Shown here: in pieces, positions 1 to 64,000 of the stretch
Numbering within the stretch: the first letter of the stretch is position 1
How the letters are laid out: the number at the start of each line of letters is the position of its first letter
The notes under the pieces: generated by a model
What the model was told of the DNA's origin: nothing
Database searches by the model: none
Seen by the model: the letters and a program-made list of their open reading frames with translations, nothing else
Made by a program: the position numbers and the translations under genes
Origin: Halorussus salinus
Lineage (GTDB): Archaea > Halobacteriota > Halobacteria > Halobacteriales > Haladaptataceae
DNA: 64,000 nucleotides
Direction of reading: 5' to 3'
Assembly (NCBI RefSeq): GCF_004765815.2
Contig: NZ_SBIS02000007.1
Location: forward strand, 620,001 to 684,000

Positions 1-846
1 ATTCCCCAATCCTTCGCCGAGGAGACCATCACCGTCCCCTTCAACGACGCGGAGGCCGTCCGCGAGGTATTCGAGGCCCACGGCGACGACATCGCGGCGA
101 TTCTCACCGAGCCGATTCTGGGCAACTGCGCGTCGGTCGGGCCTGTAGAGGGCTACCTCGACAGCCTGCGCGAGATTACCGACGACCACGGCGCGCTCCT
201 GATTTTCGACGAGGTGATGACCGGGTTCCGCGTCGGCGGGCTTCAGTGCGCCCAAGGCAAGTTCGGCGTCACGCCCGACCTGACGACGTTCGCCAAGGTC
301 ATCGGCGGCGGGTTCCCCGTGGGCGCAATCGGGGGTCCCGCCGAAATCATGGAGTCGTTCACGCCGACCGGCGACGTGTTCCAAGCGGGCACCTACTCGG
401 GCCACCCGCTCTCGCTGACCGCCGGACTGGAGATGCTCCGCTACGCCGCCGAAAACGACGTGTACGACCACCTCGCCGACCTCGGCGAACAGATGCGCTC
501 GGGGCTGACCGACCTCCTCGAAGACCACGCGCCCGAGTACACCGTCACGGGCTACGACAGCATGTTCAAGGTCGTCTTCACCCGCGACGGCCCCCGCGAC
601 CGGCAGGGCCAGTGCGATGCCGGATGCCGACAGGACCCCGACTGCCCCCGGTTCGACTACTGTCCGAAGAACAAGGCAGACGTAAACGCCGCCGAGACCG
701 AGCGGTGGGAGCGCCTGTTCTGGCCCGCGATGCGCGACGAGGGCGTCTTCCTGACGGCCAACCAGTACGAGTCGCAGTTCATCAGCTACGCCCACACCGA
801 GGAGGACGTAGCGGAGACGCTGGAAGCGTACAAAGAAGCGCTGTAG
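1..846 (+). CDS. hemL: Glutamate-1-semialdehyde 2,1-aminomutase, 3' part
   Basis: PLP-dependent cytoplasmic enzyme that converts glutamate-1-semialdehyde to 5-aminolevulinate, the precursor of all tetrapyrroles. The frame is already open at base 1, so the N-terminal part is outside the window; 281 codons remain. The visible part has the class-III aminotransferase core: [11 protein letters not shown], with the Asp expected to hold the PLP ring nitrogen, and FAKVIGGG, whose Lys codon at 295-297 is the expected Schiff-base lysine. Bases 613-663 encode a short insert with four cysteines (C-x3-C-x5-C-x5-C) ahead of the C-terminal domain, which could bind metal or a cluster; this is inference. hemC and hemD lie on the same strand 2.3 kb downstream. 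The family call is secure. Confidence 0.95.
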
Positions 847-972
847 CGACCGGCGTATTGTAGTGACCTCCACCACCGTAACGTAGCGTCGCTGTGCGGG
901 TAGGTCACGCGAGCCGTTCGGCCCACCGTCGCACGATTATTGCCGCTGTCCGCCGACCGCGTTCCGGCAAAT

Positions 973-982
973 ATTTTATATT
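973..982 (+). promoter_or_regulatory. TATA box for the membrane protein at 1005
   Basis: An AT-rich block (ATTTTATATT) sits in otherwise GC-rich DNA, about 27 bases before the ATG at 1005. This is the spacing seen for leaderless haloarchaeal transcripts. Confidence 0.6.
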
Positions 983-1004
983 TCTCTCCGAAGTCGGCGC
1001 GTAG

Positions 1005-1706
1005 ATGACCGACGAGACGCGGCGCGTGACCGTTCGGTCCCGGTGGGCGACGGGAGTCGAACTGGGCGTCCTCGGGTGGCCCGCGACGTTCGGAGCAGTC
1101 GGACTCGGGTTCTTCGTTCCGGGTCTCGGCGTGGAGAGCGGCGAGTTCGCCGAGACGTTAGCACTGCTGGCGGTCCTCTCGCTCGTCGTCGGAGTCGCAC
1201 TCCGACTGTTGCTCGCAGTGACGCTCTACTTCGACGCGACGCGAGTGTACGAGTCGGACGCCGACTGGGACCCGTCGCCGGTGGTGTACGCGCTCGGCGG
1301 TCTCTTTCTCGCGTCGCTGACCGGTCTCGTCTACCTCCTCAAGCGCCACGACTACGTCGAACCGCCCGCGGTCCGTGGGGGTTGGTGGTACGGCGTGGGT
1401 GGAGCGTTCGCCGCGATGGTCCTCGTTCCGACGGCGACGTTACTCGTCGGTTCGACGGGAATCCAGCTGTCGAACGAGGCGATGGCGACGTTTCCGGAGT
1501 TCGGACTGTCGCTACTTCTCTGCGGCGTGCTACCGATTGCGATATACAAAGATGCCGTCTACGTGCGCGCCACCGACCGCCGCTGGTCGCCGAACCCGGT
1601 CGTCTACCTGCTGGGGACCTTCGTCACCGCCTTCCTGCCGGTCGTTCCGGCCGTCGTGAGCGGCTACTACCTCTACAAACGCCACGAACACGTCGGCACG
1701 CCCTGA
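1005..1706 (+). CDS. Membrane protein with a duplicated 'D-A-x-Y/V...W-x-P...V-V-Y' module
   Basis: Unrecognised integral membrane protein of 233 residues with about five hydrophobic segments (near residues 20-40, 48-70, 90-112, 128-150 and 165-225). The same module occurs twice. The first copy reads YFDATRVYES..DWDPSPVVYAL ending in YLLKRHDYV; the second reads YKDAVYVRAT..RWSPNPVVYLL ending in YYLYKRHEHVGTP. Each copy has an amphipathic Asp/Arg stretch, a W-x-P-(S/N)-P turn, a membrane span and a basic Lys-Arg-His tail. The next gene carries one copy of the same module, so the two are probably duplicates. No catalytic motif is visible and the function is unknown. The start is supported by the TATA box at the right distance. 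Confidence 0.8.
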   Translation: MTDETRRVTVRSRWATGVELGVLGWPATFGAVGLGFFVPGLGVESGEFAETLALLAVLSLVVGVALRLLLAVTLYFDATRVYESDADWDPSPVVYALGGLFLASLTGLVYLLKRHDYVEPPAVRGGWWYGVGGAFAAMVLVPTATLLVGSTGIQLSNEAMATFPEFGLSLLLCGVLPIAIYKDAVYVRATDRRWSPNPVVYLLGTFVTAFLPVVPAVVSGYYLYKRHEHVGTP

Positions 1707-1730
1707 CGGCGCGGTTCGGAGTGCGACACC

Positions 1731-1739
1731 GGTTTATCG
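1731..1739 (+). promoter_or_regulatory. TATA box for the membrane protein at 1761
   Basis: GGTTTATCG lies about 26 bases upstream of the ATG at 1761, in a 54-base gap, suggesting that the second membrane gene has its own leaderless promoter. Confidence 0.55.
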
Positions 1740-1760
1740 CTTCGTTCCTAACACGACGCC

Positions 1761-2231
1761 ATGAGCAGTGAACGGACCAACCGGGGCCGGATACGACGCC
1801 GCCAGTCCCACCACTGGTACTGGGTGGCCGCCATCCCCGCGGGCTTTCTCCTCTGGGTCCTGACGGTCGGGTGGCTCGCGCTCGCCTCGTCGTGGGAGGC
1901 GTTCGGGTTCGGTACCGACCTCGTGAACCTCTCGCTGGTCGCGCTCGGAGTGCCCTTCGCCTTCCTGACGGCGTACTTCCCGGTGGCGGTCTACCGGGAC
2001 GCCGACTACGTGAACCGCACGAGCGGGCAGTGGGCACCCAACCCGATGCGACAGGCGCTGTTGGCCGCGCCCGGAATCGTCCTGCTGGTCGCCGTCGCGG
2101 TGGCGGCGGCGGTGTACGACCTCCCGCCGACGTGGCCGGTCGTGGCCGGATTCGCGGCCAGCGTTCCCTTCGCGCTCTACTACCTCAAGGAGCGCCGCGA
2201 GCGCGTCGGGACACCCGACGTGCCGTGGTGA
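1761..2231 (+). CDS. Membrane protein, single-module relative of the upstream gene
   Basis: Protein of 156 residues with about four hydrophobic segments (residues 20-42, 55-75, 95-115 and 122-142). It contains the same module found twice in the gene before it: YRDADYVNRT..QWAPNPMRQAL, then a membrane span and YYLKERRERVGTP. The shared C-terminal ending (K-x-R-x-E/R-x-VGTP) makes common ancestry likely. The function is unknown. The basic N-terminal stretch (NRGRIRRRQSHH) would stay in the cytoplasm under the positive-inside rule. It has its own TATA box. Confidence 0.8.
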   Translation: MSSERTNRGRIRRRQSHHWYWVAAIPAGFLLWVLTVGWLALASSWEAFGFGTDLVNLSLVALGVPFAFLTAYFPVAVYRDADYVNRTSGQWAPNPMRQALLAAPGIVLLVAVAVAAAVYDLPPTWPVVAGFAASVPFALYYLKERRERVGTPDVPW

Positions 2232-2240
2232 CGCGCGAAA

Positions 2241-2606
2241 TTAGTGAATCGGCTCGACGACGAGGTGCGCGTTTTCGAGGTACGGCCGCTTCTCTCGACC
2301 GTCGGCTTCGAAACCGACGACGCCGTGTTCCGCGAGCGTGCCGAGGTCGCGGCTGACCTGTGCCTTGTCGCGTTCGACGCGCCGAGCGAGTGCGCGGACC
2401 GATTCGACCTCCTCGCGGTCGAGAACGTCGATCAACTCGCGGCGCTTCTCGGTCAGGACTCGTTCGGCGCTCTCGTGACTGAGGACGTGGGCACCGTCCA
2501 TCCCACCCATCGCCAGCGCTCTGGCCATCTGTGCCCGACGCTCTACGCGTTCGGCGTCGTCTTCGGGAGCGTTCTCGGTGGCGTCGCGTTGCGTGGATTC
2601 AGACAT
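2241..2606 (-). CDS. HTH DNA-binding protein, HVO_A0114-like, putative antitoxin
   Basis: Small winged-HTH protein of 121 residues. After an acidic N-terminus, residues 48-115 read as the HVO_A0114-type DNA-binding fold: TEKRRELIDVLDREE, then VESVRALARRVERD as the helix-turn-helix and QVSRDLGTLAEHGVVGF as the recognition helix and wing, with KRPYLENAHL closing the domain. In haloarchaea this family is commonly found beside TumE-family toxins (as I recall from annotation). Here a TumE-like gene starts 168 bp away on the opposite strand, so this is probably the cognate antitoxin and autorepressor. A TATA-like sequence (TTTATACC on the minus strand near 2643-2650) would serve it. A general transcription regulator is the alternative. 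Confidence 0.75.
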   Translation of the reverse strand: MSESTQRDATENAPEDDAERVERRAQMARALAMGGMDGAHVLSHESAERVLTEKRRELIDVLDREEVESVRALARRVERDKAQVSRDLGTLAEHGVVGFEADGREKRPYLENAHLVVEPIH

Positions 2607-2774
2607 TAGTCTCTCCTCTTACTGTTGAGTTCTTCGCACAACGGTATAAACGTTCGGCGGGTCGAATTTCAAATACCATGAGGGCACACGCTGGTTTGCA
2701 GGTCCGCCGCCGACCGGAGCTTGCGGGTCGGTCGTGACCGAAAGCGGAGACGGAGCTATCCCGAGTGAGAGTAC

Positions 2775-3113
2775 GTGCCTACGTTCAATTATCGGTACGG
2801 TGTCGGAAGCTATCGGGCGAAGGAGTATCAAATCGGTGTCCGTGCCGAGCCGGAGGTATACGACAGGGAGTCGTTCGCGGTAGTCCTGTTCTACACCCGT
2901 TCCAACGGCGAATACGTCGAAGTGGCGAAGATAGACGACAGCGAACACGAGGAGGGTACCGTCCACTTCGACCGCTACTACCGGGCCGACGGAGCGAACC
3001 GGAAGGATTTCGACGTAGACGTAGACTCGCTGTTCGAGGCCGAAGATCTCGTCAAGGACAACTGGCGTCGGTACGCTCGACTCTACGAGGAGAACCACGA
3101 GGGACAAGACTGA
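2775..3113 (+). CDS. tumE: TumE-family toxin-like protein
   Basis: Small protein of 112 residues that I recognise as the TumE (formerly DUF6516) toxin type. A beta-rich N-terminus is followed by FAVVLFYTRSNG, KIDDSEHEEGTVHFDRYY and a C-terminal helix, LVKDNWRRYARLYEE. The start is GTG; an in-frame stop at 2766-2768 excludes a longer protein. The HTH partner at 2241-2606 is divergent, whereas TumE modules usually run in one direction with the toxin first, so the layout is unusual. Both genes would share the 168-bp intergenic DNA and could be controlled together by the HTH protein. The cellular target is unknown to me. Assignment is by resemblance, not by a search. Confidence 0.65.
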   Translation: MPTFNYRYGVGSYRAKEYQIGVRAEPEVYDRESFAVVLFYTRSNGEYVEVAKIDDSEHEEGTVHFDRYYRADGANRKDFDVDVDSLFEAEDLVKDNWRRYARLYEENHEGQD

Positions 3114-3178
3114 CCCGCGAACTGGCCCCTGCCACAAGAACGAACAAGTGTTTCAACCTCCGACGCCGACCCTCTCCT

Positions 3179-4321
3179 ATGAGCAACCACGGCACCGAGA
3201 TACGCCTCGCCACGCGGGGGTCGGACCTCGCGCTCCGGCAGGCGGGCGAAGTGAAGGCGGCACTGGAAGACCGACGCTTCTCGGTCGAACTGGTCGAAGT
3301 CGAGACGACCGGCGACGAGATTCAGGACGAACTCATCCACCGACTCGGCAAGACCGGCGCGTTCGTCCGGAGTTTGGACCAGAAGGTAATCGACGGGGAA
3401 CTGGACGGCGCGATTCACTCGATGAAGGACATGCCGACCGAGAGTCCCGAAGAACTAGTCGTCGCGGCCATCCCCGAGCGCGCGAGCGCCAACGACGTAC
3501 TCATCACGCCCGACGGGACGCAACTGGACGAGCTACCGGAGGGCGCGACGGTCGGCACGTCCAGCCTCCGGCGGAAGGCCCAACTGCTCCACCGTCGGCC
3601 CGACCTGAACGTCGAACCGCTCCGGGGGAACGTGGACACCCGCGCCGAGAAGCTCCTCGCGCCCGCGCTGCAGGCAGAACACGAGCGCCGGACCGAGGCC
3701 GAGAAGGAGAAGCAGTCCGACAAGGCGATGGCCCAGAAGGGCCACAAGAAGGAGTACGAGGGCGAGTTCGACCGGACCGTCGAGGAGTGGTTCAACGACC
3801 TCGCCGAGGTCGAGCGCCGGGCACTCGAACGGGAAGTCGAGACCCAGTTCGACGCCATCGTCCTCGCGCAGGCCGGACTGGAGCGTAGCGGTCTCGCCCA
3901 CCACCTCGAATACGTGGAACTGCCCAAAAGCGAGTTCGTGCCCGCGCCGGGGCAGGGCGCGCTCGCGGTGACGGCGCTCGACGGCGACCTCGCGGAAGAC
4001 CTGAACACGGTGCTGGACCACCCGCGGACCCGCGTCGAGACGACCGTCGAACGGACCCTCCTCGCGGAGTTGGGCGGCGGATGCGTCGCGCCGATGGGCG
4101 TCCACGGCCTGATTCAGGGCGAGAACGTCCACGTGGACGTGCAGGTGTTCTCCCAAGACGGCTCGGAAATCGTGGAGGCGAGCCGTGACGTGCCCGTCGA
4201 GAACCACGTCTCGGCCGCCAAGGACCTCGCCGCGGACCTCGCCGAGCGCGGTGCCGACGACCTCATCGCCGCCGCAAAGCGCGACGAGACGCCCGAAGCG
4301 AAACGCGACGCGGGGCGATGA
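3179..4321 (+). CDS. hemC: Porphobilinogen deaminase (hydroxymethylbilane synthase)
   Basis: Joins four porphobilinogen molecules into hydroxymethylbilane. The protein has 380 residues: IRLATRGSDLALRQ at the N-terminus, HSMKDMP with catalytic Asp84, GTSSLRRKAQL, RGNVDTR at 150-155 and the cofactor cysteine Cys302 in LAELGGGCVAPMG, which holds the dipyrromethane primer. Bacterial enzymes have about 310 residues; the extra length is a charged Lys/Glu-rich insert at residues 160-223, between RGNVDTR and FDAIVLAQAGL. The ATG at 3179 starts exactly at the conserved domain; the open frame upstream is GC-rich read-through. Its stop overlaps the hemD start (ATGA), so the two are one operon. Confidence 0.96.
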   Translation: MSNHGTEIRLATRGSDLALRQAGEVKAALEDRRFSVELVEVETTGDEIQDELIHRLGKTGAFVRSLDQKVIDGELDGAIHSMKDMPTESPEELVVAAIPERASANDVLITPDGTQLDELPEGATVGTSSLRRKAQLLHRRPDLNVEPLRGNVDTRAEKLLAPALQAEHERRTEAEKEKQSDKAMAQKGHKKEYEGEFDRTVEEWFNDLAEVERRALEREVETQFDAIVLAQAGLERSGLAHHLEYVELPKSEFVPAPGQGALAVTALDGDLAEDLNTVLDHPRTRVETTVERTLLAELGGGCVAPMGVHGLIQGENVHVDVQVFSQDGSEIVEASRDVPVENHVSAAKDLAADLAERGADDLIAAAKRDETPEAKRDAGR

Positions 4322-5073
4322 CGAGCGGAACCCGACGCGACGTGCGCGCGGCCGTCTTCCGCCCGGACGACGAACGACTCGCCGCGGCGGTCGAACTGCT
4401 GGACTCACTCGGTGCCGACCCGGTGGCCGACCCGATGCTGGAGGTCCGGCCGACTGGCGACGCGCCCGCCGACGGCGCGTACGTGATTCTGACGAGCAAG
4501 ACCGGCGTGGAGTTGGCCGCCGACGCGGGGTGGGACCCCGGCGACGCGACCGTCTGCGCAATCGGCGAGAGTACCGCCGACGCGCTCCGCGACGCTGACT
4601 ACGAGGTGGACCTCGTTCCCGACGAGTACTCCTCGTCCGGACTGGTCGAAGCGCTCGGTAGCGAAGTCGAAGGCGAGCGCGTCGAAGTCGCCCGGAGCGA
4701 CCACGGGAGTGAAGTCCTGACCGACGGTCTCCGGGACGCCGGAGCGGCCGTAAACGAAACTACGCTATATCAATTGGTCCGGCCGGAGGGGTCGGGCGAG
4801 TCCGCCGCACTCGCCGCCGAGGGCGGTCTCGACGCCGCTCTGTTCACTTCTTCGCTGACGGTGGCCCACTTCTTGGACGCCGCCGAGGAGCGCGGCGTCC
4901 GCGAGGAGGCAATCGAGGGGCTGAACGAGGCGGTCGTCGGCGCTATCGGCGAACCGACTCGGGAGACGGCCGAGGCGGAGGGCATCGAAGTTGACGTGGT
5001 TCCCGAGGTCGCCGACTTCGAGGAGTTGGCCTGCGAGGTCGTGGAAGCGGCCGCGCCGACGTACCACGAGTAG
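4318..5073 (+). CDS. hemD: Uroporphyrinogen-III synthase
   Basis: Closes hydroxymethylbilane with inversion of ring D to give uroporphyrinogen III, the branch point to siroheme, cobalamin and heme. The protein has 251 residues with the two-lobed fold of the family: AAVFRPDDERLAAAVELLDSLG at the start, YVILTSKTGVE in lobe 1, DALRDADYEVDLVPDEYSS..LVEAL at the hinge, then ALFTSSLTVAHFLDA and VVGAIGEPTRETAEAEGIEVDVVP in lobe 2. Sequence conservation in this family is low, and the assignment gains much from the 4-base overlap with hemC. Confidence 0.92.
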   Translation: MTSGTRRDVRAAVFRPDDERLAAAVELLDSLGADPVADPMLEVRPTGDAPADGAYVILTSKTGVELAADAGWDPGDATVCAIGESTADALRDADYEVDLVPDEYSSSGLVEALGSEVEGERVEVARSDHGSEVLTDGLRDAGAAVNETTLYQLVRPEGSGESAALAAEGGLDAALFTSSLTVAHFLDAAEERGVREEAIEGLNEAVVGAIGEPTRETAEAEGIEVDVVPEVADFEELACEVVEAAAPTYHE

Positions 5074-5315
5074 CGATTCGCTGGCGACGCCGGTTCTCGA
5101 ACCGCTGTTTGGCGGATTTTCACCGTCGATTGGATGCGGCCGGTGACGCGGACCACCGGCGAACGCTCGGCGACTCCTCTCGCAGGACGCGCCGCGGTCG
5201 CGCTCGCGTTCTCGCGGTCACGAGGACCGCGTCAGCACGCGCCGGTCCGAAACGTGGAGCGAGTGCCGGAGGTCGGAATCCCGCCACCTAACGTCCGAAA
5301 CGAGCGAGACACAGA

Positions 5316-5325
5316 ACTTTATACG
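5316..5325 (+). promoter_or_regulatory. TATA box for the RecJ-like gene
   Basis: ACTTTATACG lies about 28 bases before the ATG at 5350, fitting a leaderless or very short-leader transcript. Confidence 0.6.
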
Positions 5326-5349
5326 TAATAGCGACTTACCTCTCCCCGA

Positions 5350-6798
5350 ATGGCTTCCGCTGGTCCCGTCCCCGCCCTCGCCGACCGCGCCGCTCGATGC
5401 GCCGACCGACTGCGGGACGCCGACGAGGTGTTGCTCGCGTCCCACATCGACGCCGACGGCCTGACGAGTGCCGCGATAGCCTCCTCGGCGCTCGAACGCG
5501 CCGGAATTCCGTTCGAGACCGTCTTCAGCAAGCAGTTGGACGCCGAGGAGATAGCGTCCATCGCGGCGACCGACTACGAAACCGTCCTCTTTACCGACTT
5601 CGGGAGCGGCCAGTTGGACATCATCGCGGACCACGAGAAGGCGGGCGATTTCACGCCCGTCATCGCCGACCACCACCAGCCAGCCGACCCCGACACGGAG
5701 TTCCACCTGAATCCGCTCCTGTTCGACGTGGACGGGTCGTCGGAACTCTCGGGCGCGGGCGCGGCGTACGTCCTCGCACGCGCGTTGGAGTCTAACGGGA
5801 CCGACAACCGCGACTTGGCTGGACTCGCGGTCGTCGGTGCGGTCGGCGACATGCAGACCACCGACGGCGAGCTGGTCGGCGCGAACCAGTCCATCGTCGC
5901 GGAGGGCGAGGAGGCGGGCGTCGTCGAATCCCGGACCGACTTGGCGATGTACGGCAAGCAGACCCGCCCGCTCCCGAAGATGCTGGAGTATTCGAGCGAC
6001 ACGCGCATTCCCGGCATCACGAACAACGAGAACGGTGTCCTCCGATTTTTGGACGGACTCGACGTGCGACTCAAGGACGACGACGGCGAGTGGCGCTGTT
6101 GGGTGGACCTGACCGAGGAGGAACGGAGTACCGTCTCGAACGCGCTCATCCAGCGCGCGCTCTCGAAGGGCGTCTCCCCCGACAAAATCGACCGACTCGT
6201 CGGAACTGCCTACACCCTCACCGACGAACCCGAGGGGACCGAACTCCGGGACGTGAGCGAGTTCTCGACGCTCCTGAACGCGACGGCCAGATACGAGCGC
6301 GCCGATGTGGGACTCGCGGTGTGTCTAGGCGACCGCGACGGCGCACTCGACCAAGCAAGAGAACTCCTGCGGAACCACCGCCGGAACCTCTCCGAGGGAC
6401 TCCAACTCGTCAAGCGCGAGGGCGTCGAGACCGAGGAGAACGTCCAGTGGTTCCACGCCGAGGACCGCATCCGCGAGACCATCGTCGGCATCGTCGCCGG
6501 GATGGCGGTCGGGGCCGAGGGCATCGACCGCGGGACGCCCATCCTCGCGTTCGCGGAGAAGACCGAGGAGAGCGACGAGGAGGGCGGCGAGGTGACGGAG
6601 GTCAAAGTCTCGGCGCGCGGCACGCCCTCGCTCACCCGCCGGGGTCTGGACCTCTCGGTCGTGATGCGCGAGGCCTCCCAAGCCGTCGGCGGCGACGGCG
6701 GCGGGCACAACGTCGCCGCGGGCGCGACGGTGCCCAAGGGGACCGAAGACGAGTTCGTCGCGCTCGCCGACGAATTGGTCGGCGAGCAGTTGGGCTGA
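5350..6798 (+). CDS. RecJ-like DHH-family single-strand nuclease
   Basis: DHH/DHHA1 phosphoesterase of 482 residues, of the archaeal RecJ/GAN type, likely a 5'-3' single-strand exonuclease used in repair or Okazaki-fragment processing. Motif I is SHIDADG (residues 31-37; more often SHNDADG, so the first metal ligand position has Ile next to it), motif II is TDFGSG with Asp83, motif III is ADHHQP with Asp107-His108-His109, and motif IV is VGDMQ with Asp167. The C-terminal DHHA1 domain has the Gly-rich substrate loop GGDGGGHNVAAGA. Archaeal RecJ-like proteins can bind CMG or act on RNA, and I cannot tell which paralog this is. It is monocistronic, with its own promoter. Confidence 0.88.
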   Translation: MASAGPVPALADRAARCADRLRDADEVLLASHIDADGLTSAAIASSALERAGIPFETVFSKQLDAEEIASIAATDYETVLFTDFGSGQLDIIADHEKAGDFTPVIADHHQPADPDTEFHLNPLLFDVDGSSELSGAGAAYVLARALESNGTDNRDLAGLAVVGAVGDMQTTDGELVGANQSIVAEGEEAGVVESRTDLAMYGKQTRPLPKMLEYSSDTRIPGITNNENGVLRFLDGLDVRLKDDDGEWRCWVDLTEEERSTVSNALIQRALSKGVSPDKIDRLVGTAYTLTDEPEGTELRDVSEFSTLLNATARYERADVGLAVCLGDRDGALDQARELLRNHRRNLSEGLQLVKREGVETEENVQWFHAEDRIRETIVGIVAGMAVGAEGIDRGTPILAFAEKTEESDEEGGEVTEVKVSARGTPSLTRRGLDLSVVMREASQAVGGDGGGHNVAAGATVPKGTEDEFVALADELVGEQLG

Positions 6799-6816
6799 TT
6801 TCGAGACCGTTCCGGA

Positions 6817-7593
6817 CTACTCGACGTACTCGGTGAGAACGTCCTTCGCCGTGTCGCCGAGATTCTGCACGTCCTCGCTCGTGAGGTGGAACTTCGGCTC
6901 CCAGTCGGAGAGGCCGAGGTAGTCGCTGACGACGAACATCGCGGCGGCGTCCGCGCCGCGGTAGTCGGCGACCGCGAACACCGCCGAGGCCTCCATCTCG
7001 ACGGTGAGGACGCCTTCGTTGGCGTACTCCTCGACCTCGCGCTTGGTCTCCCGGTAGATGGCGTCGGTCGTCCACGTCGGGCCGACGTGGACGGTCTCGC
7101 CGCGCTCGTCCAGCAGTCCCGTCGTCGCATCGAATAGTTCGTCGGTCGGGGAGGCGTACTTCTCGGACTCGACGTAGTGGTGGGACGTGCCCTCGTCGCG
7201 GATGGCCCGGTCGGGAACGACGAACTCGCCCATCTCGACCGATTCGTCGAGACACCCCGCGATGCCGACCGAGAGGAACGCCTCCACGCCGTCGGCGATA
7301 AGTTCGTCCAGTAGCATCACGGCAGTCGGCGCGCCGATGCCGAAGTTACCCATGACGCCAACGGTGTAATCCGTGTCTGCGAAGCAGTACAGTTGCCCGT
7401 AGTAGTGGTCCACGGTCTCGCCCTCGTAGGTCTCGGTCAGGTAGTCCATCAACCCGCGACTGTAGCACAGGACGACCGCCTCGGGCGGTTCTGACACGTC
7501 GCCGTCCGCCTGCGACGCGCGGTAATCGGCGTGCTCCTCGGGCGTGACGAGGGGTTCTGCGCCGTGTTTGTCCGGGAAATTCGGAAACGTCAT
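6817..7593 (-). CDS. Nucleoside phosphorylase (PNP/UDP family)
   Basis: Cytoplasmic enzyme of 258 residues that splits nucleosides with phosphate to a base and ribose-1-phosphate. The family fold shows GNFGIGAPTAVMLLDELI (phosphate/ribose site), FLSVGIAGCLDESVEMGEF, and the ribose-binding motif VEMEASAVFAVA with its conserved Met-Glu, followed by FVVSDYLG containing the Asp of the base site. The sequence is closest to the uridine/guanosine phosphorylase group used by haloarchaea to feed the pentose bisphosphate (AMP salvage) route; base specificity cannot be read from sequence. It is convergent with the RecJ-like gene. Confidence 0.85.
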   Translation of the reverse strand: MTFPNFPDKHGAEPLVTPEEHADYRASQADGDVSEPPEAVVLCYSRGLMDYLTETYEGETVDHYYGQLYCFADTDYTVGVMGNFGIGAPTAVMLLDELIADGVEAFLSVGIAGCLDESVEMGEFVVPDRAIRDEGTSHHYVESEKYASPTDELFDATTGLLDERGETVHVGPTWTTDAIYRETKREVEEYANEGVLTVEMEASAVFAVADYRGADAAAMFVVSDYLGLSDWEPKFHLTSEDVQNLGDTAKDVLTEYVE

Positions 7594-7963
7594 CGCTCGC
7601 CTGTATCCAGACCATCGTCAAGTGACTTGCGACGGTAAGGTAATCGGTATTAATCCTCATACGTCGGACGTTCCGGCGTGTTCGGTAGCGAGGAGTCGAT
7701 TCTCGGCGATCCGAGGAGGACCGACCGAGTTGCCGAAGGGACGATTTCGTATAGCGGTAGAAGATTTATGTAATCTCCTCGGCCGACTCACCGGCGGTCT
7801 CCCAGCGCCGCGAATCGACCGCGCCGAGCGCCGAGGAGCGACCGAATCGGTCGGGCGAACCACCCGAGGAATCGGCCGTATCGGACGCGTCCGGCCGTCC
7901 TGTAGTCGGAGAGAATAAATACGTGTGGGAGAGACGGGACAAATACTGAGACCACTGCGAGCC
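7594..7963 (+). other. Intergenic region with two promoter-like sites upstream of aspS
   Basis: 370 bases between the divergent nucleoside phosphorylase and aspS. Two AT-rich elements are visible on the plus strand: GATTTATGTAATC near 7762-7774 and GAATAAATACG near 7912-7922. The second suits a short leader for aspS; the first would give a leader of about 170 nt. A near-perfect palindrome CGACCGAATCGGTCG lies between them at 7839-7853. I see no convincing short gene. Confidence 0.4.
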
Positions 7964-9274
7964 ATGATTGACCGAACGTACTCCGACGAGATTTCTGCCG
8001 AACAGGACGGTGAGACTGTCTCCATCGCTGGGCACGTCCACGAGATTCGAGACTTGGGTGGGCTGACCTTCATCATCGTGCGCGACCGTGAGGGCCAGAT
8101 TCAGGCCGTATTCAAAGAGGAGAACGACGAAGCCCTCTTCGAGGCCGCCCAAGACCTCCACAAGGAAGACGTAGTTCAGATTACCGGCCGCGTGAAGGCC
8201 AGCGACCAAGCGCCCGGCGGCGTCGAACTCGCCCCGACCGAACTGGAGGTCATCAGCGAGTCCGACACGCCCCTCCCGATGGAAGTCGCCAAGGACATCG
8301 AGTCGGACCTCTCGACGCGACTCGACAACCGTGCCATCGACCTCCGCAAACCCGAGAACTACGCCGTCTTCTCCCTGCGCTCGAAGCTGATGAGCGCAAT
8401 GGAGGAGTGGTTCGACGACGAGGGCTACGTGGACGTGGACACGCCGCTCATCTCCCAAGAGGGTGCCGAGGGCGGTGCCGAGCTGTTCCCGGTCGTCTAC
8501 TACGGCGACGAGGTCTTCCTCTCCCAGAGCCCGCAACTCTACAAGCAGATGCTGATGGCCGCCGGGTTCGACAAAATCTACGAGACCGGCACCGCGTTCC
8601 GCGCGGAAGCGTTCGCCACCTCCCGGCACGTCTCCGAAATCGCGATGTTCGACGTGGAACTGGCCTACATCGAGGACCACCACGACGTAATGGACGTACA
8701 GGAGCAGTCCCTGCGCTACGCGCTGGAGCAGGTCGCCGAGAACGCACAGGACGAACTGGACGTTCTCGACGTGGACCTCGACGTGCCGACCGAGGAGTTC
8801 CCGCGTATCACCTTCGAGGAGGCCCGCGACATCCTCGCCACCGAGTTCGACCACGTTCCGGACGACAGCGACGACCTCGACACGAAGGGCGAGAAACTGC
8901 TGGGCGAGTACTTCGAGGAGCAGGGCCACCCCGCGTTCTTCGTCGTCGGCTACCCCAACGAGAAGTTCTACTACCGCCAAGACGTGTCGGGCGACGACAT
9001 CGCCTCCCGGAAGTTCGACCTCATCTACAAAGGTCAGGAACTCTCGTCGGGCGGCCAACGCGAACACGACATCGAGACGATGGAGCAGATGATGGACGAG
9101 CAGGGCGCGGACCCCGAGAACTTCGAGTTCTACCTCGAAGCGTTCCGCTTCGGCATCCCGCCCCACGGCGGCTACGGACTGGGCATCGACCGCCTCGTCC
9201 AGAAGGTCGCCGACCTCGAAAACATCAAGGAAGCCATCTTGTTCCCGCGCGACCCCGACCGCGTGACGCCCTGA
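7964..9274 (+). CDS. aspS: Aspartyl-tRNA synthetase, archaeal type
   Basis: Class II synthetase of 436 residues charging tRNA-Asp. An OB-fold anticodon-binding domain (residues 1-105, [21 protein letters not shown]) is followed by the catalytic core: motif 2 ([18 protein letters not shown]), a flipping-loop region, and motif 3 ([13 protein letters not shown]) with the ATP-binding Arg. The ATG at 7964 gives the usual archaeal length; an in-frame GTG at 7925 would add 13 residues lacking the normal start. Residue 24 is His where discriminating archaeal enzymes have Trp (Trp26 of Thermococcus kodakarensis); His there is a mark of non-discriminating enzymes that also charge tRNA-Asn for GatCAB. 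That specificity is inference. Confidence 0.96.
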
Positions 9275-9389
9275 CCGCGCGACCGACTGCGAGTTCGACC
9301 GCAGTTCCGACCGCGAAGCCGCGGTCCCCGGTGACTCGCGAAATCGACCAATCGTCTCACTTTTGTTCGTCGTGACCCAACCGCCGGGC

Positions 9390-9719
9390 ATGGCCGACTT
9401 CGACCCCGAGAAGTTCGAGGACAAGTACGTCCACTACTTCAACGAGTTGCAGAAGGCGTACAAGAACGCGTTCAACCGGCTCAACGACCGGTACGACTCG
9501 GAACTCATCCACGCCATCGACCAGCAGATTCTCAACGAGAGCGAACCCTTCTACGAGGGCGACGGCGAGTTCCGCATCGACCTCCCGGAAAATCCAGTCG
9601 AGCGCGTACAGGGCATCGTGGTGAAAGACGAGAAAGTCGAGGAGATGCTCGACATCTACGTCGAGGAGATAGAGACCGAACTGCGGCGCGTGTTCGGCTT
9701 CGAGTCCGGAAACGAGTAG
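9390..9719 (+). CDS. DUF5783-like haloarchaeal protein
   Basis: Acidic cytoplasmic protein of 109 residues, mainly helical: FDPEKFEDKYVHYFNELQKAYKNAF at the N-terminus, a loop with FYEGDGEFRIDLPENP, and a C-terminal helix VEEMLDIYVEEIETELRRVF. I recall this as the haloarchaea-restricted family DUF5783. The start at 9390 (MADFDPEKF) fits the family; upstream in-frame codons are read-through. It follows aspS by 115 bp on the same strand. No function is known to me. Confidence 0.75.
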   Translation: MADFDPEKFEDKYVHYFNELQKAYKNAFNRLNDRYDSELIHAIDQQILNESEPFYEGDGEFRIDLPENPVERVQGIVVKDEKVEEMLDIYVEEIETELRRVFGFESGNE

Positions 9720-9927
9720 CCCGCCCCGTCAGCGATTCCCCGATACTCCATTTTTCGGCGATTCCGGGCGTCGCTCCGCGCGTACCCGGCGCTCGTCCGA
9801 CGGACCGATTGGATGCGAGAGCGAGGCGTGTCGCCCGATTCGACCTGATAAATCACTTTCTGCTATATCGAATGTAGCGTGCGTTCCACGAAGCGACCTT
9901 CCGAACGTGGTTCGTGGAAGACAGAAA

Positions 9928-9973
9928 TTTGGGCATACCAAAATGCCTAAGTCGGGGTTTAGGGTAGCCTAAA
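9928..9973 (+). promoter_or_regulatory. Two DtxR-type inverted repeats over the promoter and start of the binding-protein gene
   Basis: Two inverted repeats stand side by side: TTTGGGCATACCAAA (9928-9942) and TTTAGGGTAGCCTAAA (9958-9973), the latter ending three bases before the ATG at 9977. The second closely resembles the DtxR/IdeR iron-box type (TTAGG...CCTAA). For a leaderless gene, a repressor bound here would cover the transcription start. Metal-dependent repression by a DtxR-family protein such as haloarchaeal SirR/Idr is the likely reading. Confidence 0.65.
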
Positions 9974-9976
9974 TAC

Positions 9977-11224
9977 ATGCGAGAGACACCGGCTTCGAGA
10001 CTGACCCGGCGGAGTTTGCTCAAGGGCGCGGGCGCGGCCAGCACCGGCACGCTCCTCGCCGGATGTACGGGCGACGGAGCGAGCGACGAGACACAGACGA
10101 CCGAGGAGGGCGCGTCGGAGACGGCGACCGAGACGACCACGGCCGAGTCCACGACGACGGAAACCGGCGGCGGGTACTCGGTGTCGATGTCCCCGGTGGG
10201 AACCGTCGAGTTCGACGCCGTCCCGGAGAACGTCTTCACCGTGTTCCCGCAGTACGCGGACATGGCGGTTGCACTCGGCCACGGCGACGCGGTGAACTCG
10301 GTGTACGTGCCGGAGATGTCGGGCACGACGATGAACCACTACAATCACCACCTCGACGGCGTCTCGTTCGACTGGGAGGGACTGCACGACCCCCTGAGCA
10401 ATAGCTTCTCCAAGGAACTGCTGTACGAACTCGATAGCGACGTTCACCTCGCCGACCCCGCGTGGGCGACCACGCAGAAGAACTGGAACCAGTCGGACGT
10501 AGAGGAAATCGCCACCCAACTCTCGCCGTGGTTCGGCAACTTCTACAGCGGCACTCGCGCCCCCGCCCCGGACGGGTACGACGACTACCAGTACTACGAC
10601 CTCTGGGAACTGTTCGGAAAGGTCGCCAGCGTGTTCCGAGAGCGCGAGCGGTACGAGGCGCTGGCGGAAGTCCACTCGAACCTCGTCTCCTCGATTCGGG
10701 AGAAGCTTCCGCCGAAAGACGAGCGTCCGAGTGCCGTCCGGGTCACGCTGGCGCAGGACGGCGAGTCGTTCTACACCTACCACCTCAACAAGCCGGGCTA
10801 CTGGCTGGCCGACACCCGGCCGCTGGGCGCGAACGACGCCTTCGCCGACGAGGACTGGCAGAGCCTGTGGGGCACCGTCGACTACGAGACGATGCTGGAA
10901 GCCGACCCCGACGTTATCCTCCACCTCTGGGGCATCACGCCGAGCTACAGTATGGCCGACACGCGCTCGAAACTCGAAGAAAACGCCAGCGGGAGCCAAC
11001 TGAAAGCGGTCGAGAACGACCGCGTACACGCCGCGGGGATGCGATATCAGGGTCCCATCATGAACCTGTTCCAGATAGAGATGGGAGCGAAACAACTCTA
11101 CCCCGACATCTTCGGCGAGTGGCCCCGCTACGAAGACGGCGACCACTACCCCGAGATTCCCGAGGGCGAATGGCTGTTCGACCGGAACCGGGTCGCCGAC
11201 ATCGTCGCCGGACGCACGGAGTAG
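9977..11224 (+). CDS. Metal-chelate (siderophore-type) ABC substrate-binding lipoprotein
   Basis: Exported binding protein of 415 residues. The N-terminus has a Tat signal with lipobox (TRRSLLKGAG..LLAGC), a Thr/Glu-rich spacer as in haloarchaeal surface lipoproteins, then a periplasmic-binding-protein fold of the FecB/BtuF type: VPENVFTVFPQYADMAVALGHGDAV, a long helical backbone, and PDVILHLWG in lobe 2. Iron-siderophore or heme are the likeliest ligands, given the DtxR-type operators at its start. No permease or ATPase gene is next to it, so it must work with a transporter encoded elsewhere. Cobalamin or another metal chelate is the alternative. Confidence 0.85.
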   Translation: MRETPASRLTRRSLLKGAGAASTGTLLAGCTGDGASDETQTTEEGASETATETTTAESTTTETGGGYSVSMSPVGTVEFDAVPENVFTVFPQYADMAVALGHGDAVNSVYVPEMSGTTMNHYNHHLDGVSFDWEGLHDPLSNSFSKELLYELDSDVHLADPAWATTQKNWNQSDVEEIATQLSPWFGNFYSGTRAPAPDGYDDYQYYDLWELFGKVASVFRERERYEALAEVHSNLVSSIREKLPPKDERPSAVRVTLAQDGESFYTYHLNKPGYWLADTRPLGANDAFADEDWQSLWGTVDYETMLEADPDVILHLWGITPSYSMADTRSKLEENASGSQLKAVENDRVHAAGMRYQGPIMNLFQIEMGAKQLYPDIFGEWPRYEDGDHYPEIPEGEWLFDRNRVADIVAGRTE

Positions 11225-11288
11225 CACGAATAGCAGACGAACGGCGGTGAACCAAAGGTCTAAGAACGCACACACCCTACCCCGCCGT

Positions 11289-11657
11289 ATGAGCACCGAG
11301 ACTCAGGACGACGGGGACGACTTGGAGGAGCGCGTCAGCAACTTCCTGCGGCGCAACTTCCCCCAGATTCAGATGCACGGCGGGAGCGCGGCCATCCAGA
11401 ACATCGACCGCGAGGAGGGCTCGGTCCACATCCAGTTGGGCGGCGCGTGCAGTGGCTGTGGCATCTCCCCGATGACGATTCAGGCCATCAAGAGCCGGAT
11501 GGTCAAGGAGATTCCCGAAATCGAGAAAGTCAACGCCGAGACCGGGATGGGCGGCGACGGCGGCCACGGCGGCGGCGGTGGCGGCATGAGTCCCTCGTTC
11601 CCCGGCGAGACGAGCGACGACGGCGACGAGGACGAAGGCCCGCAGGCCCCCTTCTAA
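11289..11657 (+). CDS. NifU C-terminal-domain iron-sulfur scaffold protein
   Basis: Small Fe-S carrier of 122 residues. The NifU-type domain (residues 10-85) includes NFPQIQMHGGSAAIQNID and the cluster-binding pair Cys54 and Cys57 in GGACSGCGISPMT, followed by an amphipathic helix IKSRMVKEIPEIEKV. A Gly/His-rich then acidic tail (residues 90-122) follows and is presumably disordered. It would assemble or deliver 4Fe-4S clusters in the cytoplasm. The start at 11289 matches the family; codons before it are read-through. Confidence 0.9.
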   Translation: MSTETQDDGDDLEERVSNFLRRNFPQIQMHGGSAAIQNIDREEGSVHIQLGGACSGCGISPMTIQAIKSRMVKEIPEIEKVNAETGMGGDGGHGGGGGGMSPSFPGETSDDGDEDEGPQAPF

Positions 11658-11750
11658 GCCCGTATTTCCGGCCGCGAAACGTCTCGATTCTTCCCGTAGA
11701 ACGCGGCTAACATCAGGATATTTATCCCGCCGGGAGTTGGACGCTACGGT

Positions 11751-13238
11751 ATGACCAACGACGACGCCGCGGGGAACGTCGTGTTCGTGGTCATGGACAC
11801 GGTTCGCAAGAGCCACCTCTCCGTCTATGGCTACGACCGACCGACGACGCCGGGCTTGGAGCGGTTCGCCGACGAAGCGGCCGTCTTCGAGCAAGCGGTC
11901 TCCCCCGCACCGTGGACGCTTCCCGTTCACGCCTCGCTGTTCACGGGGATGTATCCGAGCGAACACGGCGCGAGCCAAGAGAACCCGTATCTGGAGGGCG
12001 CGACGACGCTCGCCGAGACGCTCTCGGGCGCTGGCTACGACACCGCGTGTTACTCCTCGAACGCGTGGATTACCCCTTACACTCACCTCACCGACGGCTT
12101 CGACGACCAAGACAACTTCTTCGAGGTGATGCCCGGCGACTTCCTCTCGGGACCGCTGGCGAAGGCGTGGAAGACGATGAACGACAACGCTACTCTGCGG
12201 AAGGCCGCCGACTACCTCGTCAGCGTCGGCAACAAGATTCACGAGTACACCGCGTCGGGCGAGGGTGCCGACTCGAAGACCCCGCAGGTCATCGACCGGA
12301 CGATGGAGTTCATCGACGACGCGGACGACGACTACTTCGCGTTCATCAACCTGATGGACGCTCACCTGCCGTACCACCCGCCCGAGGAGTACAAGCAGGA
12401 GTTCGCCCCCAACGTCGATTCCACGAAGGTCTGCCAGAACTCCAAGGAGTACAACTGCGGCGCGCGCGACATCAGCGACGACGAGTGGGAGGCCATCGAA
12501 GGGCTGTACGACGCCGAGATTCGCCACATCGACGCCGAACTCCAGCGCCTGTTCTCGTGGATGCAGGACAACGACGAGTGGGAGGACACGATGGTCGTCG
12601 TCTGCGCCGACCACGGGGAGTTGCACGGCGAACACGACCTCTACGGCCACGAGTTCTGTATCTACGACCCGCTCGTGAACGTCCCGCTGATGGTCAAGCA
12701 TCCCGAAATGGAGTCGGGCCGCCGCGAGGAGCAACAGGTCGAACTGGTGGACCTCTATCACACGGTGTTGGACCACACCGGCGTCGAGGCCGAGCGTTCG
12801 ACCAAACCGCTCGACCGAGCGCGGTCGCTACTGTCCGCCGACTACCGGGAGTTCGCCGAGGGCGACTACGCCTTCGTTGAGTACTACCGGCCGGTCGTGG
12901 AACTGAAGCAGTTAGAGCAGAAGGCCGCCGACGCGAACATCGAGTTGGACACCGACTCGCGCTTCTACTCGCGGATGCGGGCCGCGCGCCGCCCCGACGC
13001 CAAGTACATCCGCAACGAGCGCATCGCCGACGAGTTCTACCTCCTCGACGAGGACCCCGGAGAGACCGAGAACGTGCGCGGCGAGGAGACCGACGAGGAG
13101 GTCGAACTCGAAGGCGCGCTCTCGGAGTTCGAGGAGAGCGTCGGCGGCGAGTGGAAGGAAGTCGAGGACGACGACGTGTTGGACGACATGAGCGACGACG
13201 CGAAAGACCGGCTACAGGACCTCGGGTACATCGACTGA
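11751..13238 (+). CDS. Sulfatase-fold (alkaline phosphatase superfamily) hydrolase with Thr nucleophile
   Basis: Protein of 495 residues with the arylsulfatase/phosphatase superfamily fold. VVFVVMDTVRK carries the first metal-binding Asp; TLPVHASLFTG (residues 56-66) is the nucleophile motif; FINLMDAHLPYHPP and VVVCADHGELHGEHDLYGH supply further metal ligands; LLDEDPGETENV is the usual C-terminal strand. True sulfatases have Cys (matured to formylglycine) where this protein has Thr56, so a phosphodiesterase, phosphonate hydrolase or phosphotransferase activity is more likely. No signal peptide is visible. A TATA box (ATATTTATCC, near 11719-11728) precedes it. The flippase-like gene converging on it hints at surface glycan or lipid work. 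Confidence 0.85.
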   Translation: MTNDDAAGNVVFVVMDTVRKSHLSVYGYDRPTTPGLERFADEAAVFEQAVSPAPWTLPVHASLFTGMYPSEHGASQENPYLEGATTLAETLSGAGYDTACYSSNAWITPYTHLTDGFDDQDNFFEVMPGDFLSGPLAKAWKTMNDNATLRKAADYLVSVGNKIHEYTASGEGADSKTPQVIDRTMEFIDDADDDYFAFINLMDAHLPYHPPEEYKQEFAPNVDSTKVCQNSKEYNCGARDISDDEWEAIEGLYDAEIRHIDAELQRLFSWMQDNDEWEDTMVVVCADHGELHGEHDLYGHEFCIYDPLVNVPLMVKHPEMESGRREEQQVELVDLYHTVLDHTGVEAERSTKPLDRARSLLSADYREFAEGDYAFVEYYRPVVELKQLEQKAADANIELDTDSRFYSRMRAARRPDAKYIRNERIADEFYLLDEDPGETENVRGEETDEEVELEGALSEFEESVGGEWKEVEDDDVLDDMSDDAKDRLQDLGYID

Positions 13239-13269
13239 GCGGTTCGCCGCAGGGAGAGACGAACGGAGA

Positions 13270-13290
13270 AGTGCGGGCGCACTCGTTTTT
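13270..13290 (+). terminator. Hairpin plus T-run after the sulfatase-fold gene
   Basis: AGTGC-GGGC-GCACT forms a 5-bp stem with a 4-base loop (13270-13283), followed by TTTTT at 13286-13290, between two convergent genes. Confidence 0.55.
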
Positions 13291-14315
13291 CAGACCGAAT
13301 CGACGCCGACGACGCTCACGACGCCGCCGCCGATGGTTACGGGCACCCAGTAGATGGCCCCGCGGAAGAGAACGACGGCGGCGAGCGCGGTGCCGGACTC
13401 GACTCCCGCGCCGGGGAGACTCGCCAGCAGTCCGACGAGTACTAGCTCGATACCGCCCGCGCCGCCGGGAAGCGGCGTGACTCCCGCGATAGCTCCCACC
13501 GGGACGACGAACAGGAGGACCGAGAACGAAATCGGCTCGCCGATGGCGAGGAACGCCAGCCAGAGCGCGACCATCTGGCACACCCAGCCCGCGGTCGAGG
13601 CGGTGAGCGCGAGCGTCAGGCCGCGTCGGTTCGTCGCCACGCGCTCGATGGACTCGAAGAACTCGCCGACGCGGGTTTCGAGTGTCTCGCGACTGAGCGC
13701 CACGTCCACGGGCGCGACGCGCGTGACGAACTGGAGTACCGGCGCGAGGAGCCGCGCGATTGCCCGCCGGAGCGCGTCGCGGTTGCGCCAGCCGAAGATT
13801 CCGGCCACGGGGACCGCGACCGAGAGGACGACGATGGCCATCGTCGCCAGTCGGAGGCGGCGGCCGAAGTCGGTCTGGGTCGCGTAGAAGCCCGCGCCCC
13901 CGAGCGCCAGCACGATTGAGGGGACGAAGTTGAGCGAGTCCACGCTGGCGATGGCCGCCAACCCGCGCTCGTACTCGGTGTCCGCGACCTTCGAGATGAG
14001 CAGGGCGGTGACGGGTTCGCCGCCCGCCTGCCCGAAGGGCGTGATGTTGTTCGAGAACATCGCGCCGTTCAGGATGAAGAAGGACTTGGCGAACGACACG
14101 TCCACCCCGAGTACGTCGAGGACGGTTCGGAGACCGAAGCCCCACGCGGCGAGCCAGCCGAGCGTGACAGCGACGATGAGGACGACTAGCTCGGTGTCGG
14201 CCCGCTGAATCTTCTGGACGAACCCCTCGATACCCACGAAGTACAGCAGTAGGCCGAGAATCGCGAACGTCCCGAGAAACCCGAGAATCGTCGTCCGCAA
14301 CTGCGCGCCGTTCAT
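13290..14315 (-). CDS. Flippase-like integral membrane protein (UPF0104/LPG synthase TM family)
   Basis: Protein of 341 residues with about eight membrane spans in the pattern of the LPG_synthase_TM (UPF0104) family: LGFLGTFAILGLLLYFVG first, the family loop ILNGAMFSNNITPFGQAGGEP, and a C-terminal block VVPVGAIAGVTPLPGGAGGIE. The N-x-x-P-x-G and P-x-P-G-G-x-G motifs are the family hallmarks. Archaeal members include AglD-type and lysylphosphatidylglycerol synthase-like proteins acting on lipid-linked substrates; exact substrate unknown. It is convergent with the sulfatase-fold gene. Confidence 0.85.
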   Translation of the reverse strand: MNGAQLRTTILGFLGTFAILGLLLYFVGIEGFVQKIQRADTELVVLIVAVTLGWLAAWGFGLRTVLDVLGVDVSFAKSFFILNGAMFSNNITPFGQAGGEPVTALLISKVADTEYERGLAAIASVDSLNFVPSIVLALGGAGFYATQTDFGRRLRLATMAIVVLSVAVPVAGIFGWRNRDALRRAIARLLAPVLQFVTRVAPVDVALSRETLETRVGEFFESIERVATNRRGLTLALTASTAGWVCQMVALWLAFLAIGEPISFSVLLFVVPVGAIAGVTPLPGGAGGIELVLVGLLASLPGAGVESGTALAAVVLFRGAIYWVPVTIGGGVVSVVGVDSV

Positions 14316-14432
14316 GGGCGACAGTTGCTTTCTGCGGTAATCAGTATGTCGAAATCCCCACTCGACGCTCGACGGTGGACCGGGCGGTAGGTCGGCATGG
14401 CTTCTCGCATCTACGGGCGTCGGCCGACTAAT

Positions 14433-15332
14433 TCAATCCTGTGGGCGCTCGCGCTCCCAAGCCCGGAGCAACTTCGTTAAGGTGCGGTTGACCGGCACCG
14501 AGACGCCGCGGTCGCGTGCGCGAGAGGAGACGTATCCGTTGATGGCCTCGACTTCGGTTCGCCTGCCCGCCGACACGTCTTGGCGCATCGAGGAGCTATT
14601 CACGGCAGTGGCCTCGGCGACGCGCTCGACCGCACGGACGGCCTCGTCGTCGCTCAGTTCGACCTCCTCGGCGCGGGCGAGGCGGGCCGTCTCGCGGGCG
14701 GCGTCGGCCGCCACGTCGCGGGCCGGGCCGTCCAGTAGCGCGCCGTTCTCGACGCGGGCGAGCGCCGTCGTCGCGTTGATGCCCGCGTTGACCGCCAGTT
14801 TCTCCCAGAGGCGGCGGGGCATGTCGTCGGCGACGGTGGTCTCGATTTGCGCGGTGGCGAACGCGCGGCCCGCGCGGTCGGCCGCCTCGGAGGTACCGCC
14901 CTCAAGCGGTCCAAGGAGAACGTTCCCCTGTCCGGTGCAGGCCACCGCGCCCGGTTCGCCCCGGACCGCGCCGTAGGTTGCGGTGCCCGCGAGGACCGGG
15001 CAGTCGAGGCGTCGCGCCAGCGTCTCCTCGTTTCCGAGTCCGTTCTGGAGCGAGAGCGCGGCGTCGATTCGCCCGGTGGCGAGCGTCCGGGCGGCCTCCT
15101 CGGTGTCGAACGCCTTGACCGTCACCACGGCGAGGTCGGCCGCGAGGTCGGTCCCGTCGGTGGTCGCGTCGGGGCAGACGGTGAACTCGAACTCGCCTTC
15201 GACCCGGAGACCGGACTCCCGAATCGCCGCGACGTGGGGGTCGCGCCCGACCAGCGTGACCGCGTGTTCGCGGGCGAGGAGGCCGCCGACGAGACTGCCG
15301 AGGCTTCCCGCGCCGAACACGACGATATCCAT
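14433..15332 (-). CDS. 2-dehydropantoate 2-reductase (ketopantoate reductase family)
   Basis: NADPH-dependent reductase of 299 residues. The N-terminal Rossmann motif VFGAGSLGSLVGG is followed by VTLVGRDPHVAAI and DLAVVTVKAFDTEEA (with the catalytic-domain Lys in TVKAF), LSLQNGLGNEE, and the helical C-terminal domain with RRLWEKLAVNAGINATTAL, which carries the conserved Lys and Asn, and SSSMRQDVSAGRRTEVEAINGYV near the end. It probably makes pantoate for coenzyme A in the archaeal pathway. The start at 15332 puts the Rossmann strand at residue 2. Confidence 0.92.
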   Translation of the reverse strand: MDIVVFGAGSLGSLVGGLLAREHAVTLVGRDPHVAAIRESGLRVEGEFEFTVCPDATTDGTDLAADLAVVTVKAFDTEEAARTLATGRIDAALSLQNGLGNEETLARRLDCPVLAGTATYGAVRGEPGAVACTGQGNVLLGPLEGGTSEAADRAGRAFATAQIETTVADDMPRRLWEKLAVNAGINATTALARVENGALLDGPARDVAADAARETARLARAEEVELSDDEAVRAVERVAEATAVNSSSMRQDVSAGRRTEVEAINGYVSSRARDRGVSVPVNRTLTKLLRAWERERPQD

Positions 15333-15683
15333 GTCGAGGCCTTGGAACCGGGGATAGAAAAGTCGGGGCGTCTCGAAGGCGTGGAAGGTCATGAGATAGA
15401 AAACTACACCAGACAACTGATTATCTCACCAATAGGTTTAATTAGGAAGAGAAAGTACTGGGAAGTGGTACCAGCGGACCGCCACTGAGGAGAAAAGCCA
15501 CTGACTGGACCAAGAAGCGTTGCAAGCCGTGAAATTGGTCCGCCATGCCGCTCTCCTTGGCGGTTGCCGTCATTCCATTTGGCTGTACAATATCCTGAGA
15601 AGCATCTTCGTTAAACCCCGAAGATGGGAGTATTAGTCCCGAGGGGTGATTTTACGTGTCGCAAGTAGGGTCAGTGGGCCGAC
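15333..15683. other. Intergenic region with hairpin and shared 15-mer
   Basis: Base composition is more AT-rich than the flanks. It holds a perfect 8-bp inverted repeat CATCTTCG...CGAAGATG (15603-15626) and one of two copies of the 15-mer TGCCGTCATTCCATT (15565-15579); the other is at 15810-15824, at the start of the small ORF that follows. On the minus strand a 43-codon frame (15442-15573) begins inside the 15-mer, but its codon use is not haloarchaeal, so I do not call it a gene. Confidence 0.4.
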
Positions 15684-15818
15684 TTACGTAGTCAGCATGA
15701 CCACTAGCTTGACAACGTTGACGATGAACCGCACGATAAGGTTTGCTGTTCGCAAATACCGACGCGTCTTTGACGCCGGTTCCGACTCGTCGTCGGCTCG
15801 GGTATCGTCTGCCGTCAT
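15684..15818 (-). CDS. Possible small membrane protein (44 aa)
   Basis: Short frame with a charged N-terminal half (MTADDTRADDESEPASKTRR) and one hydrophobic helix near the C-terminus (ANLIVRFIVNVVKLVVML), a layout common among small haloarchaeal membrane proteins. The ATG lies inside the 15-mer shared with 15565-15579. A longer version from 15875 is possible. Support is composition and layout only. Confidence 0.35.
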   Translation of the reverse strand: MTADDTRADDESEPASKTRRYLRTANLIVRFIVNVVKLVVMLTT

Positions 15819-15898
15819 TCCATTCGTGTCGGGGTTTCGGCTCGGTCGGTACCAGCGAACAGGCCGCCCCGACAAAATAGTCGATTTACGGAAGGAAT

Positions 15899-15910
15899 AA
15901 AAAATTTTTC
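15899..15910 (-). terminator. T-run terminator after the rubredoxin-like gene
   Basis: Reading the minus strand, the gene ending at 15958 is followed about 50 bases later by an A-run then six T residues (GAAAAATTTTTTA), which fits archaeal oligo-T termination. Confidence 0.4.
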
Positions 15911-15957
15911 TTAGCTGGAACTAATTACATCCGTGTTCGGAATACCGGTAGTCGTCT

Positions 15958-16296
15958 TCAGTCCTCGGTCCAGTACATCAGCGCCTCTTTCGGCTCGCCG
16001 CAGTTCGGGCACTCGTCGGGGATGCCCTCGTCTATCTCGCCCATCTCGCCGCACTCGGTGCATCGCCACATCAGTTCGGCCTCGCCGAAGTCGTGGCCCG
16101 AGCGGGCGTGTTCGACGCTCATGCTCTCGACGCCCTGCCGGGTCGAGACGAAGAACCCGCCCTTCTCCAACCCGCGGACGTTCCCGAGCGCGTTGCCGTC
16201 GTCGTCGTAGACGGTCTGACCGAAGCTCACTTCGAGGGTCCGCTCCTCGGCTTCCTCGTCCCCGTCTTCCGCAGGTGTCTCCCCATGTCCACTCAT
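15958..16296 (-). CDS. DUF7130-like rubredoxin-type zinc/iron protein
   Basis: Protein of 112 residues. An acidic N-terminus is followed by a beta-barrel-like domain (SFGQTVYDDDGNALGNVRGL, GFFVSTRQGVESMSVEHA) and a rubredoxin-type knuckle pair, WRCTECGEMG and DECPNCGEPKE, that can bind Fe or Zn through four cysteines. I recall this as haloarchaeal family DUF7130. It could act in electron transfer or simply be structural. The start at 16296 is the ATG just before the conserved region; the open frame upstream is read-through. Confidence 0.8.
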   Translation of the reverse strand: MSGHGETPAEDGDEEAEERTLEVSFGQTVYDDDGNALGNVRGLEKGGFFVSTRQGVESMSVEHARSGHDFGEAELMWRCTECGEMGEIDEGIPDECPNCGEPKEALMYWTED

Positions 16297-16660
16297 GGAC
16301 GACAGTACGGCGTACCGAGTGATAAAGCTCCTCGCCGATTCGGGCGAAAGGGTGTGACGGAGTGACGTTTGGAGGAACGAGTAGCATCTCAGTAATTCCA
16401 CCACGAGCGAACGACCGCAGGGAGTGAGCGGACGCCACGGCCGACCGGACCACCGAGCAGACGAATCAACCGACCGGGCTAGTGTGACGACCGCGAGCGA
16501 GGAGCGAGAGCGCGGCGCGGAGCGCCGCGCGACGCGACGAGCGAGCGGACCAAGGAACCCTCGAAGAAGCACCGCAGGCGCTTCTGAGGGGGTGACGCCG
16601 TGTTTTTCATGAAAGTTTTGCAAGGGCGGCGCGCTCGTGCGCCGCCCGCAGCAAAAGTTT
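16297..16660. repeat. Intergenic region with two strong GC hairpins downstream of polD2
   Basis: 364 bases between polD2 (stop side) and the rubredoxin-like gene. Two perfect 9-bp stem hairpins stand out: GCGCGGCGC/GCGCCGCGC at 16510-16530 with a 3-base loop, and GGGCGGCGC/GCGCCGCCC at 16624-16647 with a 6-base loop. The second lies 13 bases past the polD2 stop and is flanked by AAAGTTTTGC and GCAAAAGTTT, extending the symmetry imperfectly. They may end transcription or stabilise the 3' end of the PolD2 message. No gene is visible. Confidence 0.5.
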
Positions 16661-19600
16661 CTACATGAAATCCGCGATGCTCCCCTGCTTGTTCTTGTCG
16701 TTCTCGAAGATGGACTCCAGCCTGCGGTCCATGATTTCGAGGCGCTGTTTGGTGTACTCCCGGCAGTCGTACTTCTCGGCGACCCGAATCGCGGTCTCCA
16801 TGTACTTGTTCACCGAGCCTTGGTGGACCGTCAGGTTGACCTGCCCGCCACACTCCCGACACTCCTTGGTCAGGGGCATCCGGCGGTACTTCTCGCCGCA
16901 GTCGAGGCATCTGGTCTCTTGCCGGGAGAACGCCCGGAGGTTGCCGATGAGGTCCGGCAGGAAGTGGTACTCGATGACGCGCTCGGCCACGTCGGTCTCG
17001 TCCACAGACCGGAGTTTCCGGGCCAACTCTAACTGGGCGTCCATCTTGTCCATCATCGACCCGAGCGTCTTGTACGCCGAGAGGTCCGGCCCCAGCGCGA
17101 GGTCCGAGGTGTCGTGGCTGTGGTGGAAGTCGGTGTACTCGCGGTCGGTGCCGAGGGTCTCCTCGGCGATTTTCATCACGTCCTCGACCTCCTCGGGGTC
17201 GGCCATCTCGCGGGTCTCCTCGTAGAACTCGCGGGGGTATTGACGCACGATGTCCATGTTGTGCGCCTCGTCGTCGATTTCGGAGGGGTCGATTCGCGAG
17301 GACATGACGAGCGGCGCGTCCATCTGGCCGCCGCGCTTGTCGGGCAGGAACTCCTTGCTGAAGTTGAGCAGGCCGTCCATCAGGAGCATGACGCAGTCCT
17401 CGTCTCCGTCGCATTGCTTTTGAGATAAATCATTCGTAACGAGGGAATGAGTATCTGCAACTGTGAGACAATACGTATAATCACTCTCAGATTCGATGTA
17501 CTCAACCGAAACGATTTCGTCAACGAGATAGTCTCCATCACCGCCGTCGAATACTCGTCTCGAAGCAGGAGTAATTTCCTCTAGACGAGAACGAAGCTTC
17601 GTATCCTTCCGCTGAAGATGGAATCCAATCGTTTGTGCGTATTCTACCGCATCTATCGACGAAATTGTGAGAATGTAAGAACGTGCCGACTGGGTTTCAT
17701 CCTCGATGTCGTAGTAGTCGGGGAAACTCTCGGATAGCGGCTCCGGTTCAGTTGTTTTTACACGAGCCGTAATCCCAAGCCGCGTCAATAGGGCGAGAAT
17801 ATCTTCTTTCAGTTCTCGGCTGACAGTTGTGGCATCCACTCTCAATGAATTTGCATTGGCAGAGCCGTCACCACTGAAGTATCCACTTAAATACGACTGC
17901 ACGATACTGTCGGGCGAATCGAACACGCATTGTGGGACTCGCTTCTCATCAGCGAGGACACCAGCATTAAGGACCGTGTCGAAGAACGTTCTGAGAAGTC
18001 GTCCTGAGACAGTCACCTTTGCATGGTTTTCTCGGTAGGGGTCAGCGCCAAACTCTTCTTGGAGAACCTCGGCGAAGAAGTCACGAGATTCCTCTTCTAT
18101 ACCGCAAATAGTCGTTTGGTGTATCGTCCCTTTCGAGGTTTCCTGTTTACGAGCGAACCCTTCCGCAGCGTAATAGCCAAGCAACGTTGCAACCTGCTCG
18201 TTTAATTCGATACAGCGATTAATCTCCGTCCGGTCGCGCTTCATTCCGAGGGCTATGTCGTTAGGGACAAACGAGAGAAGCTCGACATCCGTCTCGAAGA
18301 ACTCACGAAGAAGCGACACCGGAAGGCTTTGGCGATATAGATAGTTGCTGAGACTCTTTTTTGTGAGTCCGAGGTACTCGGCAGTGCTTTGGAGTGGATA
18401 AAATCGCCCGTCCCAATCGTCAGCCAAGACCGATTCGAAGAGGTCGTACAGGTCTTCCTTATCAAGTCCCTTGATCATTAAGCGGTCATGGTCGAAATCA
18501 TCAATATCGAGGAGTTCTTCGAGAAGGTCGAAACGAGGGACGGTCTCAGAGGTGTTTATAGCGTCGATGTGAGCAGGTTTGACGGCACAATCATTCTCGG
18601 TGACGGTAGATGCTCGTTTAGAAGTAATAGACTCACCATCGAAGAGATGGACTTCATGGTCCGGTGTCACCGTAATTTCTCGCCCACTCCGGGTTTCAAT
18701 CTCTACCAAGTGGTCCGGTGCGGGATGCTTCGAGACTGCCTCAACCGGTTTCTGAACTACGTCACCGTCTTCATCGACTGACGGAACCCACACGTCGCCA
18801 TCCAGTTCTTCGACCAACGCGCCGAAGTCGTCCTCGCGTGGGTCGTCAAGTCGCTTCTCGACCAACGTTCGAATCTCGTCGTAGTGCCACTCGCCAGACT
18901 CGTCTTCGTACCAGACTTTCGTCTCGGGATGGAAGCAGTTCCGACGCTTCGCAGCGTGAAAGTACGGATGCGCATATCCGACGGCCGCCGAGGTGAACCC
19001 CACGATTCGACCAACTACCGCCGCGGAGGTGTGGGGAGCCATCCCGAAGACCAACTCGCCGACCAACTCGTCGCGCTCGTCCATCTCGTAGAATCGGTCG
19101 AGACCGTAGTACTGTTCCAGCAGGTCGTCCACGAAGTCGGCGGTCTGGAGGAGATGTTCGGCCGCGCCGTCCGAGAGGACGATGTCCTGCACCTTGAGTT
19201 CGACCAGTTGGTCGTCGTGGCGGAGCGGGTCGCCGTGAACGTCCTCGTCGTAGCCCAGCGACCGGAAGTGGTCGGCGGTCACGTCCAGTTCCGCGGGCCG
19301 GACGCTCGTGACCGGCAGGTCGGTCATGTCGTAGCGGACCGTGCCGTCCTTGAACGCCGACACGTCGTGTTTCGCCCGGAGGACGCCCTTCTCGATGGGT
19401 TCGGGCGTCTTGTAGGACGACGACAGCCCCTTGACGCCTTTGAGCGTATCGAAGGCGTTCTCGCGCTCGCCGACCGATTCGAGCGCCGCCCGGAACTCGT
19501 CGTTCACGTCGATGGTCCGGTACTCGACCGAACTGGCTTCGACCTCACAGCGGTCGCAGACCGCCCGGCCCGACTCGTCCAACTCGACCACGGAGTCGCA

Positions 19601-21754
19601 GTCGGGGCACGTGAAGTGCGCGAAGGTGTTGCCGCCACACTCCGGGCACTCGCATTCGAAGGTGTGTTCGCCGCAGTCCTCGCACTCCCGGCGGCCGACC
19701 TGCGCGTCCACCAGTCCGGGCGTACTCTCCATGTCGGGGGCGTGCTTGGCCGCGGCGGCCACGTCGCGCTGACTGCCGCCAGCCTCGCCAATGGGGAAGA
19801 GGGTGTGGACTGCGGGCGAGAGTTCGCGCTCCTCGGACTTCTCGGGGCGGCCCATCCGGTTGCCGATGCGGGTCGGTGCGCGCTCGCGGACCTCGAAGGG
19901 AGCGACTTCGTTGACCGCGCGGACCGCGTTGTCGCCCTCGTCGGTCTCGCCCCAGTCGCGGGCTTCCGTCGAGAGGTCGTCCCACGTTTTCTCCAACTGG
20001 TTGCCGCCATCCTCGTCATTGTCGGCGTCGTCGCGAGCGAGGACGCCGAGCGACCGCGCGAGCGGTCGCCACTCGGGAATTCGTATCTCGGACTCCTTCT
20101 GCTCGTGGGGGACGAGGAGACATTCGAGCGCGGTCCGGGTCTCCTCGGTGAACGCGACGAACAGGTCGCCGCCGACGACTTCGCCGTCGGCGACCGCCTC
20201 GGCGAGCGCCTCGAACTGGGAGACGGTGGCGTCGTGCCAGAGGTAGGTGTACTTCGGGTGGAGCGGGCAGTCGTACTCGGTCGCCCACGTCAGGGCTTCG
20301 TCGGGCGTCGGGTCCGAGAGGTCCACGCTCGGGGAGTCCCGGAGCGCCTGCACGTCCGCGCCAGCGTGTTCGAAGTCCTGTACCCACCACTCGACGGTGT
20401 AGGAGGCGGGTGCCAAGGGGTGGTTGTTCTCCACGAACTCGCCGTAGTTGACCAGATACTCGCCCAAATCGAGAATCTTCTCGACGCCGTTGCGCAGTTC
20501 CAGCGCCTCGTCGGGGTCGTCGATGCGCCGCACGTCGCCGTTGGCGAGGCGCACCGTGGGACCTTCGATAGAGTCTACGGGGACGACGCCCGCGGCCTTG
20601 CCGGGGCGTTCGGTCTTGATTTGGGTCCCAGTGGCGAGGAAGTCGTCCACGAGGTGCATCGTCGCGGGGTGGACGCCCGCGGTGGCGAACCCGTGGTTGC
20701 GCGCCCGACCGTAGCGCAGGCGGAAGCCCCCGGACTCGCTCGGGTGGCCGAAGACGGGGCGTCCGGCGATGAGGTCCCGGAGGAACTTCTTGGCCGGTTC
20801 GACCCGAGGAGGCCCGGAGACCTCGGTCGTCTCCTCGTCTTCCTCGGCTTCGTCGGCCTCGTCGTCGCCCTCCTCGTCGGCGTCGTCGTCCTCGGCCTCG
20901 TCGCCGTCGTCTTTCCCGATGGTGCCGTCGATGAGGTCCTGTAGCCACGGCCAGTCGATTTCGTCCAGATTGCGGGTGTACCGCTGAATCTTGGGTGCCT
21001 TCAGCGCGATACCCTCCGCGAGGACGAGACACATGCCGCCGCGGGCGTTGTTGGTATCGACCCGTTCGAGGTCCCGGAACCCCGAGACCTCCTCGTCGCC
21101 GGTCGATTCCCCGTCGAGCATGATGGGCATGTTCTCGGCGATGAATTTGGTCTCCTTGTCTTTCGGGGAGTACTGGAGACCGGTCTCCTTGTCGTAGAGC
21201 GTTATCTCCTCGGCGTAGCGTTCGATTTCGTCGTCGCGGGCCTCGTATTCGGACATCCCGACCAGCGCGCGGGTGTAGTCGGCCACGAGGACCGAGAGGG
21301 CTTGGGCGGTCCCACCGGCCGAGCGAATCGGTCCGGCGTAGTAGACGTTGACGAACTCGGAGCCGTCGTCGTTTTCGAGGACCTCCACCATGTCGATGCC
21401 CTCGATTGGCGCGGCGACGACGCCCTCGGTGAGGAGCGCCACCGCGGTCCGGACCGCGCCCTCGACTTTCCCGGCCTTGCTCTCGTAGTCGCCGACCCGA
21501 CCCTCCGCGAAGTCCTCCGCGAGTTCGAGGGCGGCCTCTTCGCGACTCATTTCGCCCTCCAACTCGCGGACGCGCTCGGCGACGCCCTCGATGCCGAGGA
21601 TGTTCTCGACGCGGTCGGCCATGTCCTTGGCGACCGGAATCTCGACCTCGGGTTTAGGGTCGCCGCTGTTGGCTTTGGCCTCGCGGGCGACCTCGAACGC
21701 GTCGTCTAAGTCGGCTTCCAAGTCCTCGAAGTATCGTTCGTCCTCGTCCCGCAT
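16661..21754 (-). CDS. polD2: DNA polymerase II (PolD) large subunit DP2, intein-containing
   Basis: Catalytic subunit of the euryarchaeal replicative polymerase D; 1697 residues as translated, 1189 after removal of a 508-residue intein (residues 940-1447). The N-terminal domain (IEGVAERVRELE..YYAGPIRSAGGTAQALSVLVADY) is typical of DP2. An acidic linker lies near residues 290-330, a zinc cluster with CEDCGEHTFECECPECGG near 688-735, and a second zinc knuckle (CLDCGEKYRRMPLTKECREC) near 1615. The catalytic N-x-D-x-D motif is split by the intein: Asn939 before it, Asp1449 and Asp1451 after. The C-terminus, KQGSIADFM, looks like a PCNA-binding PIP box. It is cotranscribed behind the PPC-domain gene, one base apart. 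It pairs with the DP1 gene at 57507. Confidence 0.98.
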   Translation of the reverse strand: MRDEDERYFEDLEADLDDAFEVAREAKANSGDPKPEVEIPVAKDMADRVENILGIEGVAERVRELEGEMSREEAALELAEDFAEGRVGDYESKAGKVEGAVRTAVALLTEGVVAAPIEGIDMVEVLENDDGSEFVNVYYAGPIRSAGGTAQALSVLVADYTRALVGMSEYEARDDEIERYAEEITLYDKETGLQYSPKDKETKFIAENMPIMLDGESTGDEEVSGFRDLERVDTNNARGGMCLVLAEGIALKAPKIQRYTRNLDEIDWPWLQDLIDGTIGKDDGDEAEDDDADEEGDDEADEAEEDEETTEVSGPPRVEPAKKFLRDLIAGRPVFGHPSESGGFRLRYGRARNHGFATAGVHPATMHLVDDFLATGTQIKTERPGKAAGVVPVDSIEGPTVRLANGDVRRIDDPDEALELRNGVEKILDLGEYLVNYGEFVENNHPLAPASYTVEWWVQDFEHAGADVQALRDSPSVDLSDPTPDEALTWATEYDCPLHPKYTYLWHDATVSQFEALAEAVADGEVVGGDLFVAFTEETRTALECLLVPHEQKESEIRIPEWRPLARSLGVLARDDADNDEDGGNQLEKTWDDLSTEARDWGETDEGDNAVRAVNEVAPFEVRERAPTRIGNRMGRPEKSEERELSPAVHTLFPIGEAGGSQRDVAAAAKHAPDMESTPGLVDAQVGRRECEDCGEHTFECECPECGGNTFAHFTCPDCDSVVELDESGRAVCDRCEVEASSVEYRTIDVNDEFRAALESVGERENAFDTLKGVKGLSSSYKTPEPIEKGVLRAKHDVSAFKDGTVRYDMTDLPVTSVRPAELDVTADHFRSLGYDEDVHGDPLRHDDQLVELKVQDIVLSDGAAEHLLQTADFVDDLLEQYYGLDRFYEMDERDELVGELVFGMAPHTSAAVVGRIVGFTSAAVGYAHPYFHAAKRRNCFHPETKVWYEDESGEWHYDEIRTLVEKRLDDPREDDFGALVEELDGDVWVPSVDEDGDVVQKPVEAVSKHPAPDHLVEIETRSGREITVTPDHEVHLFDGESITSKRASTVTENDCAVKPAHIDAINTSETVPRFDLLEELLDIDDFDHDRLMIKGLDKEDLYDLFESVLADDWDGRFYPLQSTAEYLGLTKKSLSNYLYRQSLPVSLLREFFETDVELLSFVPNDIALGMKRDRTEINRCIELNEQVATLLGYYAAEGFARKQETSKGTIHQTTICGIEEESRDFFAEVLQEEFGADPYRENHAKVTVSGRLLRTFFDTVLNAGVLADEKRVPQCVFDSPDSIVQSYLSGYFSGDGSANANSLRVDATTVSRELKEDILALLTRLGITARVKTTEPEPLSESFPDYYDIEDETQSARSYILTISSIDAVEYAQTIGFHLQRKDTKLRSRLEEITPASRRVFDGGDGDYLVDEIVSVEYIESESDYTYCLTVADTHSLVTNDLSQKQCDGDEDCVMLLMDGLLNFSKEFLPDKRGGQMDAPLVMSSRIDPSEIDDEAHNMDIVRQYPREFYEETREMADPEEVEDVMKIAEETLGTDREYTDFHHSHDTSDLALGPDLSAYKTLGSMMDKMDAQLELARKLRSVDETDVAERVIEYHFLPDLIGNLRAFSRQETRCLDCGEKYRRMPLTKECRECGGQVNLTVHQGSVNKYMETAIRVAEKYDCREYTKQRLEIMDRRLESIFENDKNKQGSIADFM
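17414..18937 (-). mobile_element. Intein with LAGLIDADG homing endonuclease in PolD2
   Basis: In-frame insertion of 508 codons. It starts with Cys at HAAKRRN/CFHPETKV and ends LTVADTHSLVTNDLSQKQ/C, so the last intein residue is Gln and the penultimate is Lys, not the usual His-Asn. Block B shows TPDHEVHLF. The endonuclease has two LAGLIDADG-type motifs (LLGYYAAEGFA and LSGYFSGDGSA), preceded by a helix-turn-helix-like stretch (TAEYLGLTKKSLSNYLYR). The DNA is visibly more AT-rich than the host gene in its central part, a sign of separate origin. The Gln ending matches the known Pyrococcus abyssi PolII intein and should still allow splicing. Confidence 0.93.
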
Positions 21755-21755
21755 G

Positions 21756-22175
21756 TTAGAGCCAGAGGTCGAGGTCGGTGGGTTCGTCGGGTTCCCGCTC
21801 CAGTTCCTCCTCGAAGGTTCGCATGTACAGTTCTCCGGCGAATACGGTCGCCGAATCGAGGTGGCCCGCGAGCGTCTGGCCGCTCTTGCGCGAGAGGACG
21901 GCGTGGGTGTGGGCGAATCGTTCCCCGTCCAGCCACGAGACGTTCCCGACGCAGGCGGCGACTTCGAGCGGTTCGTCGAACTCCACCTCGCGATACTCCA
22001 ACTCCGACTGGTCGTAGAACCAGACGGTCGCGTCCTGCACCGCGCCCATCGCGACGAACCACGCCGCGTCCACGTCTTCGTCGGCGGCGAGCGACTCGAT
22101 CTCCGAACGCCACTCCTCGTCGTGACCCAGTCTTGCGACGAACTCGCGGTCCCCTGAGACCTCCCGATAGTTCAT
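21756..22175 (-). CDS. PPC-domain (DUF296) DNA-binding-type protein
   Basis: Protein of 139 residues with the plants-and-prokaryotes-conserved fold: FVARLGHDEEWRSEIESLAADEDV, WFVAMGAVQDATVWFYDQ, a central VAACVGNVSWLDGERFAHTHAVLS strand set, and GHLDSATVFAGELYMRTF, where the family's His residues can bind metal in a trimer. Its stop codon is one base before the polD2 start, so they are cotranscribed. A TATA-like element (CCTTTTTGC on the minus strand, near 22200-22208) lies about 30 bases upstream. Role beside PolD is unknown. The start at 22175 fits the family. Confidence 0.85.
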   Translation of the reverse strand: MNYREVSGDREFVARLGHDEEWRSEIESLAADEDVDAAWFVAMGAVQDATVWFYDQSELEYREVEFDEPLEVAACVGNVSWLDGERFAHTHAVLSRKSGQTLAGHLDSATVFAGELYMRTFEEELEREPDEPTDLDLWL

Positions 22176-22275
22176 GTTCAGTGGAACGAACAGCGGCGGC
22201 AAAAAGGTTGAGTATTGGCTCGTTGCCTCGGTACGTCGCAGCAGTAAAAAACAGGATGGCAGTCGGAGGAGACCG

Positions 22276-22446
22276 CTACTGCCAGTCTTGGAGAGCTACG
22301 CTTCCGGAGACGGGAACCGAAAGCCACGCGTCGTCGGCGGTCGTGTCGGCGATGATGAGTCGCTCCGTGCGACCGTCATCGTCCAACGAGGCCATAACCT
22401 CGTCCTGTGCGACCGAATTCGACGGAGTGGCCGTATTGGGGGCCAT
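22276..22446 (-). CDS. DUF7556-like small haloarchaeal protein
   Basis: Short acidic protein of 56 residues: SVAQDEVMASLDDDGRTER, LIIADTTADDAWLSVPV and a Trp near the end (ALQDWQ). I recall this V-M-A-S-(L/I)-D-D-D...IAD...DDAWL pattern as haloarchaeal family DUF7556. Codon use is typical of the genome. No function is known. It sits between the PPC-domain gene (same strand) and the divergent binding-protein gene. Confidence 0.7.
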   Translation of the reverse strand: MAPNTATPSNSVAQDEVMASLDDDGRTERLIIADTTADDAWLSVPVSGSVALQDWQ

Positions 22447-22571
22447 ATGTGACACGTGGTACCAAGGGATAATAAACGCTCCGAAACGGCGAACCGGTGG
22501 GAGGAATCGAAGATTTCAAGTATTGGTAATTGATGCCACGGCGCAATACCACCAGATTTCGTTCACGACCG

Positions 22572-22589
22572 GGTGGCGCGGGAGCCACC
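22572..22589. other. Hairpin in the intergenic DNA before the peptide ABC operon
   Basis: GGTGGC-GCGGGA-GCCACC forms a 6-bp stem with a 6-base loop. The rest of 22447-22705 shows no gene. Confidence 0.3.
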
Positions 22590-22705
22590 GCCCCATCGCC
22601 TACTTCGTAGGTTCTGGCGCGAAACAAAGAAAATAACGGCCGAAAATACCTAGATACGAAGCAATTTAGCGGGTTAAGACGGGCTTTCCTGAAGTAACAA
22701 ACGGT

Positions 22706-22715
22706 AACTTTATCC
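22706..22715 (+). promoter_or_regulatory. TATA box of the peptide ABC operon
   Basis: AACTTTATCC is centred about 30 bases before the ATG at 22741. This supports that ATG over the in-frame ATG at 22729, which would lie upstream of the expected transcription start. Confidence 0.6.
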
Positions 22716-22740
22716 GGTCTGCTTTACAATGGGCGGTTGG

Positions 22741-24606
22741 ATGACAGATACTGACAATCTCAACCGCCGTCGCTTCCTGCAGGCGACCGGCGGTGCGGCG
22801 ACGGCTGTGGCCCTCGCCGGCTGTACTGGTAGCGACGACGGTTCCCAAGATACTTCGACGACTGCCGACGAGACGACGACGGCTGGCGGCGACGAGGAGA
22901 CCACCACGACCGAGGAGGCCGACGAGCCGAGCGACGACGCGAACGTCCTCCGGCTCATCAACTCCACGATGACCACGATGGACCCGATTCGGGCGACCGA
23001 CACCGCGTCCGGGACGGTCATCCAGCAGGTCTTCGACGCGTTGATGAACTACCCGAACGCGGAGGTCGAGGTCGAGAGCCAACTCGCCAAGGACTACGAG
23101 GTCTCCGAGGACTTCACCACCTACACCTTCACGCTCAAGGAGGGCGCGACGTTCCACAACGGAACCGAAGTCACCGCAGAGGACTTCGTCTACTCCTTCG
23201 AGCGCCTCGCGGCCTCGGACAAGTCCCGGCGCGCGTACTTCATCCTCGACTCCATCGGCGTCAAACACGAGACGGACAGCGACGGTGCCTACAAGCCCGG
23301 TAGCATGGCCGTCACCGCCGAGGACGACTACACGCTCAAGATCGAACTCGCAGAGCCGTTCCACGCGGTCACCGAGATGCTCGCGTACACGTCCTTCGCC
23401 GCGGTGCCGAAGGGCCTCATCGGCGACATCGACGGCTACGAGGGCGAGATGAAGCACAAGGAGTTCGCGACCGCCAACCCCATCGGTGCGGGTCCGTTCA
23501 CCTTCGACGAGTGGAGTAGCAACACCGAGGCCAGCGTCTCGAAGTACGAGGACTACCACGGAAGCGCGGCCAGCGTCGACGGCGTCCACTGGAACATCAT
23601 GTCCGACTCGCAGGCGATGTACACCTACGGGACGGTCAACCAGAACGCCGACATCCTCCACGCCGGTCAGCTCCCCACCAGCCAGTACAACCCCGACAAG
23701 GTCAACGTCGAGGAGACCGACGACCTCGGCCGGAAGGTCGGGACCTACGGCGAGACGACGAGCGGTGCCACGCTGGACTACCTCGGTGTCCCGACTATCG
23801 GTGCCTACTACATGGGATTCAACGCCGAGGCCGTTCCGAAGCCGGTTCGGCAGGCCGCCGCGTACGCCCTGAATCAAAAAGAAGCGGTCGACCAGATCTT
23901 CAAGGGTCGCGGCGAAACGTCGTATCACTTCACGCCGCCGTCCATCTACCCCGGCGGACCGAACGCCTACGAGAAGCACGCCAAGGAGAACTACCCCTAC
24001 GGGTACAACGAGACGAAGCTCCCGGAAGCGAGAAAGGTCATGGAGGAGGCTGGCTACGGTCCCGACAACAAGGCTAGCTTCACCTTCACGGTCTACCAGT
24101 CGTCGAGCACGTGGCCCGCCCTCGGGAAGCTCCTGCGCGACAAGCTCGCCAGCGCGCACATCGAGATGTCCATCGAGACGACGCCGTTCTCCACGCTGAC
24201 CAAGCGCGGTCGCGAAGGGAACCTCGAAGCGTACTCGCTCGGGTGGATCATGGACTACCCGGCCCCGGACAACTTCCTCGAACTCCTCTACCCGCCGCGC
24301 ACCGACACCTCGAAAGACGCGCCCCTCTCGTACTTCAACTGGTCGGGCACCGACGCCGCCGAACAGGCGACGCAGGCGTGGGAGAAGGTCCAGAACAACC
24401 CCAAGCCGACCGACACGGCGAAGCAGGCTCGCAACGAGGCCTACGTCTCCATCGAGGAGGCCAACTGGGAAGACATGGTTCTCCTGCCAGCCTACCACGA
24501 CTTCAGCGAGCGCTTCACGTACGACTGGGTTGACGTGCCGCACTTCGGCGGGGCCGACTACAGTCGCCAGATGTACAACAACGTCGAAATCGGCGACCGC
24601 AAGTAA
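22741..24606 (+). CDS. Peptide-type ABC substrate-binding lipoprotein (SBP family 5)
   Basis: Secreted, lipid-anchored receptor of 621 residues feeding the transporter encoded next. The N-terminus has a Tat motif and lipobox (NRRRFLQATGG..ALAGC) and a Thr/Glu/Asp-rich linker. The mature part is the DppA/OppA fold: LINSTMTTMDPIRATDTAS at the start, TYTFTLKEGATFHNGTEVTAEDFVYS as the family signature, and large lobes to the C-terminus. The ligand is likely oligopeptide, though nickel or sugars are also bound by this family. A 12-base T-rich stretch lies just after the stop, so much transcription may end there, leaving more receptor than membrane subunits. Confidence 0.93.
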   Translation: MTDTDNLNRRRFLQATGGAATAVALAGCTGSDDGSQDTSTTADETTTAGGDEETTTTEEADEPSDDANVLRLINSTMTTMDPIRATDTASGTVIQQVFDALMNYPNAEVEVESQLAKDYEVSEDFTTYTFTLKEGATFHNGTEVTAEDFVYSFERLAASDKSRRAYFILDSIGVKHETDSDGAYKPGSMAVTAEDDYTLKIELAEPFHAVTEMLAYTSFAAVPKGLIGDIDGYEGEMKHKEFATANPIGAGPFTFDEWSSNTEASVSKYEDYHGSAASVDGVHWNIMSDSQAMYTYGTVNQNADILHAGQLPTSQYNPDKVNVEETDDLGRKVGTYGETTSGATLDYLGVPTIGAYYMGFNAEAVPKPVRQAAAYALNQKEAVDQIFKGRGETSYHFTPPSIYPGGPNAYEKHAKENYPYGYNETKLPEARKVMEEAGYGPDNKASFTFTVYQSSSTWPALGKLLRDKLASAHIEMSIETTPFSTLTKRGREGNLEAYSLGWIMDYPAPDNFLELLYPPRTDTSKDAPLSYFNWSGTDAAEQATQAWEKVQNNPKPTDTAKQARNEAYVSIEEANWEDMVLLPAYHDFSERFTYDWVDVPHFGGADYSRQMYNNVEIGDRK

Positions 24607-24616
24607 CGACGCGACG

Positions 24617-24628
24617 TTTTTTCTTTTC
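24617..24628 (+). terminator. T-rich terminator after the binding-protein gene
   Basis: TTTTTTCTTTTC begins 11 bases after the stop of the gene ending at 24606, with no strong hairpin. It is a plausible partial terminator inside the operon. Confidence 0.5.
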
Positions 24629-24824
24629 TACGAGTACATCCCTGATAGCCACCGGTCAAGTGCGTCAAACCGAGCAGAGACGCTTCCTATCGCGGGGTAG
24701 CTGGATAGTGTACGAAAACGCAAGACATAATGAGAGGAGTCTCAAACCCATCACGCATGTGCGCGGTCCAGTTTGGGTACGTACGATTCGACGGGAGTAG
24801 CCGCAGCCGCGGCGGTGGTTCGCC

Positions 24825-25841
24825 GTGAGCAGGTGGCAATACTTCGGAAAGCGGGTACTGCTCTCGATTCCGGTACTGTTGTTCGGGGCCTCGATTACCT
24901 TCCTCGTGATTCGTGCCGGGCCGCTCGACCCGGTGTCCGCCATTCTCGGGCCGCAGGGAGACCCGCAGGCGTACAACACGATTCGAGATCAACTCGGTCT
25001 CGACCAACCGCTCTGGCAACAGTACATCGACTACATGATAAACATGTTCACCCTCGACCTCGGCGAGTCGTGGGTACTCCAGCCCGACACGAGCGTCTAC
25101 ACGCTCGTGACGAACTACGCGCCGCGAACTATCTGGCTGGGCTTTTGGTCGGTACTCATCGCCATCTTCGTGGGCATCCCGCTCGGTTTCTACGCGGGAC
25201 TGAATCCCAACACGTTCAGCGACTACGTGGCATCGTTCGGCGGTATCGTCTGGCGCGCCATGCCGAACTTCTGGCTGGCGGTCATCCTGATGAGCGTCCT
25301 CTCCCAGTCCGAGAAGTTCATGCTCGGCTTCGACTGGGAGACGTTCCTCTACTCGACGAACGTCACCGGGCCGCCGCCGCTCGGTAACCTCGCGTCCGTC
25401 GAGGGGTTCACGAAGGCGCTGAAGAAGATCGCACCGGCCGCACTCGTCCTCGGGTCCGCCTCGATGGGTAACGAGATGCGTATCGGTCGAACCGCGGTGC
25501 TGGAGACCGTCAACTCCAACTTCATCGAGACGGCGAAGGCGAAGGGCGTCAAGCCCCGGTCGCTCGTCTGGAAGCACATCTTCCGGAACGCGCTCATCCC
25601 GCTCGTCCCGATTATCACGGGTGAAGCGTTCATCCTCATCGGCGGGTCGGTCCTCGTCGAGACGGTGTTCGACATCAGCGGTATCGGGTTCCTGTTCTTC
25701 CAAGCGGTCAAGAACGGGGACATGCCGCTGGTCGGGTCGCTGATGTTCATCTTCATCCTGCTCGTCGTCCTCATCAACATCATCCAAGACTTGCTGTACA
25801 CAGTTATCGACCCCCGCGTGGGGTACGACGGAGGTGCCTAA
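24825..25841 (+). CDS. Peptide-type ABC transporter permease 1 (DppB-like)
   Basis: Membrane subunit of 338 residues starting with GTG. Six spans are visible, the first being SIPVLLFGASITFLVIRAGP with the DppB-type N-terminus. The inner-membrane EAA loop reads ETAKAKGVKPRSLVWKHIFRNAL and contacts the ATPases. The last spans are LIGGSVLVETVFDISGIGF and a C-terminal helix before YTVIDPRVGYD. It is 218 bp after the receptor gene and immediately followed by the second permease. It has a charged extracellular insert near residues 165-195. Confidence 0.93.
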   Translation: MSRWQYFGKRVLLSIPVLLFGASITFLVIRAGPLDPVSAILGPQGDPQAYNTIRDQLGLDQPLWQQYIDYMINMFTLDLGESWVLQPDTSVYTLVTNYAPRTIWLGFWSVLIAIFVGIPLGFYAGLNPNTFSDYVASFGGIVWRAMPNFWLAVILMSVLSQSEKFMLGFDWETFLYSTNVTGPPPLGNLASVEGFTKALKKIAPAALVLGSASMGNEMRIGRTAVLETVNSNFIETAKAKGVKPRSLVWKHIFRNALIPLVPIITGEAFILIGGSVLVETVFDISGIGFLFFQAVKNGDMPLVGSLMFIFILLVVLINIIQDLLYTVIDPRVGYDGGA

Positions 25842-25842
25842 C

Positions 25843-27233
25843 ATGAGTACAGACAGAGACGCAGACGCCTCCCTCCTCGAACGAGTTCGTGAGAACCCCG
25901 GCCCGGCACTCGGATGGCTCGCCGGGGCACTGATACTGTTCGCGCTGGAAGCCGGAGCGGTCGTCAACTTCGTCACCGGCTTCTTCGGACCCGGAATGGA
26001 GTTGCCGACGCTCCTGACGCGGGACCTCATCCCGAACAACGGCTACGTGACGCCGGACGGCGCGTGGAAAGAGACGTTCCTCAACCTCCCGGCCGCGTAC
26101 GCGTGGGCGCTCCGCGTCGTCCTCATCTACGCCTACGCTTTCGTCTGTCTGGTCTGGCTCTGGCGCGGCTACGAAACCTACCGGAAACACTACCGCCACG
26201 CCGACTGGACGCCGCGAGACGACATGGTCGATAGGCTCCGCGGACACCGATGGGGGCAGTTCGGCGCTGTCATCGTCTTCGCGTTCGTCGTGATGGCGAT
26301 GTTCGCACCCGCGCTCGGTCCGACGACTGTCGAGCGGACCATCTCGAACCCCTACTCGCACTACATCGAGTACACCAACGACGAGGGGCAACTGGAGAAC
26401 ATCACGGTCGGGTCGGCCAACCTCGGGGCGCGCTCGCAGGGGACGCCCGACCGCAACGTCGGCCCGATGACGTACGACCAGTACGGTCGGTGGCACCCCT
26501 TCGGGACGTTACCGTCCGGGAAAGACATGTTCACGTTCATGGCCGCGGGAGCGCGGATATCGCTGTTCATCGGTCTGATATCCGTCGGCGTAAGCGGGCT
26601 CATCGCGGCGGCGTTCGCGCTGTTGACGGCCTACTACAAGGGGCTGGTAGACCTCGCGGTCGTCATCACTGGTGACTCTATAATGTCGTTACCGAGACTA
26701 CTGTTCGTCATGCTGTTGTCGGTGGTGTTGGGCGGCACGTGGATAGCCGAAATCTACAGCGGCGCGCTCATCTTGGCGCTCATCTTCGCCGGGACCGGGT
26801 GGCCGTTCCTATGGCGGTCCGTACGCGGACCCGCGATGCAGGTCTCCGAGCAGGAGTGGATAGACGCCGCCAAGAGCTTCGGACAGCGACCGAGCGTCAC
26901 GATGCGCAAGCACATGGCACCGTACATCCTCGGCTACCTGCTGGTGTACTCCTCGATGACCCTCGGCGGCGTCATCATCGCCGTCGCTGGCCTCTCGTTC
27001 CTCGGGTTGGGTATCAACCCGCCGACGCCCGAGTGGGGCCGCGCAGTGGACATCGGACAGGCGTACGTCACCACCTCGTCGTGGCACATCTCGTTCATCC
27101 CCGGCGTGATGATCGTGCTGGTCGTGACCGCGTTCAACGCGCTGGGTGACGGCATCCGCGACGCCGTGGACCCGCAGAGCGAGAGCGGCGAAGGCGACGC
27201 CGAAGTCGCCGCAGCCGGAGGAGGTGGTGCCTG

Positions 27234-27234
<1 letters not shown>
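25843..27234 (+). CDS. Peptide-type ABC transporter permease 2 (DppC-like)
   Basis: Partner permease of 463 residues, longer than the usual 300 because of an N-terminal extension with two extra hydrophobic segments (residues 20-45 and 82-108) before the domain begins near residue 130. The EAA loop reads EWIDAAKSFGQRPSVTMRKHM. The C-terminus ends in an acidic and Gly-rich tail. The ATG at 25843 has a strong ribosome-binding site (GGAGGTG, 25830-25836). The stop overlaps the start of the next gene. Confidence 0.93.
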
Positions 27235-28312
<1,078 letters not shown>

Positions 28313-28316
<4 letters not shown>

Positions 28317-29644
28317 GCGAACAAGTCCAACAGGAGTCGGTCGGCGTCGCTACCGGCGAGACGCTCGTGGAGGTCAACGAACTGAAGACCTACTACGACG
28401 ACGGCGGTATCGTCGATTCGAACCCCGTGAAAGCGGTCGATGGCGTAGACTTCGAGATCAAGCGCGGCGAGACGCTGGGGCTGGTCGGCGAGTCCGGCTG
28501 TGGCAAGACGACGCTCGGCCGGACGCTCATCCAGTTGGAGGACTCGACCGCCGGTGAGGTCCTGTTCGACGGGACCGACGTGACCGAACTCTCCGGGCAG
28601 GAGCTGAAAGACTGGCGACGCAACAGCCAGATGGTGTTCCAAGACCCGGAATCGAGCCTCAACGACCGGATGACCATCGGAGAAATCATCCGGGAACCGC
28701 TCGACGTTCACGACTGGAACACGCCCGAGGAGCGCCGCGAGCGCGTCCGCGAACTGCTGGACGTGGTGGGACTCCAACCGGCGCACTACTACCGGTACCC
28801 CCACCAGTTCTCGGGCGGCCAGCGCCAGCGAATCGGCATCGCGCGGGCCTTGGCGCTGGAACCCGAGTTCGTCGTGCTGGACGAACCGGTGTCGGCGCTG
28901 GACGTGTCCGTGCAGGCTCAGATTCTGAACCTGCTGGAGGACTTGCAGGACGAGTTCGGGCTGACGTATCTGTTCATCGCCCACGACCTGAGCGTGGTCC
29001 GGCACATCTGCGACCGCGTGGCCGTGATGTATCTGGGCAACGTGATGGAGTTGGGCGACACCGAGGAGCTGTTCGAGAACCCCAAGAACCCCTACACCCA
29101 CTCGCTGTTGTCGGCGATTCCCGAACCCGACCCCACGGCGAACAAGGACCGCATCACGCTTCGGGGGACGCCGCCGAGTCCGCGCGACCCGCCGCAGGGC
29201 TGTCCGTTCACGACGCGGTGTCCGATGAAGATTCGCCCCGAGAAGTACCAAGACATGGACTCGGACACGTGGGTCGCCATCGAGGTGTTCCGCGAGGTCC
29301 TGCGCGAGCGGTCGCGCGCCGAGAAGTCGCTGACCGAGCAGGCCAAAGAACTGCTCGGGATGGAGACGCGCTTCTCCGACATCGGCGAGATCAAACGCGA
29401 ACTGTTCGGCGACATCGAGTTGTCGGGCGAGGTCCAGCGCCACATCGACGCGGCCGCCGACCACGTCGAGGAGAACGACGAGAGACAAGCCCGGCAAGTC
29501 CTGCGCGAGGAGTTCGGGAGCGTCTGTGACTTCGAGGAGCCCGACGACCACGTGGTCAGCGACACCGGGCGCGTCAGTCACTGTCACCGCCACCAGTCGG
29601 AGTACACCGAGCCCGACGAGTTCGTCCCCTACACCGACCGGTAG
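28313..29644 (+). CDS. Peptide-type ABC transporter ATP-binding protein 2 (DppF-like), extended C-terminus
   Basis: Second ATPase, 443 residues against about 330 in bacteria: Walker A GESGCGKT, signature FSGGQRQRI, Walker [12 protein letters not shown], switch His in FIAHDLS. The extra length is an acidic helical block of about 100 residues inserted between CPFTTRCP and the last cysteines (SVCDFEE, SHCHRH) of the C-terminal oligopeptide domain. Starts by ATGA overlap with the previous gene. Confidence 0.95.
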
Positions 29645-30106
29645 ATGTCGTCGCCGCCTTCCCACTCCGCGAACGCTCGGCGCGCGCGGAAGGCCGTGGA
29701 TGCCGTCGTCTACGCCCTCGCGGTCGCCGCCGTGGTGTTCCTCCTCGGGGCGGTCCTCGGGGTCCTCCTCGGCGGGGGTCTCGTCACCGCGAAGTACGTG
29801 ATGTTTCTCCTCGGCATCCTGCTGTTCGGCTACGGGACGTTTCAGCTCCGGCCGGACCCGCCGTGGGACACCACCGAGACCGACGAGGGCGAACTCAAGG
29901 TGACGAAAAACGAGCAGAACAGCCGGGTCATCGGCGAACGCGACGAGACGAGGTTTCAGGCCGCGGTCCAGCGGATTCCGCCGCTCCCGTGGTACTCGCT
30001 CCCGCCGAACCAGCGGTTCTCGGTGGGATTCAAGCTGTTCCTCGCGAGTCTGGCGACGCTGGCGTGGTCGTTCGTGCTGGAGACGGTGTTCGGCGTCATG
30101 GGATAG
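29645..30106 (+). CDS. DUF7555-like membrane protein
   Basis: Protein of 153 residues starting on the base after the dppF-like stop. Hydrophobic spans are at about residues 20-45 (AVVYALAVAAVVFLLGAVLGVLL), 50-65 and 128-148; a cytoplasmic middle part contains LRPDPPWDTTETDEGE and RDETRFQAAVQRIPPLPWYSLPP. I recall the 'FQLRPxPPWD...ETRFQ' pattern as haloarchaeal family DUF7555. It has no known link to the transporter despite the adjacency. Confidence 0.7.
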   Translation: MSSPPSHSANARRARKAVDAVVYALAVAAVVFLLGAVLGVLLGGGLVTAKYVMFLLGILLFGYGTFQLRPDPPWDTTETDEGELKVTKNEQNSRVIGERDETRFQAAVQRIPPLPWYSLPPNQRFSVGFKLFLASLATLAWSFVLETVFGVMG

Positions 30107-30211
30107 TTACAGGCGAGTCTGGACTGTTCGTGAAAGAGGTTCTCCTCACGACGAATCGGCGTTGGTCCCCAAACAACAGGTTTTACCGGCGGAAGGCCGT
30201 CAGACGTACAC

Positions 30212-30796
30212 ATGCCAGAAGCAGGGGAGGGAGAAGACCCCGACTACGCCGAGCAGATCGCCGCGAGCGCGGACGTTCACAAGGGCGCGTGGCAGCGCAC
30301 CATCGACGACATGCGGGCGATGGAGGAGGACCTCGAAGCCGAGGGGTGGAGCGTCGTCGCCATCGGCGCGGGCCACACCGCGCCGACGAACCCCGATTCG
30401 GGCGAGACCGACCGCTGGGGGTTCGTCCACGTCGTCCCCGGCAACGACGCCGACGAGTTCTCCGAGGCCGTCGAGACCGGCAAGTTCCCGGAGTATCGCG
30501 TATTCCGCAACGAGATGCAGGGTCGCATCTTCATGCTGACTCAACTGCTGGACCCCGAGTCGGAGACCGCGATACTCCTCGCGGGTAACTTCGAGGTGCG
30601 CCACGCCCCCGGTCTCGTCAAGACCGCGCTGAAGGAAGACGAGATGTATACCCACGTTCAGACGCTCGACGGCACCCACTTGGGGTCGTTCCGCCACGAC
30701 GACCTGACGAAGTTCTTCCCCGACCCGCACAAGTACGCGGGCTACGACGTGCCCTTCGACGACGTGCTGGACGACGAGGAGTCGGACTCCGAGTAG
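30212..30796 (+). CDS. DUF7529-like haloarchaeal protein
   Basis: Soluble acidic protein of 194 residues. Conserved-looking stretches are WQRTIDDMRAMEEDLEAEGW, GAGHTAPTNPDSG, WGFVHVVPGNDADEF, EMQGRIFMLTQLLDPESETAILLAGNFEVRHA and TLDGTHLGSFRHDDLTKFFPDP. I recall this as family DUF7529; function unknown. A TATA-like GGTTTTACC lies at 30179-30187. Confidence 0.7.
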   Translation: MPEAGEGEDPDYAEQIAASADVHKGAWQRTIDDMRAMEEDLEAEGWSVVAIGAGHTAPTNPDSGETDRWGFVHVVPGNDADEFSEAVETGKFPEYRVFRNEMQGRIFMLTQLLDPESETAILLAGNFEVRHAPGLVKTALKEDEMYTHVQTLDGTHLGSFRHDDLTKFFPDPHKYAGYDVPFDDVLDDEESDSE

Positions 30797-30797
30797 T

Positions 30798-30857
30798 TCG
30801 GACGAGTGCTTCTGTCGATGGGTGACATCGGACGAGTGTTTCTATCTGTGAGCGGCA
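30798..30857 (+). repeat. Two degenerate 30-bp direct repeats
   Basis: TCGGACGAGTG starts at 30798 and again at 30828; the following bases (CTTCTGTCGATG / TTTCTATCTGTG) also align, giving a 30-bp period just after the DUF7529-like stop. Confidence 0.5.
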
Positions 30858-31165
30858 TCAAAAGAACGATTCTGACGTAGAAAGCGGCGAGAAGCTAGCT
30901 ATTGCCGACTCCAAGGAGTCACTGCACAGCACCGCGACTGCACCTCAGGCCTCCCCAACCGACTGCGTTGCTCGGTCTTCGACCTGCGCTACTCATCCCT
31001 CACGCGATCGGCGCGACCACGAGGGTCGCGCCCCACGCGCCGGGTCGAAGGTCGAGAGAAGTTCGTTCGCGGTCGGTGAAGTCAGCCGAAACGGTGGGAC
31101 GGACGGGCGAAGTCGGAATGTTCGGTTCGTAGACTACAAGACGCCCCGACCCGTATCGCGCGAAC
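30858..31165. other. Intergenic region with a REP-like block and hairpin
   Basis: No gene is visible. About 30901-31032 reads like a haloarchaeal dispersed intergenic element (short alternating 'CTGCGTTGCTCGGTCTTCG' type text) and ends in a perfect 9-bp hairpin GGCGCGACC-ACGAG-GGTCGCGCC at 31010-31032. Promoter signals for the CBS gene are weak. Confidence 0.4.
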
Positions 31166-32014
31166 ATGAACGTAGGCGAAGCCATGACGCCACGCTCGGA
31201 GGTCGTCACCGTGGAACTTCCGGGCACCCGCGACGACGTGCTAGAGTATCTACAGGAGCGGTCGTTCTCGTCCGTTCCCGTGGTCAAGAACAGCGACGGT
31301 ACCGAGGAGTTCCGCGGTCTCATCTCGCGCGACGACCTCATCGAGAACCCCGACGAGGACCAACTCGCGATGCTGATGCGCGACGTGCCGACCACCACGC
31401 AGGACACGACCATCGAGGAGGTCGCGGCCCTGATGGTCTCGGAGGGCGCGCGCCGGGTCCCGGTCGTGGACGGCCAGTTGGAGGGCATCGTCACCGTGAC
31501 CGACGTGGTTCGGGCCATCGCGGACGGCGAGGCCGCCGGGGACGCGGCGGTCGGCGACATCGCCTCCCGCGACGTGAACACCACCTACGACGGGACGCCC
31601 CTGACCGTCGCCGAGCGCGAACTCTACTACGCGAACCTGCCCTACGCGGTCGTCCTCGACGAGGAGGGCGAGATGGACGGCGTGCTGACCGAGGTGGACA
31701 TCATCGAGGTCGCGCGCGTCGTGGAGGGCGAGGACGACACGGGCGACTCCATCGCCGACGAGGACGACGACTGGAAGTGGGAGTCCATCAAGGCGGTCGG
31801 CAAGCGCTACCTGCCGACCCGGAACGTCGAGATTCCGGCCGCGCCGGTCGAGGAGTTCATGACTCACGACGTAGTGACCGTCTCGGGCGAGAAGACCGCC
31901 AAGCAGGCCGCCCAGATGATGCTTCGCAACGACATCGAGCAGATTCCGCTGATGAACGGCGACCGCCTCACGGGCATCGTCCGCGACGTGAATCTGCTGG
32001 AGGCCCTACAGTGA
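31166..32014 (+). CDS. CBS-domain protein with four CBS motifs
   Basis: Cytoplasmic protein of 282 residues consisting of two CBS pairs: residues 1-60 (GEAMTPRSEVVTVE..FRGLISRDDLIE) with 65-125 (VPTTTQDTTIEEVAALMV..LEGIVTVTDVVRAI), and 128-195 with 222-282 (EEFMTHDVVTVSGEKTAKQAAQMM..LTGIVRDVNLLEAL). CBS pairs bind adenosyl ligands and act as energy or ion sensors; no effector domain is attached. Its stop overlaps the glyS start (GTGA), so they form an operon, and it may modulate a partner in trans. Confidence 0.9.
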   Translation: MNVGEAMTPRSEVVTVELPGTRDDVLEYLQERSFSSVPVVKNSDGTEEFRGLISRDDLIENPDEDQLAMLMRDVPTTTQDTTIEEVAALMVSEGARRVPVVDGQLEGIVTVTDVVRAIADGEAAGDAAVGDIASRDVNTTYDGTPLTVAERELYYANLPYAVVLDEEGEMDGVLTEVDIIEVARVVEGEDDTGDSIADEDDDWKWESIKAVGKRYLPTRNVEIPAAPVEEFMTHDVVTVSGEKTAKQAAQMMLRNDIEQIPLMNGDRLTGIVRDVNLLEALQ

Positions 32015-33762
32015 GCCGAAACGACCTCGTGGAACTGGCCAAGCGCCGAGGGTACTTCTTCCAGTCGGCGGGCGCGTACGGCGGCGTCTCGGGGTTCTAC
32101 ACCTACGGCCCGCAGGGCGCGACGCTCAAGCAGAACGTCGAGAACACGTGGCGCGAGCGGTTTCAGGTCCGCGAGGGCCACCGCGAGATAGACGCCCCGA
32201 CCGTGATGCCCGAACCCGTCTTCGAGGCGTCGGGCCACCTCGACACCTTCGACGACATGCTCGTGGAGTGTCCCGAGTGCGGCGAGAGCCACCGCGCGGA
32301 CCACCTCATCGAGGACAACACGGACATCGAGGAGGCCGAGGCGCTTCCCATCGACGAGGTGGAGGCGCTCATCGCCGACCACGACCTCGTCTGCCCGAAC
32401 TGCGGGACCGAACTCGCGGGCGAGTCGGTGGACGACTTCAACCTGATGTTCGAGACGAACATCGGGCCGGGCGACTCCTCGCCGGGCTATCTGCGCCCCG
32501 AGACCGCACAGGGCATCTTCGTGGAGTTCCCGCAACTCGCGGAGTACGCCCGCAACCAGCTTCCGTTCGGTATCACCCAGATCGGCAAGGCCTACCGCAA
32601 CGAAATTTCCCCCCGAAACTCGCTCATCCGGACGCGGGAGTTCACGCAGGCGGAGTTGGAACACTTCATCGACCCCAACGAGGACGAACCGGACATCGAG
32701 AAGGTCGCCGACGTGGAACTCAAACTCTACCCGGCCGACGCACAGGAGGAGGACGGCACCGAGTACGTCTACAAGACCGTCGAGGAGGCCGTCGAGGAGG
32801 GCGTCGTTCACGAGTGGGTCGCCTACTATCTGGGCGTCGGCAAGCAGTGGTACGAGTCCATCGGCGTGGACATGGACCGGTTCCGGTTCCGCCAGCACCT
32901 CGCGGGCGAGCGCGCCCACTACGCGGCCGACTGCTGGGACGCCGAGGGCGAAATCGACGGCGACTGGTACGAACTCGCCGGGTTCGCCTACCGGAGCGAC
33001 TACGACCTGAGTAAACACGACGAGTACTCCGACGACGACTTCACCGTCTTCAAGCAGTACGACGAGCCGAAGGTGGTCGAGCGCGCGACCGTCGAGCCCG
33101 ACATGAGCTACCTCGGGCCGGAGTTCGGCGGCGACGCCGGAGCCGTGGCCGACGAACTCGAAAAGCTGGCCGAGCGCGACCGCGCGGCGTTCGACTCCGA
33201 GGAGGTGACCGTCGAAGTCGACGGCGACGAGTACGCCGTCCCGACCGAGAAGACCGGCTTCGGCGTCGAGGAGCAGAAGGAGACCGGCGAACACGTCATG
33301 CCCCACGTCGTGGAACCCTCCATCGGCGTGGACCGCGCGGTCTACACGACGCTGATTCACGCCTACGAGGAGGACGAAGTGGAGGGCGAGAGCCGCAAGC
33401 GCCTCGCGCTCGAACCCGAAGTCGCGCCCACCTTCGTCGGCGTCTTCCCGCTGATGGAGAAAGACGGCATGGGCGAGACCGCCCGTGAGATTACCGACGA
33501 CCTCCGCGCGGCCGGTTTCGACGTGACCTACGACGACTCGGGCAACATCGGTCGGCGCTACCGGCGACAGGACGAGGTCGGCACGCCGTTCTGCGTGACG
33601 GTGGACTACGAGAGTCTAGAAGAAGAGACCGTCACCCTCCGCGAGCGCGACTCGACCGAACAGGTCCGGGTGCCCATCGCGGACCTGCCCGACCTCCTCG
33701 GGGACCTCCGCACGGGCGAAACGACCTTCGCGGAGCTGGACGCGCCCGCCCCCGAACAGTAA
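32011..33762 (+). CDS. glyS: Glycyl-tRNA synthetase
   Basis: Class II alpha2-type synthetase of 583 residues. RRGYFFQSAGAYGGVSGFYTYGP at the N-terminus, zinc-binding pairs CPECGESH and CPNCGTE in the insertion, LRPETAQGIFVEF (glycine site), GITQIGKAYRNEISPRNSLIRTREFTQAE (motif 2), EPSIGVDRAVYTTL (motif 3) and a C-terminal anticodon-binding domain (APTFVGVFPLM..NIGRRYRRQDEVGTPFCVTVD). GTG start overlaps the CBS stop; codons upstream in this frame belong to the CBS gene in another frame. Confidence 0.97.
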   Translation: MSRNDLVELAKRRGYFFQSAGAYGGVSGFYTYGPQGATLKQNVENTWRERFQVREGHREIDAPTVMPEPVFEASGHLDTFDDMLVECPECGESHRADHLIEDNTDIEEAEALPIDEVEALIADHDLVCPNCGTELAGESVDDFNLMFETNIGPGDSSPGYLRPETAQGIFVEFPQLAEYARNQLPFGITQIGKAYRNEISPRNSLIRTREFTQAELEHFIDPNEDEPDIEKVADVELKLYPADAQEEDGTEYVYKTVEEAVEEGVVHEWVAYYLGVGKQWYESIGVDMDRFRFRQHLAGERAHYAADCWDAEGEIDGDWYELAGFAYRSDYDLSKHDEYSDDDFTVFKQYDEPKVVERATVEPDMSYLGPEFGGDAGAVADELEKLAERDRAAFDSEEVTVEVDGDEYAVPTEKTGFGVEEQKETGEHVMPHVVEPSIGVDRAVYTTLIHAYEEDEVEGESRKRLALEPEVAPTFVGVFPLMEKDGMGETAREITDDLRAAGFDVTYDDSGNIGRRYRRQDEVGTPFCVTVDYESLEEETVTLRERDSTEQVRVPIADLPDLLGDLRTGETTFAELDAPAPEQ

Positions 33763-33764
33763 CC

Positions 33765-34349
33765 GTGTCGCTACCCAGCGAGGTCAAGCGCCGACTCGTC
33801 CACGTCTCGGGGACGGGCTACCCGGCGCTGTACCTGCTGGACCTCGCGTCCTACCGGGAGTTGCAACTGTTGCTCGTGGCGAGTTCGGTCGTCGCGCTCG
33901 TGTTGGAAGTGATTCGGCTGTTCGTCGGGTTGGACTGGCGCATCTTCGACGAGTTGACCCGCGAGTACGAGCAGGACAACCTCGCGGGCTACGCGCTCTA
34001 CATCTTCGGGATGACCGTGGCCGCCCTCGCGTTCGGGCCGCGGGTCTCGGTCCCCGCGATGTTGATGCTCACCATCGCCGACCCCATCAGCGGGCTGGCG
34101 GGCTCGGGCGAGTTGGGCGTCAAGCAGACCCACACGCTCTTGCTCACGTTCGGCGTCTGTCTGCTCATCACGAGTCTGTCGGGCCTCCCGCTAGTCGCGG
34201 CAGTGTTGGGCGCGCTGGCCGCGACGCTGGCCGACGGCATGAAACCAATCGTCGCTGGCTACGTCATCGACGACAACATCACGATTCCGGTCGTCTCGGC
34301 GGTCGTGATGTATCTGGCGTTGCAGTACCTGCCGACGGTGAGGCTCTGA
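33765..34349 (+). CDS. Dolichol kinase/CDP-archaeol-type integral membrane protein
   Basis: Protein of 194 residues with about six membrane spans and a GTG start two bases after glyS. VKRRLVHVSGTGYPALYLL at the N-terminus and LTIADPISGLAGS in the centre (the acidic ADP motif of the phosphatidate cytidylyltransferase/dolichol-kinase superfamily), with DDNITIPVVSAVVM near the end, place it in that superfamily. It probably phosphorylates a polyprenol or moves a cytidylyl group onto a lipid, in support of N-glycosylation or lipid synthesis. Substrate not decidable. Confidence 0.75.
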   Translation: MSLPSEVKRRLVHVSGTGYPALYLLDLASYRELQLLLVASSVVALVLEVIRLFVGLDWRIFDELTREYEQDNLAGYALYIFGMTVAALAFGPRVSVPAMLMLTIADPISGLAGSGELGVKQTHTLLLTFGVCLLITSLSGLPLVAAVLGALAATLADGMKPIVAGYVIDDNITIPVVSAVVMYLALQYLPTVRL

Positions 34350-34385
34350 GTTCGCCCCCGTTTCACTTTCACCTCGATAGGCGAA

Positions 34386-34395
34386 CCCTTTAATC
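34386..34395 (+). promoter_or_regulatory. TATA box of hef
   Basis: CCCTTTAATC is centred about 29 bases before the ATG at 34420, fitting a leaderless transcript. Confidence 0.6.
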
Positions 34396-34419
34396 GGATG
34401 CCGACTTACCTGCCCACGA

Positions 34420-36882
34420 ATGGCGACGACCGGGGACCAGCAGTACGTGGACCACGAACTCCTCGTCCCGGAGTTCATCGAGCGCCGGATGTACCAGTTG
34501 CAACTCGCGGGGTCGGCCAAGGACCGGGACACCTTGGTCTGTCTGCCGACCGGTCTCGGGAAGACGACCGTGAGCCTGCTGGTGACCGCCGAGCGACTGG
34601 CGGACGTGGGCGGCAAGAGTCTACTCCTCGCGCCGACGAAACCGCTCGTCCAGCAACACGCCGACTTCTACCGGGAGGCCCTCGATATTCCGGACGACGA
34701 CATCGTGGTCTTCACCGGCGAGGTCCGGCCCGACGAGCGCACGGAGCTTTGGCAGAGCGCGTCCGTGGTCATCGCCACCCCGCAGGTCGTGGAGAACGAC
34801 CTCGTGGGAAGCCGAATCGACCTCGGCAACGTTACACACGTCACCTTCGACGAGTGCCACCGCGCGACCGGCGACTACGCCTACAACTACATCGCCGAGC
34901 GATACCATCAGGACGCGAACGACCCACTCGTCACGGGGATGAGCGCGTCTCCGGGCGGCGACGAGGAGGAAATCCTCGAAGTCTGTGAGAACCTCGGCAT
35001 CGAGAACGTGGAGGTGATGACCGAGGAGGACTCGGACGTAGACGAGTACACCCACGACACCGACGTGGAGTGGGAGCGCGTCGAGTTACCCGACGACGTG
35101 TTGGAGATTCGAGACGCCTTGAACGAGGTCGTGGAAGAACGACTGGCGAAGCTGAAGGAGTTGGGAATCACCCGCAAGACGAGCGCCGACCTCTCGGAGA
35201 CCGACATCAAGAAGATGCGGGCGGAACTCCAGCAACTCATCGACAACGACCAGTCGGAGGGGTACCAAGGCATGTCGGCGCTCGCCGAGATTCGGAAGCT
35301 CCGGACCGCCGTCACCTACGTCGAGACCCAGAGCGTCGAAGCCCTGCGGCGGTACTTCGAGCGCCAGCGAAACGCCGCCAAGTCCTCGGGCGCGTCGAAG
35401 GCCAGCCAACGGTTCGTCTCCGAACCCAAAGTCAAGGAGGCGATGCGCAGAGCCGAGAAGTACGACGACCTCCACCCGAAGTACTCCCGTGCCCGGATGC
35501 GCATCGCCGAGACGCTGGGCATCGAGAACGGCGAGCGCGTCATCGTGTTCACCGAGTCCCGCGACACCGCCGAGGCCCTGACCGAATTCTTGGGCCAGCA
35601 CTTCGACACCCAGCGATTCGTCGGGCAGGGCGACAAGGAAGGAAGCGACGGAATGACCCAGAAGCAACAGCAGGAGGTCTTGGACCGCTTCCGCGGCGGC
35701 GACTTCGAGGTGCTAGTCTCGACCTCGGTCGCCGAGGAGGGACTGGACGTGCCCGAGGTGGACCTCGTGCTGTTTTACGAACCGGTCCCCACCGCCATCC
35801 GGTCCATCCAGCGCAAGGGTCGGACCGGGCGACAGGCCAAGGGTCGGGTCGCGGTTCTCCTCGCGGAGGACACCCGCGACGAGGCCTACTTCTGGATTTC
35901 CAAGCGCCGCGAAGACGAAATGGAGACCGAGTTACGGAAGCTGAAGGGCGTTGCCGACGAGGTTGAGGAGGAACTGGACGACTCCCAGCGCCAGTTGGGC
36001 GACTTCGATTCGGGGTCCGGCGGCGGAACCGAAGCGGGCGACGACTCGGGGAGCGAGGTAGAACCCGGACTGCAAGCGTTCGACGCGAGCGACGAGAGAG
36101 ACGACACCGCGGGAGACAAAGGCGATAGCGGGGGAGACGACGCCGACGAGAGAGACGAGACCGAAACCGAGGAGCGAGCCGAAGACGAGAGCGACGAGGG
36201 CGTCGTCGCCGCCGCCGAACCCGACGACGAGACGGTCGAAATCGTCGCCGACCAGCGCGAACTCGACTCGACCATCGCGCGGGACCTCTCGACGCGCGAG
36301 GGCGTCGAGACTCGCCTCGAAACGCTCTCGGTCGGCGACTACGTGCTGAGCGACCGCGTGGTGGTCGAGCGCAAGTCGGTCGGGGACTTCCTCGACACGC
36401 TGACCGGCGGCGACCGCTCGATGTTCGAGCAGTTGGGCGACGCGACGCGCCACTACGCCCGGCCGGTCGTGATTCTGGAGGGCGACGGTCTCTACGAGGA
36501 GCGCAACGTCCACCCGAACGCGATTCGGGGCGCGCTCTCGTCGCTGGCGGTGGACTTCGGCGCGAGCGTCCTCCGGACGACCGGCGAAGACGACACCGCC
36601 GACCTGCTGGAGGTCATCGCCACCCGCGAGCAGGAGGCCGACGACCGCGAGGTGTCGGTCCACGGCGAGAAGGCGAGCAAGACGCTGGCCGAACAACAGG
36701 AGTACGTCGTCTCCTCGATAGCGGACATCGGTCCCGTGACCGCCCGGTCCCTGCTGGAGGAGTTCAAGACGGTCGAGGCGGTCATGACGGCCAGAGAGGA
36801 CGACTTACTAGAGGTTCAAGGCGTCGGTGAAGTCACCGCCGAGCGAATCCGCGAGGTCGTCGGAAGCGACTACGACCGGTAG
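34420..36882 (+). CDS. hef: Hef helicase/nuclease (XPF/FANCM family)
   Basis: Branched-DNA helicase-nuclease of 820 residues acting at stalled forks. The superfamily-2 helicase has Walker A CLPTGLGKTT (residues 41-50), DECH box, and motif VI SIQRKGRTGRQ. An acidic low-complexity linker (about residues 530-600) joins it to the ERCC4 nuclease with VERKSVGDF and VILEGDGLY. The C-terminus is a tandem helix-hairpin-helix (IGPVTARSLLEEF, VQGVGEVTAERI). Start supported by the TATA spacing. In haloarchaea Hef is known to be needed when the Holliday-junction resolvase Hjc is lost; that is background. Confidence 0.96.
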   Translation: MATTGDQQYVDHELLVPEFIERRMYQLQLAGSAKDRDTLVCLPTGLGKTTVSLLVTAERLADVGGKSLLLAPTKPLVQQHADFYREALDIPDDDIVVFTGEVRPDERTELWQSASVVIATPQVVENDLVGSRIDLGNVTHVTFDECHRATGDYAYNYIAERYHQDANDPLVTGMSASPGGDEEEILEVCENLGIENVEVMTEEDSDVDEYTHDTDVEWERVELPDDVLEIRDALNEVVEERLAKLKELGITRKTSADLSETDIKKMRAELQQLIDNDQSEGYQGMSALAEIRKLRTAVTYVETQSVEALRRYFERQRNAAKSSGASKASQRFVSEPKVKEAMRRAEKYDDLHPKYSRARMRIAETLGIENGERVIVFTESRDTAEALTEFLGQHFDTQRFVGQGDKEGSDGMTQKQQQEVLDRFRGGDFEVLVSTSVAEEGLDVPEVDLVLFYEPVPTAIRSIQRKGRTGRQAKGRVAVLLAEDTRDEAYFWISKRREDEMETELRKLKGVADEVEEELDDSQRQLGDFDSGSGGGTEAGDDSGSEVEPGLQAFDASDERDDTAGDKGDSGGDDADERDETETEERAEDESDEGVVAAAEPDDETVEIVADQRELDSTIARDLSTREGVETRLETLSVGDYVLSDRVVVERKSVGDFLDTLTGGDRSMFEQLGDATRHYARPVVILEGDGLYEERNVHPNAIRGALSSLAVDFGASVLRTTGEDDTADLLEVIATREQEADDREVSVHGEKASKTLAEQQEYVVSSIADIGPVTARSLLEEFKTVEAVMTAREDDLLEVQGVGEVTAERIREVVGSDYDR

Positions 36883-37090
36883 CGGCCGGTGGTGGTACCA
36901 CCGAGTTGTGAACGAGCGTGAACAGTTCCGCGAATTTCGACGTTGTTCCGGCAGACGACGGCGCTCCCCCGTGAGAAACGGTCGCTTACTCGCCCGTAGG
37001 CGGCGCGTAAGAGATAGTTTTCGAGCAAAACTCATCAAAACGGCCGGGGCGACTTATGTCGATACGCATTCTTGAGTAGGTACCGAGTAA

Positions 37091-37396
37091 ATGAGATACG
37101 AACGGCCTTCCACGGACGACGACACGGGAAGCGTCGATTCGCTCTACGGTGAATCGAACTACGAGACCGCCGACGGGCCCGACGAGCGGACGCTCTACGG
37201 CGAGCCGTGTCACGAGACCGGTTCGGACTACGACGAGCAGTCCCTCTACGGCGAACCCCAGCACGAAACTCACGACGGGGACCGCGAACTGCCGGACCTC
37301 GACCTCCTGTTCGCTCGACTGCGAGCGGAGGCCCCCGCGGGACCGACCGTGCTACCGACCCGCTCGGATTCTTCCCGCGTGACTACGGAACAATAG
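37091..37396 (+). CDS. Small acidic protein with three LYGE repeats
   Basis: Unrecognised protein of 101 residues. Three repeats with a 17-residue period contain (S/T)LYGE(S/P)xxxET at residues 17-26, 34-43 and 51-60. The tail has DLDLLFARLRAEAP. Codon use (high GC at third positions, Asp/Glu-rich) is that of real genes here. The 3' end overlaps the convergent uspA-like gene by 14 bases. Might be a short linear-motif scaffold; function unknown. Confidence 0.6.
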   Translation: MRYERPSTDDDTGSVDSLYGESNYETADGPDERTLYGEPCHETGSDYDEQSLYGEPQHETHDGDRELPDLDLLFARLRAEAPAGPTVLPTRSDSSRVTTEQ

Positions 37397-37775
37397 TCAC
37401 CGCGACCGTCTCTTCTTCGACCACGGTGTGCGCCGCGCTCCCGAGCATCATTCGGTCCACAGCGCCGCTGCCGTGGTGACCCATGACCACGTGGTCGTAG
37501 CCGCGCTCCTCAACGAGCGCGAGGATGTCCTTGCCGACCCGCTCGGCCGGTCGGAACGAGAGGTCCACGTCCGTCGAGACTTCGGGTTCGTCCGGGACGC
37601 CCGCCTCGTCGAGTCGCTCGCGGGCGCGGTCGAGAATCTCGTCGGTCGCGTCGGTCTCGCTGTCGCTGACGTGGACGACGTGGAGCGACGCCTCGAACCG
37701 ACGGGCGAAGTCGATGGCGAAGTCGAGCGCGCGGAAACTACACTCGGAGCCGTCGATGGGAACGAGAACTTCCAT
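37383..37775 (-). CDS. Universal stress protein (UspA family)
   Basis: Protein of 130 residues with the Usp fold: VLVPIDGSECSFRALDFAIDFAR, LHVVHVSD, VMGHHGSGAVDRMMLGSAAHTVVEEETVAVTIVP. The G-x2-G-x9-G(S) ATP-binding pattern is nearly complete (GHHGSGAVDRMMLGSAA), so nucleotide binding is likely. It stands alone and converges on the LYGE-repeat gene. Confidence 0.92.
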   Translation of the reverse strand: MEVLVPIDGSECSFRALDFAIDFARRFEASLHVVHVSDSETDATDEILDRARERLDEAGVPDEPEVSTDVDLSFRPAERVGKDILALVEERGYDHVVMGHHGSGAVDRMMLGSAAHTVVEEETVAVTIVP

Positions 37776-37799
37776 GCAGGAACGTCGGTCGGGGTCGGG

Positions 37800-38696
37800 T
37801 TAACGGTTTGCCCGGTCGAGCGCGGCCAGCGCCTCGGCGGCCTCGCGGGTCGCCCCGAGGAGTTCCCGAGCGCGAGTCACGTCGTCGGTCTCCTCGGCGC
37901 GACGCGCGAGGTCCGAGAGTTTGCGGACCAGCGCCTCGCGGGCGGGACCGAGGTCGCCCGAGTCGGCCGCAGTTCGAGCGGTCGCGTCGCGGTCGCTCGG
38001 ACCGGTCGCGGGTCGGTGGGCGTCCCGCGCGTGCTGGTGGGTTTCACCGTGGTCGTGGCCTCCTCGGCGGCCCTGCGTGCGGTCCGCGCTTCGGTCCGAA
38101 GCGCGCGTTCGGTCGTGTCCCCGACCGCCACTCTCAGACCGGGACCCTCGGTTCTCGGACTGAGACGGTGGAGCGCGCACGTCCGACCGGTCGGCGTGAC
38201 GGTCGGCGACCCGAACGTCGTTGATTTCGACGCGGGGTTCGTCGTCGCCGTGGTCGGTCGGTCGGTCCGTCTCCGCGTCGGCGTTCGCGGCGTCGCCGTC
38301 CGACGCCGCTCGCCCGGCGGTTCGGCCGTCGGGACCGTCGGTCTCCTCGGTTCGTGCGCTCCGGGGCTGTCGAGGCTCTCCGCCCTGTGTTCGCTGGGCC
38401 TCGCCGTTCTGTGCTTGCTGGGTCCCTCCGTTTTGTGCTTGTTGGGTTTCTGCACTCTGGGCCTGTTGGGCCTGCTTGGCTTCGTGCTGGCAGGTCGGGC
38501 AGAACTCCTGACCATCGTACCGGAAGATGGGGTCGCCGCAGTTGTCGCAGTGCTTGCCCGTCATGGTCGCGCCCTGCAAGAGGAGTTCGCTCATCCGCCG
38601 GGTGTTCTCGCGGTCTTTCTCGTCGTCGCCGTACTTCTCGCGCAACTTCTCGCGCTCGGCCTCCTTGTCGAATCCCGAATCGTCGTCGCTGCTCAT
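37800..38696 (-). CDS. Sjogren's syndrome/scleroderma autoantigen 1-type zinc-ribbon protein
   Basis: Protein of 298 residues. Residues 1-75 are the autoantigen-1 domain: an alpha helix (FDKEAEREKLREKYGDDEKD) then MSELLLQGATMTGKHCDNCGDPIFRYDGQEFCPTCQ with four zinc cysteines. The middle (80-230) is low-complexity: Gln/Ala repeats then His/Arg/Asp-rich. The C-terminal 50 residues are a helical pair. Role unknown; the family is linked to nucleic-acid or mitotic functions in eukaryotes. The start at 38696 removes an upstream read-through. Confidence 0.82.
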   Translation of the reverse strand: MSSDDDSGFDKEAEREKLREKYGDDEKDRENTRRMSELLLQGATMTGKHCDNCGDPIFRYDGQEFCPTCQHEAKQAQQAQSAETQQAQNGGTQQAQNGEAQRTQGGEPRQPRSARTEETDGPDGRTAGRAASDGDAANADAETDRPTDHGDDEPRVEINDVRVADRHADRSDVRAPPSQSENRGSRSESGGRGHDRTRASDRSADRTQGRRGGHDHGETHQHARDAHRPATGPSDRDATARTAADSGDLGPAREALVRKLSDLARRAEETDDVTRARELLGATREAAEALAALDRANR

Positions 38697-38869
38697 GTGA
38701 GGACAGTGGCTTTCCGGACCGAAAAACCTCGTGTCTGGCCGAGTGGCGGCGACCGACGACGGGAGTACGTCGATAGTCGAACCTCGAAGCGTCGTCTGCC
38801 GACCTCCGGCGGCCGTTTTTCGACCGTTCCGAAGCACTTAACGGATTTCCGGGCGGCGTTTTACGTGGT

Positions 38870-39784
38870 ATGACGAAAATCAGCGTGGTCGGCGCGGCCG
38901 GAACCGTCGGGGCCGCGGCGGCGTACAACATCGCGCTTCGGGACATCGCGGACGAACTGGTACTCGTAGACATCCCGGACAAGGAGGAGGACACCGTCGG
39001 GCAGGCCGCCGACGTGAACCACGGGGCCGCCTACGACTCGAACACGGTGGTCCGGCAGGGCGGCTACGAGGAGACCGAGGGGTCGGACGTGGTCGTCATC
39101 ACGGCCGGGATTCCGCGCCAGCCCGGCCAGACCCGCATCGACCTCGCGGGCGACAACGCGCCCATCATGGAGGACATCGGCTCGTCCATCGCGGAGTACA
39201 ACGACGACTTCGTGACGGTCACGACCTCGAACCCGGTGGACCTGCTCAACCGCCACCTCTACGAGGTCGGCGAGCGGTCGCGCGAGAAGGTCGTCGGCTT
39301 CGGCGGCCGCCTCGACTCCGCGCGCTTCCGCTACGTCCTCAGCCAGCGCTTCGACGAGCCGGTTCAGAACGTCGAGGCGACGATTCTGGGCGAACACGGC
39401 GACGCGCAGGTGCCGGTCTTCTCGAAGGTCCGCGTGAACGGCGTGGACCCCGAGTTCAGCGACGACGAGAAAGACGAGATTCTGGACGAACTCAAGACCA
39501 GCGCGATGAACGTCATCGAGAAGAAGGGCGCGACCCAGTGGGGTCCGGCCACCGGCGTCGGCCACATGGTCGAGGCCGTCGTCCGCGACACGGGCGAGGT
39601 CCTGCCCGGCTCGGTCAAACTCGACGGCGAGTACGGCCACGACGACGTGGCGCTAGGCGTCCCGGTCAAGCTCGGTAGCGACGGCGTGCAGGAGGTCGTG
39701 GAGTGGGACCTGACCGAGTACGAGCGCGAACAGTTGGGCGAGGCCGCGGACAAGCTCTCCGAGCAGTACGACGAGATCGCCTGA
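38870..39784 (+). CDS. mdh: Malate dehydrogenase (LDH-like)
   Basis: NAD-dependent oxidoreductase of 304 residues of the citric acid cycle: [16 protein letters not shown] (dinucleotide fold), Asp at LVLVDIPD favouring [21 protein letters not shown] with the substrate-binding arginines, [10 protein letters not shown], and [14 protein letters not shown] with the catalytic His. Arg in the active loop (PRQPGQTR) points to malate, not lactate. A highly acidic surface is typical of halophilic MalDH. Monocistronic. Confidence 0.96.
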
Positions 39785-40002
39785 AAGCGACGAACGCGTC
39801 CGCAATTCTACTGTTTATCAGAATCGACACAGTACTCGGGCTGGAGTCCGAAAAGGTACTGAACCGAGAGAGGAGAAGACGCGGAGACGAACCGGAGGTC
39901 GCTGCATCGACTCCTCGGGTCCCTCCCCGTCAGACGTGTCTCCATAGGACTTCCACGGTTGTAAACATCTGGGAACTGAAAGCTTCGGTCCCGGTCCTAA
40001 CT

Positions 40003-40662
40003 CTACTTCCCGTACTTTAACCGAGAGCCGATTTTGCTCGGCAATCCCGCGTCTTCGACCGCTCTCTGCACGGCCGCCACGTCGTATTCGACGCGGCGCT
40101 CCTCGACGGACAGGTCGTCCAAGTCGAGGAGGGCGTAGGCCGCCTTCGGGTCGCCGTCGCGCGGTTGGCCGACGCTACCGGGGTTCATCACGACGCCGTC
40201 GGCGTACTCCTCGTGGTGCTGGACGTGGGTGTGGCCCATGACCAGTACCTCCTCGTCGCCCAGCAGGTCGGGCGAGAACTCGTCGGGCATCGTGTAGTGG
40301 TCGGGGTCCTCGGGGTGACCGTGGACGATTTTGACCCGACCGTCGAAGAGGAGACGCTCGTTCGGCAGGTCGTCCAACCAGTCCAACTGGTCGTCGGTGA
40401 GTCGCTCACGGGCCAACTCGACGCCAGCCTTCGCCATCCGGTTGAACCGGAAGGCGGTGCCGGAGGCGACCGCGCGGTCGTGGTTGCCCATCACCGTCGG
40501 AATCTCGCGCTCGCGGACCAACTCGACGCACTCGGCTGGCCACGGGTTGTACCCCACCACGTCGCCCGCACAGACCAGCGCGTCCACGTCGGGCATGTCG
40601 TCTAAGACCGTCTCGAAGGCGACTCGGTTCGAGTGAACGTCCGAGAGAACGCCGACTTGCAT
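40003..40662 (-). CDS. Metallophosphoesterase (YfcE-like calcineurin fold)
   Basis: Protein of 219 residues with metal-site motifs in order: VLSDVHSN, CAGDVVGYNP, VMGNHDRAV, IVHGHPEDP, VMGHTHVQHHEEYADG and VMNPGSVGQPRDG. This is the class III phosphodiesterase pattern. Substrate unknown (possibly cyclic nucleotides or small phosphodiesters). Confidence 0.9.
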   Translation of the reverse strand: MQVGVLSDVHSNRVAFETVLDDMPDVDALVCAGDVVGYNPWPAECVELVREREIPTVMGNHDRAVASGTAFRFNRMAKAGVELARERLTDDQLDWLDDLPNERLLFDGRVKIVHGHPEDPDHYTMPDEFSPDLLGDEEVLVMGHTHVQHHEEYADGVVMNPGSVGQPRDGDPKAAYALLDLDDLSVEERRVEYDVAAVQRAVEDAGLPSKIGSRLKYGK

Positions 40663-40749
40663 GGGATGGCCTTGGAGGTCGCGGGACTTAATTTCGGTCC
40701 CGGCTTTCTCCTCGGCGACGCACTCCGACTCGAATATCGACCGGGCGGT

Positions 40750-41400
40750 TCAGTCGCCGTTCTCCACGGCGAACTCGAACCCGTCGTCCGTGCGCGCGAC
40801 GCCAGCGGCACAGACCGCGTGTTCGAAGTCGAGGTCGTAGGCCTCGGCCGCCGCCTCGGCCGCGGTGTCGGCCGCGAACTCGAACTCCTCGGGGGAGTCT
40901 CGTTCGTAGGTCGCCACGAGCGTCGGTTCCGAAACCTCGCGGACCAACAAGGCGTCTCGCCGGACGGTGCCGACGAAGGCCGACTCCTCGGTCAGGACCC
41001 CGGCGATTCGCGGAGTGTCGTAGTCGTCTTTCTCGTAGTCGAGCGCCAGCAGACTCTCGGCGAGGGCGTCGCGGGCGGGGTAGCCCAGTTCCAACTTCTC
41101 GGTGATGGGGTCCACATGCGAGCCGTTGCCGACGACTGCCGCGTCCGCGGCGGTCGCCTCGCTCGTGGCGTCCGTCCCGTTCGTGGCGTCCGTCCCGCTC
41201 GCGGCGTCCGCCGACTCCGCGCCGACCGTCCGCGCGCAGTTGTACGAGATGTAGGGGTTATCCGTCTCGGGCGCGTCCGCGGTGGGCGCGACCGTCAGCG
41301 CGGCGTCGCGCTCGATTATCTGTCGGTTCGGGAACGACCGCGACGAGACGCGATAAGCCGCGGTTTCGGGGCCGACGACGACGAAGCGTCCGACGTACAT
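40750..41400 (-). CDS. purO: IMP cyclohydrolase, archaeal PurO
   Basis: Closes FAICAR to IMP in the last step of purine synthesis; archaea use PurO in place of the bacterial PurH domain. The protein has 216 residues: [78 protein letters not shown] short Thr/Ala/Asp repeat (residues 72-86) is inserted between strands. The ATG at 41400 matches the family start. Confidence 0.94.
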
Positions 41401-41584
41401 ACACGAACGTGCGCACTTAGAGGCCAAGTACGTATTGGTTTATGCACGGGTGAAGCTAAGACGACGAGTTGGAAGAGCGGGTGCGACGCGAGCGATAGAA
41501 TCGACCGCGAGGAGTGCCACGCGTTAGCAAATTCGGACGAACGCGCAACGCTTACATTCCCCCGGCGAGTACGACAGGATGCGC

Positions 41585-41657
41585 AGTCCCATGGGGTAGT
41601 GGCCAATCCTGAAGCCTTCTGGGGGCTTCGACGAAGGTTCGAATCCTTCTGGGACTA
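41585..41657 (+). tRNA. tRNA-Gln(CUG)
   Basis: The 72 bases 41585-41656 fold as a tRNA, with A73 at 41657. The acceptor stem AGTCCCA/TGGGACT pairs perfectly. The T arm is GAAGG-TTCGAAT-CCTTC. The anticodon stem AAGCC/GGCTT encloses TTCTGGG, giving anticodon CTG (CUG) for glutamine, with U33 present. CCA is not encoded. No intron. A promoter-like element lies near 41549-41557. Confidence 0.93.
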
Positions 41658-41745
41658 CTTCTCCGATTTCGTCTTCTCCGGCGAGCGACCGCAAACGTAT
41701 CGGGTGTGAGTAAAACTAAATGTCGGCGGTTCGTTTGGTTCTCTC

Positions 41746-42951
41746 GTGAAACGGGGCGTCGAGAAGATACTTTCTAGATTCGGACACTGGTTCGTCGCGT
41801 TCGCTGGCGCGACGTACGTCGCGTTCGCCGTCGGACTCGCGCTCCTCGTCATAGTCGATACCGAGGCTAGTTTCGGCGGTCTCCTCGACTTCGCCATCGT
41901 CGGCGGACCGGGTCTCGTTCTCCTCTACGGCGGATATCGACTGCCGCGGTCCGACATCGACCCCGAGGCCTACTCGCGCGTCGTCGCGTGGTGTCTCGGC
42001 GGATTCGCCATCATCTTGGCGTTCTTGGGTCTACTTCACCACGAACCGCTGAATCCGTTTCGGGTGTCGGTCTGGTCGGCAACGTTCTCGACGGCCATCG
42101 GGACGACCGGCGGCTTTCTCGTCGGCATCTACGACGCGCGGGCCACCACGCAGGCCCGGCAACTACGAGAACAGCACCGCAAGCTCAAGGAACAACGAGA
42201 GAAACTGGAGGACCAGCGCGAACAGCTTCGACGACAGAACCAGCGACTGGACAGTTTCGCGAGCCTCCTCGCCCACGAACTTCGCAACCCCATCGGTATC
42301 GCCCAGATATACCACGAGAAGGCGACGGAAGGCGACCCCGACGCCGCCGCCGAGGTCGAGTCGGCGCTCGACCGCATCGAGGAGATGGTCGAGGTAATCC
42401 TGTTCATCGCCCGCGACCAGAGCCAGAAACTCGACCAAGAGGCGGTCGAACTCGCCACAGTGGCAGAGAACGCTTGGGACGACATCGACAGTTCCCACGC
42501 GAATCTGGTCGTCGAGTCCGACCGGACGCCGCTCGCGGACGCGATTCACCTCCGGCATCTCCTCGAAAATCTCTTCGAGAACGCCGTCGAACACGGTTCG
42601 ACGGGCAATTGTCCTGCGGACGATGAAGCCGTGGAACACGGCTCCACGAGCAGTCGGCCAGCGGCCGACGACGCGGCCGAAGACGCCGACGGAAGCGTCA
42701 CAATTCGGGTGGGAAGCCTCGCGTCGGGATTCTACGTCGAGGACGACGGACCGGGCATCCCGGAAGACGAGCGCGAGCGGGTCTTCGAGGCCGGATACAC
42801 CACCGACGGCACCGGGTTCGGACTGCTGTTCGTCGCGGAGTTGGCCGAGACGTACGGCTGGGACTACGCCATAACCGCCGGAACCGACGGTGGCGCGCGC
42901 TTCGAGTTCACGAACGTCGACCTCGCCGACGCCGCCGACCAGTCGCGGTGA
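41746..42951 (+). CDS. Membrane sensor histidine kinase
   Basis: Protein of 401 residues with four N-terminal spans (residues 10-110), then a coiled coil of Gln/Arg/Glu (ARQLREQHRKLKEQREKLED) and the kinase core: H box LLAHELRNPIG (His near residue 179), N box HLLENLFENAVEHG, G1 VEDDGPGIP and G2 GTGFGLLFVAEL. Between N and G1 a tandem duplication, AVEHGSTGNCPADDE/AVEHGSTSSRPAADD (near residues 281-311), repeats the end of the N box. No response regulator is adjacent, which is common in haloarchaea. GTG start. Confidence 0.93.
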   Translation: MKRGVEKILSRFGHWFVAFAGATYVAFAVGLALLVIVDTEASFGGLLDFAIVGGPGLVLLYGGYRLPRSDIDPEAYSRVVAWCLGGFAIILAFLGLLHHEPLNPFRVSVWSATFSTAIGTTGGFLVGIYDARATTQARQLREQHRKLKEQREKLEDQREQLRRQNQRLDSFASLLAHELRNPIGIAQIYHEKATEGDPDAAAEVESALDRIEEMVEVILFIARDQSQKLDQEAVELATVAENAWDDIDSSHANLVVESDRTPLADAIHLRHLLENLFENAVEHGSTGNCPADDEAVEHGSTSSRPAADDAAEDADGSVTIRVGSLASGFYVEDDGPGIPEDERERVFEAGYTTDGTGFGLLFVAELAETYGWDYAITAGTDGGARFEFTNVDLADAADQSR

Positions 42952-42960
42952 CGGTCCGAG

Positions 42961-43014
42961 GTCGTCGCCGACGGGTCGAAGTCGTCACCGACGGGTCGAA
43001 GTCGTCGCCGACGG
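42961..43014 (+). repeat. 20-bp tandem repeat, 2.7 copies
   Basis: GTCGTCGCCGACGGGTCGAA (42961-42980) is repeated with one change at 42981-43000 and partly at 43001-43014, just after the histidine-kinase stop. Confidence 0.8.
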
Positions 43015-43058
43015 TCGGCAGTCAACAGTCGTGGTGAGAAGTGTCGATTCGCGACAGG

Positions 43059-43205
43059 TCAGTCCTCGGGACCGTGCGCCGAAACGTCGTACTCGGAGCC
43101 ACCGCACTCCGGACACTCGTCTCGGACGGGACGGATACCGTCGTCGGTCTCCCTGCCGACGCGCGACTCTCCGCAGTCTGCGCATTCCAACCGATAGACC
43201 ACCAC
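43059..43205 (-). CDS. Small zinc-ribbon protein (48 aa)
   Basis: Short protein with two Cys pairs: YRLECADCGES and RDECPECGGSEYDV, a classic zinc ribbon. GTG start at 43205 (or 43202); a TATA box GGGGTTTACC on the minus strand at 43229-43238 is 28 bases upstream, as for leaderless genes, so the longer open frame is not used. Small zinc-finger proteins are abundant in haloarchaea; function unknown. Confidence 0.75.
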   Translation of the reverse strand: MVVYRLECADCGESRVGRETDDGIRPVRDECPECGGSEYDVSAHGPED

Positions 43206-43419
43206 GACTCTGAAGAGGAACTCGAACTGGTAAACCCCGAAGACAGTTGCAACCGTTTCACACCGGCTCCGGGCTTCGGTCGATGGATAGCTCCGACTCG
43301 GAGGCCAGAGCGAACCGCAAGAACGAAGTGTTGCGGTCAAATAGCGTGGAGAGCGTCGTTCGGACCGAACCGCCCTGTTTTAAACCGACTCGCAGGCCGT
43401 ACTCCCGTCGTCGCATTTA

Positions 43420-43439
43420 ACCCCTTCGTTTCAACTGGA
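43420..43439 (-). promoter_or_regulatory. ORB-like element outside the origin
   Basis: On the minus strand TCCAGTTGAAACGAAGGGGT matches the origin boxes of this window (TCCACCTGAAACGAAGGGGT) at 18 of 20 positions. It lies in the intergenic DNA between two minus-strand genes, 9.4 kb from the origin. Confidence 0.7.
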
Positions 43440-43479
43440 GCGTCCAGTGCGGGCCGGACACCGACCGCGTCCGGGCCGG

Positions 43480-43860
43480 TCAGTTGGCGTCGGCGTTCGA
43501 CTCGTCGTCGGTCACGTCCGCGTCGATTTCACCGAGCGCGCGCTCGTCGTTGTACTCCTCGGGGCCGCCCGCCTCCCCGGTTATCTGGTCGTAGACCGCT
43601 TCGCGGGCCTCGTCGGCCGTGTCGAATCGCTCGTCCACGAGGCGGTCGAAGACGCTCCCCAGCGACTCGGTCTCGTTCCCGAGGTCGAGCGGTTGGTCGC
43701 CGTACTCGGTGGCCAACTCCTCGCTGGTCGCGGGGTACTTGTGTTCGCCGAGCATCCGGCCCGCCTCACCGAGCATGTCTTCGACGCTCTCGGTCCGCTC
43801 GTGCTGGCGCTCGCGGGCGTGGCGCTGTTCCTCCTCGGCGTCCGGGTCGTAGTCGGCCAT
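43480..43860 (-). CDS. DUF5789-like acidic protein
   Basis: Acidic protein of 126 residues: RQHERTESVEDMLGEAGRMLGEHKYPATSEELATEYGDQPLDLGNETESLGSVFDRLVDERFDTADEAREAVYDQITGEAGGP. The 'EELATEYG...LPNETESLGSVFDRL' pattern is what I recall as haloarchaeal DUF5789. Helical, cytoplasmic; function unknown. The ATG at 43860 follows from the family. Confidence 0.78.
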   Translation of the reverse strand: MADYDPDAEEEQRHARERQHERTESVEDMLGEAGRMLGEHKYPATSEELATEYGDQPLDLGNETESLGSVFDRLVDERFDTADEAREAVYDQITGEAGGPEEYNDERALGEIDADVTDDESNADAN

Positions 43861-44130
43861 GGCTTCCGATACGGTCGTGAAATCCGTAACCCTGCTGGCT
43901 GTCGGGTCCGCAAGCGCGTCACGTTCCGAGGGGAAAACATATTAGCAGTCGGACTGTAGTTAAAAGCGGGTAAGGTGTGGCATCGGTGCGTCACCGTGCG
44001 CAACTGATGCCTTTTACCGATTCATACCGCCAGTCGCGTCTTTCGCGTTCTTACATACACGTCTCGCTCGCGTACCTCGACTATTTAGTCAAAAGAAACT
44101 TTTTTGTTTCGAGTCCGTTTCGTATCGATT

Positions 44131-44152
44131 GTCACCGTGGTTACACGGTGAC
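44131..44152 (+). promoter_or_regulatory. Perfect 9-bp inverted repeat just upstream of a small membrane gene
   Basis: GTCACCGTG-GTTA-CACGGTGAC ends six bases before the ATG at 44159, where an operator or 5' hairpin would sit. The half-site GTCACCGTG also occurs at 43990-43998. Confidence 0.65.
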
Positions 44153-44158
44153 GAGTCG

Positions 44159-44299
44159 ATGACCACACCTTACCCAGTCGTGGTCGCCGTCGAAGCGACG
44201 ACAGCCCTTCAGACGACGAAAGCCGCGGTCGAGTTGCTGACGGCGGTCGTCGGACTGTACGTCGCGTATCGACGATTGACCCGCACGGAGTCACAGTAG
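44159..44299 (+). CDS. Small single-span membrane protein (46 aa)
   Basis: MTTPYPVVVAVEATTALQ is followed by a hydrophobic helix (AAVELLTAVVGLYVAY) and a basic tail (RRLTRTESQ). It resembles small haloarchaeal membrane proteins of the DUF7521 kind, but I am not sure. The palindrome at 44131-44152 sits immediately upstream. Codon use is normal for the genome. Confidence 0.6.
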   Translation: MTTPYPVVVAVEATTALQTTKAAVELLTAVVGLYVAYRRLTRTESQ

Positions 44300-44389
44300 G
44301 ATAGCCTGCTCACTGACTCCTCGGGGAAGTCGCGGCTGGGCGACGAGTGGTCGCCACTTCCTTTCGCTCGCTTCTGGCCCCTTTCGCCG

Positions 44390-44911
44390 CTACTTCTCCA
44401 CGTCCAGCAGGGCGACCCGCTCGCGCACGAGGTCCGCGAGCGTCGCGTCGGTGGCGTCCAGTTCCGCGTCACTCACGTCGAAGAACTCCCGGACCTCCTC
44501 GGCGTCGATACGGTCGGCCGCGAGCGCGTCGGTCTCGGCGGACGCGAGGTCGAGTAAGTCCCGGACCTCCTCGGCCGCGTCTCGCTCACTCTCAGCGTCG
44601 CCGTCCGGCGAGTGGACGACTACCACCGCGTCGGTCTCGCCCTCGCCGACGCCCATCCGGAGCGCGCGGTTGATCTGTCTGCGGCCCGCGGCGTAGAGGA
44701 GGATTTCGACCGCGCGCTCCCGAGCCACGTTCTCGCCGCGCTCGAAGGCGCGGTCGGCGTGTTCGACCGCGGTTCGAAGGTGGGCCTCGCCGAGGACGTA
44801 GTCGGCGTCGAACGCCTGCACCGCGCAGTCGAATTCGTCGCCGACGGCTCCGAGGTCTTCGACGAAAGCGTCGAGGTCCGCGATGTCGGCGCGGCCCGTC
44901 ACGAGGTTCAT
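44390..44911 (-). CDS. cgi121: KEOPS complex subunit Cgi121
   Basis: Protein of 173 residues of the tRNA t6A modification complex, binding the Bud32 kinase and the tRNA CCA end. NLVTGRADIADLDAFVEDL, CAVQAFDADYVLGEAHLRTAVEHADRAF and ARERAVEILLYAAGRRQINRALRMGVG are family hallmarks. The ATG at 44911 has a strong ribosome-binding site (GGAGGTG) and the family N-terminus; a longer GTG start at 44977 would overlap hel308. It follows hel308 in the same operon. Confidence 0.88.
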   Translation of the reverse strand: MNLVTGRADIADLDAFVEDLGAVGDEFDCAVQAFDADYVLGEAHLRTAVEHADRAFERGENVARERAVEILLYAAGRRQINRALRMGVGEGETDAVVVVHSPDGDAESERDAAEEVRDLLDLASAETDALAADRIDAEEVREFFDVSDAELDATDATLADLVRERVALLDVEK

Positions 44912-44963
44912 CGGGACACCTCCGAGGAGGTCGGGTCGCTCCCGCGCGGGTCGCGGTCGCTCG

Positions 44964-47216
44964 TCATTCGAAATCACCGAGGCTCTGCTGACCGGTATCA
45001 GTCGTTCCCCCGGTTTCGGTCGCGTCCGCGGCGCTGGCGTCGCCGTCGGCTTCGACGCCCTCCATGTCCGGGTCCTTTCGACCGACGTTTTCGAGGATGG
45101 TCTCGGCGGTCTTCCGGCGGCCGCGGACCGCGCCGAGGACGACCGACTTGTCGGCCTCCCGGAGGTCGGCGCGGTTCTCGATGCCCGCCTCGTAGAGTCG
45201 GCGGGCGCGCTTGCGGCCGACGTTCCTAACGCCAGCGAGGTCGAGCAGTTCCTCGCCCACGCCGTACTCGACGCGCTTTTTCGCCTCGCGGATGGCCGGG
45301 CCGGAGTCGAGGCCGAGTTCGCCCGCGAGTCGTTCGGCGGCGTTGAGCAACCACTCGGCGGTCTCGACCTTCCCGCGGATGTCGCCGGGTCCGACGCCGT
45401 ACTCCTCGGCCATCTCGTCTTCGTCTCGCTCGGAGGCCCAGTCTTCGAGGAGCCGCGCGGTCTTGAGCGCCGAGAGCCAGTCCTCGAAGGCCTCGTCCTC
45501 GAACTCCGAGGGCATCGACCCCAAGAACTCCCGTTCGCGCTCGTAGGCGAGTTCGGTTAGCTCCTCGCGGTCGCCCGACCGCAGGTAGAGTTCGTACATG
45601 TCGGGGGTCCGGGAGACGAGGTGGTACAGTCCCATCGCGGTCGGTCGGTCGTCGGCCGACCGGATGCCGTGGATGATTTCGGCGGCGCTCATCGGGTCGA
45701 TGTAGAGTTGCGAGACGCGGTGGCCGAGACCGGTCGCGCGGAGACTGCCCTCGTCGCGTTCGAGGAACTCGTTGCGTTCCAGATATTCGAGGACGTTCTG
45801 AGTGACGGTTTCGAGGCGGCCGGTCTCGTCGGTCTGGGTCGCGTAGAGCGTGCGTTCGAGGAACGAGACCAGTTCCTCCTCGGAGTCGGCGAACCCGGAG
45901 GCGACGGTGGCGAGGAGATGCGTCCGGAGGGCGGGTTCGGCCGCGAGTTTCGACCGGACCGGCTCGGGGTCGGCCCAGACGTAGCGGTCGAACAGTTCGT
46001 CCAGTTCGTCGTGACTGTTGGCGAGAAGGACCGCCTCGCCGTAGGGGTCGAGTCCGGGCCGTCCCGCGCGGCCGAACATCTGGTGGACCTCCAACACGTC
46101 GAGCGGTTGCATGCCGCCAACGTCGCCGTCGTAGCGCCGCCAGTCGCGGACGATGACGCGGCGCGAGGGCGTGTTCACTCCGGCGGCGAGGGTCGGCGTC
46201 GCCGAGATGACCTTCACGAGTCGGTCCCGGAAGGCCTCCTCGACGAGTTCGCGGCTCTCCGACGAGAGGCCCGCGTGGTGGAACGCCGACCCCTTCTCGA
46301 CCGCGTCGGCCAAATCGTCGCTAGTCTGGGTGTCGCTGGCGTCTCGAATTCGGGCGGCGATGTCCAGAAGTTCCGTGCGCTCGTCGGGCGTGAGGTGGTC
46401 GCGGGTCACGTCGCCGAGTCGCCGGGCGGCGGCCTCGGCGTTCCGCCGGGAGTTGACGAACACGAGCGAGGAACCGTCGTCGGTCAGGGTGTCCTCGACC
46501 AGCGCGGCGGTGGCCTTCTCGTTGCCCTTGGAAATCTGTTTCTTCGACCCGTCGTCCAAGTGGAGGGCTTGGCCGTAGAGGACGCCCTTCTGGAGGTCGA
46601 TGGGTCGCCACGTCGAGTCCACCAGCGTCGCGTCGAGCCAGTCGGCTATCTCGTCGGCGTTGCCGACCGTCGCCGAGAGCGCGACCGTCTGGAGGTCGCG
46701 GTTTATCTTCCGGAGTTTGGCGAGGGTGACCTCCAGCGTCGGTCCGCGGTGTGAATCGTCCACGAGGTGAACCTCGTCGGCGACCACGCAGGTCAGGTCG
46801 TCCACCCACTGGGCACCGTTCCGGACGAGCGAGTCCACCTTCTCGCTGGTGGCGACGATGATGTCCTTCTGGGCGAGCCAGTCGCCGTCGCTGTCGTAGT
46901 TGCCGGTCGAGACGCCCACGTCGATGCCGTACTCCTCGAACTCCTCGAACTCTGCCTTTTTCTCGCTGGCCAGCGCGCGGAGTGGGACGATGTAGAGGGC
47001 CTTCCCGCCGCGGGCGACGCTGGTGAGCATCGCCAACTCGGCGACGAGCGTCTTCCCGCTGGCGGTCGGGACGCTGGCGACCACGCTCTCGCCCTCGGCG
47101 ACCCCGGCCTCGACGGCCTCGCCTTGGGGCGGGTATAGCTCCTCGATGCCCTGCTCGCGGAAGTGTTCGGGAACGCCCTCGGGGAGGTCGGGGATGTCGC
47201 CGATTTCGACGGTCAC
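44964..47216 (-). CDS. hel308: Hel308 (HelQ) DNA helicase
   Basis: Superfamily-2 3'-5' helicase of 750 residues that acts on stalled forks. Walker [10 protein letters not shown] (residues 48-56), DEVH box in [11 protein letters not shown], motif [12 protein letters not shown], then winged-helix, ratchet and helix-loop-helix domains (the last near [19 protein letters not shown]). The C-terminus, GQQSLGDFE, looks like a PCNA PIP box. GTG start at 47216 with a strong ribosome-binding site (GGAGGTG). TATA-like GGTTTAAAC lies near 47275-47284 (minus strand), giving a leader of about 35 nt. Confidence 0.95.
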
Positions 47217-47354
47217 GCCGCCCACCTCCGCGGGGAGACGGAAGTAATCATTACTCCGCCTTTGGCGCGTCTTCAGGTTTAAACTGTCGGGTCGGGCAGG
47301 GCGGTCGGTGGCGATTCCTCGGAGACGAACGCTCGCTTCGGTGGCGCGCGTCCC
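47217..47354. other. hel308 leader and promoter region
   Basis: Holds the hel308 ribosome-binding site and the TATA-like element GTTTAAACC on the minus strand near 47276-47284. No gene. Confidence 0.4.
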
Positions 47355-47452
47355 CGACCGTTCGTCCCGGCGCAAGCTATCGACCGTTCGTCCCGGCGCA
47401 AGCCATCGACCGTTCGTCCCGGCGCAAGCCATCGACCGTTCGTCCCGGCGCG
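47355..47452 (+). repeat. 26-bp tandem repeat, 3.75 copies, upstream of hel308
   Basis: The unit CGACCGTTCGTCCCGGCGCA (first 20 of 26 bases) recurs at 47355, 47381, 47407 and 47433, the last copy incomplete. Copies differ by one base. There are no spacers, so it is not a CRISPR. Confidence 0.9.
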
Positions 47453-47456
47453 TGCG

Positions 47457-47481
47457 GGCGCGTCGCCCACGGCGACGCGCC
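47457..47481. repeat. Perfect 11-bp stem hairpin next to the 26-bp repeat
   Basis: GGCGCGTCGCC-CAC-GGCGACGCGCC lies directly after the 26-bp array. No T-run follows on either strand, so its role is unclear. The remaining 47482-47717 holds only the ferredoxin promoter region (TATA-like near 47590-47602). Confidence 0.75.
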
Positions 47482-47717
47482 AATCCGCGCGAGGGACGAC
47501 CGAAGGGAGGAGGCTGGGGAGGACGAGGAGCGGTACCGTGCCGTGCGGTTTCGGTGCGGTCCGATTGGCGTCGGCAGTAGTTAGATCCGTCAAATCATAT
47601 CTCCGTTTCGTCAACGACCACTCACGGTCGGCGGTAGCGACTCGATTTCTCGACTCGACCGATTGCAGTCTCCCGAACTCCGGCAGGGATTAGGCGGTCC
47701 CCGTCCAACCCGGAGCC

Positions 47718-47960
47718 ATGAGAGTCGAGTTCGACCGCGACACCTGCACCGGGATGTTCCAGTGTACCGCCGAGTGGGACGCCTTCGAGGAGAACCGCGA
47801 GGACGGGAAGGCCGACCTCCGAGATGCCGAGGAGAAAGCGGAAGACACCTTCGTCCGCGAAGTTCCGGACGACGCCGAGTTCGACGCCAAGATGGCCGCG
47901 CGCGTCTGTCCCGTGGACGCGATTCGGGTCTACGACGACGACGGCGAGCAGATAGTCTGA
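47718..47960 (+). CDS. Ferredoxin, single cluster, probable 3Fe-4S
   Basis: Electron carrier of 80 residues. Cys10 and Cys16 (DTCTGMFQC) and Cys64 (ARVCPVDAI) are the only cysteines; the central Cys of the usual C-x2-C-x2-C set is absent, so a 3Fe-4S cluster is expected. An acidic helical insert (residues 25-50) is halophilic. No redox partner is adjacent. Confidence 0.88.
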   Translation: MRVEFDRDTCTGMFQCTAEWDAFEENREDGKADLRDAEEKAEDTFVREVPDDAEFDAKMAARVCPVDAIRVYDDDGEQIV

Positions 47961-48113
47961 CCGCGCTCCGGAATCCTCGGACGTAGCTGTTTCTCGGACG
48001 TACCAGAATCTCCAGACGAAACCGAGGGGTAATCGAGAGACGGCTCGCGCTCGACCAAATTTTCCGGGCGCGAAAAACGAGTCGGGTCGGTCCGCAATGC
48101 GTTCGGTCGCTTC

Positions 48114-48221
48114 TCACTCGGTCGTCGGCCCCTCGGCGGACTCCTCGTCGTCGTCGCCGTCGGGGTAGAGCTGTTCCTCCCAGCCGTGTGCGTCGCCGCG
48201 CACGTCCCAGTGGTCACCCAT
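48114..48221 (-). CDS. Possible small acidic protein (35 aa)
   Basis: MGDHWDVRGDAHGWEEQLY followed by a Asp/Glu tail. Codon use fits the genome and AT-rich promoter-like DNA (TGGTAAAACG on the minus strand) is upstream. It looks like a short haloarchaeal acidic protein, but no family is recognised. Confidence 0.45.
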   Translation of the reverse strand: MGDHWDVRGDAHGWEEQLYPDGDDDEESAEGPTTE

Positions 48222-48374
48222 GACTGATCGTTTTACCACTAGCTAGGGAGGGTGAAAACCGTTACGGGAAACGCAGTATTCGTGTGCTAGAGCGGGTCAC
48301 ACAGGCGTTCGGCCGACGGGACGTACCGCCGATTCGATAGGTCTCGCCCGCCTACGGTTTTCGTTTTCATCGCC

Positions 48375-49178
48375 CTACTCGAAGGTCTTCTCCGCCCACT
48401 TGACCGCGTACTCCGTGCCGTGGTCTCGGTAGGCTGTCGTGTCGAGCGCCGCGAACGGGGCGGGGAGTTCGAGGCCGTGTTTCACGGCCGCGCAGGCGAA
48501 CTCCGCGGCGTCGGCGAAGTCGGTCTCGTCGCGGGCCATCGACGAGGGGAGCGTTTCGAGTCGAGGCTCGATGCGCTCGCCCGCGTCCTGCCACGCCGCG
48601 AAGAGTCGCGGGTGGTCGATGTCGCCGGACGCATCGTCCGCCTCCGACTGACCGCCCCACGACTCGAACACCTCTCGGGTGTGGAGACCGAGGTAGGCGT
48701 CGTACAGCGCCGCCGCGATTTGGTAGACGCTCCCGGAGTCGAAGGGGAGCGCGGCGTCGAGGTCCCGATATCGCTCCTCGAAGAACCCGAGGAAGTGTTC
48801 GGGGAGTCCGGTGCCGATTTCGACGAGTGCCTCTGCAATCAGAAAGTCCACGAAGTCGTCGGGCGACCCCTGCACGCGGGGCTTGACGAACGCGACCGGC
48901 GGGTCGGTCTGGCGAGTCCACGCGACGCTCCCGTCGCCGGGCATTCCGACCGTGAAGTCCGACCCCGCGAATCGCGCGAGGAGTTCCGGCGCGTCGTCGG
49001 GAAGCCACTCGGCGGGGTAGGTCAGCGGATCCAGCGCGTCCACGAGCAGGCCGAGGTCCTCGGCGCGCTCGGGGGCCAGCGTCTCGAAGTCCGACCCAGA
49101 GTCGAGGACCAGCGCGTCGGGCGCGTGAGTTTCGCGGACCGCCGCGACCTCGCCGGACAGCGACCGTTCTTCGAACAT
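48375..49178 (-). CDS. DUF7089-like haloarchaeal protein
   Basis: Soluble protein of 267 residues: FEERSLSGEVAAVRETHAPDALVLDSGSDFETLAPERAEDLGLLVDALDPLTYPAEWLP, VGMPGDGSVAWTRQTDPPVAFVKPRVQGSP, and a helical C-terminal half with AAALYDAYLGLHTREVFESWGG. I recall it as DUF7089; function unknown. Its ATG overlaps the stop of the upstream 30-residue membrane ORF (TGATG), so translation is coupled. Confidence 0.75.
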   Translation of the reverse strand: MFEERSLSGEVAAVRETHAPDALVLDSGSDFETLAPERAEDLGLLVDALDPLTYPAEWLPDDAPELLARFAGSDFTVGMPGDGSVAWTRQTDPPVAFVKPRVQGSPDDFVDFLIAEALVEIGTGLPEHFLGFFEERYRDLDAALPFDSGSVYQIAAALYDAYLGLHTREVFESWGGQSEADDASGDIDHPRLFAAWQDAGERIEPRLETLPSSMARDETDFADAAEFACAAVKHGLELPAPFAALDTTAYRDHGTEYAVKWAEKTFE

Positions 49179-49270
49179 CACGCCGCGAGCCAGAGGTTGG
49201 CCAACACTGCGACCGCCAGTATCGTCACGATGCCGATAGTTCCGACCGTGATCTTGGTTGCTTTGCTCAT
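49178..49270 (-). CDS. Tiny single-span membrane protein (30 aa), coupled to DUF7089
   Basis: MSKATKITVGTIGIVTILAV and a hydrophobic end. It is nearly all one membrane helix with a basic N-terminus. Two independent signs make it a real gene: a TATA box 28 bases upstream (49293-49302), and its stop codon shares a base with the next start (TGATG). Confidence 0.72.
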   Translation of the reverse strand: MSKATKITVGTIGIVTILAVAVLANLWLAA

Positions 49271-49292
49271 GGTCGGTCGTTCGGGCGCGAGC

Positions 49293-49302
49293 GTTTAAAA
49301 TT
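49293..49302 (-). promoter_or_regulatory. TATA box of the tiny membrane gene/DUF7089 operon
   Basis: AATTTTAAAC on the minus strand, 27-28 bases before the ATG at 49270; close to the stop of the MATE gene, so it is an internal promoter between same-strand genes. Confidence 0.65.
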
Positions 49303-49309
49303 GGCAGGT

Positions 49310-50788
49310 TTAGTCCGCGCCGGTTCCGGCCCCCACGTCCGACTCGCGGGCGATGCGCTTCCACTTCCCGGTCCAGAATCGGAAGACGTTGACGACCGCC
49401 CGGAGGTACATGTCCCCGACGATGGAGACGTAGACCGCGACCAGACCGAAGCCCATCCCCGGCGCGAACTGCCACCCCGCGGCCTCGAAGAGGACGACGC
49501 CCGGCGCGATGGCGAGGAACGCGACCGGGAGCTTGAAGAAGTAGGTGCCGACGAACGCGCCGTAGAAGGGCCAGCGCGTGTCACCAGCGCCGCGCAGTCC
49601 CCCGCGCATCGTCCGGGAGACGCTGAACGCCGCGACCCCGAGACCGAACACGCGGACGAAGGTGACGGTCAGGTCCACGTGTTCGGTGCCGAACGCGACC
49701 GCGACGGGACGGGCCGCCGCGAACAGCACCGCGCCGATGAGCAGTTGCGTGACCAGCGCGATGCGGAGCGTCTGCCAGCCGTACTCGGTCGCCTCCTCGT
49801 CGTCGCCCGCGCCGATGGACTGGCCGACCAGCGTCGAGGAGGCCGTCGAGTACCCCCACGCGGGCATCAGCGCCAGTAGCATCACCCGGCGGCCGATGGC
49901 GTAGGCCGCGACGACCGGCGTGCCCAGCGTCGTGAGGACCAGAAGGAAGGGGAACCGCCCGAGGGTTCGGGAGAGTCGCGTTCCGGCCAGCGGGAGGCCG
50001 ACGCGGACGATTTCGCCCGCGATGGACCAGTCCCACTGCTTGCCGCCGAGCGGGAGGCGCACCGAGTACCGACCCGAGAGGAGCGCGCCCGTGAAGATGG
50101 TCGCCGCGAGGACGTTGGCGAGGGCGGTGCCCCACGCCGCGCCCGCGACGCCCAGTTCGGGGAACGGACCCCAACCGAAGATGAGGACCGCGTTGAGGAA
50201 GATGTTGGTCGGGAGCGTGAGCAGGCGGACGTACATCGGCGTCCGGGTGTCGCCGACCCCGGCCAGCGCGCGGGCGGCGATCATGCTCCAGAACCGGAAC
50301 GACACCGAGAGCATGATTATCTTGAGGTAGATGGCCCCGAGCCGGATGGTGTCGGGGTCGTCGGTCAGCACGTCTATCATCGGTTCGGCGTAGACCCACG
50401 TCACCGCGGTAATCGGGACCGCGAGGACGAGCGCGAGCCAGAGCGACTGCTTGATGGCGAAGTTGGCCTTGTCGTGTTCGTCCGCGCCCTCGAACCGCGA
50501 GACGACGCTGATGGTCCCGCTGGTCAGCGCCAGCGAGAGGCCGAAGGGGATGAAGAAGTACTGGAAGCCGAGTTCGAGCGCGGCGACCGCCTCCGCGCCG
50601 AGCGCCCGCCCGACCATGAAGAAGTCCGCGACCCGCAGGAGGGTCCGCATCCCGCCCGTGACCATCACGGGGACCGCGAGGTCGAAGGCCTCCTCGCCCT
50701 TCTCGCGGTCGAGGAGACCGAGGCGAGCGAGCGCGGCCGGAAAGAGAAACGCGACGCGCTGGGCCCGGCGCTTGGCGTCGTCCAACAT
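49310..50788 (-). CDS. MATE-family efflux transporter
   Basis: Multidrug/toxin exporter of 492 residues with 12 spans in two homologous halves. LAVPVMVTGGMRTLLRVADFFMVGRALG opens the first half; GVGDTRTPMYVRL and GAGDTRWPFYGAF are the paired interior loops; VGQSIGAGDDEEA is the family loop in the second half. Sodium- or proton-driven; substrate unknown. The ATG at 50788 fits the family. Confidence 0.93.
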   Translation of the reverse strand: MLDDAKRRAQRVAFLFPAALARLGLLDREKGEEAFDLAVPVMVTGGMRTLLRVADFFMVGRALGAEAVAALELGFQYFFIPFGLSLALTSGTISVVSRFEGADEHDKANFAIKQSLWLALVLAVPITAVTWVYAEPMIDVLTDDPDTIRLGAIYLKIIMLSVSFRFWSMIAARALAGVGDTRTPMYVRLLTLPTNIFLNAVLIFGWGPFPELGVAGAAWGTALANVLAATIFTGALLSGRYSVRLPLGGKQWDWSIAGEIVRVGLPLAGTRLSRTLGRFPFLLVLTTLGTPVVAAYAIGRRVMLLALMPAWGYSTASSTLVGQSIGAGDDEEATEYGWQTLRIALVTQLLIGAVLFAAARPVAVAFGTEHVDLTVTFVRVFGLGVAAFSVSRTMRGGLRGAGDTRWPFYGAFVGTYFFKLPVAFLAIAPGVVLFEAAGWQFAPGMGFGLVAVYVSIVGDMYLRAVVNVFRFWTGKWKRIARESDVGAGTGAD

Positions 50789-50889
50789 CGGATACCGGAG
50801 TTTGCGGAGCGCACGGTAAACAGTTTTGCGAAGCCCTCGGCCTTGCTGGAAAGCGCGTCGCGGTGGAAGCAAGCGGGACGATTACCTCG

Positions 50890-51750
50890 TCAGCGCTCCG
50901 CGGCGTCCCACGCGTCGGGGACCTCGATGACGTACTTGCCGTCCTCTTGGAGCGAGATGATGTACTCCTCGCGCTCGTACAACTCCATCAAGTTGAGTTC
51001 GTACTGGCCCGGATTGACGATGCGGATGCTCTCGAACTGGCTGTTTAGCTCCTCGCGGAGTTCCTTCAGGCCGGGGTTGTCGTCGTCGGGGGCGCTGACG
51101 ACGTTCGCGTCGTCGTCCGCGTCGGCCGGGGCGGGACCGACCTGCGCGGCGTCTTCCGGCGGGTCGTCGGGGAGTTCCGAGTCGCTGACGATGTCGGAGC
51201 GCGCGCTCGCCTGCGCCGAGTCCTCGTTGCTCGGGTCGGTCGGAACCGACCCGTTTCGAGCGGAACCGGAGCGGTCGCTCTCGGAGTCGGGCGCACGCTC
51301 CGGGGCGGAGGTGTTTTCGCGGGTCGGAGTGTCTTCGCGGCCGGGCGCGCCGTCACGGGCAGCGGTGTCGGCGTCGTTTCGCGTACTCACCCAGTCGCGG
51401 ACCGTCGCGGCCGCGCGATCGACCGCGCCGGAACTGGCCTCGGTCGCCGAGTCGTCTTCTCGCGCTCGTTCGGAGTTCGCATCGCCGCGGTCTCCGGGGT
51501 CGCCGCGCTTTCGAGTCCCGGCGCGGCCCCCGGTTTCGGGTGCGTCGCGGGCGGCCCCTACGTTCTCGGGGGTCTTCCGCGGTTCGGTCGCCGGTGTCGC
51601 CCCCGCTCCGACGCCATCGCCAGCGTTCCCAGCTGCGGCGCTCGCAGGCTGGAACTGGAACTTGTTCCCGCCGCAGTCCGGACAGCCCGACAGCATCTCC
51701 TTCGAGCCGTCCTCGAACGTCCGACCGCAGTTGGTACACTGGTGAGGCAT
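50890..51750 (-). CDS. oapC: OapC-type zinc-ribbon protein (ArvC)
   Basis: Protein of 286 residues. The N-terminal zinc ribbon (PHQCTNCGRTF..LSGCPDCGGNKFQFQP) is followed by 150 residues of low-complexity, disordered Asp/Ser/Thr/Ala sequence, then a conserved C-terminal domain (LKELREELNSQFESIRIVNPGQYELNLMELYEREEYIISLQEDGKYVIEVPDAW). Third gene of the origin-associated operon; its ATG overlaps the oapB stop (TAATG). In Haloferax the homologous operon has been linked to membrane vesicle formation (ArvABC). Confidence 0.85.
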   Translation of the reverse strand: MPHQCTNCGRTFEDGSKEMLSGCPDCGGNKFQFQPASAAAGNAGDGVGAGATPATEPRKTPENVGAARDAPETGGRAGTRKRGDPGDRGDANSERAREDDSATEASSGAVDRAAATVRDWVSTRNDADTAARDGAPGREDTPTRENTSAPERAPDSESDRSGSARNGSVPTDPSNEDSAQASARSDIVSDSELPDDPPEDAAQVGPAPADADDDANVVSAPDDDNPGLKELREELNSQFESIRIVNPGQYELNLMELYEREEYIISLQEDGKYVIEVPDAWDAAER

Positions 51751-52139
51751 TATTTACGGGAGACGAGCGCGCTGATGAGGTTCTCGTCTTTGTGGAGCGT
51801 CTCGATCTGGTTCGCCGGGCCGATGACGGTGAGCTTCTGGGTCGATTCCTTGCCCATCAGCCGGTCCAAGAAGCTCTGGTCGGCGGTTTCCGAGCGGGGG
51901 TAGGTCTCTATCTCGATGCCGTTGAACTCGTCGGGGCTTATCTCGGTCATCGTCACCTCGATGAGCTTGCTCTCCTCGTCGGGCGAGAGGCCGGTTTCGA
52001 GGATGACGATGTTGCCGTCGCGGACGCCGTCGAGTATCATCCGTATCTTCTCCATCGACGCCATCTCGGCCATCCGGTCGGCCCCGATGAGGTCGATCTG
52101 GACGCCGTCGTTCTGGTCGTCCTCTGTCACTTCCGGCAT
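51750..52139 (-). CDS. oapB: OapB-type DUF2073 protein (ArvB)
   Basis: Protein of 129 residues of DUF2073: GVQIDLIGADRMAEMASMEKIRMILDGVRDGNIVILETGLSPDEESKLIEVTMTEI and RLMGKESTQKLTVIGPANQIETLHKDENLISALV. It sits between the GTPase and the zinc-ribbon genes in one operon and likely forms a complex with the GTPase. Confidence 0.9.
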   Translation of the reverse strand: MPEVTEDDQNDGVQIDLIGADRMAEMASMEKIRMILDGVRDGNIVILETGLSPDEESKLIEVTMTEISPDEFNGIEIETYPRSETADQSFLDRLMGKESTQKLTVIGPANQIETLHKDENLISALVSRK

Positions 52140-52143
52140 GATA

Positions 52144-52785
52144 TCACCCGAAGTACTCCGCGATTTTGTCGTACACTTCGTCCATGTTCTCGCCTTCGAG
52201 CGCCGAGAGCGGAATCGTCTCGTGCTGCGGGAAGGCGTTGCGGATGCGCTGGACGCTCGAATCTTCGAGGTCCGTCTTGTTGGCCAAGATGAGAACCGGC
52301 AGGTCTTGGCTCTCGATGATGCCGATGAGCATCGTGTTGACCTGCGTGAAGGGGTCGGTCGTGCTGTCCAGCACGTAGATGACGCCGTCCACGTCCTCGC
52401 GGAGCCAGTGCATCGCTTCGGCGACGCCTTCGGTGGCTTCGCGGGAGCGACGCACCGCGTCGTCTTTCTCCATATCGTGGTCGAGGAACTCCTCGTAGTC
52501 CACCTTGGTCGTCACGCCCGGCGTGTCCACGATGTCGATAGACACCGTCTTGCCGTCGCGCTCGATTTCGACGTTCTCCTTGCGACGGGCGCGTCGTGTT
52601 TCGTGTGGAATGTGGCTCTCGGGGCCGACTGCGTCGCCAGTCCAATCACGGGCGATACGATTCGCGAGGGTCGTCTTTCCGGCGTTCGGCGGGCCGTAGA
52701 TACCGATACGCCTCGGCTCTTGGGCCGAGAAGAGCTTGTCCGTAACGCGGGAAATGCTGTCTTTCAGGTCCGTAAACAATCCCAT
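52144..52785 (-). CDS. oapA: OapA Ras-superfamily/Era-like GTPase (ArvA)
   Basis: Small GTPase of 213 residues: G1 GPPNAGKTT (residues 31-39), switch I/G2 region with HIPHETRRARRKENVEIER, G3 DIVDTPG, G4 ANKTDLED, G5 LSALEGENM. First gene of the oapABC operon, transcribed away from the origin. A strong ribosome-binding site (GGAGGA) precedes the ATG. The Haloferax counterpart (OapA/ArvA) is reported to drive extracellular vesicle formation. The chief evidence here is the G-motif set plus the context. Confidence 0.92.
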   Translation of the reverse strand: MGLFTDLKDSISRVTDKLFSAQEPRRIGIYGPPNAGKTTLANRIARDWTGDAVGPESHIPHETRRARRKENVEIERDGKTVSIDIVDTPGVTTKVDYEEFLDHDMEKDDAVRRSREATEGVAEAMHWLREDVDGVIYVLDSTTDPFTQVNTMLIGIIESQDLPVLILANKTDLEDSSVQRIRNAFPQHETIPLSALEGENMDEVYDKIAEYFG

Positions 52786-53142
52786 CCTTTCCTCCTAGTC
52801 CCCACTATCGGCGTACGCGACCGCCACGGGGGCTGTTGCGCGAACAACTCTATCCCACCCACTTAAACCTATGTCAGACACCCCTCCGGAAAAATACGGG
52901 TCTCCCGTTCGGAAACGAACTCCTCGGCGTTCCGAGTCGGTCAGCAGGTAGACGAACCGTCGAGGAGAAAAAGGACAGACCGAAGAAAACGAGAAGAAGG
53001 GGAAGGAGACGACCGAGATACCGGAAGTAGCCGACTCGGAGTGACGAGGAGACCGTTTCGACTCGAACCCGAACGAACGGCGTGTTCGAGGAGTTCCGGG
53101 CAGAAACCGAAGGTAGGGCGAGGGTTCGGAAGAGGCATCGAG

Positions 53143-53164
53143 TTCCAGTTGAAACGGTGGGGTT
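53143..53164 (+). promoter_or_regulatory. ORB A (degenerate)
   Basis: TTCCAGTTGAAACGGTGGGG matches the origin box with changes at the C-Y position and the G-string start. Confidence 0.6.
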
Positions 53165-53209
53165 GTGGCAACGGAAGCCAAAGAGAAAGTGAGACACGTC
53201 GAACGGTGT

Positions 53210-53314
53210 ATCCACGAGACTCAGGGCCAAATCCACGAGCATCGAGTCCAAACCTGCGAGGTTCGGGACTAAACCCACAGAATTCGAACCTAAATCCACG
53301 AGAGTTGGGGCGGG
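53210..53314 (+). repeat. 21-bp degenerate tandem repeat, 5 copies, in oriC
   Basis: Units start at 53210, 53231, 53252, 53273 and 53294. Typical unit start is ATCCACGAG; each of the first four units ends in (C/T)(C/A)AA-like bases. Confidence 0.75.
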
Positions 53315-53603
53315 ACAGAGATTTCGAGAGTGGGAGAAACGACGCGGAGACGAGAGTGAGAGAGACGCCTCGGAGACGAGGGTGACGGAACGATGGCGAC
53401 GACAGCAGAGTACCAGCGGCCGAAGTGCGTTCATCAGAAGACGATTGCCAACGGCGAGAGGAGGTCTGGACGAGAGAAACTATAACGTCGAGGTGGCGAG
53501 TATCGAGATGACCGAGAGAGACCATTGAGGAAATGAGAATCACGGGGTGAGGGTCGAAATCGAAGAGAGGAGACGGGGATATCGGAGGGGTGAGGATACC
53601 CCC

Positions 53604-53624
53604 ACCCCTTCGTTTCAAGTGGAA
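53604..53624 (-). promoter_or_regulatory. ORB B
   Basis: Minus strand TTCCACTTGAAACGAAGGGG: near-perfect box, facing the AT-rich core from the left. Confidence 0.88.
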
Positions 53625-53689
53625 CGCTGGGGAGAAGGGGAGAGGGGTCGAGAGAACCGATTGATTCCGAGAGGAACTATCCCTAACAG

Positions 53690-53765
53690 AACTCAAACTC
53701 TAGGTGTTAGCTAGTTTGCGGATACTGTTTTTCCTCTTTTGTAATAAAGGTGCCCCTTATCTAGG
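53690..53765. other. AT-rich candidate unwinding element of oriC
   Basis: The stretch contains TGTTTTTCCTCTTTTGTAAT and is the most AT-rich part of the origin, between opposing boxes B and C. Position and composition suggest the duplex-unwinding element. Confidence 0.6.
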
Positions 53766-53804
53766 GAGGGTAGCTCACCCCTCCCCACCCACCGTTATCT
53801 CCAC

Positions 53805-53824
53805 TCCACCTGAAACGAAGGGGT
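53805..53824 (+). promoter_or_regulatory. ORB C
   Basis: TCCACCTGAAACGAAGGGGT, matching the origin box; inverted relative to box B. A palindrome GGAGGGACCCTCC follows at 53828-53840. Confidence 0.9.
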
Positions 53825-53858
53825 GGGGGAGGGACCCTCCGCTCTACCTCACGAATTC

Positions 53859-53879
53859 TTCCACCCGAAGAAGGGGGCC
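53859..53879 (+). promoter_or_regulatory. ORB D (degenerate)
   Basis: TTCCACCCGAAGAAGGGGGC keeps the TTCCACC and G-string parts but lacks the GAAACG centre. Confidence 0.45.
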
Positions 53880-53912
53880 GACCGTCGGACAGAAAATTCG
53901 TTCAGGGAGCGA

Positions 53913-54040
53913 GTGGACAACGAAGGGGGTCGGTAACGAAGGGAGTCGGCAATGAAGCGGGTCGGCAGTGAAGCGAGTCGGTAATAAATCAAGTCGATAA
54001 TAAAGCGAGTCGGTAATGAATCGAGTCTACAACGAGAGTT
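53913..54040 (+). repeat. 16-bp tandem repeat, about 8 copies, in oriC
   Basis: Units such as GTCGGTAATGAATCGA start at 53913, 53929, 53945, 53961, 53977, 53993, 54009 and 54025. Each has GTCGR(T/C)AR(T/C)(G/A)AA.C-type text; the AT content rises along the array. Confidence 0.85.
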
Positions 54041-54135
54041 GTCGGAGAAGGGAGGAAATGACGAGAATCCTCGAGGAGACACAATCAGCCCGGAACTACG
54101 ACCGGACCAGTGAGAGTGTAGCTACCTTTCCGGCG

Positions 54136-54156
54136 TTCGACCGGAAATGAAGGGGT
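54136..54156 (+). promoter_or_regulatory. ORB E (degenerate)
   Basis: TTCGACCGGAAATGAAGGGG resembles the box with substitutions and sits between the 16-bp and 23-bp arrays. Confidence 0.5.
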
Positions 54157-54266
54157 AGGGGAGGGCCGACCCGATACTCGGACGACCTCGCCGCCTTTTG
54201 CTTCGCGTTTCGACTGTAGCCACCCTTCGTGACCGCGATTTCCGGGTTCGGTTGGGTTCGTCTTCC

Positions 54267-54404
54267 ATTCTCGGTCGAGTTCACCCCCGATTCTCGGTCG
54301 AGTTCACCCCCGATTCTCGGTCGAGTTCACCCCCGATTCTCGGTCGAGTTCACCCCCGATTCTCATCCGAGTTTATTCCCGATTCTTGGTCGAATACCTC
54401 CTCG
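54267..54404 (+). repeat. 23-bp tandem repeat, 4 perfect + 2 degenerate copies, in oriC
   Basis: The perfect unit begins ATTCTCGGTCGAGTTCACCC (first 20 of 23 bases) at 54267, 54290, 54313 and 54336; two diverged copies start at 54359 and 54382. No spacers, so not CRISPR. Confidence 0.93.
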
Positions 54405-54460
54405 CTGCTCCGTCGTTTCGACCGGCACCTCGTTCGTCGTGACACCGGTTCGACCGACGC

Positions 54461-54480
54461 TACACCCGAAACGAGGGGGT
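54461..54480 (+). promoter_or_regulatory. ORB F (degenerate)
   Basis: TACACCCGAAACGAGGGGGT keeps the CGAAACGA core and the G-string. Confidence 0.6.
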
Positions 54481-54594
54481 TACTCGGCGGGAAATCACAC
54501 CCTGAAAACGGATTCACGGCTCGTTTTACCGGCCGGAATCGTCGTCTCTGGCTTCTCTATCGACCGTTTCCCTGAACTGAAACGAAAGAAGAAA

Positions 54595-54606
54595 GAGTTT
54601 AATACC
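54595..54606 (+). promoter_or_regulatory. TATA box of orc1
   Basis: GAGTTTAATACC gives a transcription start near 54630 and a leader of about 118 nt that contains ORB G, so Orc1 binding there could control its own gene. Confidence 0.45.
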
Positions 54607-54718
54607 CTGCTGGACCTTTAGTTCTCCTGCATCAACTGGACGCGCTCGCAACTTCTCGACCTCGGTATCCCGGCGCTCCCCGCCGGTTTCGCCGAAATCC
54701 GCTCTCGCGTCGCGCGTC

Positions 54719-54740
54719 TTCCACCTGAAACGAAGGGGTC
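54719..54740 (+). promoter_or_regulatory. ORB G, ten bases before orc1
   Basis: TTCCACCTGAAACGAAGGGG is a full-match box ending nine bases before the orc1 ATG. Confidence 0.88.
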
Positions 54741-54749
54741 GGCACGAGT

Positions 54750-56240
54750 ATGTCAGACGAAAACAGCCAACCGACGGACGACGCGGTCGACGTGAGCCCC
54801 GACCGGAGCTTCGACAACGTCGATTTAGACGACGTGGTCTTCGAAGACGAGGGCGACGACCAAGGGCTCTTCGACGACCTGTTGTCCGGCGAACCGATAT
54901 TCGAGAACAAGGAGGTCCTCCGGCCGTCGTACACTCCACACGAGCTTCCCCACCGGAAGGACCAAATCAACAACATGGCGACCATTCTGGTCGCCGCACT
55001 CCGTGGAGAGACGCCCTCGAACATCCTGATATACGGCAAGACCGGGACTGGCAAGACCGCCAGCGCGAAGTTCGTGAGCAAGGAGTTGGAGAGTACCTCC
55101 CAGAAATACGACGTGCCCTGCAACGTCGAGTACATCAACTGCGAGGTCACCGACACCCAGTACCGCGTCCTCGCGCAGCTCGCCAACAAGTTCATCGAGA
55201 GCAACCGCGAGTGGGTATCGAACCGCGTCGAGGAGCTAGACGCGCTCCGCGAGGAGGCCGCCGCCGACCCCACTCGCCTCGCCGACACCGACTTCGACTC
55301 GCCCGAGGAGGTAGACGCGCGTATCGAGGAGCTAGAGGACGACCGCGAGGAGATGGAGTCGGTCCCCATGACCGGGTGGCCGACCGACCGCGTGTACAAC
55401 ACGTTCTTCGAGGCCGTCGATTACGAGGAGCGCGTGGTCGTCATCATGCTGGACGAAATCGACAAGTTGGTCGAGAAGTCGGGCGACGACACCCTCTACA
55501 ACCTCTCGCGGATGAACTCCGAGTTGGAGAACTCGCGGGTCTCCATCATCGGCATTTCGAACGACCTGAAGTTCACCGACTTCCTCGACCCGCGCGTGAA
55601 ATCCTCGTTGGGAGAGGAAGAAATCGTCTTCCCGCCCTACGACGCCAACCAGTTGCGCGACATCCTCCAGCACCGCGCGGAGGTCGCGTTCAAGGCCGAC
55701 GCGCTGTCGGACGACGTGATTCCGCTCTGCGCCGCCTTCGCCGCGCAGGAACACGGCGACGCCCGGCGCGCGCTGGACCTCCTGCGGACCGCGGGCGAAC
55801 TCGCCGAGCGCGACCAAGCCGAGGGCGTCAACGAGAAGCACGTCCGGAAAGCGCAGGAGAAGATAGAACTCGACCGCGTGGTCGAAGTCGTCCGCACCCT
55901 GCCTACCCAGTCGAAACTCGTCCTGTTCTCCATCATCTCGCTGGAGAAGAACGGCGTCCACAACGTCAACACCGGCGAGGTGTACAACATCTACAAGCGC
56001 CTCTGCGAGGAGATAGATGCCGACGTACTCACGCAACGCCGCGTCACCGACCTCATCAGCGAACTCGACATGCTCGGCATCGTCAACGCGGTGGTCGTCA
56101 GCAAGGGCCGCTACGGTCGCACGAAGGAGATCAGCCTCTCGGTGCCCATCGACGAGACCGAGGCGGTCCTGATGTCCGACTCCCGACTCGGCGACATCGA
56201 GAGCGTCCAGCCGTTCGTGCAGGCGCGCTTCGACAACTGA
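54750..56240 (+). CDS. orc1: Orc1/Cdc6 replication initiator
   Basis: AAA+ initiator of 496 residues that binds the adjacent ORBs and loads MCM. After an acidic N-terminus (residues 1-55), Walker A GKTGTGKT (96-103), Walker B VIMLDEID, sensor 1 GISNDLKF and the Arg finger region DPRVKSSLGEEE are visible; sensor 2 is near EHGDARRALDLL. A helical Glu-rich insert (about residues 150-210) is typical of haloarchaeal Orc1. The C-terminal winged helix (QRRVTDLISELDMLGIVNAVVVSKGRYGRTKEI) binds the box. It is at the classical orc1 location next to its origin. Confidence 0.97.
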   Translation: MSDENSQPTDDAVDVSPDRSFDNVDLDDVVFEDEGDDQGLFDDLLSGEPIFENKEVLRPSYTPHELPHRKDQINNMATILVAALRGETPSNILIYGKTGTGKTASAKFVSKELESTSQKYDVPCNVEYINCEVTDTQYRVLAQLANKFIESNREWVSNRVEELDALREEAAADPTRLADTDFDSPEEVDARIEELEDDREEMESVPMTGWPTDRVYNTFFEAVDYEERVVVIMLDEIDKLVEKSGDDTLYNLSRMNSELENSRVSIIGISNDLKFTDFLDPRVKSSLGEEEIVFPPYDANQLRDILQHRAEVAFKADALSDDVIPLCAAFAAQEHGDARRALDLLRTAGELAERDQAEGVNEKHVRKAQEKIELDRVVEVVRTLPTQSKLVLFSIISLEKNGVHNVNTGEVYNIYKRLCEEIDADVLTQRRVTDLISELDMLGIVNAVVVSKGRYGRTKEISLSVPIDETEAVLMSDSRLGDIESVQPFVQARFDN

Positions 56241-56328
56241 CCCGATTCGACCGCCCCGAAAGCTCGTCGCTCAGTGCTTCGAGAAGTCCGAAGAAGATAC
56301 GAAGAACAACCGCGACGCTTTCCGGGAG

Positions 56329-57195
56329 TTACGCGGCTCCAGCGAGCGGCGTCGAACCGACGGACAGGGGCGTCGTGCCCGACAAGAGGTTGCTCGTCCC
56401 CGGCGAGAGATACGCCGCGCCGGAGAACTTCAGTCGGACCCACCCGAGCCACGGGATGCGGAGTTCGGCCGTGCCGCGAATCCAACTGGGCTTCACGGGG
56501 TCGCTTATCTCCATCCCGTTCGCTTGGTCGTAGTAAGGGTTGGCGTCGCCCTTGGTGATGAACCCGGCGTTCGGGGCGGGACAGTTGGTCAGTTGCTCGC
56601 AGTTCTCGACCTGAACGTACTCTTGGTCGGCTTTGTCGTACCAGTTTTCTCCCTCCTCCACCCAGAATCTGGCGCGATGGATGATGGGCGTGGCGTACTC
56701 GCTCCCGTCGGGTTTGTAGACGACCACGTCGCCGTAGTCGTTGAACGTCCTGTATCCGGCCTCTTCCCCGGCTTGATAGCCGACGACCCCGGTGCCCTGC
56801 TGGGCGGCCGCGGGCGCGAGACGACCCTCCTCCATGATAAAGACGAGGTCCCCTTTCTCCATGTGGGGTTCCATGCTCCCGCTCTCGATGGCGACCATCG
56901 GCGGCCAGACGCCGCTGACGGCGAACAGCAGGAGTCCGATAGCTACCACGATTCCGGCGCTACTCAACACCTCGCGGACGAACACCACCACCTCGTTGTC
57001 GCTGCTGCGGAACCGACGGACGAGCGCGAGCGGGCCGGTTCCCTCCTCGCGCTCGCCGCCGTCTGACCGGGCCTCGCGCTCGGCCCGCGAGCGGTCGGTC
57101 CCCGCCGCGTCGTCGGACCGCCCGCCGGACGAGGAGTCCCGGCCGTCGGTCCGGCCCTCCTCGTCGGAAGAGTGGTCGTCTCGGGAAGAACTCAT
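56329..57195 (-). CDS. Signal peptidase I (archaeal Sec11 type)
   Basis: Membrane protease of 288 residues removing Sec signal peptides. A cytoplasmic acidic tail (residues 1-65) and one span (SAGIVVAIGLLLFAVSGVWPP) precede the catalytic Ser in ESGSMEPHMEKGDLVF, the His (replacing bacterial Lys) in PIIHRARFWV, and the Asp in TKGDANPYYDQ. The C-terminus has another hydrophobic segment with WLGWVRLKFSG. ATG at 57195 chosen over GTG 57204. Convergent with orc1. Confidence 0.92.
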   Translation of the reverse strand: MSSSRDDHSSDEEGRTDGRDSSSGGRSDDAAGTDRSRAEREARSDGGEREEGTGPLALVRRFRSSDNEVVVFVREVLSSAGIVVAIGLLLFAVSGVWPPMVAIESGSMEPHMEKGDLVFIMEEGRLAPAAAQQGTGVVGYQAGEEAGYRTFNDYGDVVVYKPDGSEYATPIIHRARFWVEEGENWYDKADQEYVQVENCEQLTNCPAPNAGFITKGDANPYYDQANGMEISDPVKPSWIRGTAELRIPWLGWVRLKFSGAAYLSPGTSNLLSGTTPLSVGSTPLAGAA

Positions 57196-57428
57196 CGAAC
57201 CCACCTTACCGTTCCGAGGTTGTCAATTTTCCGGGTCGGGCCGCGGCACGACCGCGTCGGGACGGCGACGGTCTCGAACTCCTCTACCAGTGTATCGGAA
57301 GACAAAACCATTCGGTACCGCGGTGATAGATAGCTCCTCGATTCGTCTCCAATCGAAACGACTCCCTCGGGGCGGACGACTGGCCGCGTCCGAGGCGACG
57401 AGCCATCGAACCCATGACACTCATTGTC

Positions 57429-57484
57429 GCACCGTGCCATGTCGCCCGTTGCCGCACCGTGGCACGCTCCGCTATCCTTTTGAC
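57429..57484 (+). promoter_or_regulatory. polD1 promoter with a 25-bp spaced direct repeat
   Basis: GCACCGTG occurs at 57429-57436 and 57454-57461; the same DNA contains an inverted GTGCCA (57434-57439)/TGGCAC (57460-57465). A TATA-like CTATCCTTTTGAC at 57472-57484 is about 28 bases before the GTG start. Upstream repeats suggest a regulator site. Confidence 0.45.
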
Positions 57485-57506
57485 GAACCCCTTCATTCGA
57501 GTGAAC

Positions 57507-59132
57507 GTGCCGCTGGAGACGCCCGCTCGTATCGTCAGCGAACTCACCAGTCGCGGGTACAACGCCGACCGCGAGGCCGTGACGCTCCTCGCGGGGGCCG
57601 ACGACCCGAACGCCGCGCTCGCCGCGGCCGTCGAGCGCGCTCCCGACGACGCGCTGAAACTCTCGGCGGACCACGTCGAGACGGTCCTCGCGGAGTTCGA
57701 ACGGGCCGACACCTCTGTTTCGGATGGAAACGAAACTGCGAATAATACTGCGGAGGAGTCGAGCCCTCCACGAGAAACAAAGGGGGTCGGCGGAAACGGA
57801 AACACCGGCGACGCGACGGACGGTGACCGAATCACGGAAGCGAACGACGACGCTGGCGAGAGCGTCACCGAGGTCTCGCGGCCCGACGAGTCGGTCCGGG
57901 ACCCCGACTTCGACGCGCGGTCGCTGGAAATCGACGGCGACGTGACCGGCGAGAGTACCGGGACCGGCGAGTACGACGACTTCGTGTCGGTGTTCCGCGA
58001 CCGGTTCAAGCGCCTCAGCAAGCAGTTGCGCTCGCGGATCAACGCGCGGCCGACCACCGCGGTCCAGAAGATGCCCGGCGGCGGCGAGACCGCCATCGTC
58101 GGGATGGTCAGCGACATCCGTTCGACCGCGAGCGGCCACTGGCTCGTCGAGTTGGAGGATACGAGCGGGACCTACCCGTGTCTCGTGATGAAAGACCGCG
58201 AGTTCGCCGACGCGGTGGACGAACTCCTCCACGACGAAGTCATCGCGGTCGAGGGCACCCTCTCGGACGACAACGACGACGGCGACGGGATTCTCTTCGT
58301 GGACGACCTCTACTTCCCGGACGTGCCCCGGACGTATCAGCCCTCGACCGCAGACCGCCACGTACAGGCCGCGCTCATCAGCGACGTTCACGTCGGGAGC
58401 CAAGAGTTCATGGCCGACGCGTGGTCGCGCTTCGCCGACTGGCTCCACACCGAGGAGGCCGAACACGTCGAGTACCTGCTGGTCGCGGGCGACATGGTGG
58501 AGGGCGTCGGCGTCTACCCGAATCAGGACGACGAGCTAGACATCGTGGACATCTACGACCAGTACGAGCAGTTCTCGGAGTACCTGAAGGAGGTGCCCGG
58601 CGACCTCGAAATCCTGATGATTCCGGGTAACCACGACGCGGTTCGACTCGCCGAACCGCAACCGGGCTTCGACGAGGAGCTACGCGACATCATGTCGGTT
58701 CACGACGCCCAAATTTCGGGCAACCCCTCGACGGTCACGGTGGAGGGCGTGGACATCCTGATGTACCACGGCGTCTCGCTGGACGAGGTCATCGCCGAAC
58801 TCCCCGACGACAAGGCCAGCTACGACGACCCCCACAAGGCGATGTACCAACTGCTCAAGAAGCGCCACGTCGCGCCCCAGTTCGGCGGGCAGACTCGTCT
58901 CGCGCCCGAGGAGAAAGATTACCTCGTGATGGACTCGGTGCCGGACGTGTTCCACACCGGCCACGTCCACAAGCTCGGGTGGGGCAAGTACCACAACGTC
59001 CTCGCGGTCAACTCCGGCTGTTGGCAGGAACAGACCGCCTTCCAGAAGTCGGTGAACATCGACCCGGACGCCGGATTCGCGCCCATCCTCGATCTGGACA
59101 CGCTGGACATGACCGTCCGGCAGTTCAGCTAA
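57507..59132 (+). CDS. polD1: DNA polymerase II (PolD) small subunit DP1
   Basis: Exonuclease subunit of polymerase D, 541 residues. An N-terminal domain (PLETPARIVSELTSRGYNADREAVTLLA) joins through an acidic linker (residues 70-160) to the OB fold (GMVSDIRSTASGHWLVELED) and the Mre11-like phosphoesterase: LISDVHVGSQEF, LVAGDMVEGVG, MIPGNHDAVR, MYHGVSLDE and HTGHVHKLGWG, with the metal ligands. GTG start as in other haloarchaea. The linker contains an ORB-like sequence (57767-57788). Its partner DP2 gene is 36 kb away on the other side of the origin. Confidence 0.96.
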   Translation: MPLETPARIVSELTSRGYNADREAVTLLAGADDPNAALAAAVERAPDDALKLSADHVETVLAEFERADTSVSDGNETANNTAEESSPPRETKGVGGNGNTGDATDGDRITEANDDAGESVTEVSRPDESVRDPDFDARSLEIDGDVTGESTGTGEYDDFVSVFRDRFKRLSKQLRSRINARPTTAVQKMPGGGETAIVGMVSDIRSTASGHWLVELEDTSGTYPCLVMKDREFADAVDELLHDEVIAVEGTLSDDNDDGDGILFVDDLYFPDVPRTYQPSTADRHVQAALISDVHVGSQEFMADAWSRFADWLHTEEAEHVEYLLVAGDMVEGVGVYPNQDDELDIVDIYDQYEQFSEYLKEVPGDLEILMIPGNHDAVRLAEPQPGFDEELRDIMSVHDAQISGNPSTVTVEGVDILMYHGVSLDEVIAELPDDKASYDDPHKAMYQLLKKRHVAPQFGGQTRLAPEEKDYLVMDSVPDVFHTGHVHKLGWGKYHNVLAVNSGCWQEQTAFQKSVNIDPDAGFAPILDLDTLDMTVRQFS

Positions 59133-59178
59133 GTGTGTCTCCTCGACTCCCCGCTTTTTGGACGCATCCTGTTCGCTG

Positions 59179-59200
59179 TTCCACCTGAAACAGGGGGGTT
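59179..59200 (+). promoter_or_regulatory. ORB-like element after polD1
   Basis: TTCCACCTGAAACAGGGGGG keeps TTCCACCTGAAAC and the G-string. It lies in the intergenic DNA between convergent genes 4.4 kb right of orc1. Confidence 0.7.
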
Positions 59201-59234
59201 CGGGAATCCAAAACGCCGAACTCGAAACGCCGGT

Positions 59235-59726
59235 TCAGCGCGGCGTCGAGTCGGCGCGTCCCGACGGTTCGAGTCGGTATTCGAGCGTCTGGCCGCCCTC
59301 GAACCGCGGACCGGTCCCGGCCCGCCGGAACCCCGCGGCTTCGACTACCTCCTTGGTCTCGGTCTCGCCCTCGGGGACTAGCGCCTCAACGGCCATCCCC
59401 TCTTTCCGGGCGAACCGAACCGGCTCTTCGAGGAGTCGCTCGCGGGCCTCGGGCGTCCCCCGGAGGTAGGTCACGCGGACGGTGCCGGGCATCGCGTCGA
59501 AGCCGACGAACCCGACGACCTCCTCGTCCGAGTCGTCGTTCCCGTCGGCCGAGTCGTCACTCGGTTCGTCGCCGCCGTCGCCGTTCGAGGGTCGTTCGTC
59601 GTTCGAGCGCCGTTCGGCCACTCGGACGGTTCGGTCGTGGACCACGTTGCGCATCACCTCGGCGGGGGCGTCGGCGAGTTCGCCGAGAACCTCCCCGTCC
59701 TCCTCGACTGCATCTCGCACGCGCAT
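59235..59726 (-). CDS. GNAT-like hypothetical protein with acidic insert
   Basis: Protein of 163 residues. MRVRDAVEEDGEVLGELADAPAEVMRNVVHDRTVRVAE and EEVVGFVGFDAMPGTVRVTYLRGTPEARERLLEEPVRFARKEGMAVEALVPEGETETKEVVEAAGFRRAGTGPRFEGGQTLEYRLEP resemble the start and end of an N-acetyltransferase domain. A 30-residue Asp/Ser/Gly-rich block (42-70) is inserted. The acetyl-CoA loop (R/Q-x-x-G-x-G/A) is not clear, so activity is unsure. Confidence 0.65.
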   Translation of the reverse strand: MRVRDAVEEDGEVLGELADAPAEVMRNVVHDRTVRVAERRSNDERPSNGDGGDEPSDDSADGNDDSDEEVVGFVGFDAMPGTVRVTYLRGTPEARERLLEEPVRFARKEGMAVEALVPEGETETKEVVEAAGFRRAGTGPRFEGGQTLEYRLEPSGRADSTPR

Positions 59727-59873
59727 TGTTCACGTATCCGTCGTCCACGAAGTTAAATCCCTTTGGAACCCTCGATTATTTTCGGGGTCGCCGGACACCG
59801 ACGACTGTACGCTTCCCCGGAGGTCGCTCACGGACGCGCAGGTCTTTTTCGCTCTCGGCACCTACCTGTGTGC

Positions 59874-60971
59874 ATGGATACCACGGACGACGCCGACCTC
59901 TGCGATTTCTGTCGGCTTCCCTGTCCGACCGACCCGGTCGTGATGGAGTGCGATTCGACAGTCTACGAGTTTTGCACCGGGGCGTGCCGGGACGCGATGG
60001 CCGAGAGCGACCGCGTGTTCACGGAGTATCACGGCTTCCGGCGCATCCGGACCGACGTGTCGGGCCTCGACAAGTTCCTCCCGCAGGGGTTCCCCCGGAA
60101 CTCGTTCGTTCTGATGGCCAACGACGAGGGCGCGCGCGACGACGCGCTCCGGGCCGAACTCGTCTGGCGGGCCTTGGAGCGCGACGAACCCGCCGCGGTC
60201 GTCACGTTCACCGAACCGCCCATCTCGGTGGTCGAGAGCTTCCTCTCGCTCGACTGGAACGTCCTACCGTATCTCGAATCCGGCCAACTCCACATCGTCG
60301 ATTGTTTCACGTACCGGATGGACGACCGGGACCGTGAGCGCATGTTCGAGCGCATGGACGAGTGGAACCGCCACATCTACGACATCACCAAGTCGGTGAC
60401 GCAGACGGTCCGGGACCCCAGTGACGTGAGCGAACTGCACAACAAGATAGACAACTGTCTGGAAGCCCTGTCGATGAGCGACTGCGGCGTCGTCGCCGTC
60501 GATTCGCTGACCGAGTTCGGCACCCTCGTCCAACCGGTGCAGGCGTACACCTTCGTCAAGGACCTCCGGGCCGACATCTGCAAGGGCCGGTTCGTCCCCA
60601 TCTTCGCTGGCGCGACGTTCACCGCCGAGGAGGGAAACTTCCCCCACGACCTCGGGTACGCCGTGGACGGCATCGTGGACATGCAGGTCAACGGGGACAT
60701 CGTGGAGGACACCCTCATCAAACGCATCCGCATTCGGAAGATGAACGGCGTGCTGGCGATTCCCGAGTGGGTCGCCTACGAGTTCACCGCCGGGAAAGGA
60801 CTGGTCACCTTCGACCCGCTCGCCGAGATGCGCGAGACCTACGAGGGCGGCGAGCGCGACGACGGCGACCCGCGGGAGTCCGACGGCGCTCAGACGACTA
60901 GCGACCCGCGAGAGGGCGAGTACGGAACCGAGAAGATGGGGCTCGGAGAACGCGCCGAGACCAACCAGTGA
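59874..60971 (+). CDS. RecA/KaiC-fold protein with N-terminal zinc knuckle and degenerate P-loop (HtlD-like)
   Basis: Protein of 365 residues. The N-terminus has a TRASH-like metal site (Cys10, Cys13, Cys17, Cys34, Cys38: LCDFCRLPCPTDP, EFCTGACRDAM). Then a RecA-superfamily core: VSGLDKFLPQGFPRNSFVLMANDEGARDD is where Walker A should be, but the G-x4-GK(T/S) is replaced by N-D-E-G-A-R-D; GVVAVDSLTEF is the Walker B strand. I recall similar haloarchaeal proteins called HTR-like/HtlD. It probably cannot hydrolyse ATP. Start at 59874. It precedes lysC by 120 bp. Confidence 0.78.
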   Translation: MDTTDDADLCDFCRLPCPTDPVVMECDSTVYEFCTGACRDAMAESDRVFTEYHGFRRIRTDVSGLDKFLPQGFPRNSFVLMANDEGARDDALRAELVWRALERDEPAAVVTFTEPPISVVESFLSLDWNVLPYLESGQLHIVDCFTYRMDDRDRERMFERMDEWNRHIYDITKSVTQTVRDPSDVSELHNKIDNCLEALSMSDCGVVAVDSLTEFGTLVQPVQAYTFVKDLRADICKGRFVPIFAGATFTAEEGNFPHDLGYAVDGIVDMQVNGDIVEDTLIKRIRIRKMNGVLAIPEWVAYEFTAGKGLVTFDPLAEMRETYEGGERDDGDPRESDGAQTTSDPREGEYGTEKMGLGERAETNQ

Positions 60972-61091
60972 CTCGACAGAACGCCCGGTGGCAAGCTTCT
61001 CAGACATGAAAGCAGTTATCTGGGTGCCAGAGTTAGCTTCCTCCATGCATCAGTCTCGCACGCGGGGGCCTACTGATTCGCGGGTGATAGT

Positions 61092-62276
61092 ATGCGAGTA
61101 GTGGCGAAGTTCGGCGGCACGAGTCTCGGCAGCGGCGACCGCATCAATCGCGCGGCCGACTCGGTGGCCGACGCCGTGGCACAGGGCCACGAAATCGCGG
61201 TCGTCGCCAGCGCGATGGGGAACACGACCGACGAACTGCTGGACGAAATCGAGTTCGAGACCGACGAGTCCGACCGCGCCGAAATCGTCAGCATGGGCGA
61301 GCGGACCAGCGTCCGGATGTTGAAGGCCGCCCTCGCGGCCCGCGGGGTCGAAGCCGTCTTCGTGGAACCCGGAAGCGAACGCTGGCCGGTATTCACGGAC
61401 GAGAACGGCGAACTCGACACCGAGCGGACGAAGGAGGCCGCAGAGAAACTCGCGGCGGAACTGGACGGCGTCGTCCCGGTCATCACCGGTTTCCTCGCGG
61501 AGGACCCGGCGGGTAACGTCACCACGCTCGGCCGCGGCGGGTCGGACACGACCGCCGTGATGCTCGGCAACTACATGACCGCCGACGAGGTGGTCATCGT
61601 GACCGACGTGGAGGGCGTCATGACCGGCGACCCCCACGTCGTGGAGGGCGCGCGGAACGTCGGGGAAATCTCGGTGGACGAACTCCGGAACCTCTCGTTC
61701 CGCGGGGCCGAGGTCGTCGCACCCAGCGCGCTCTCGTACAAAGACGAGAGCCTGAACGTCCGCGTCGTCCACTACCAGCACGGCGACCTGCTGGCTGGCG
61801 GCACCGACATCATCGGCGAGTTCGAGAGCCTCATCGACATGCGCGAGGAGCCGCTGGCCTGCCTCACGGTCGCGGGCCGGGCCATCCGGAACCGGCCGGG
61901 AATCCTACAAGACCTCTCGACCGCGCTCGGCGACAGCGACATCAACGTGGACGCGGTGGCCAGCGGGATGGACTCGGTGACGTTCTACGTAGACGAGACG
62001 GTCGCCGAGCGCGCGGAAAACATCCTTCACCGCGAGGTCATCGACGAGGAGTCTCTGTCCAGCGTCACGGTGGACGACGACGTGGCGGTCGTCCGCGTGA
62101 TGGGCGGCGAACTCCCCAACCAACCGGGCGTCATCCGGAACCTCGTCAACCCCATCGCGGACGCCCACATCAACATCCACGACCTCATCACCAGCGCGAC
62201 CAGCGTCGCCGTGTTCGTGGACTGGTCGGACCGCGAGGAGACCCTGAACATCATCCAAGACGAGTTCAGTAACTGA
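61092..62276 (+). CDS. lysC: Aspartate kinase
   Basis: First enzyme of the Lys/Thr/Met branch, 394 residues. VAKFGGTSLGSGDRINRAA starts the kinase; MGERTSVRMLKAALAARG and VTTLGRGGSDTTAVMLG follow. Two C-terminal ACT domains (LTVAGRAIRNRPGILQDLSTALGDSDINVD; VRVMGGELPNQPGVIRNLVNPIADAHINI) give allosteric feedback. An inverted repeat ATCAGT/ACTGAT (61049-61077) lies 15 bases upstream. A hairpin plus T6 after the stop overlaps the next promoter. Confidence 0.95.
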   Translation: MRVVAKFGGTSLGSGDRINRAADSVADAVAQGHEIAVVASAMGNTTDELLDEIEFETDESDRAEIVSMGERTSVRMLKAALAARGVEAVFVEPGSERWPVFTDENGELDTERTKEAAEKLAAELDGVVPVITGFLAEDPAGNVTTLGRGGSDTTAVMLGNYMTADEVVIVTDVEGVMTGDPHVVEGARNVGEISVDELRNLSFRGAEVVAPSALSYKDESLNVRVVHYQHGDLLAGGTDIIGEFESLIDMREEPLACLTVAGRAIRNRPGILQDLSTALGDSDINVDAVASGMDSVTFYVDETVAERAENILHREVIDEESLSSVTVDDDVAVVRVMGGELPNQPGVIRNLVNPIADAHINIHDLITSATSVAVFVDWSDREETLNIIQDEFSN

Positions 62277-62289
62277 CCGTCCGCCCGGA

Positions 62290-62319
62290 GGCGAGGAGTC
62301 GCCCCGGAACGTTTTTTAC
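62290..62319 (+). promoter_or_regulatory. lysC terminator hairpin overlapping the pheS-leader TATA box
   Basis: GGCGA-GGAG-TCGCC (62290-62303) is followed by TTTTTT at 62312-62317. The same T-run with AC forms a TATA-like TTTTTTAC (62312-62319) centred about 27 bases before the ATG at 62342. It can both end lysC and start pheS transcription. Confidence 0.6.
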
Positions 62320-62341
62320 CGATTGCGAACAACTTCCGCGC

Positions 62342-62425
62342 ATGCCACTCGAATCCCGAGTCGGTGGGAGCGTTCGCGAGCCACGCCACCAGCCTGCGGG
62401 GTTCGGCTTCTTCTTCGCGTCCTGA
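62342..62425 (+). CDS. Phe-rich leader peptide upstream of pheS (27 aa)
   Basis: Short leaderless frame starting 27 bases after the TATA box: MPLESRVGGSVREPRHQPAG then FGFFFAS and TGA. Four of the last seven codons are Phe, all TTC. The encoded peptide lies directly upstream of phenylalanyl-tRNA synthetase, just as leader peptides do in bacterial pheST attenuation. No annotated counterpart is known to me. Haloarchaeal Phe codon use is TTC anyway, so the cluster, not the codon, is the signal. Confidence 0.6.
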   Translation: MPLESRVGGSVREPRHQPAGFGFFFAS

Positions 62426-62433
62426 CCGAGCGG

Positions 62434-62604
62434 CGGACTTCCCGACCGGACGACGAGTCCGGCGGGGACGAAACCGCTCGTGCGCGGTCCTCGGCCAGCG
62501 ACGCGACCGCGCTTCAGAAACGATAAGCGGGCGCACGGACACGTATCGACAACGAGCGACTTCGGACCGACGACGAACGACCCGAAACGACGAGCGAACC
62601 TACG
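62434..62604 (+). promoter_or_regulatory. Leader RNA of pheS with competing hairpins
   Basis: GTCCGG at 62457-62462 can pair with CCGGAC at 62446-62451 (5-base loop), while AGTCCG at 62456-62461 can also pair with CGGACT at 62434-62439, so the two are mutually exclusive. A further ACCGC/GCGGT stem lies near 62472-62487. No T-run follows, so classical termination is not indicated. The rest of 62488-62604 shows no other feature. Confidence 0.45.
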
Positions 62605-64000
62605 ATGAAACTCCCCGAATCACAGGTCGCGGTGTTACGAGCCGCGAGCGCGAACGACGCACAGACCATCGACCAACTGGCAGACGAGACCGGACGCAAG
62701 CCCGAGACGGTCACGGGCGCGGCCTTCGAATTGGAGGACGCGGGCCTCGTGAGGGTCGAGGAATCGACCGACGAGACCGTGACGCTCACCGACGAGGCGC
62801 GCGAGTACCTCGAAGACGGCCTCCCCGAGGTTCGTCTCTACGAGGCCGCGCTCGACGCCGAGGCCGACGACGACCCCGCCCAGATGGGCCGGGTCATCGG
62901 CCAGTCCGGGTTGGAGGGGCCACAGGTGGACATCGCCCTCTCGAACTACGCCCGGAAGGGGTACGGAACCATCGAGAGCGGCGAGATTACCGCCGACCCC
63001 GACGCCGACCCCGAGAGCGACGCCGAGGCCGACGCATTGGCCGCGCTCGATGCTGGCGACTTCGACGCGGGCGACTCGGCGGCGGACGACGGCGTGCTGG
63101 AGCAGTTAGAGCGTCGAGGACTCGTCGAAATCGCGGAGTCCACGGTGCGCTCGGTGACGCTGACCGACGAGGGCGTGACCGCGATGATGGAGGGCGTCGA
63201 GACGGCCGAGACGGTCGGCCAGTTGACGCCCGAGATGCTGACCTCCGGCGAGTGGCAGGAGGTCGAGTTCGCCGAGTACAACGTCGAGGCCGACGCCGAG
63301 GAGGTCACGGGCGGGAAGACCCACATCCTGCGCCAGACCGCCAACCGCGTGAAGGACACGCTGGTCGGGATGGGCTTCGAGGAGATGGAGGGTCCCCACG
63401 CCGACGCGGAGTTCTGGATCAACGACTGCCTGTTCATGCCCCAAGACCACCCCGCGCGGACCCACTGGGACCAGTTCGCGCTGGAGAACCCGCGCGAAAT
63501 CGGCGAGTTGCCCGAGGATTTGGTGGCGCGCGTAGAGGACGCCCACCGGAACGGGGTCGGCGAGGACGGCGACGGCTATCACTCGCCGTGGACCGAGGAG
63601 GTCGCGCGGGGAATCGACCTGCGCGGCCACACCACGTCGCTGTCGATGCGGTACCTCTCGGGCCACGAAGTCGGCGAGTTGGAACCGCCACAGCGGTTCT
63701 TCAGCGTCGAGAAGGTGTACCGCAACGACACGCTCGACCCGACCCACCTGCTGGAGTTCTACCAAATAGAGGGTTGGGTGATGGCCGAGGACCTGTCGGT
63801 ACGGGACCTGATGGGCACCTTCGAGGAGTTCTACGCGCAGTTCGGCATCACGGACATCGAGTTCAAGCCCCACTACAACCCCTACACGGAGCCGAGCTTC
63901 GAGCTGTTCGGGACCCACCCGACGACGGGCGAGATGGTCGAAATCGGGAACTCGGGCATGTTCCGCGAGGAGGTCCTCTCTCCGCTCGGCGTCGAGTGCG
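62605..64000 (+). CDS. pheS: Phenylalanyl-tRNA synthetase alpha subunit, 5' part
   Basis: Catalytic subunit of the heterotetrameric PheRS; the gene runs off the window after 465 codons. The N-terminal winged-helix DNA/tRNA-binding repeats (LPESQVAVLRAASANDAQTIDQLAD; VLEQLERRGLVEI) are typical of archaeal/eukaryal PheS. The class II core follows: THILRQTANRVKDTLVGMGFEEMEGPHADAEFWINDCLFMPQDHPARTHWDQF, SVEKVYRNDTLDPTHLLEFYQIEGWVM (motif 2) and FKPHYNPYTEPSFELFG. A start at 62605 is set by the first domain. pheT is expected just outside. The Phe-rich leader ORF precedes it. Confidence 0.96.
   Translation, partial: MKLPESQVAVLRAASANDAQTIDQLADETGRKPETVTGAAFELEDAGLVRVEESTDETVTLTDEAREYLEDGLPEVRLYEAALDAEADDDPAQMGRVIGQSGLEGPQVDIALSNYARKGYGTIESGEITADPDADPESDAEADALAALDAGDFDAGDSAADDGVLEQLERRGLVEIAESTVRSVTLTDEGVTAMMEGVETAETVGQLTPEMLTSGEWQEVEFAEYNVEADAEEVTGGKTHILRQTANRVKDTLVGMGFEEMEGPHADAEFWINDCLFMPQDHPARTHWDQFALENPREIGELPEDLVARVEDAHRNGVGEDGDGYHSPWTEEVARGIDLRGHTTSLSMRYLSGHEVGELEPPQRFFSVEKVYRNDTLDPTHLLEFYQIEGWVMAEDLSVRDLMGTFEEFYAQFGITDIEFKPHYNPYTEPSFELFGTHPTTGEMVEIGNSGMFREEVLSPLGVEC

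Follow-up and report, generated by a model that had tools for sequence, protein, structure and literature searches.

Among bacteria, ribosome-mediated attenuation is textbook knowledge, and the leader-peptide attenuators of enterobacteria, pheM (of pheST) and pheL (of pheA), carry a run of Phe codons near the end of a short ORF. The window analysed here, a stretch of 64,000 nucleotides from Halorussus salinus (contig NZ_SBIS02000007.1, positions 620,001-684,000), contains a short ORF of this appearance upstream of pheS, which raises the question whether an archaeon could sense the charging of tRNA-Phe through a ribosome translating a leader peptide. An initial annotation of the locus had proposed such a Phe leader peptide together with a switch between competing RNA stems. 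Comparison with other haloarchaea strongly favours the leader peptide, through the conservation of the ORF, the exchange of TTC and TTT codons, the spacing to the promoter and a parallel Trp leader, while the proposed stem switch was not retained. We regard it as probable (about 0.77) that the leader is a cis-acting element of pheS(T) which senses charged tRNA-Phe via the translating ribosome.

Leader ORF upstream of pheS

The leader-peptide ORF (MPLESRVGGSVREPRHQPAGFGFFFAS, 62342..62425, + strand, as are all features of the window given below) begins with the ATG at 62342, comprises 27 codons with a GFGFFFAS end and stops at the TGA at 62423-62425; it is conserved in Halobacteria and is probably leaderless. 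The Phe codon run, F-G-F-F-F, occupies 62402..62416, with Phe at codons 21, 23, 24 and 25. The leader promoter (62303..62318) is composed of the BRE-like CCCGGAACG and the TATA-like TTTTTTA (62312-62318), and the centre of this box lies 27 nt upstream of the leader ATG. The pheS gene, encoding the alpha subunit of phenylalanine--tRNA ligase, starts at 62605 and continues past the window end at 64000 (62605..64000); in relatives (L005, L018) a pheT-like ORF directly follows pheS. The 27-codon ORF with its FGFFFAS end, the TATA-like box and the position of pheS were all as initially annotated, and the Phe-rich ending goes beyond chance, the probability of at least four Phe in eight random codons at 64% GC being about 5e-6. 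In 2.3 Mb of the genome that carries the window, 784 short ORFs preceding genes were scanned, pheS being left out as its stop falls outside the window; the top-ranked list contained one ORF with four Phe in seven codons, which had no TATA-like box. No convincing case of a further amino-acid-run leader was found in these 2.3 Mb, though with just two Trp codons the Halorussus Trp leader escapes such a scan. The strongest amino-acid run of the scan was an AT-rich short ORF, MCDYISIIINIIIEKCK, at G000:C4:35615 (+), with a TATA-like box and 271 nt upstream of a gene; it is probably due to chance.

Within the Halorussus alignment, conserved islands stand out amid variable stretches: the promoter, the ORF including its Phe run and, 3' of the stop codon, a GC-rich block. 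The same anatomy was found at pheS of many genera. A comparison of the DNA upstream of pheS in haloarchaea, as suggested with the initial annotation, showed that the short ORF and its Phe codons are kept and that the Phe-rich ending recurs upstream of pheS class-wide. Among 96 distinct leaders, with peptides of 23-33 aa (mostly 26-28), 94 carry at least three Phe within the last eight codons, the count being two in two loci, three in 21, four in 72 and five in one. The gene downstream is pheS in 94 of the 96 loci read, and the pattern did not resolve the other two. The three codons after G-F-G are mostly TTC (186) or TTT (54), so that Phe is kept under synonymous exchange. The rare codon TTT accounts for 62 of 371 leader Phe codons versus 64 of 1502 in pheS (96 loci), and is approximately four times commoner in the leader. 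Both ends of the peptide are conserved, the N-terminal SEP/PES and the C-terminal GFGFFFA, and they largely coincide with the paired arms of the RNA element P1 described below and with the Phe run; the middle is variable.

Of 391 Halobacteria genomes, 310, from 76 of 86 genera, matched the covariance model R1 of the leader, and about a fifth of the genomes gave no match to it. When 120 genomes of the phylum were sampled, the 14 with a match all belonged to the window's own order, a result in which the model may be too specific. There is one credible leader copy per genome. Second R1 matches (approximately 23-29 bits) were rejected as extra copies, all ten that were read falling in long coding frames, and partial DNA matches in the own genome and in G016 looked coding or unrelated. 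A search for pheS on plasmids gave no haloarchaeal match among the matches listed. The leader is lost or degenerate at pheS of Halorhabdus salina (L058), Halarchaeum (L035, L044, L048) and Halalkalicoccus (L069). Halorhabdus amylolytica (L055) has retained the downstream hairpin P3 with the Phe run gone, and offers a natural comparison for P3 function. Two metagenome-assembled pheS loci (L012, L063) show the leader anatomy with a broken reading frame, possibly an assembly error.

Promoter spacing and transcript start

Of 96 loci, 86 have the motif AANNTTTT at 34 nt (+/-1) from the leader ATG; measured from the first A of the motif, 81 of them show exactly 34 nt and the other five 33 or 35 nt. 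This fixed spacing fits a leaderless transcript. A transcription start site (TSS) map of Haloferax volcanii by Babski et al. 2016 (PMC4983044) gives, in its Table 2, 16 uORFs in long 5'-UTRs, among them a 26-aa uORF of pI 5.9 upstream of pheS (HVO_2948) and a 23-aa uORF upstream of the tryptophan--tRNA ligase gene HVO_A0127, and the section concerned reports no additional TSS at H. volcanii pheS. These two uORFs are very probably the Phe and Trp leaders described in this study. The leaders of Haloferax relatives (e.g. L042), through whose sequences the comparison with the published table was made, have 26 aa, a pI of 5.94 and a mass of 2792 versus the 2772 listed for H. volcanii. That section and table of PMC4983044 make no mention of the Phe or Trp codons, of conservation across species or of RNA structure; its authors read the low pI as indicating that the uORFs are protein-coding.

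A putative second promoter, GAAACGATAA (GGAACCGYTAAC in relatives), lies closer to pheS at 62517..62526. The promoter-like motif GGAACCGYTAAC is often found 40 nt 5' of pheS, also in loci without the leader such as L058 and L069, and it may bypass the leader or give basal expression.

RNA structure of the leader

A MAFFT alignment (A1, 41 sequences) folded with RNAalifold gave two elements, P1 and P3. In the consensus, P1 pairs codons 3-6 with a segment ending right before the FFF codons; in the window its 5' arm, UCGAAUCCC, is at 62349..62357 and covaries with the 3' arm, GGGGUUCGG, at 62398..62406. P3 is a hairpin directly 3' of the stop codon (62427..62480), identified by the consensus and by covariation and also present in the minimum-energy fold of the window. 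It consists of an outer stem (62427-62433/62474-62480), a symmetric internal loop (62434-62438/62469-62473), an inner stem (62439-62444/62463-62468) and an apical stem (62446-62451/62457-62462). The internal loop has a highly conserved GGA/GAA core and reads CGGAC/CGAAA in the window.

Changes on both sides were seen in five of nine P1 pairs, with 98.9% of cells paired, and in nine of eleven P3 pairs, giving 14 of 20 pairs and 95.9% of cells paired for P1 and P3 together. The joint covariation score was 0.395, compared with 0.176 +/- 0.011 in shuffles (none of 500 reached it) and at most 0.14 in slid versions; related sequences can beat shuffles without any structure, and the slid controls retain the relatedness. 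The P1 changes couple different codons, for instance a Pro-to-Ser change at codon 5 and a GGG-to-GGA change in a Gly codon, a link that coding alone would not create. P1 was absent from the minimum-energy structure of the window, and the single-sequence fold signal is modest (z = -1.18); it is the covariation that argues for structure.

The stem competition initially proposed did not survive the comparison. The three segments concerned, CCGGAC at 62446, CGGACT at 62434 and GTCCG at 62457, are all present in the window, but CGGAC or an equivalent with an exact partner inside the hairpin occurs in only 5 of 94 loci. The alternative stems are not kept in relatives, and CCGGAC/GTCCGG is the apical helix of the conserved P3. 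P1 and P3 share no arm, no conserved mutually exclusive partner was found for either of them, and a helix of at least 6 bp spanning the stop codon was present in only 32 of 94 loci. The initial remark that no T-run is present was correct, the longest between P3 and pheS being 3 with all loci counted, and no terminator-like site (hairpin with U-run) was detected in the window region. Without a T-run, intrinsic termination of the pheM type is unlikely. Searches against Rfam with five loci gave no match at the gathering threshold and no credible family for the leader, and the T-box covariance model had no match in the window up to E = 5.

P3 lies at a slightly more constant distance from the last Phe codon (mean 17.0, sd 1.8 nt) than from the stop codon (mean 7.9, sd 2.1 nt). 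A longer tail behind the last Phe tends to go with a shorter stop-to-P3 distance (r = -0.64 among related loci, and hence no test of significance), and in L040 and L046, where the stop directly follows the Phe run, the Phe-to-P3 distance is kept. Pairing in P3 begins 10-24 nt after the first base of the final Phe codon and 1-13 nt after that of the stop codon. A ribosome extends approximately 10 nt past its A-site codon. A ribosome stalled on Phe would mostly spare P3, and a ribosome at the stop codon would usually overlap it.

Trp leaders upstream of trpS2

The second TrpRS gene, trpS2, was recognised by contiguous TIGR00233 matches, and a short ORF with Trp codons was found upstream of it in 28 of 30 haloarchaeal loci, for example MTTAPWRWWSPLSGADS..., MRSALSTWRWQSPGERTVS and MVSTSHANCWRWHVSREVDSIAV. 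The motifs WRW, WRWW and CWRW together with a start-proximal helix are seen among the loci L166-L195, L355 and L356, and the Trp leader of the own genome is L169 (G000:C4, upstream of 390584). On plasmids of Haloferax mediterranei and H. larsenii the Trp leader has 23 aa, the length of the HVO_A0127 uORF. P1 of the trpS2 leader (CCGCTCCC/GGGAGCGG) begins at nucleotide 8, as does P1 of the pheS leader, and shows both-side changes in three of eight pairs. A third arm for it (GCTCMCT) was considered and rejected, no covariation with the 3' arm being seen by inspection. On a plasmid of Natrinema zhouii (L357) the Trp leader looks decayed, with no ATG ORF containing at least two Trp and with the flanking conserved sequences remaining, a possible natural loss. 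For hisS, no upstream short ORF with at least three His was found in 29 genomes. Two of the three synthetase genes examined (pheS, trpS2 and hisS) are preceded by cognate codons, and only by cognate ones.

Discussion

Comparison established the leader ORF with its Phe codons, the elements P1 and P3, the spacing to the promoter and the link with pheS; we infer that ribosomes stall, which way pheS is regulated and what the output would be. The sensing half of this model is well supported by the comparison. The mRNA would begin at or beside the leader ATG, and a ribosome would translate the 26-28 codons and reach F-G-F-F-F just ahead of the stop. When charged tRNA-Phe is plentiful, the ribosome would pass and depart, P1 would close and lock the start-proximal RNA, and a ribosome-free leader would be exposed. 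When tRNA-Phe is uncharged, the ribosome would stall at the Phe codons with P3 staying folded just ahead of it; P1 could not form during the stall because its 3' arm would sit inside the ribosome, and more full-length pheST product would result. Archaeal termination by FttA/aCPSF1 has been described and its exclusion by ribosomes proposed (PMC11616081, PMC8116511), and for H. volcanii there is evidence that transcription and translation are coupled (PMC8576121). These points lead us to favour, at about one chance in two, an output in which the stalled ribosome would protect the nascent RNA from such factor-dependent termination, and the remaining share would fall to control of decay or translation. 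Against the sensor reading stand the lack of an intrinsic terminator and of a conserved exclusive partner for P1 or P3, the absence of P1 from the minimum-energy fold of the window, the missing match in about a fifth of the genomes and the promoter-like motif closer to pheS, through which the leader could be bypassed.

Other explanations account for parts of these observations. P3, with P1, might be an operator to which PheRS or some other protein binds, with autoregulation as in E. coli thrS, or a tRNA-binding element, and the short ORF would then be secondary. The highly conserved GGA/GAA internal loop is a plausible protein site, the linkage to pheS agrees with this explanation, and so does L055, which retains P3 though its Phe run is lost. 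However, an operator leaves unexplained the conserved Phe codons with their synonymous exchange, the in-frame ORF and the fixed start, as well as the Trp codons of the trpS2 leader, and we consider it unlikely. The conserved SEP/PES and GFGFFFA ends could instead belong to an independent, trans-acting micropeptide that merely adjoins pheS, and the low pI, read as a protein-coding sign in the part of PMC4983044 concerned, points the same way. Yet the single credible copy per genome lies upstream of pheS wherever it was read, the conserved ends largely match the P1 arms and the Phe run around a variable middle, and the peptides of L040 and L046 are truncated right after the Phe run, which together make a micropeptide quite improbable. 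Slightly less probable still is a generic repressive uORF whose translation lowers pheS constitutively without sensing Phe: although other H. volcanii uORFs in the long 5'-UTRs tabulated in PMC4983044 precede genes unrelated to amino acids, a generic uORF would not account for cognate codons in both the pheS and the trpS2 leaders, with nothing comparable at hisS.

If the leader is a sensor of tRNA-Phe charging, it resembles pheM and pheL in that a short ORF with a Phe run towards its end immediately precedes pheS or a Phe gene, and in that RNA structure would read the position of the ribosome. Unlike them, it is probably leaderless and has no U-run terminator; no antiterminator/terminator pair was found, P1 lies inside the ORF with P3 directly after it, and Rfam gave no match. 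Since the intrinsic terminator is a defining feature of the pheM/pheL family and was searched for and not found, we do not file the leader in that family. As in attenuation of the E. coli tnaC/Rho type, nascent RNA could be screened from a termination factor by a ribosome that has stalled, with no need for an intrinsic terminator, the FttA version being a proposal; tnaC responds to free Trp and not to uncharged tRNA, whereas the haloarchaeal leader is proposed to sense tRNA charging. Sensing of charging upstream of aminoacyl-tRNA synthetase genes is shared with the T-box leaders. In bacteria, T-boxes contact the tRNA themselves and work without a leader ORF; in contrast, the haloarchaeal leader has an ORF and gave no T-box match in the Rfam searches.

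The initial annotation held that archaea are not known for such attenuation, and we found no archaeal leader peptide with cognate codons in the open-access literature, a search with subscription papers outside it that leaves priority uncertain; a methods paper (PMC10219788) mentions archaea where it speaks of uORF attenuation in general. Cognate-codon leader peptides are of a known bacterial kind, and the present case differs in its archaeal host, a leader that is probably leaderless, another RNA anatomy and the lack of an intrinsic terminator. Tentatively, and at somewhat less than even odds, haloarchaea may have their own leader-peptide attenuation of aminoacyl-tRNA synthetases (Phe at pheS, Trp at trpS2), built from a leaderless cognate-codon ORF that the start-proximal P1 folds on itself and from conserved RNA downstream, lacking an intrinsic terminator and acting through RNA decay or a factor such as FttA/aCPSF1. 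If true, leader-ribosome sensing of tRNA charging would be present in a second domain of life, archaea would use transcription-translation coupling for gene control, and ribosome-mediated attenuation would operate in them by a mechanism unlike the bacterial one. The genetically tractable Haloferax would then offer two natural test cases, pheS and trpS2, for the output step.
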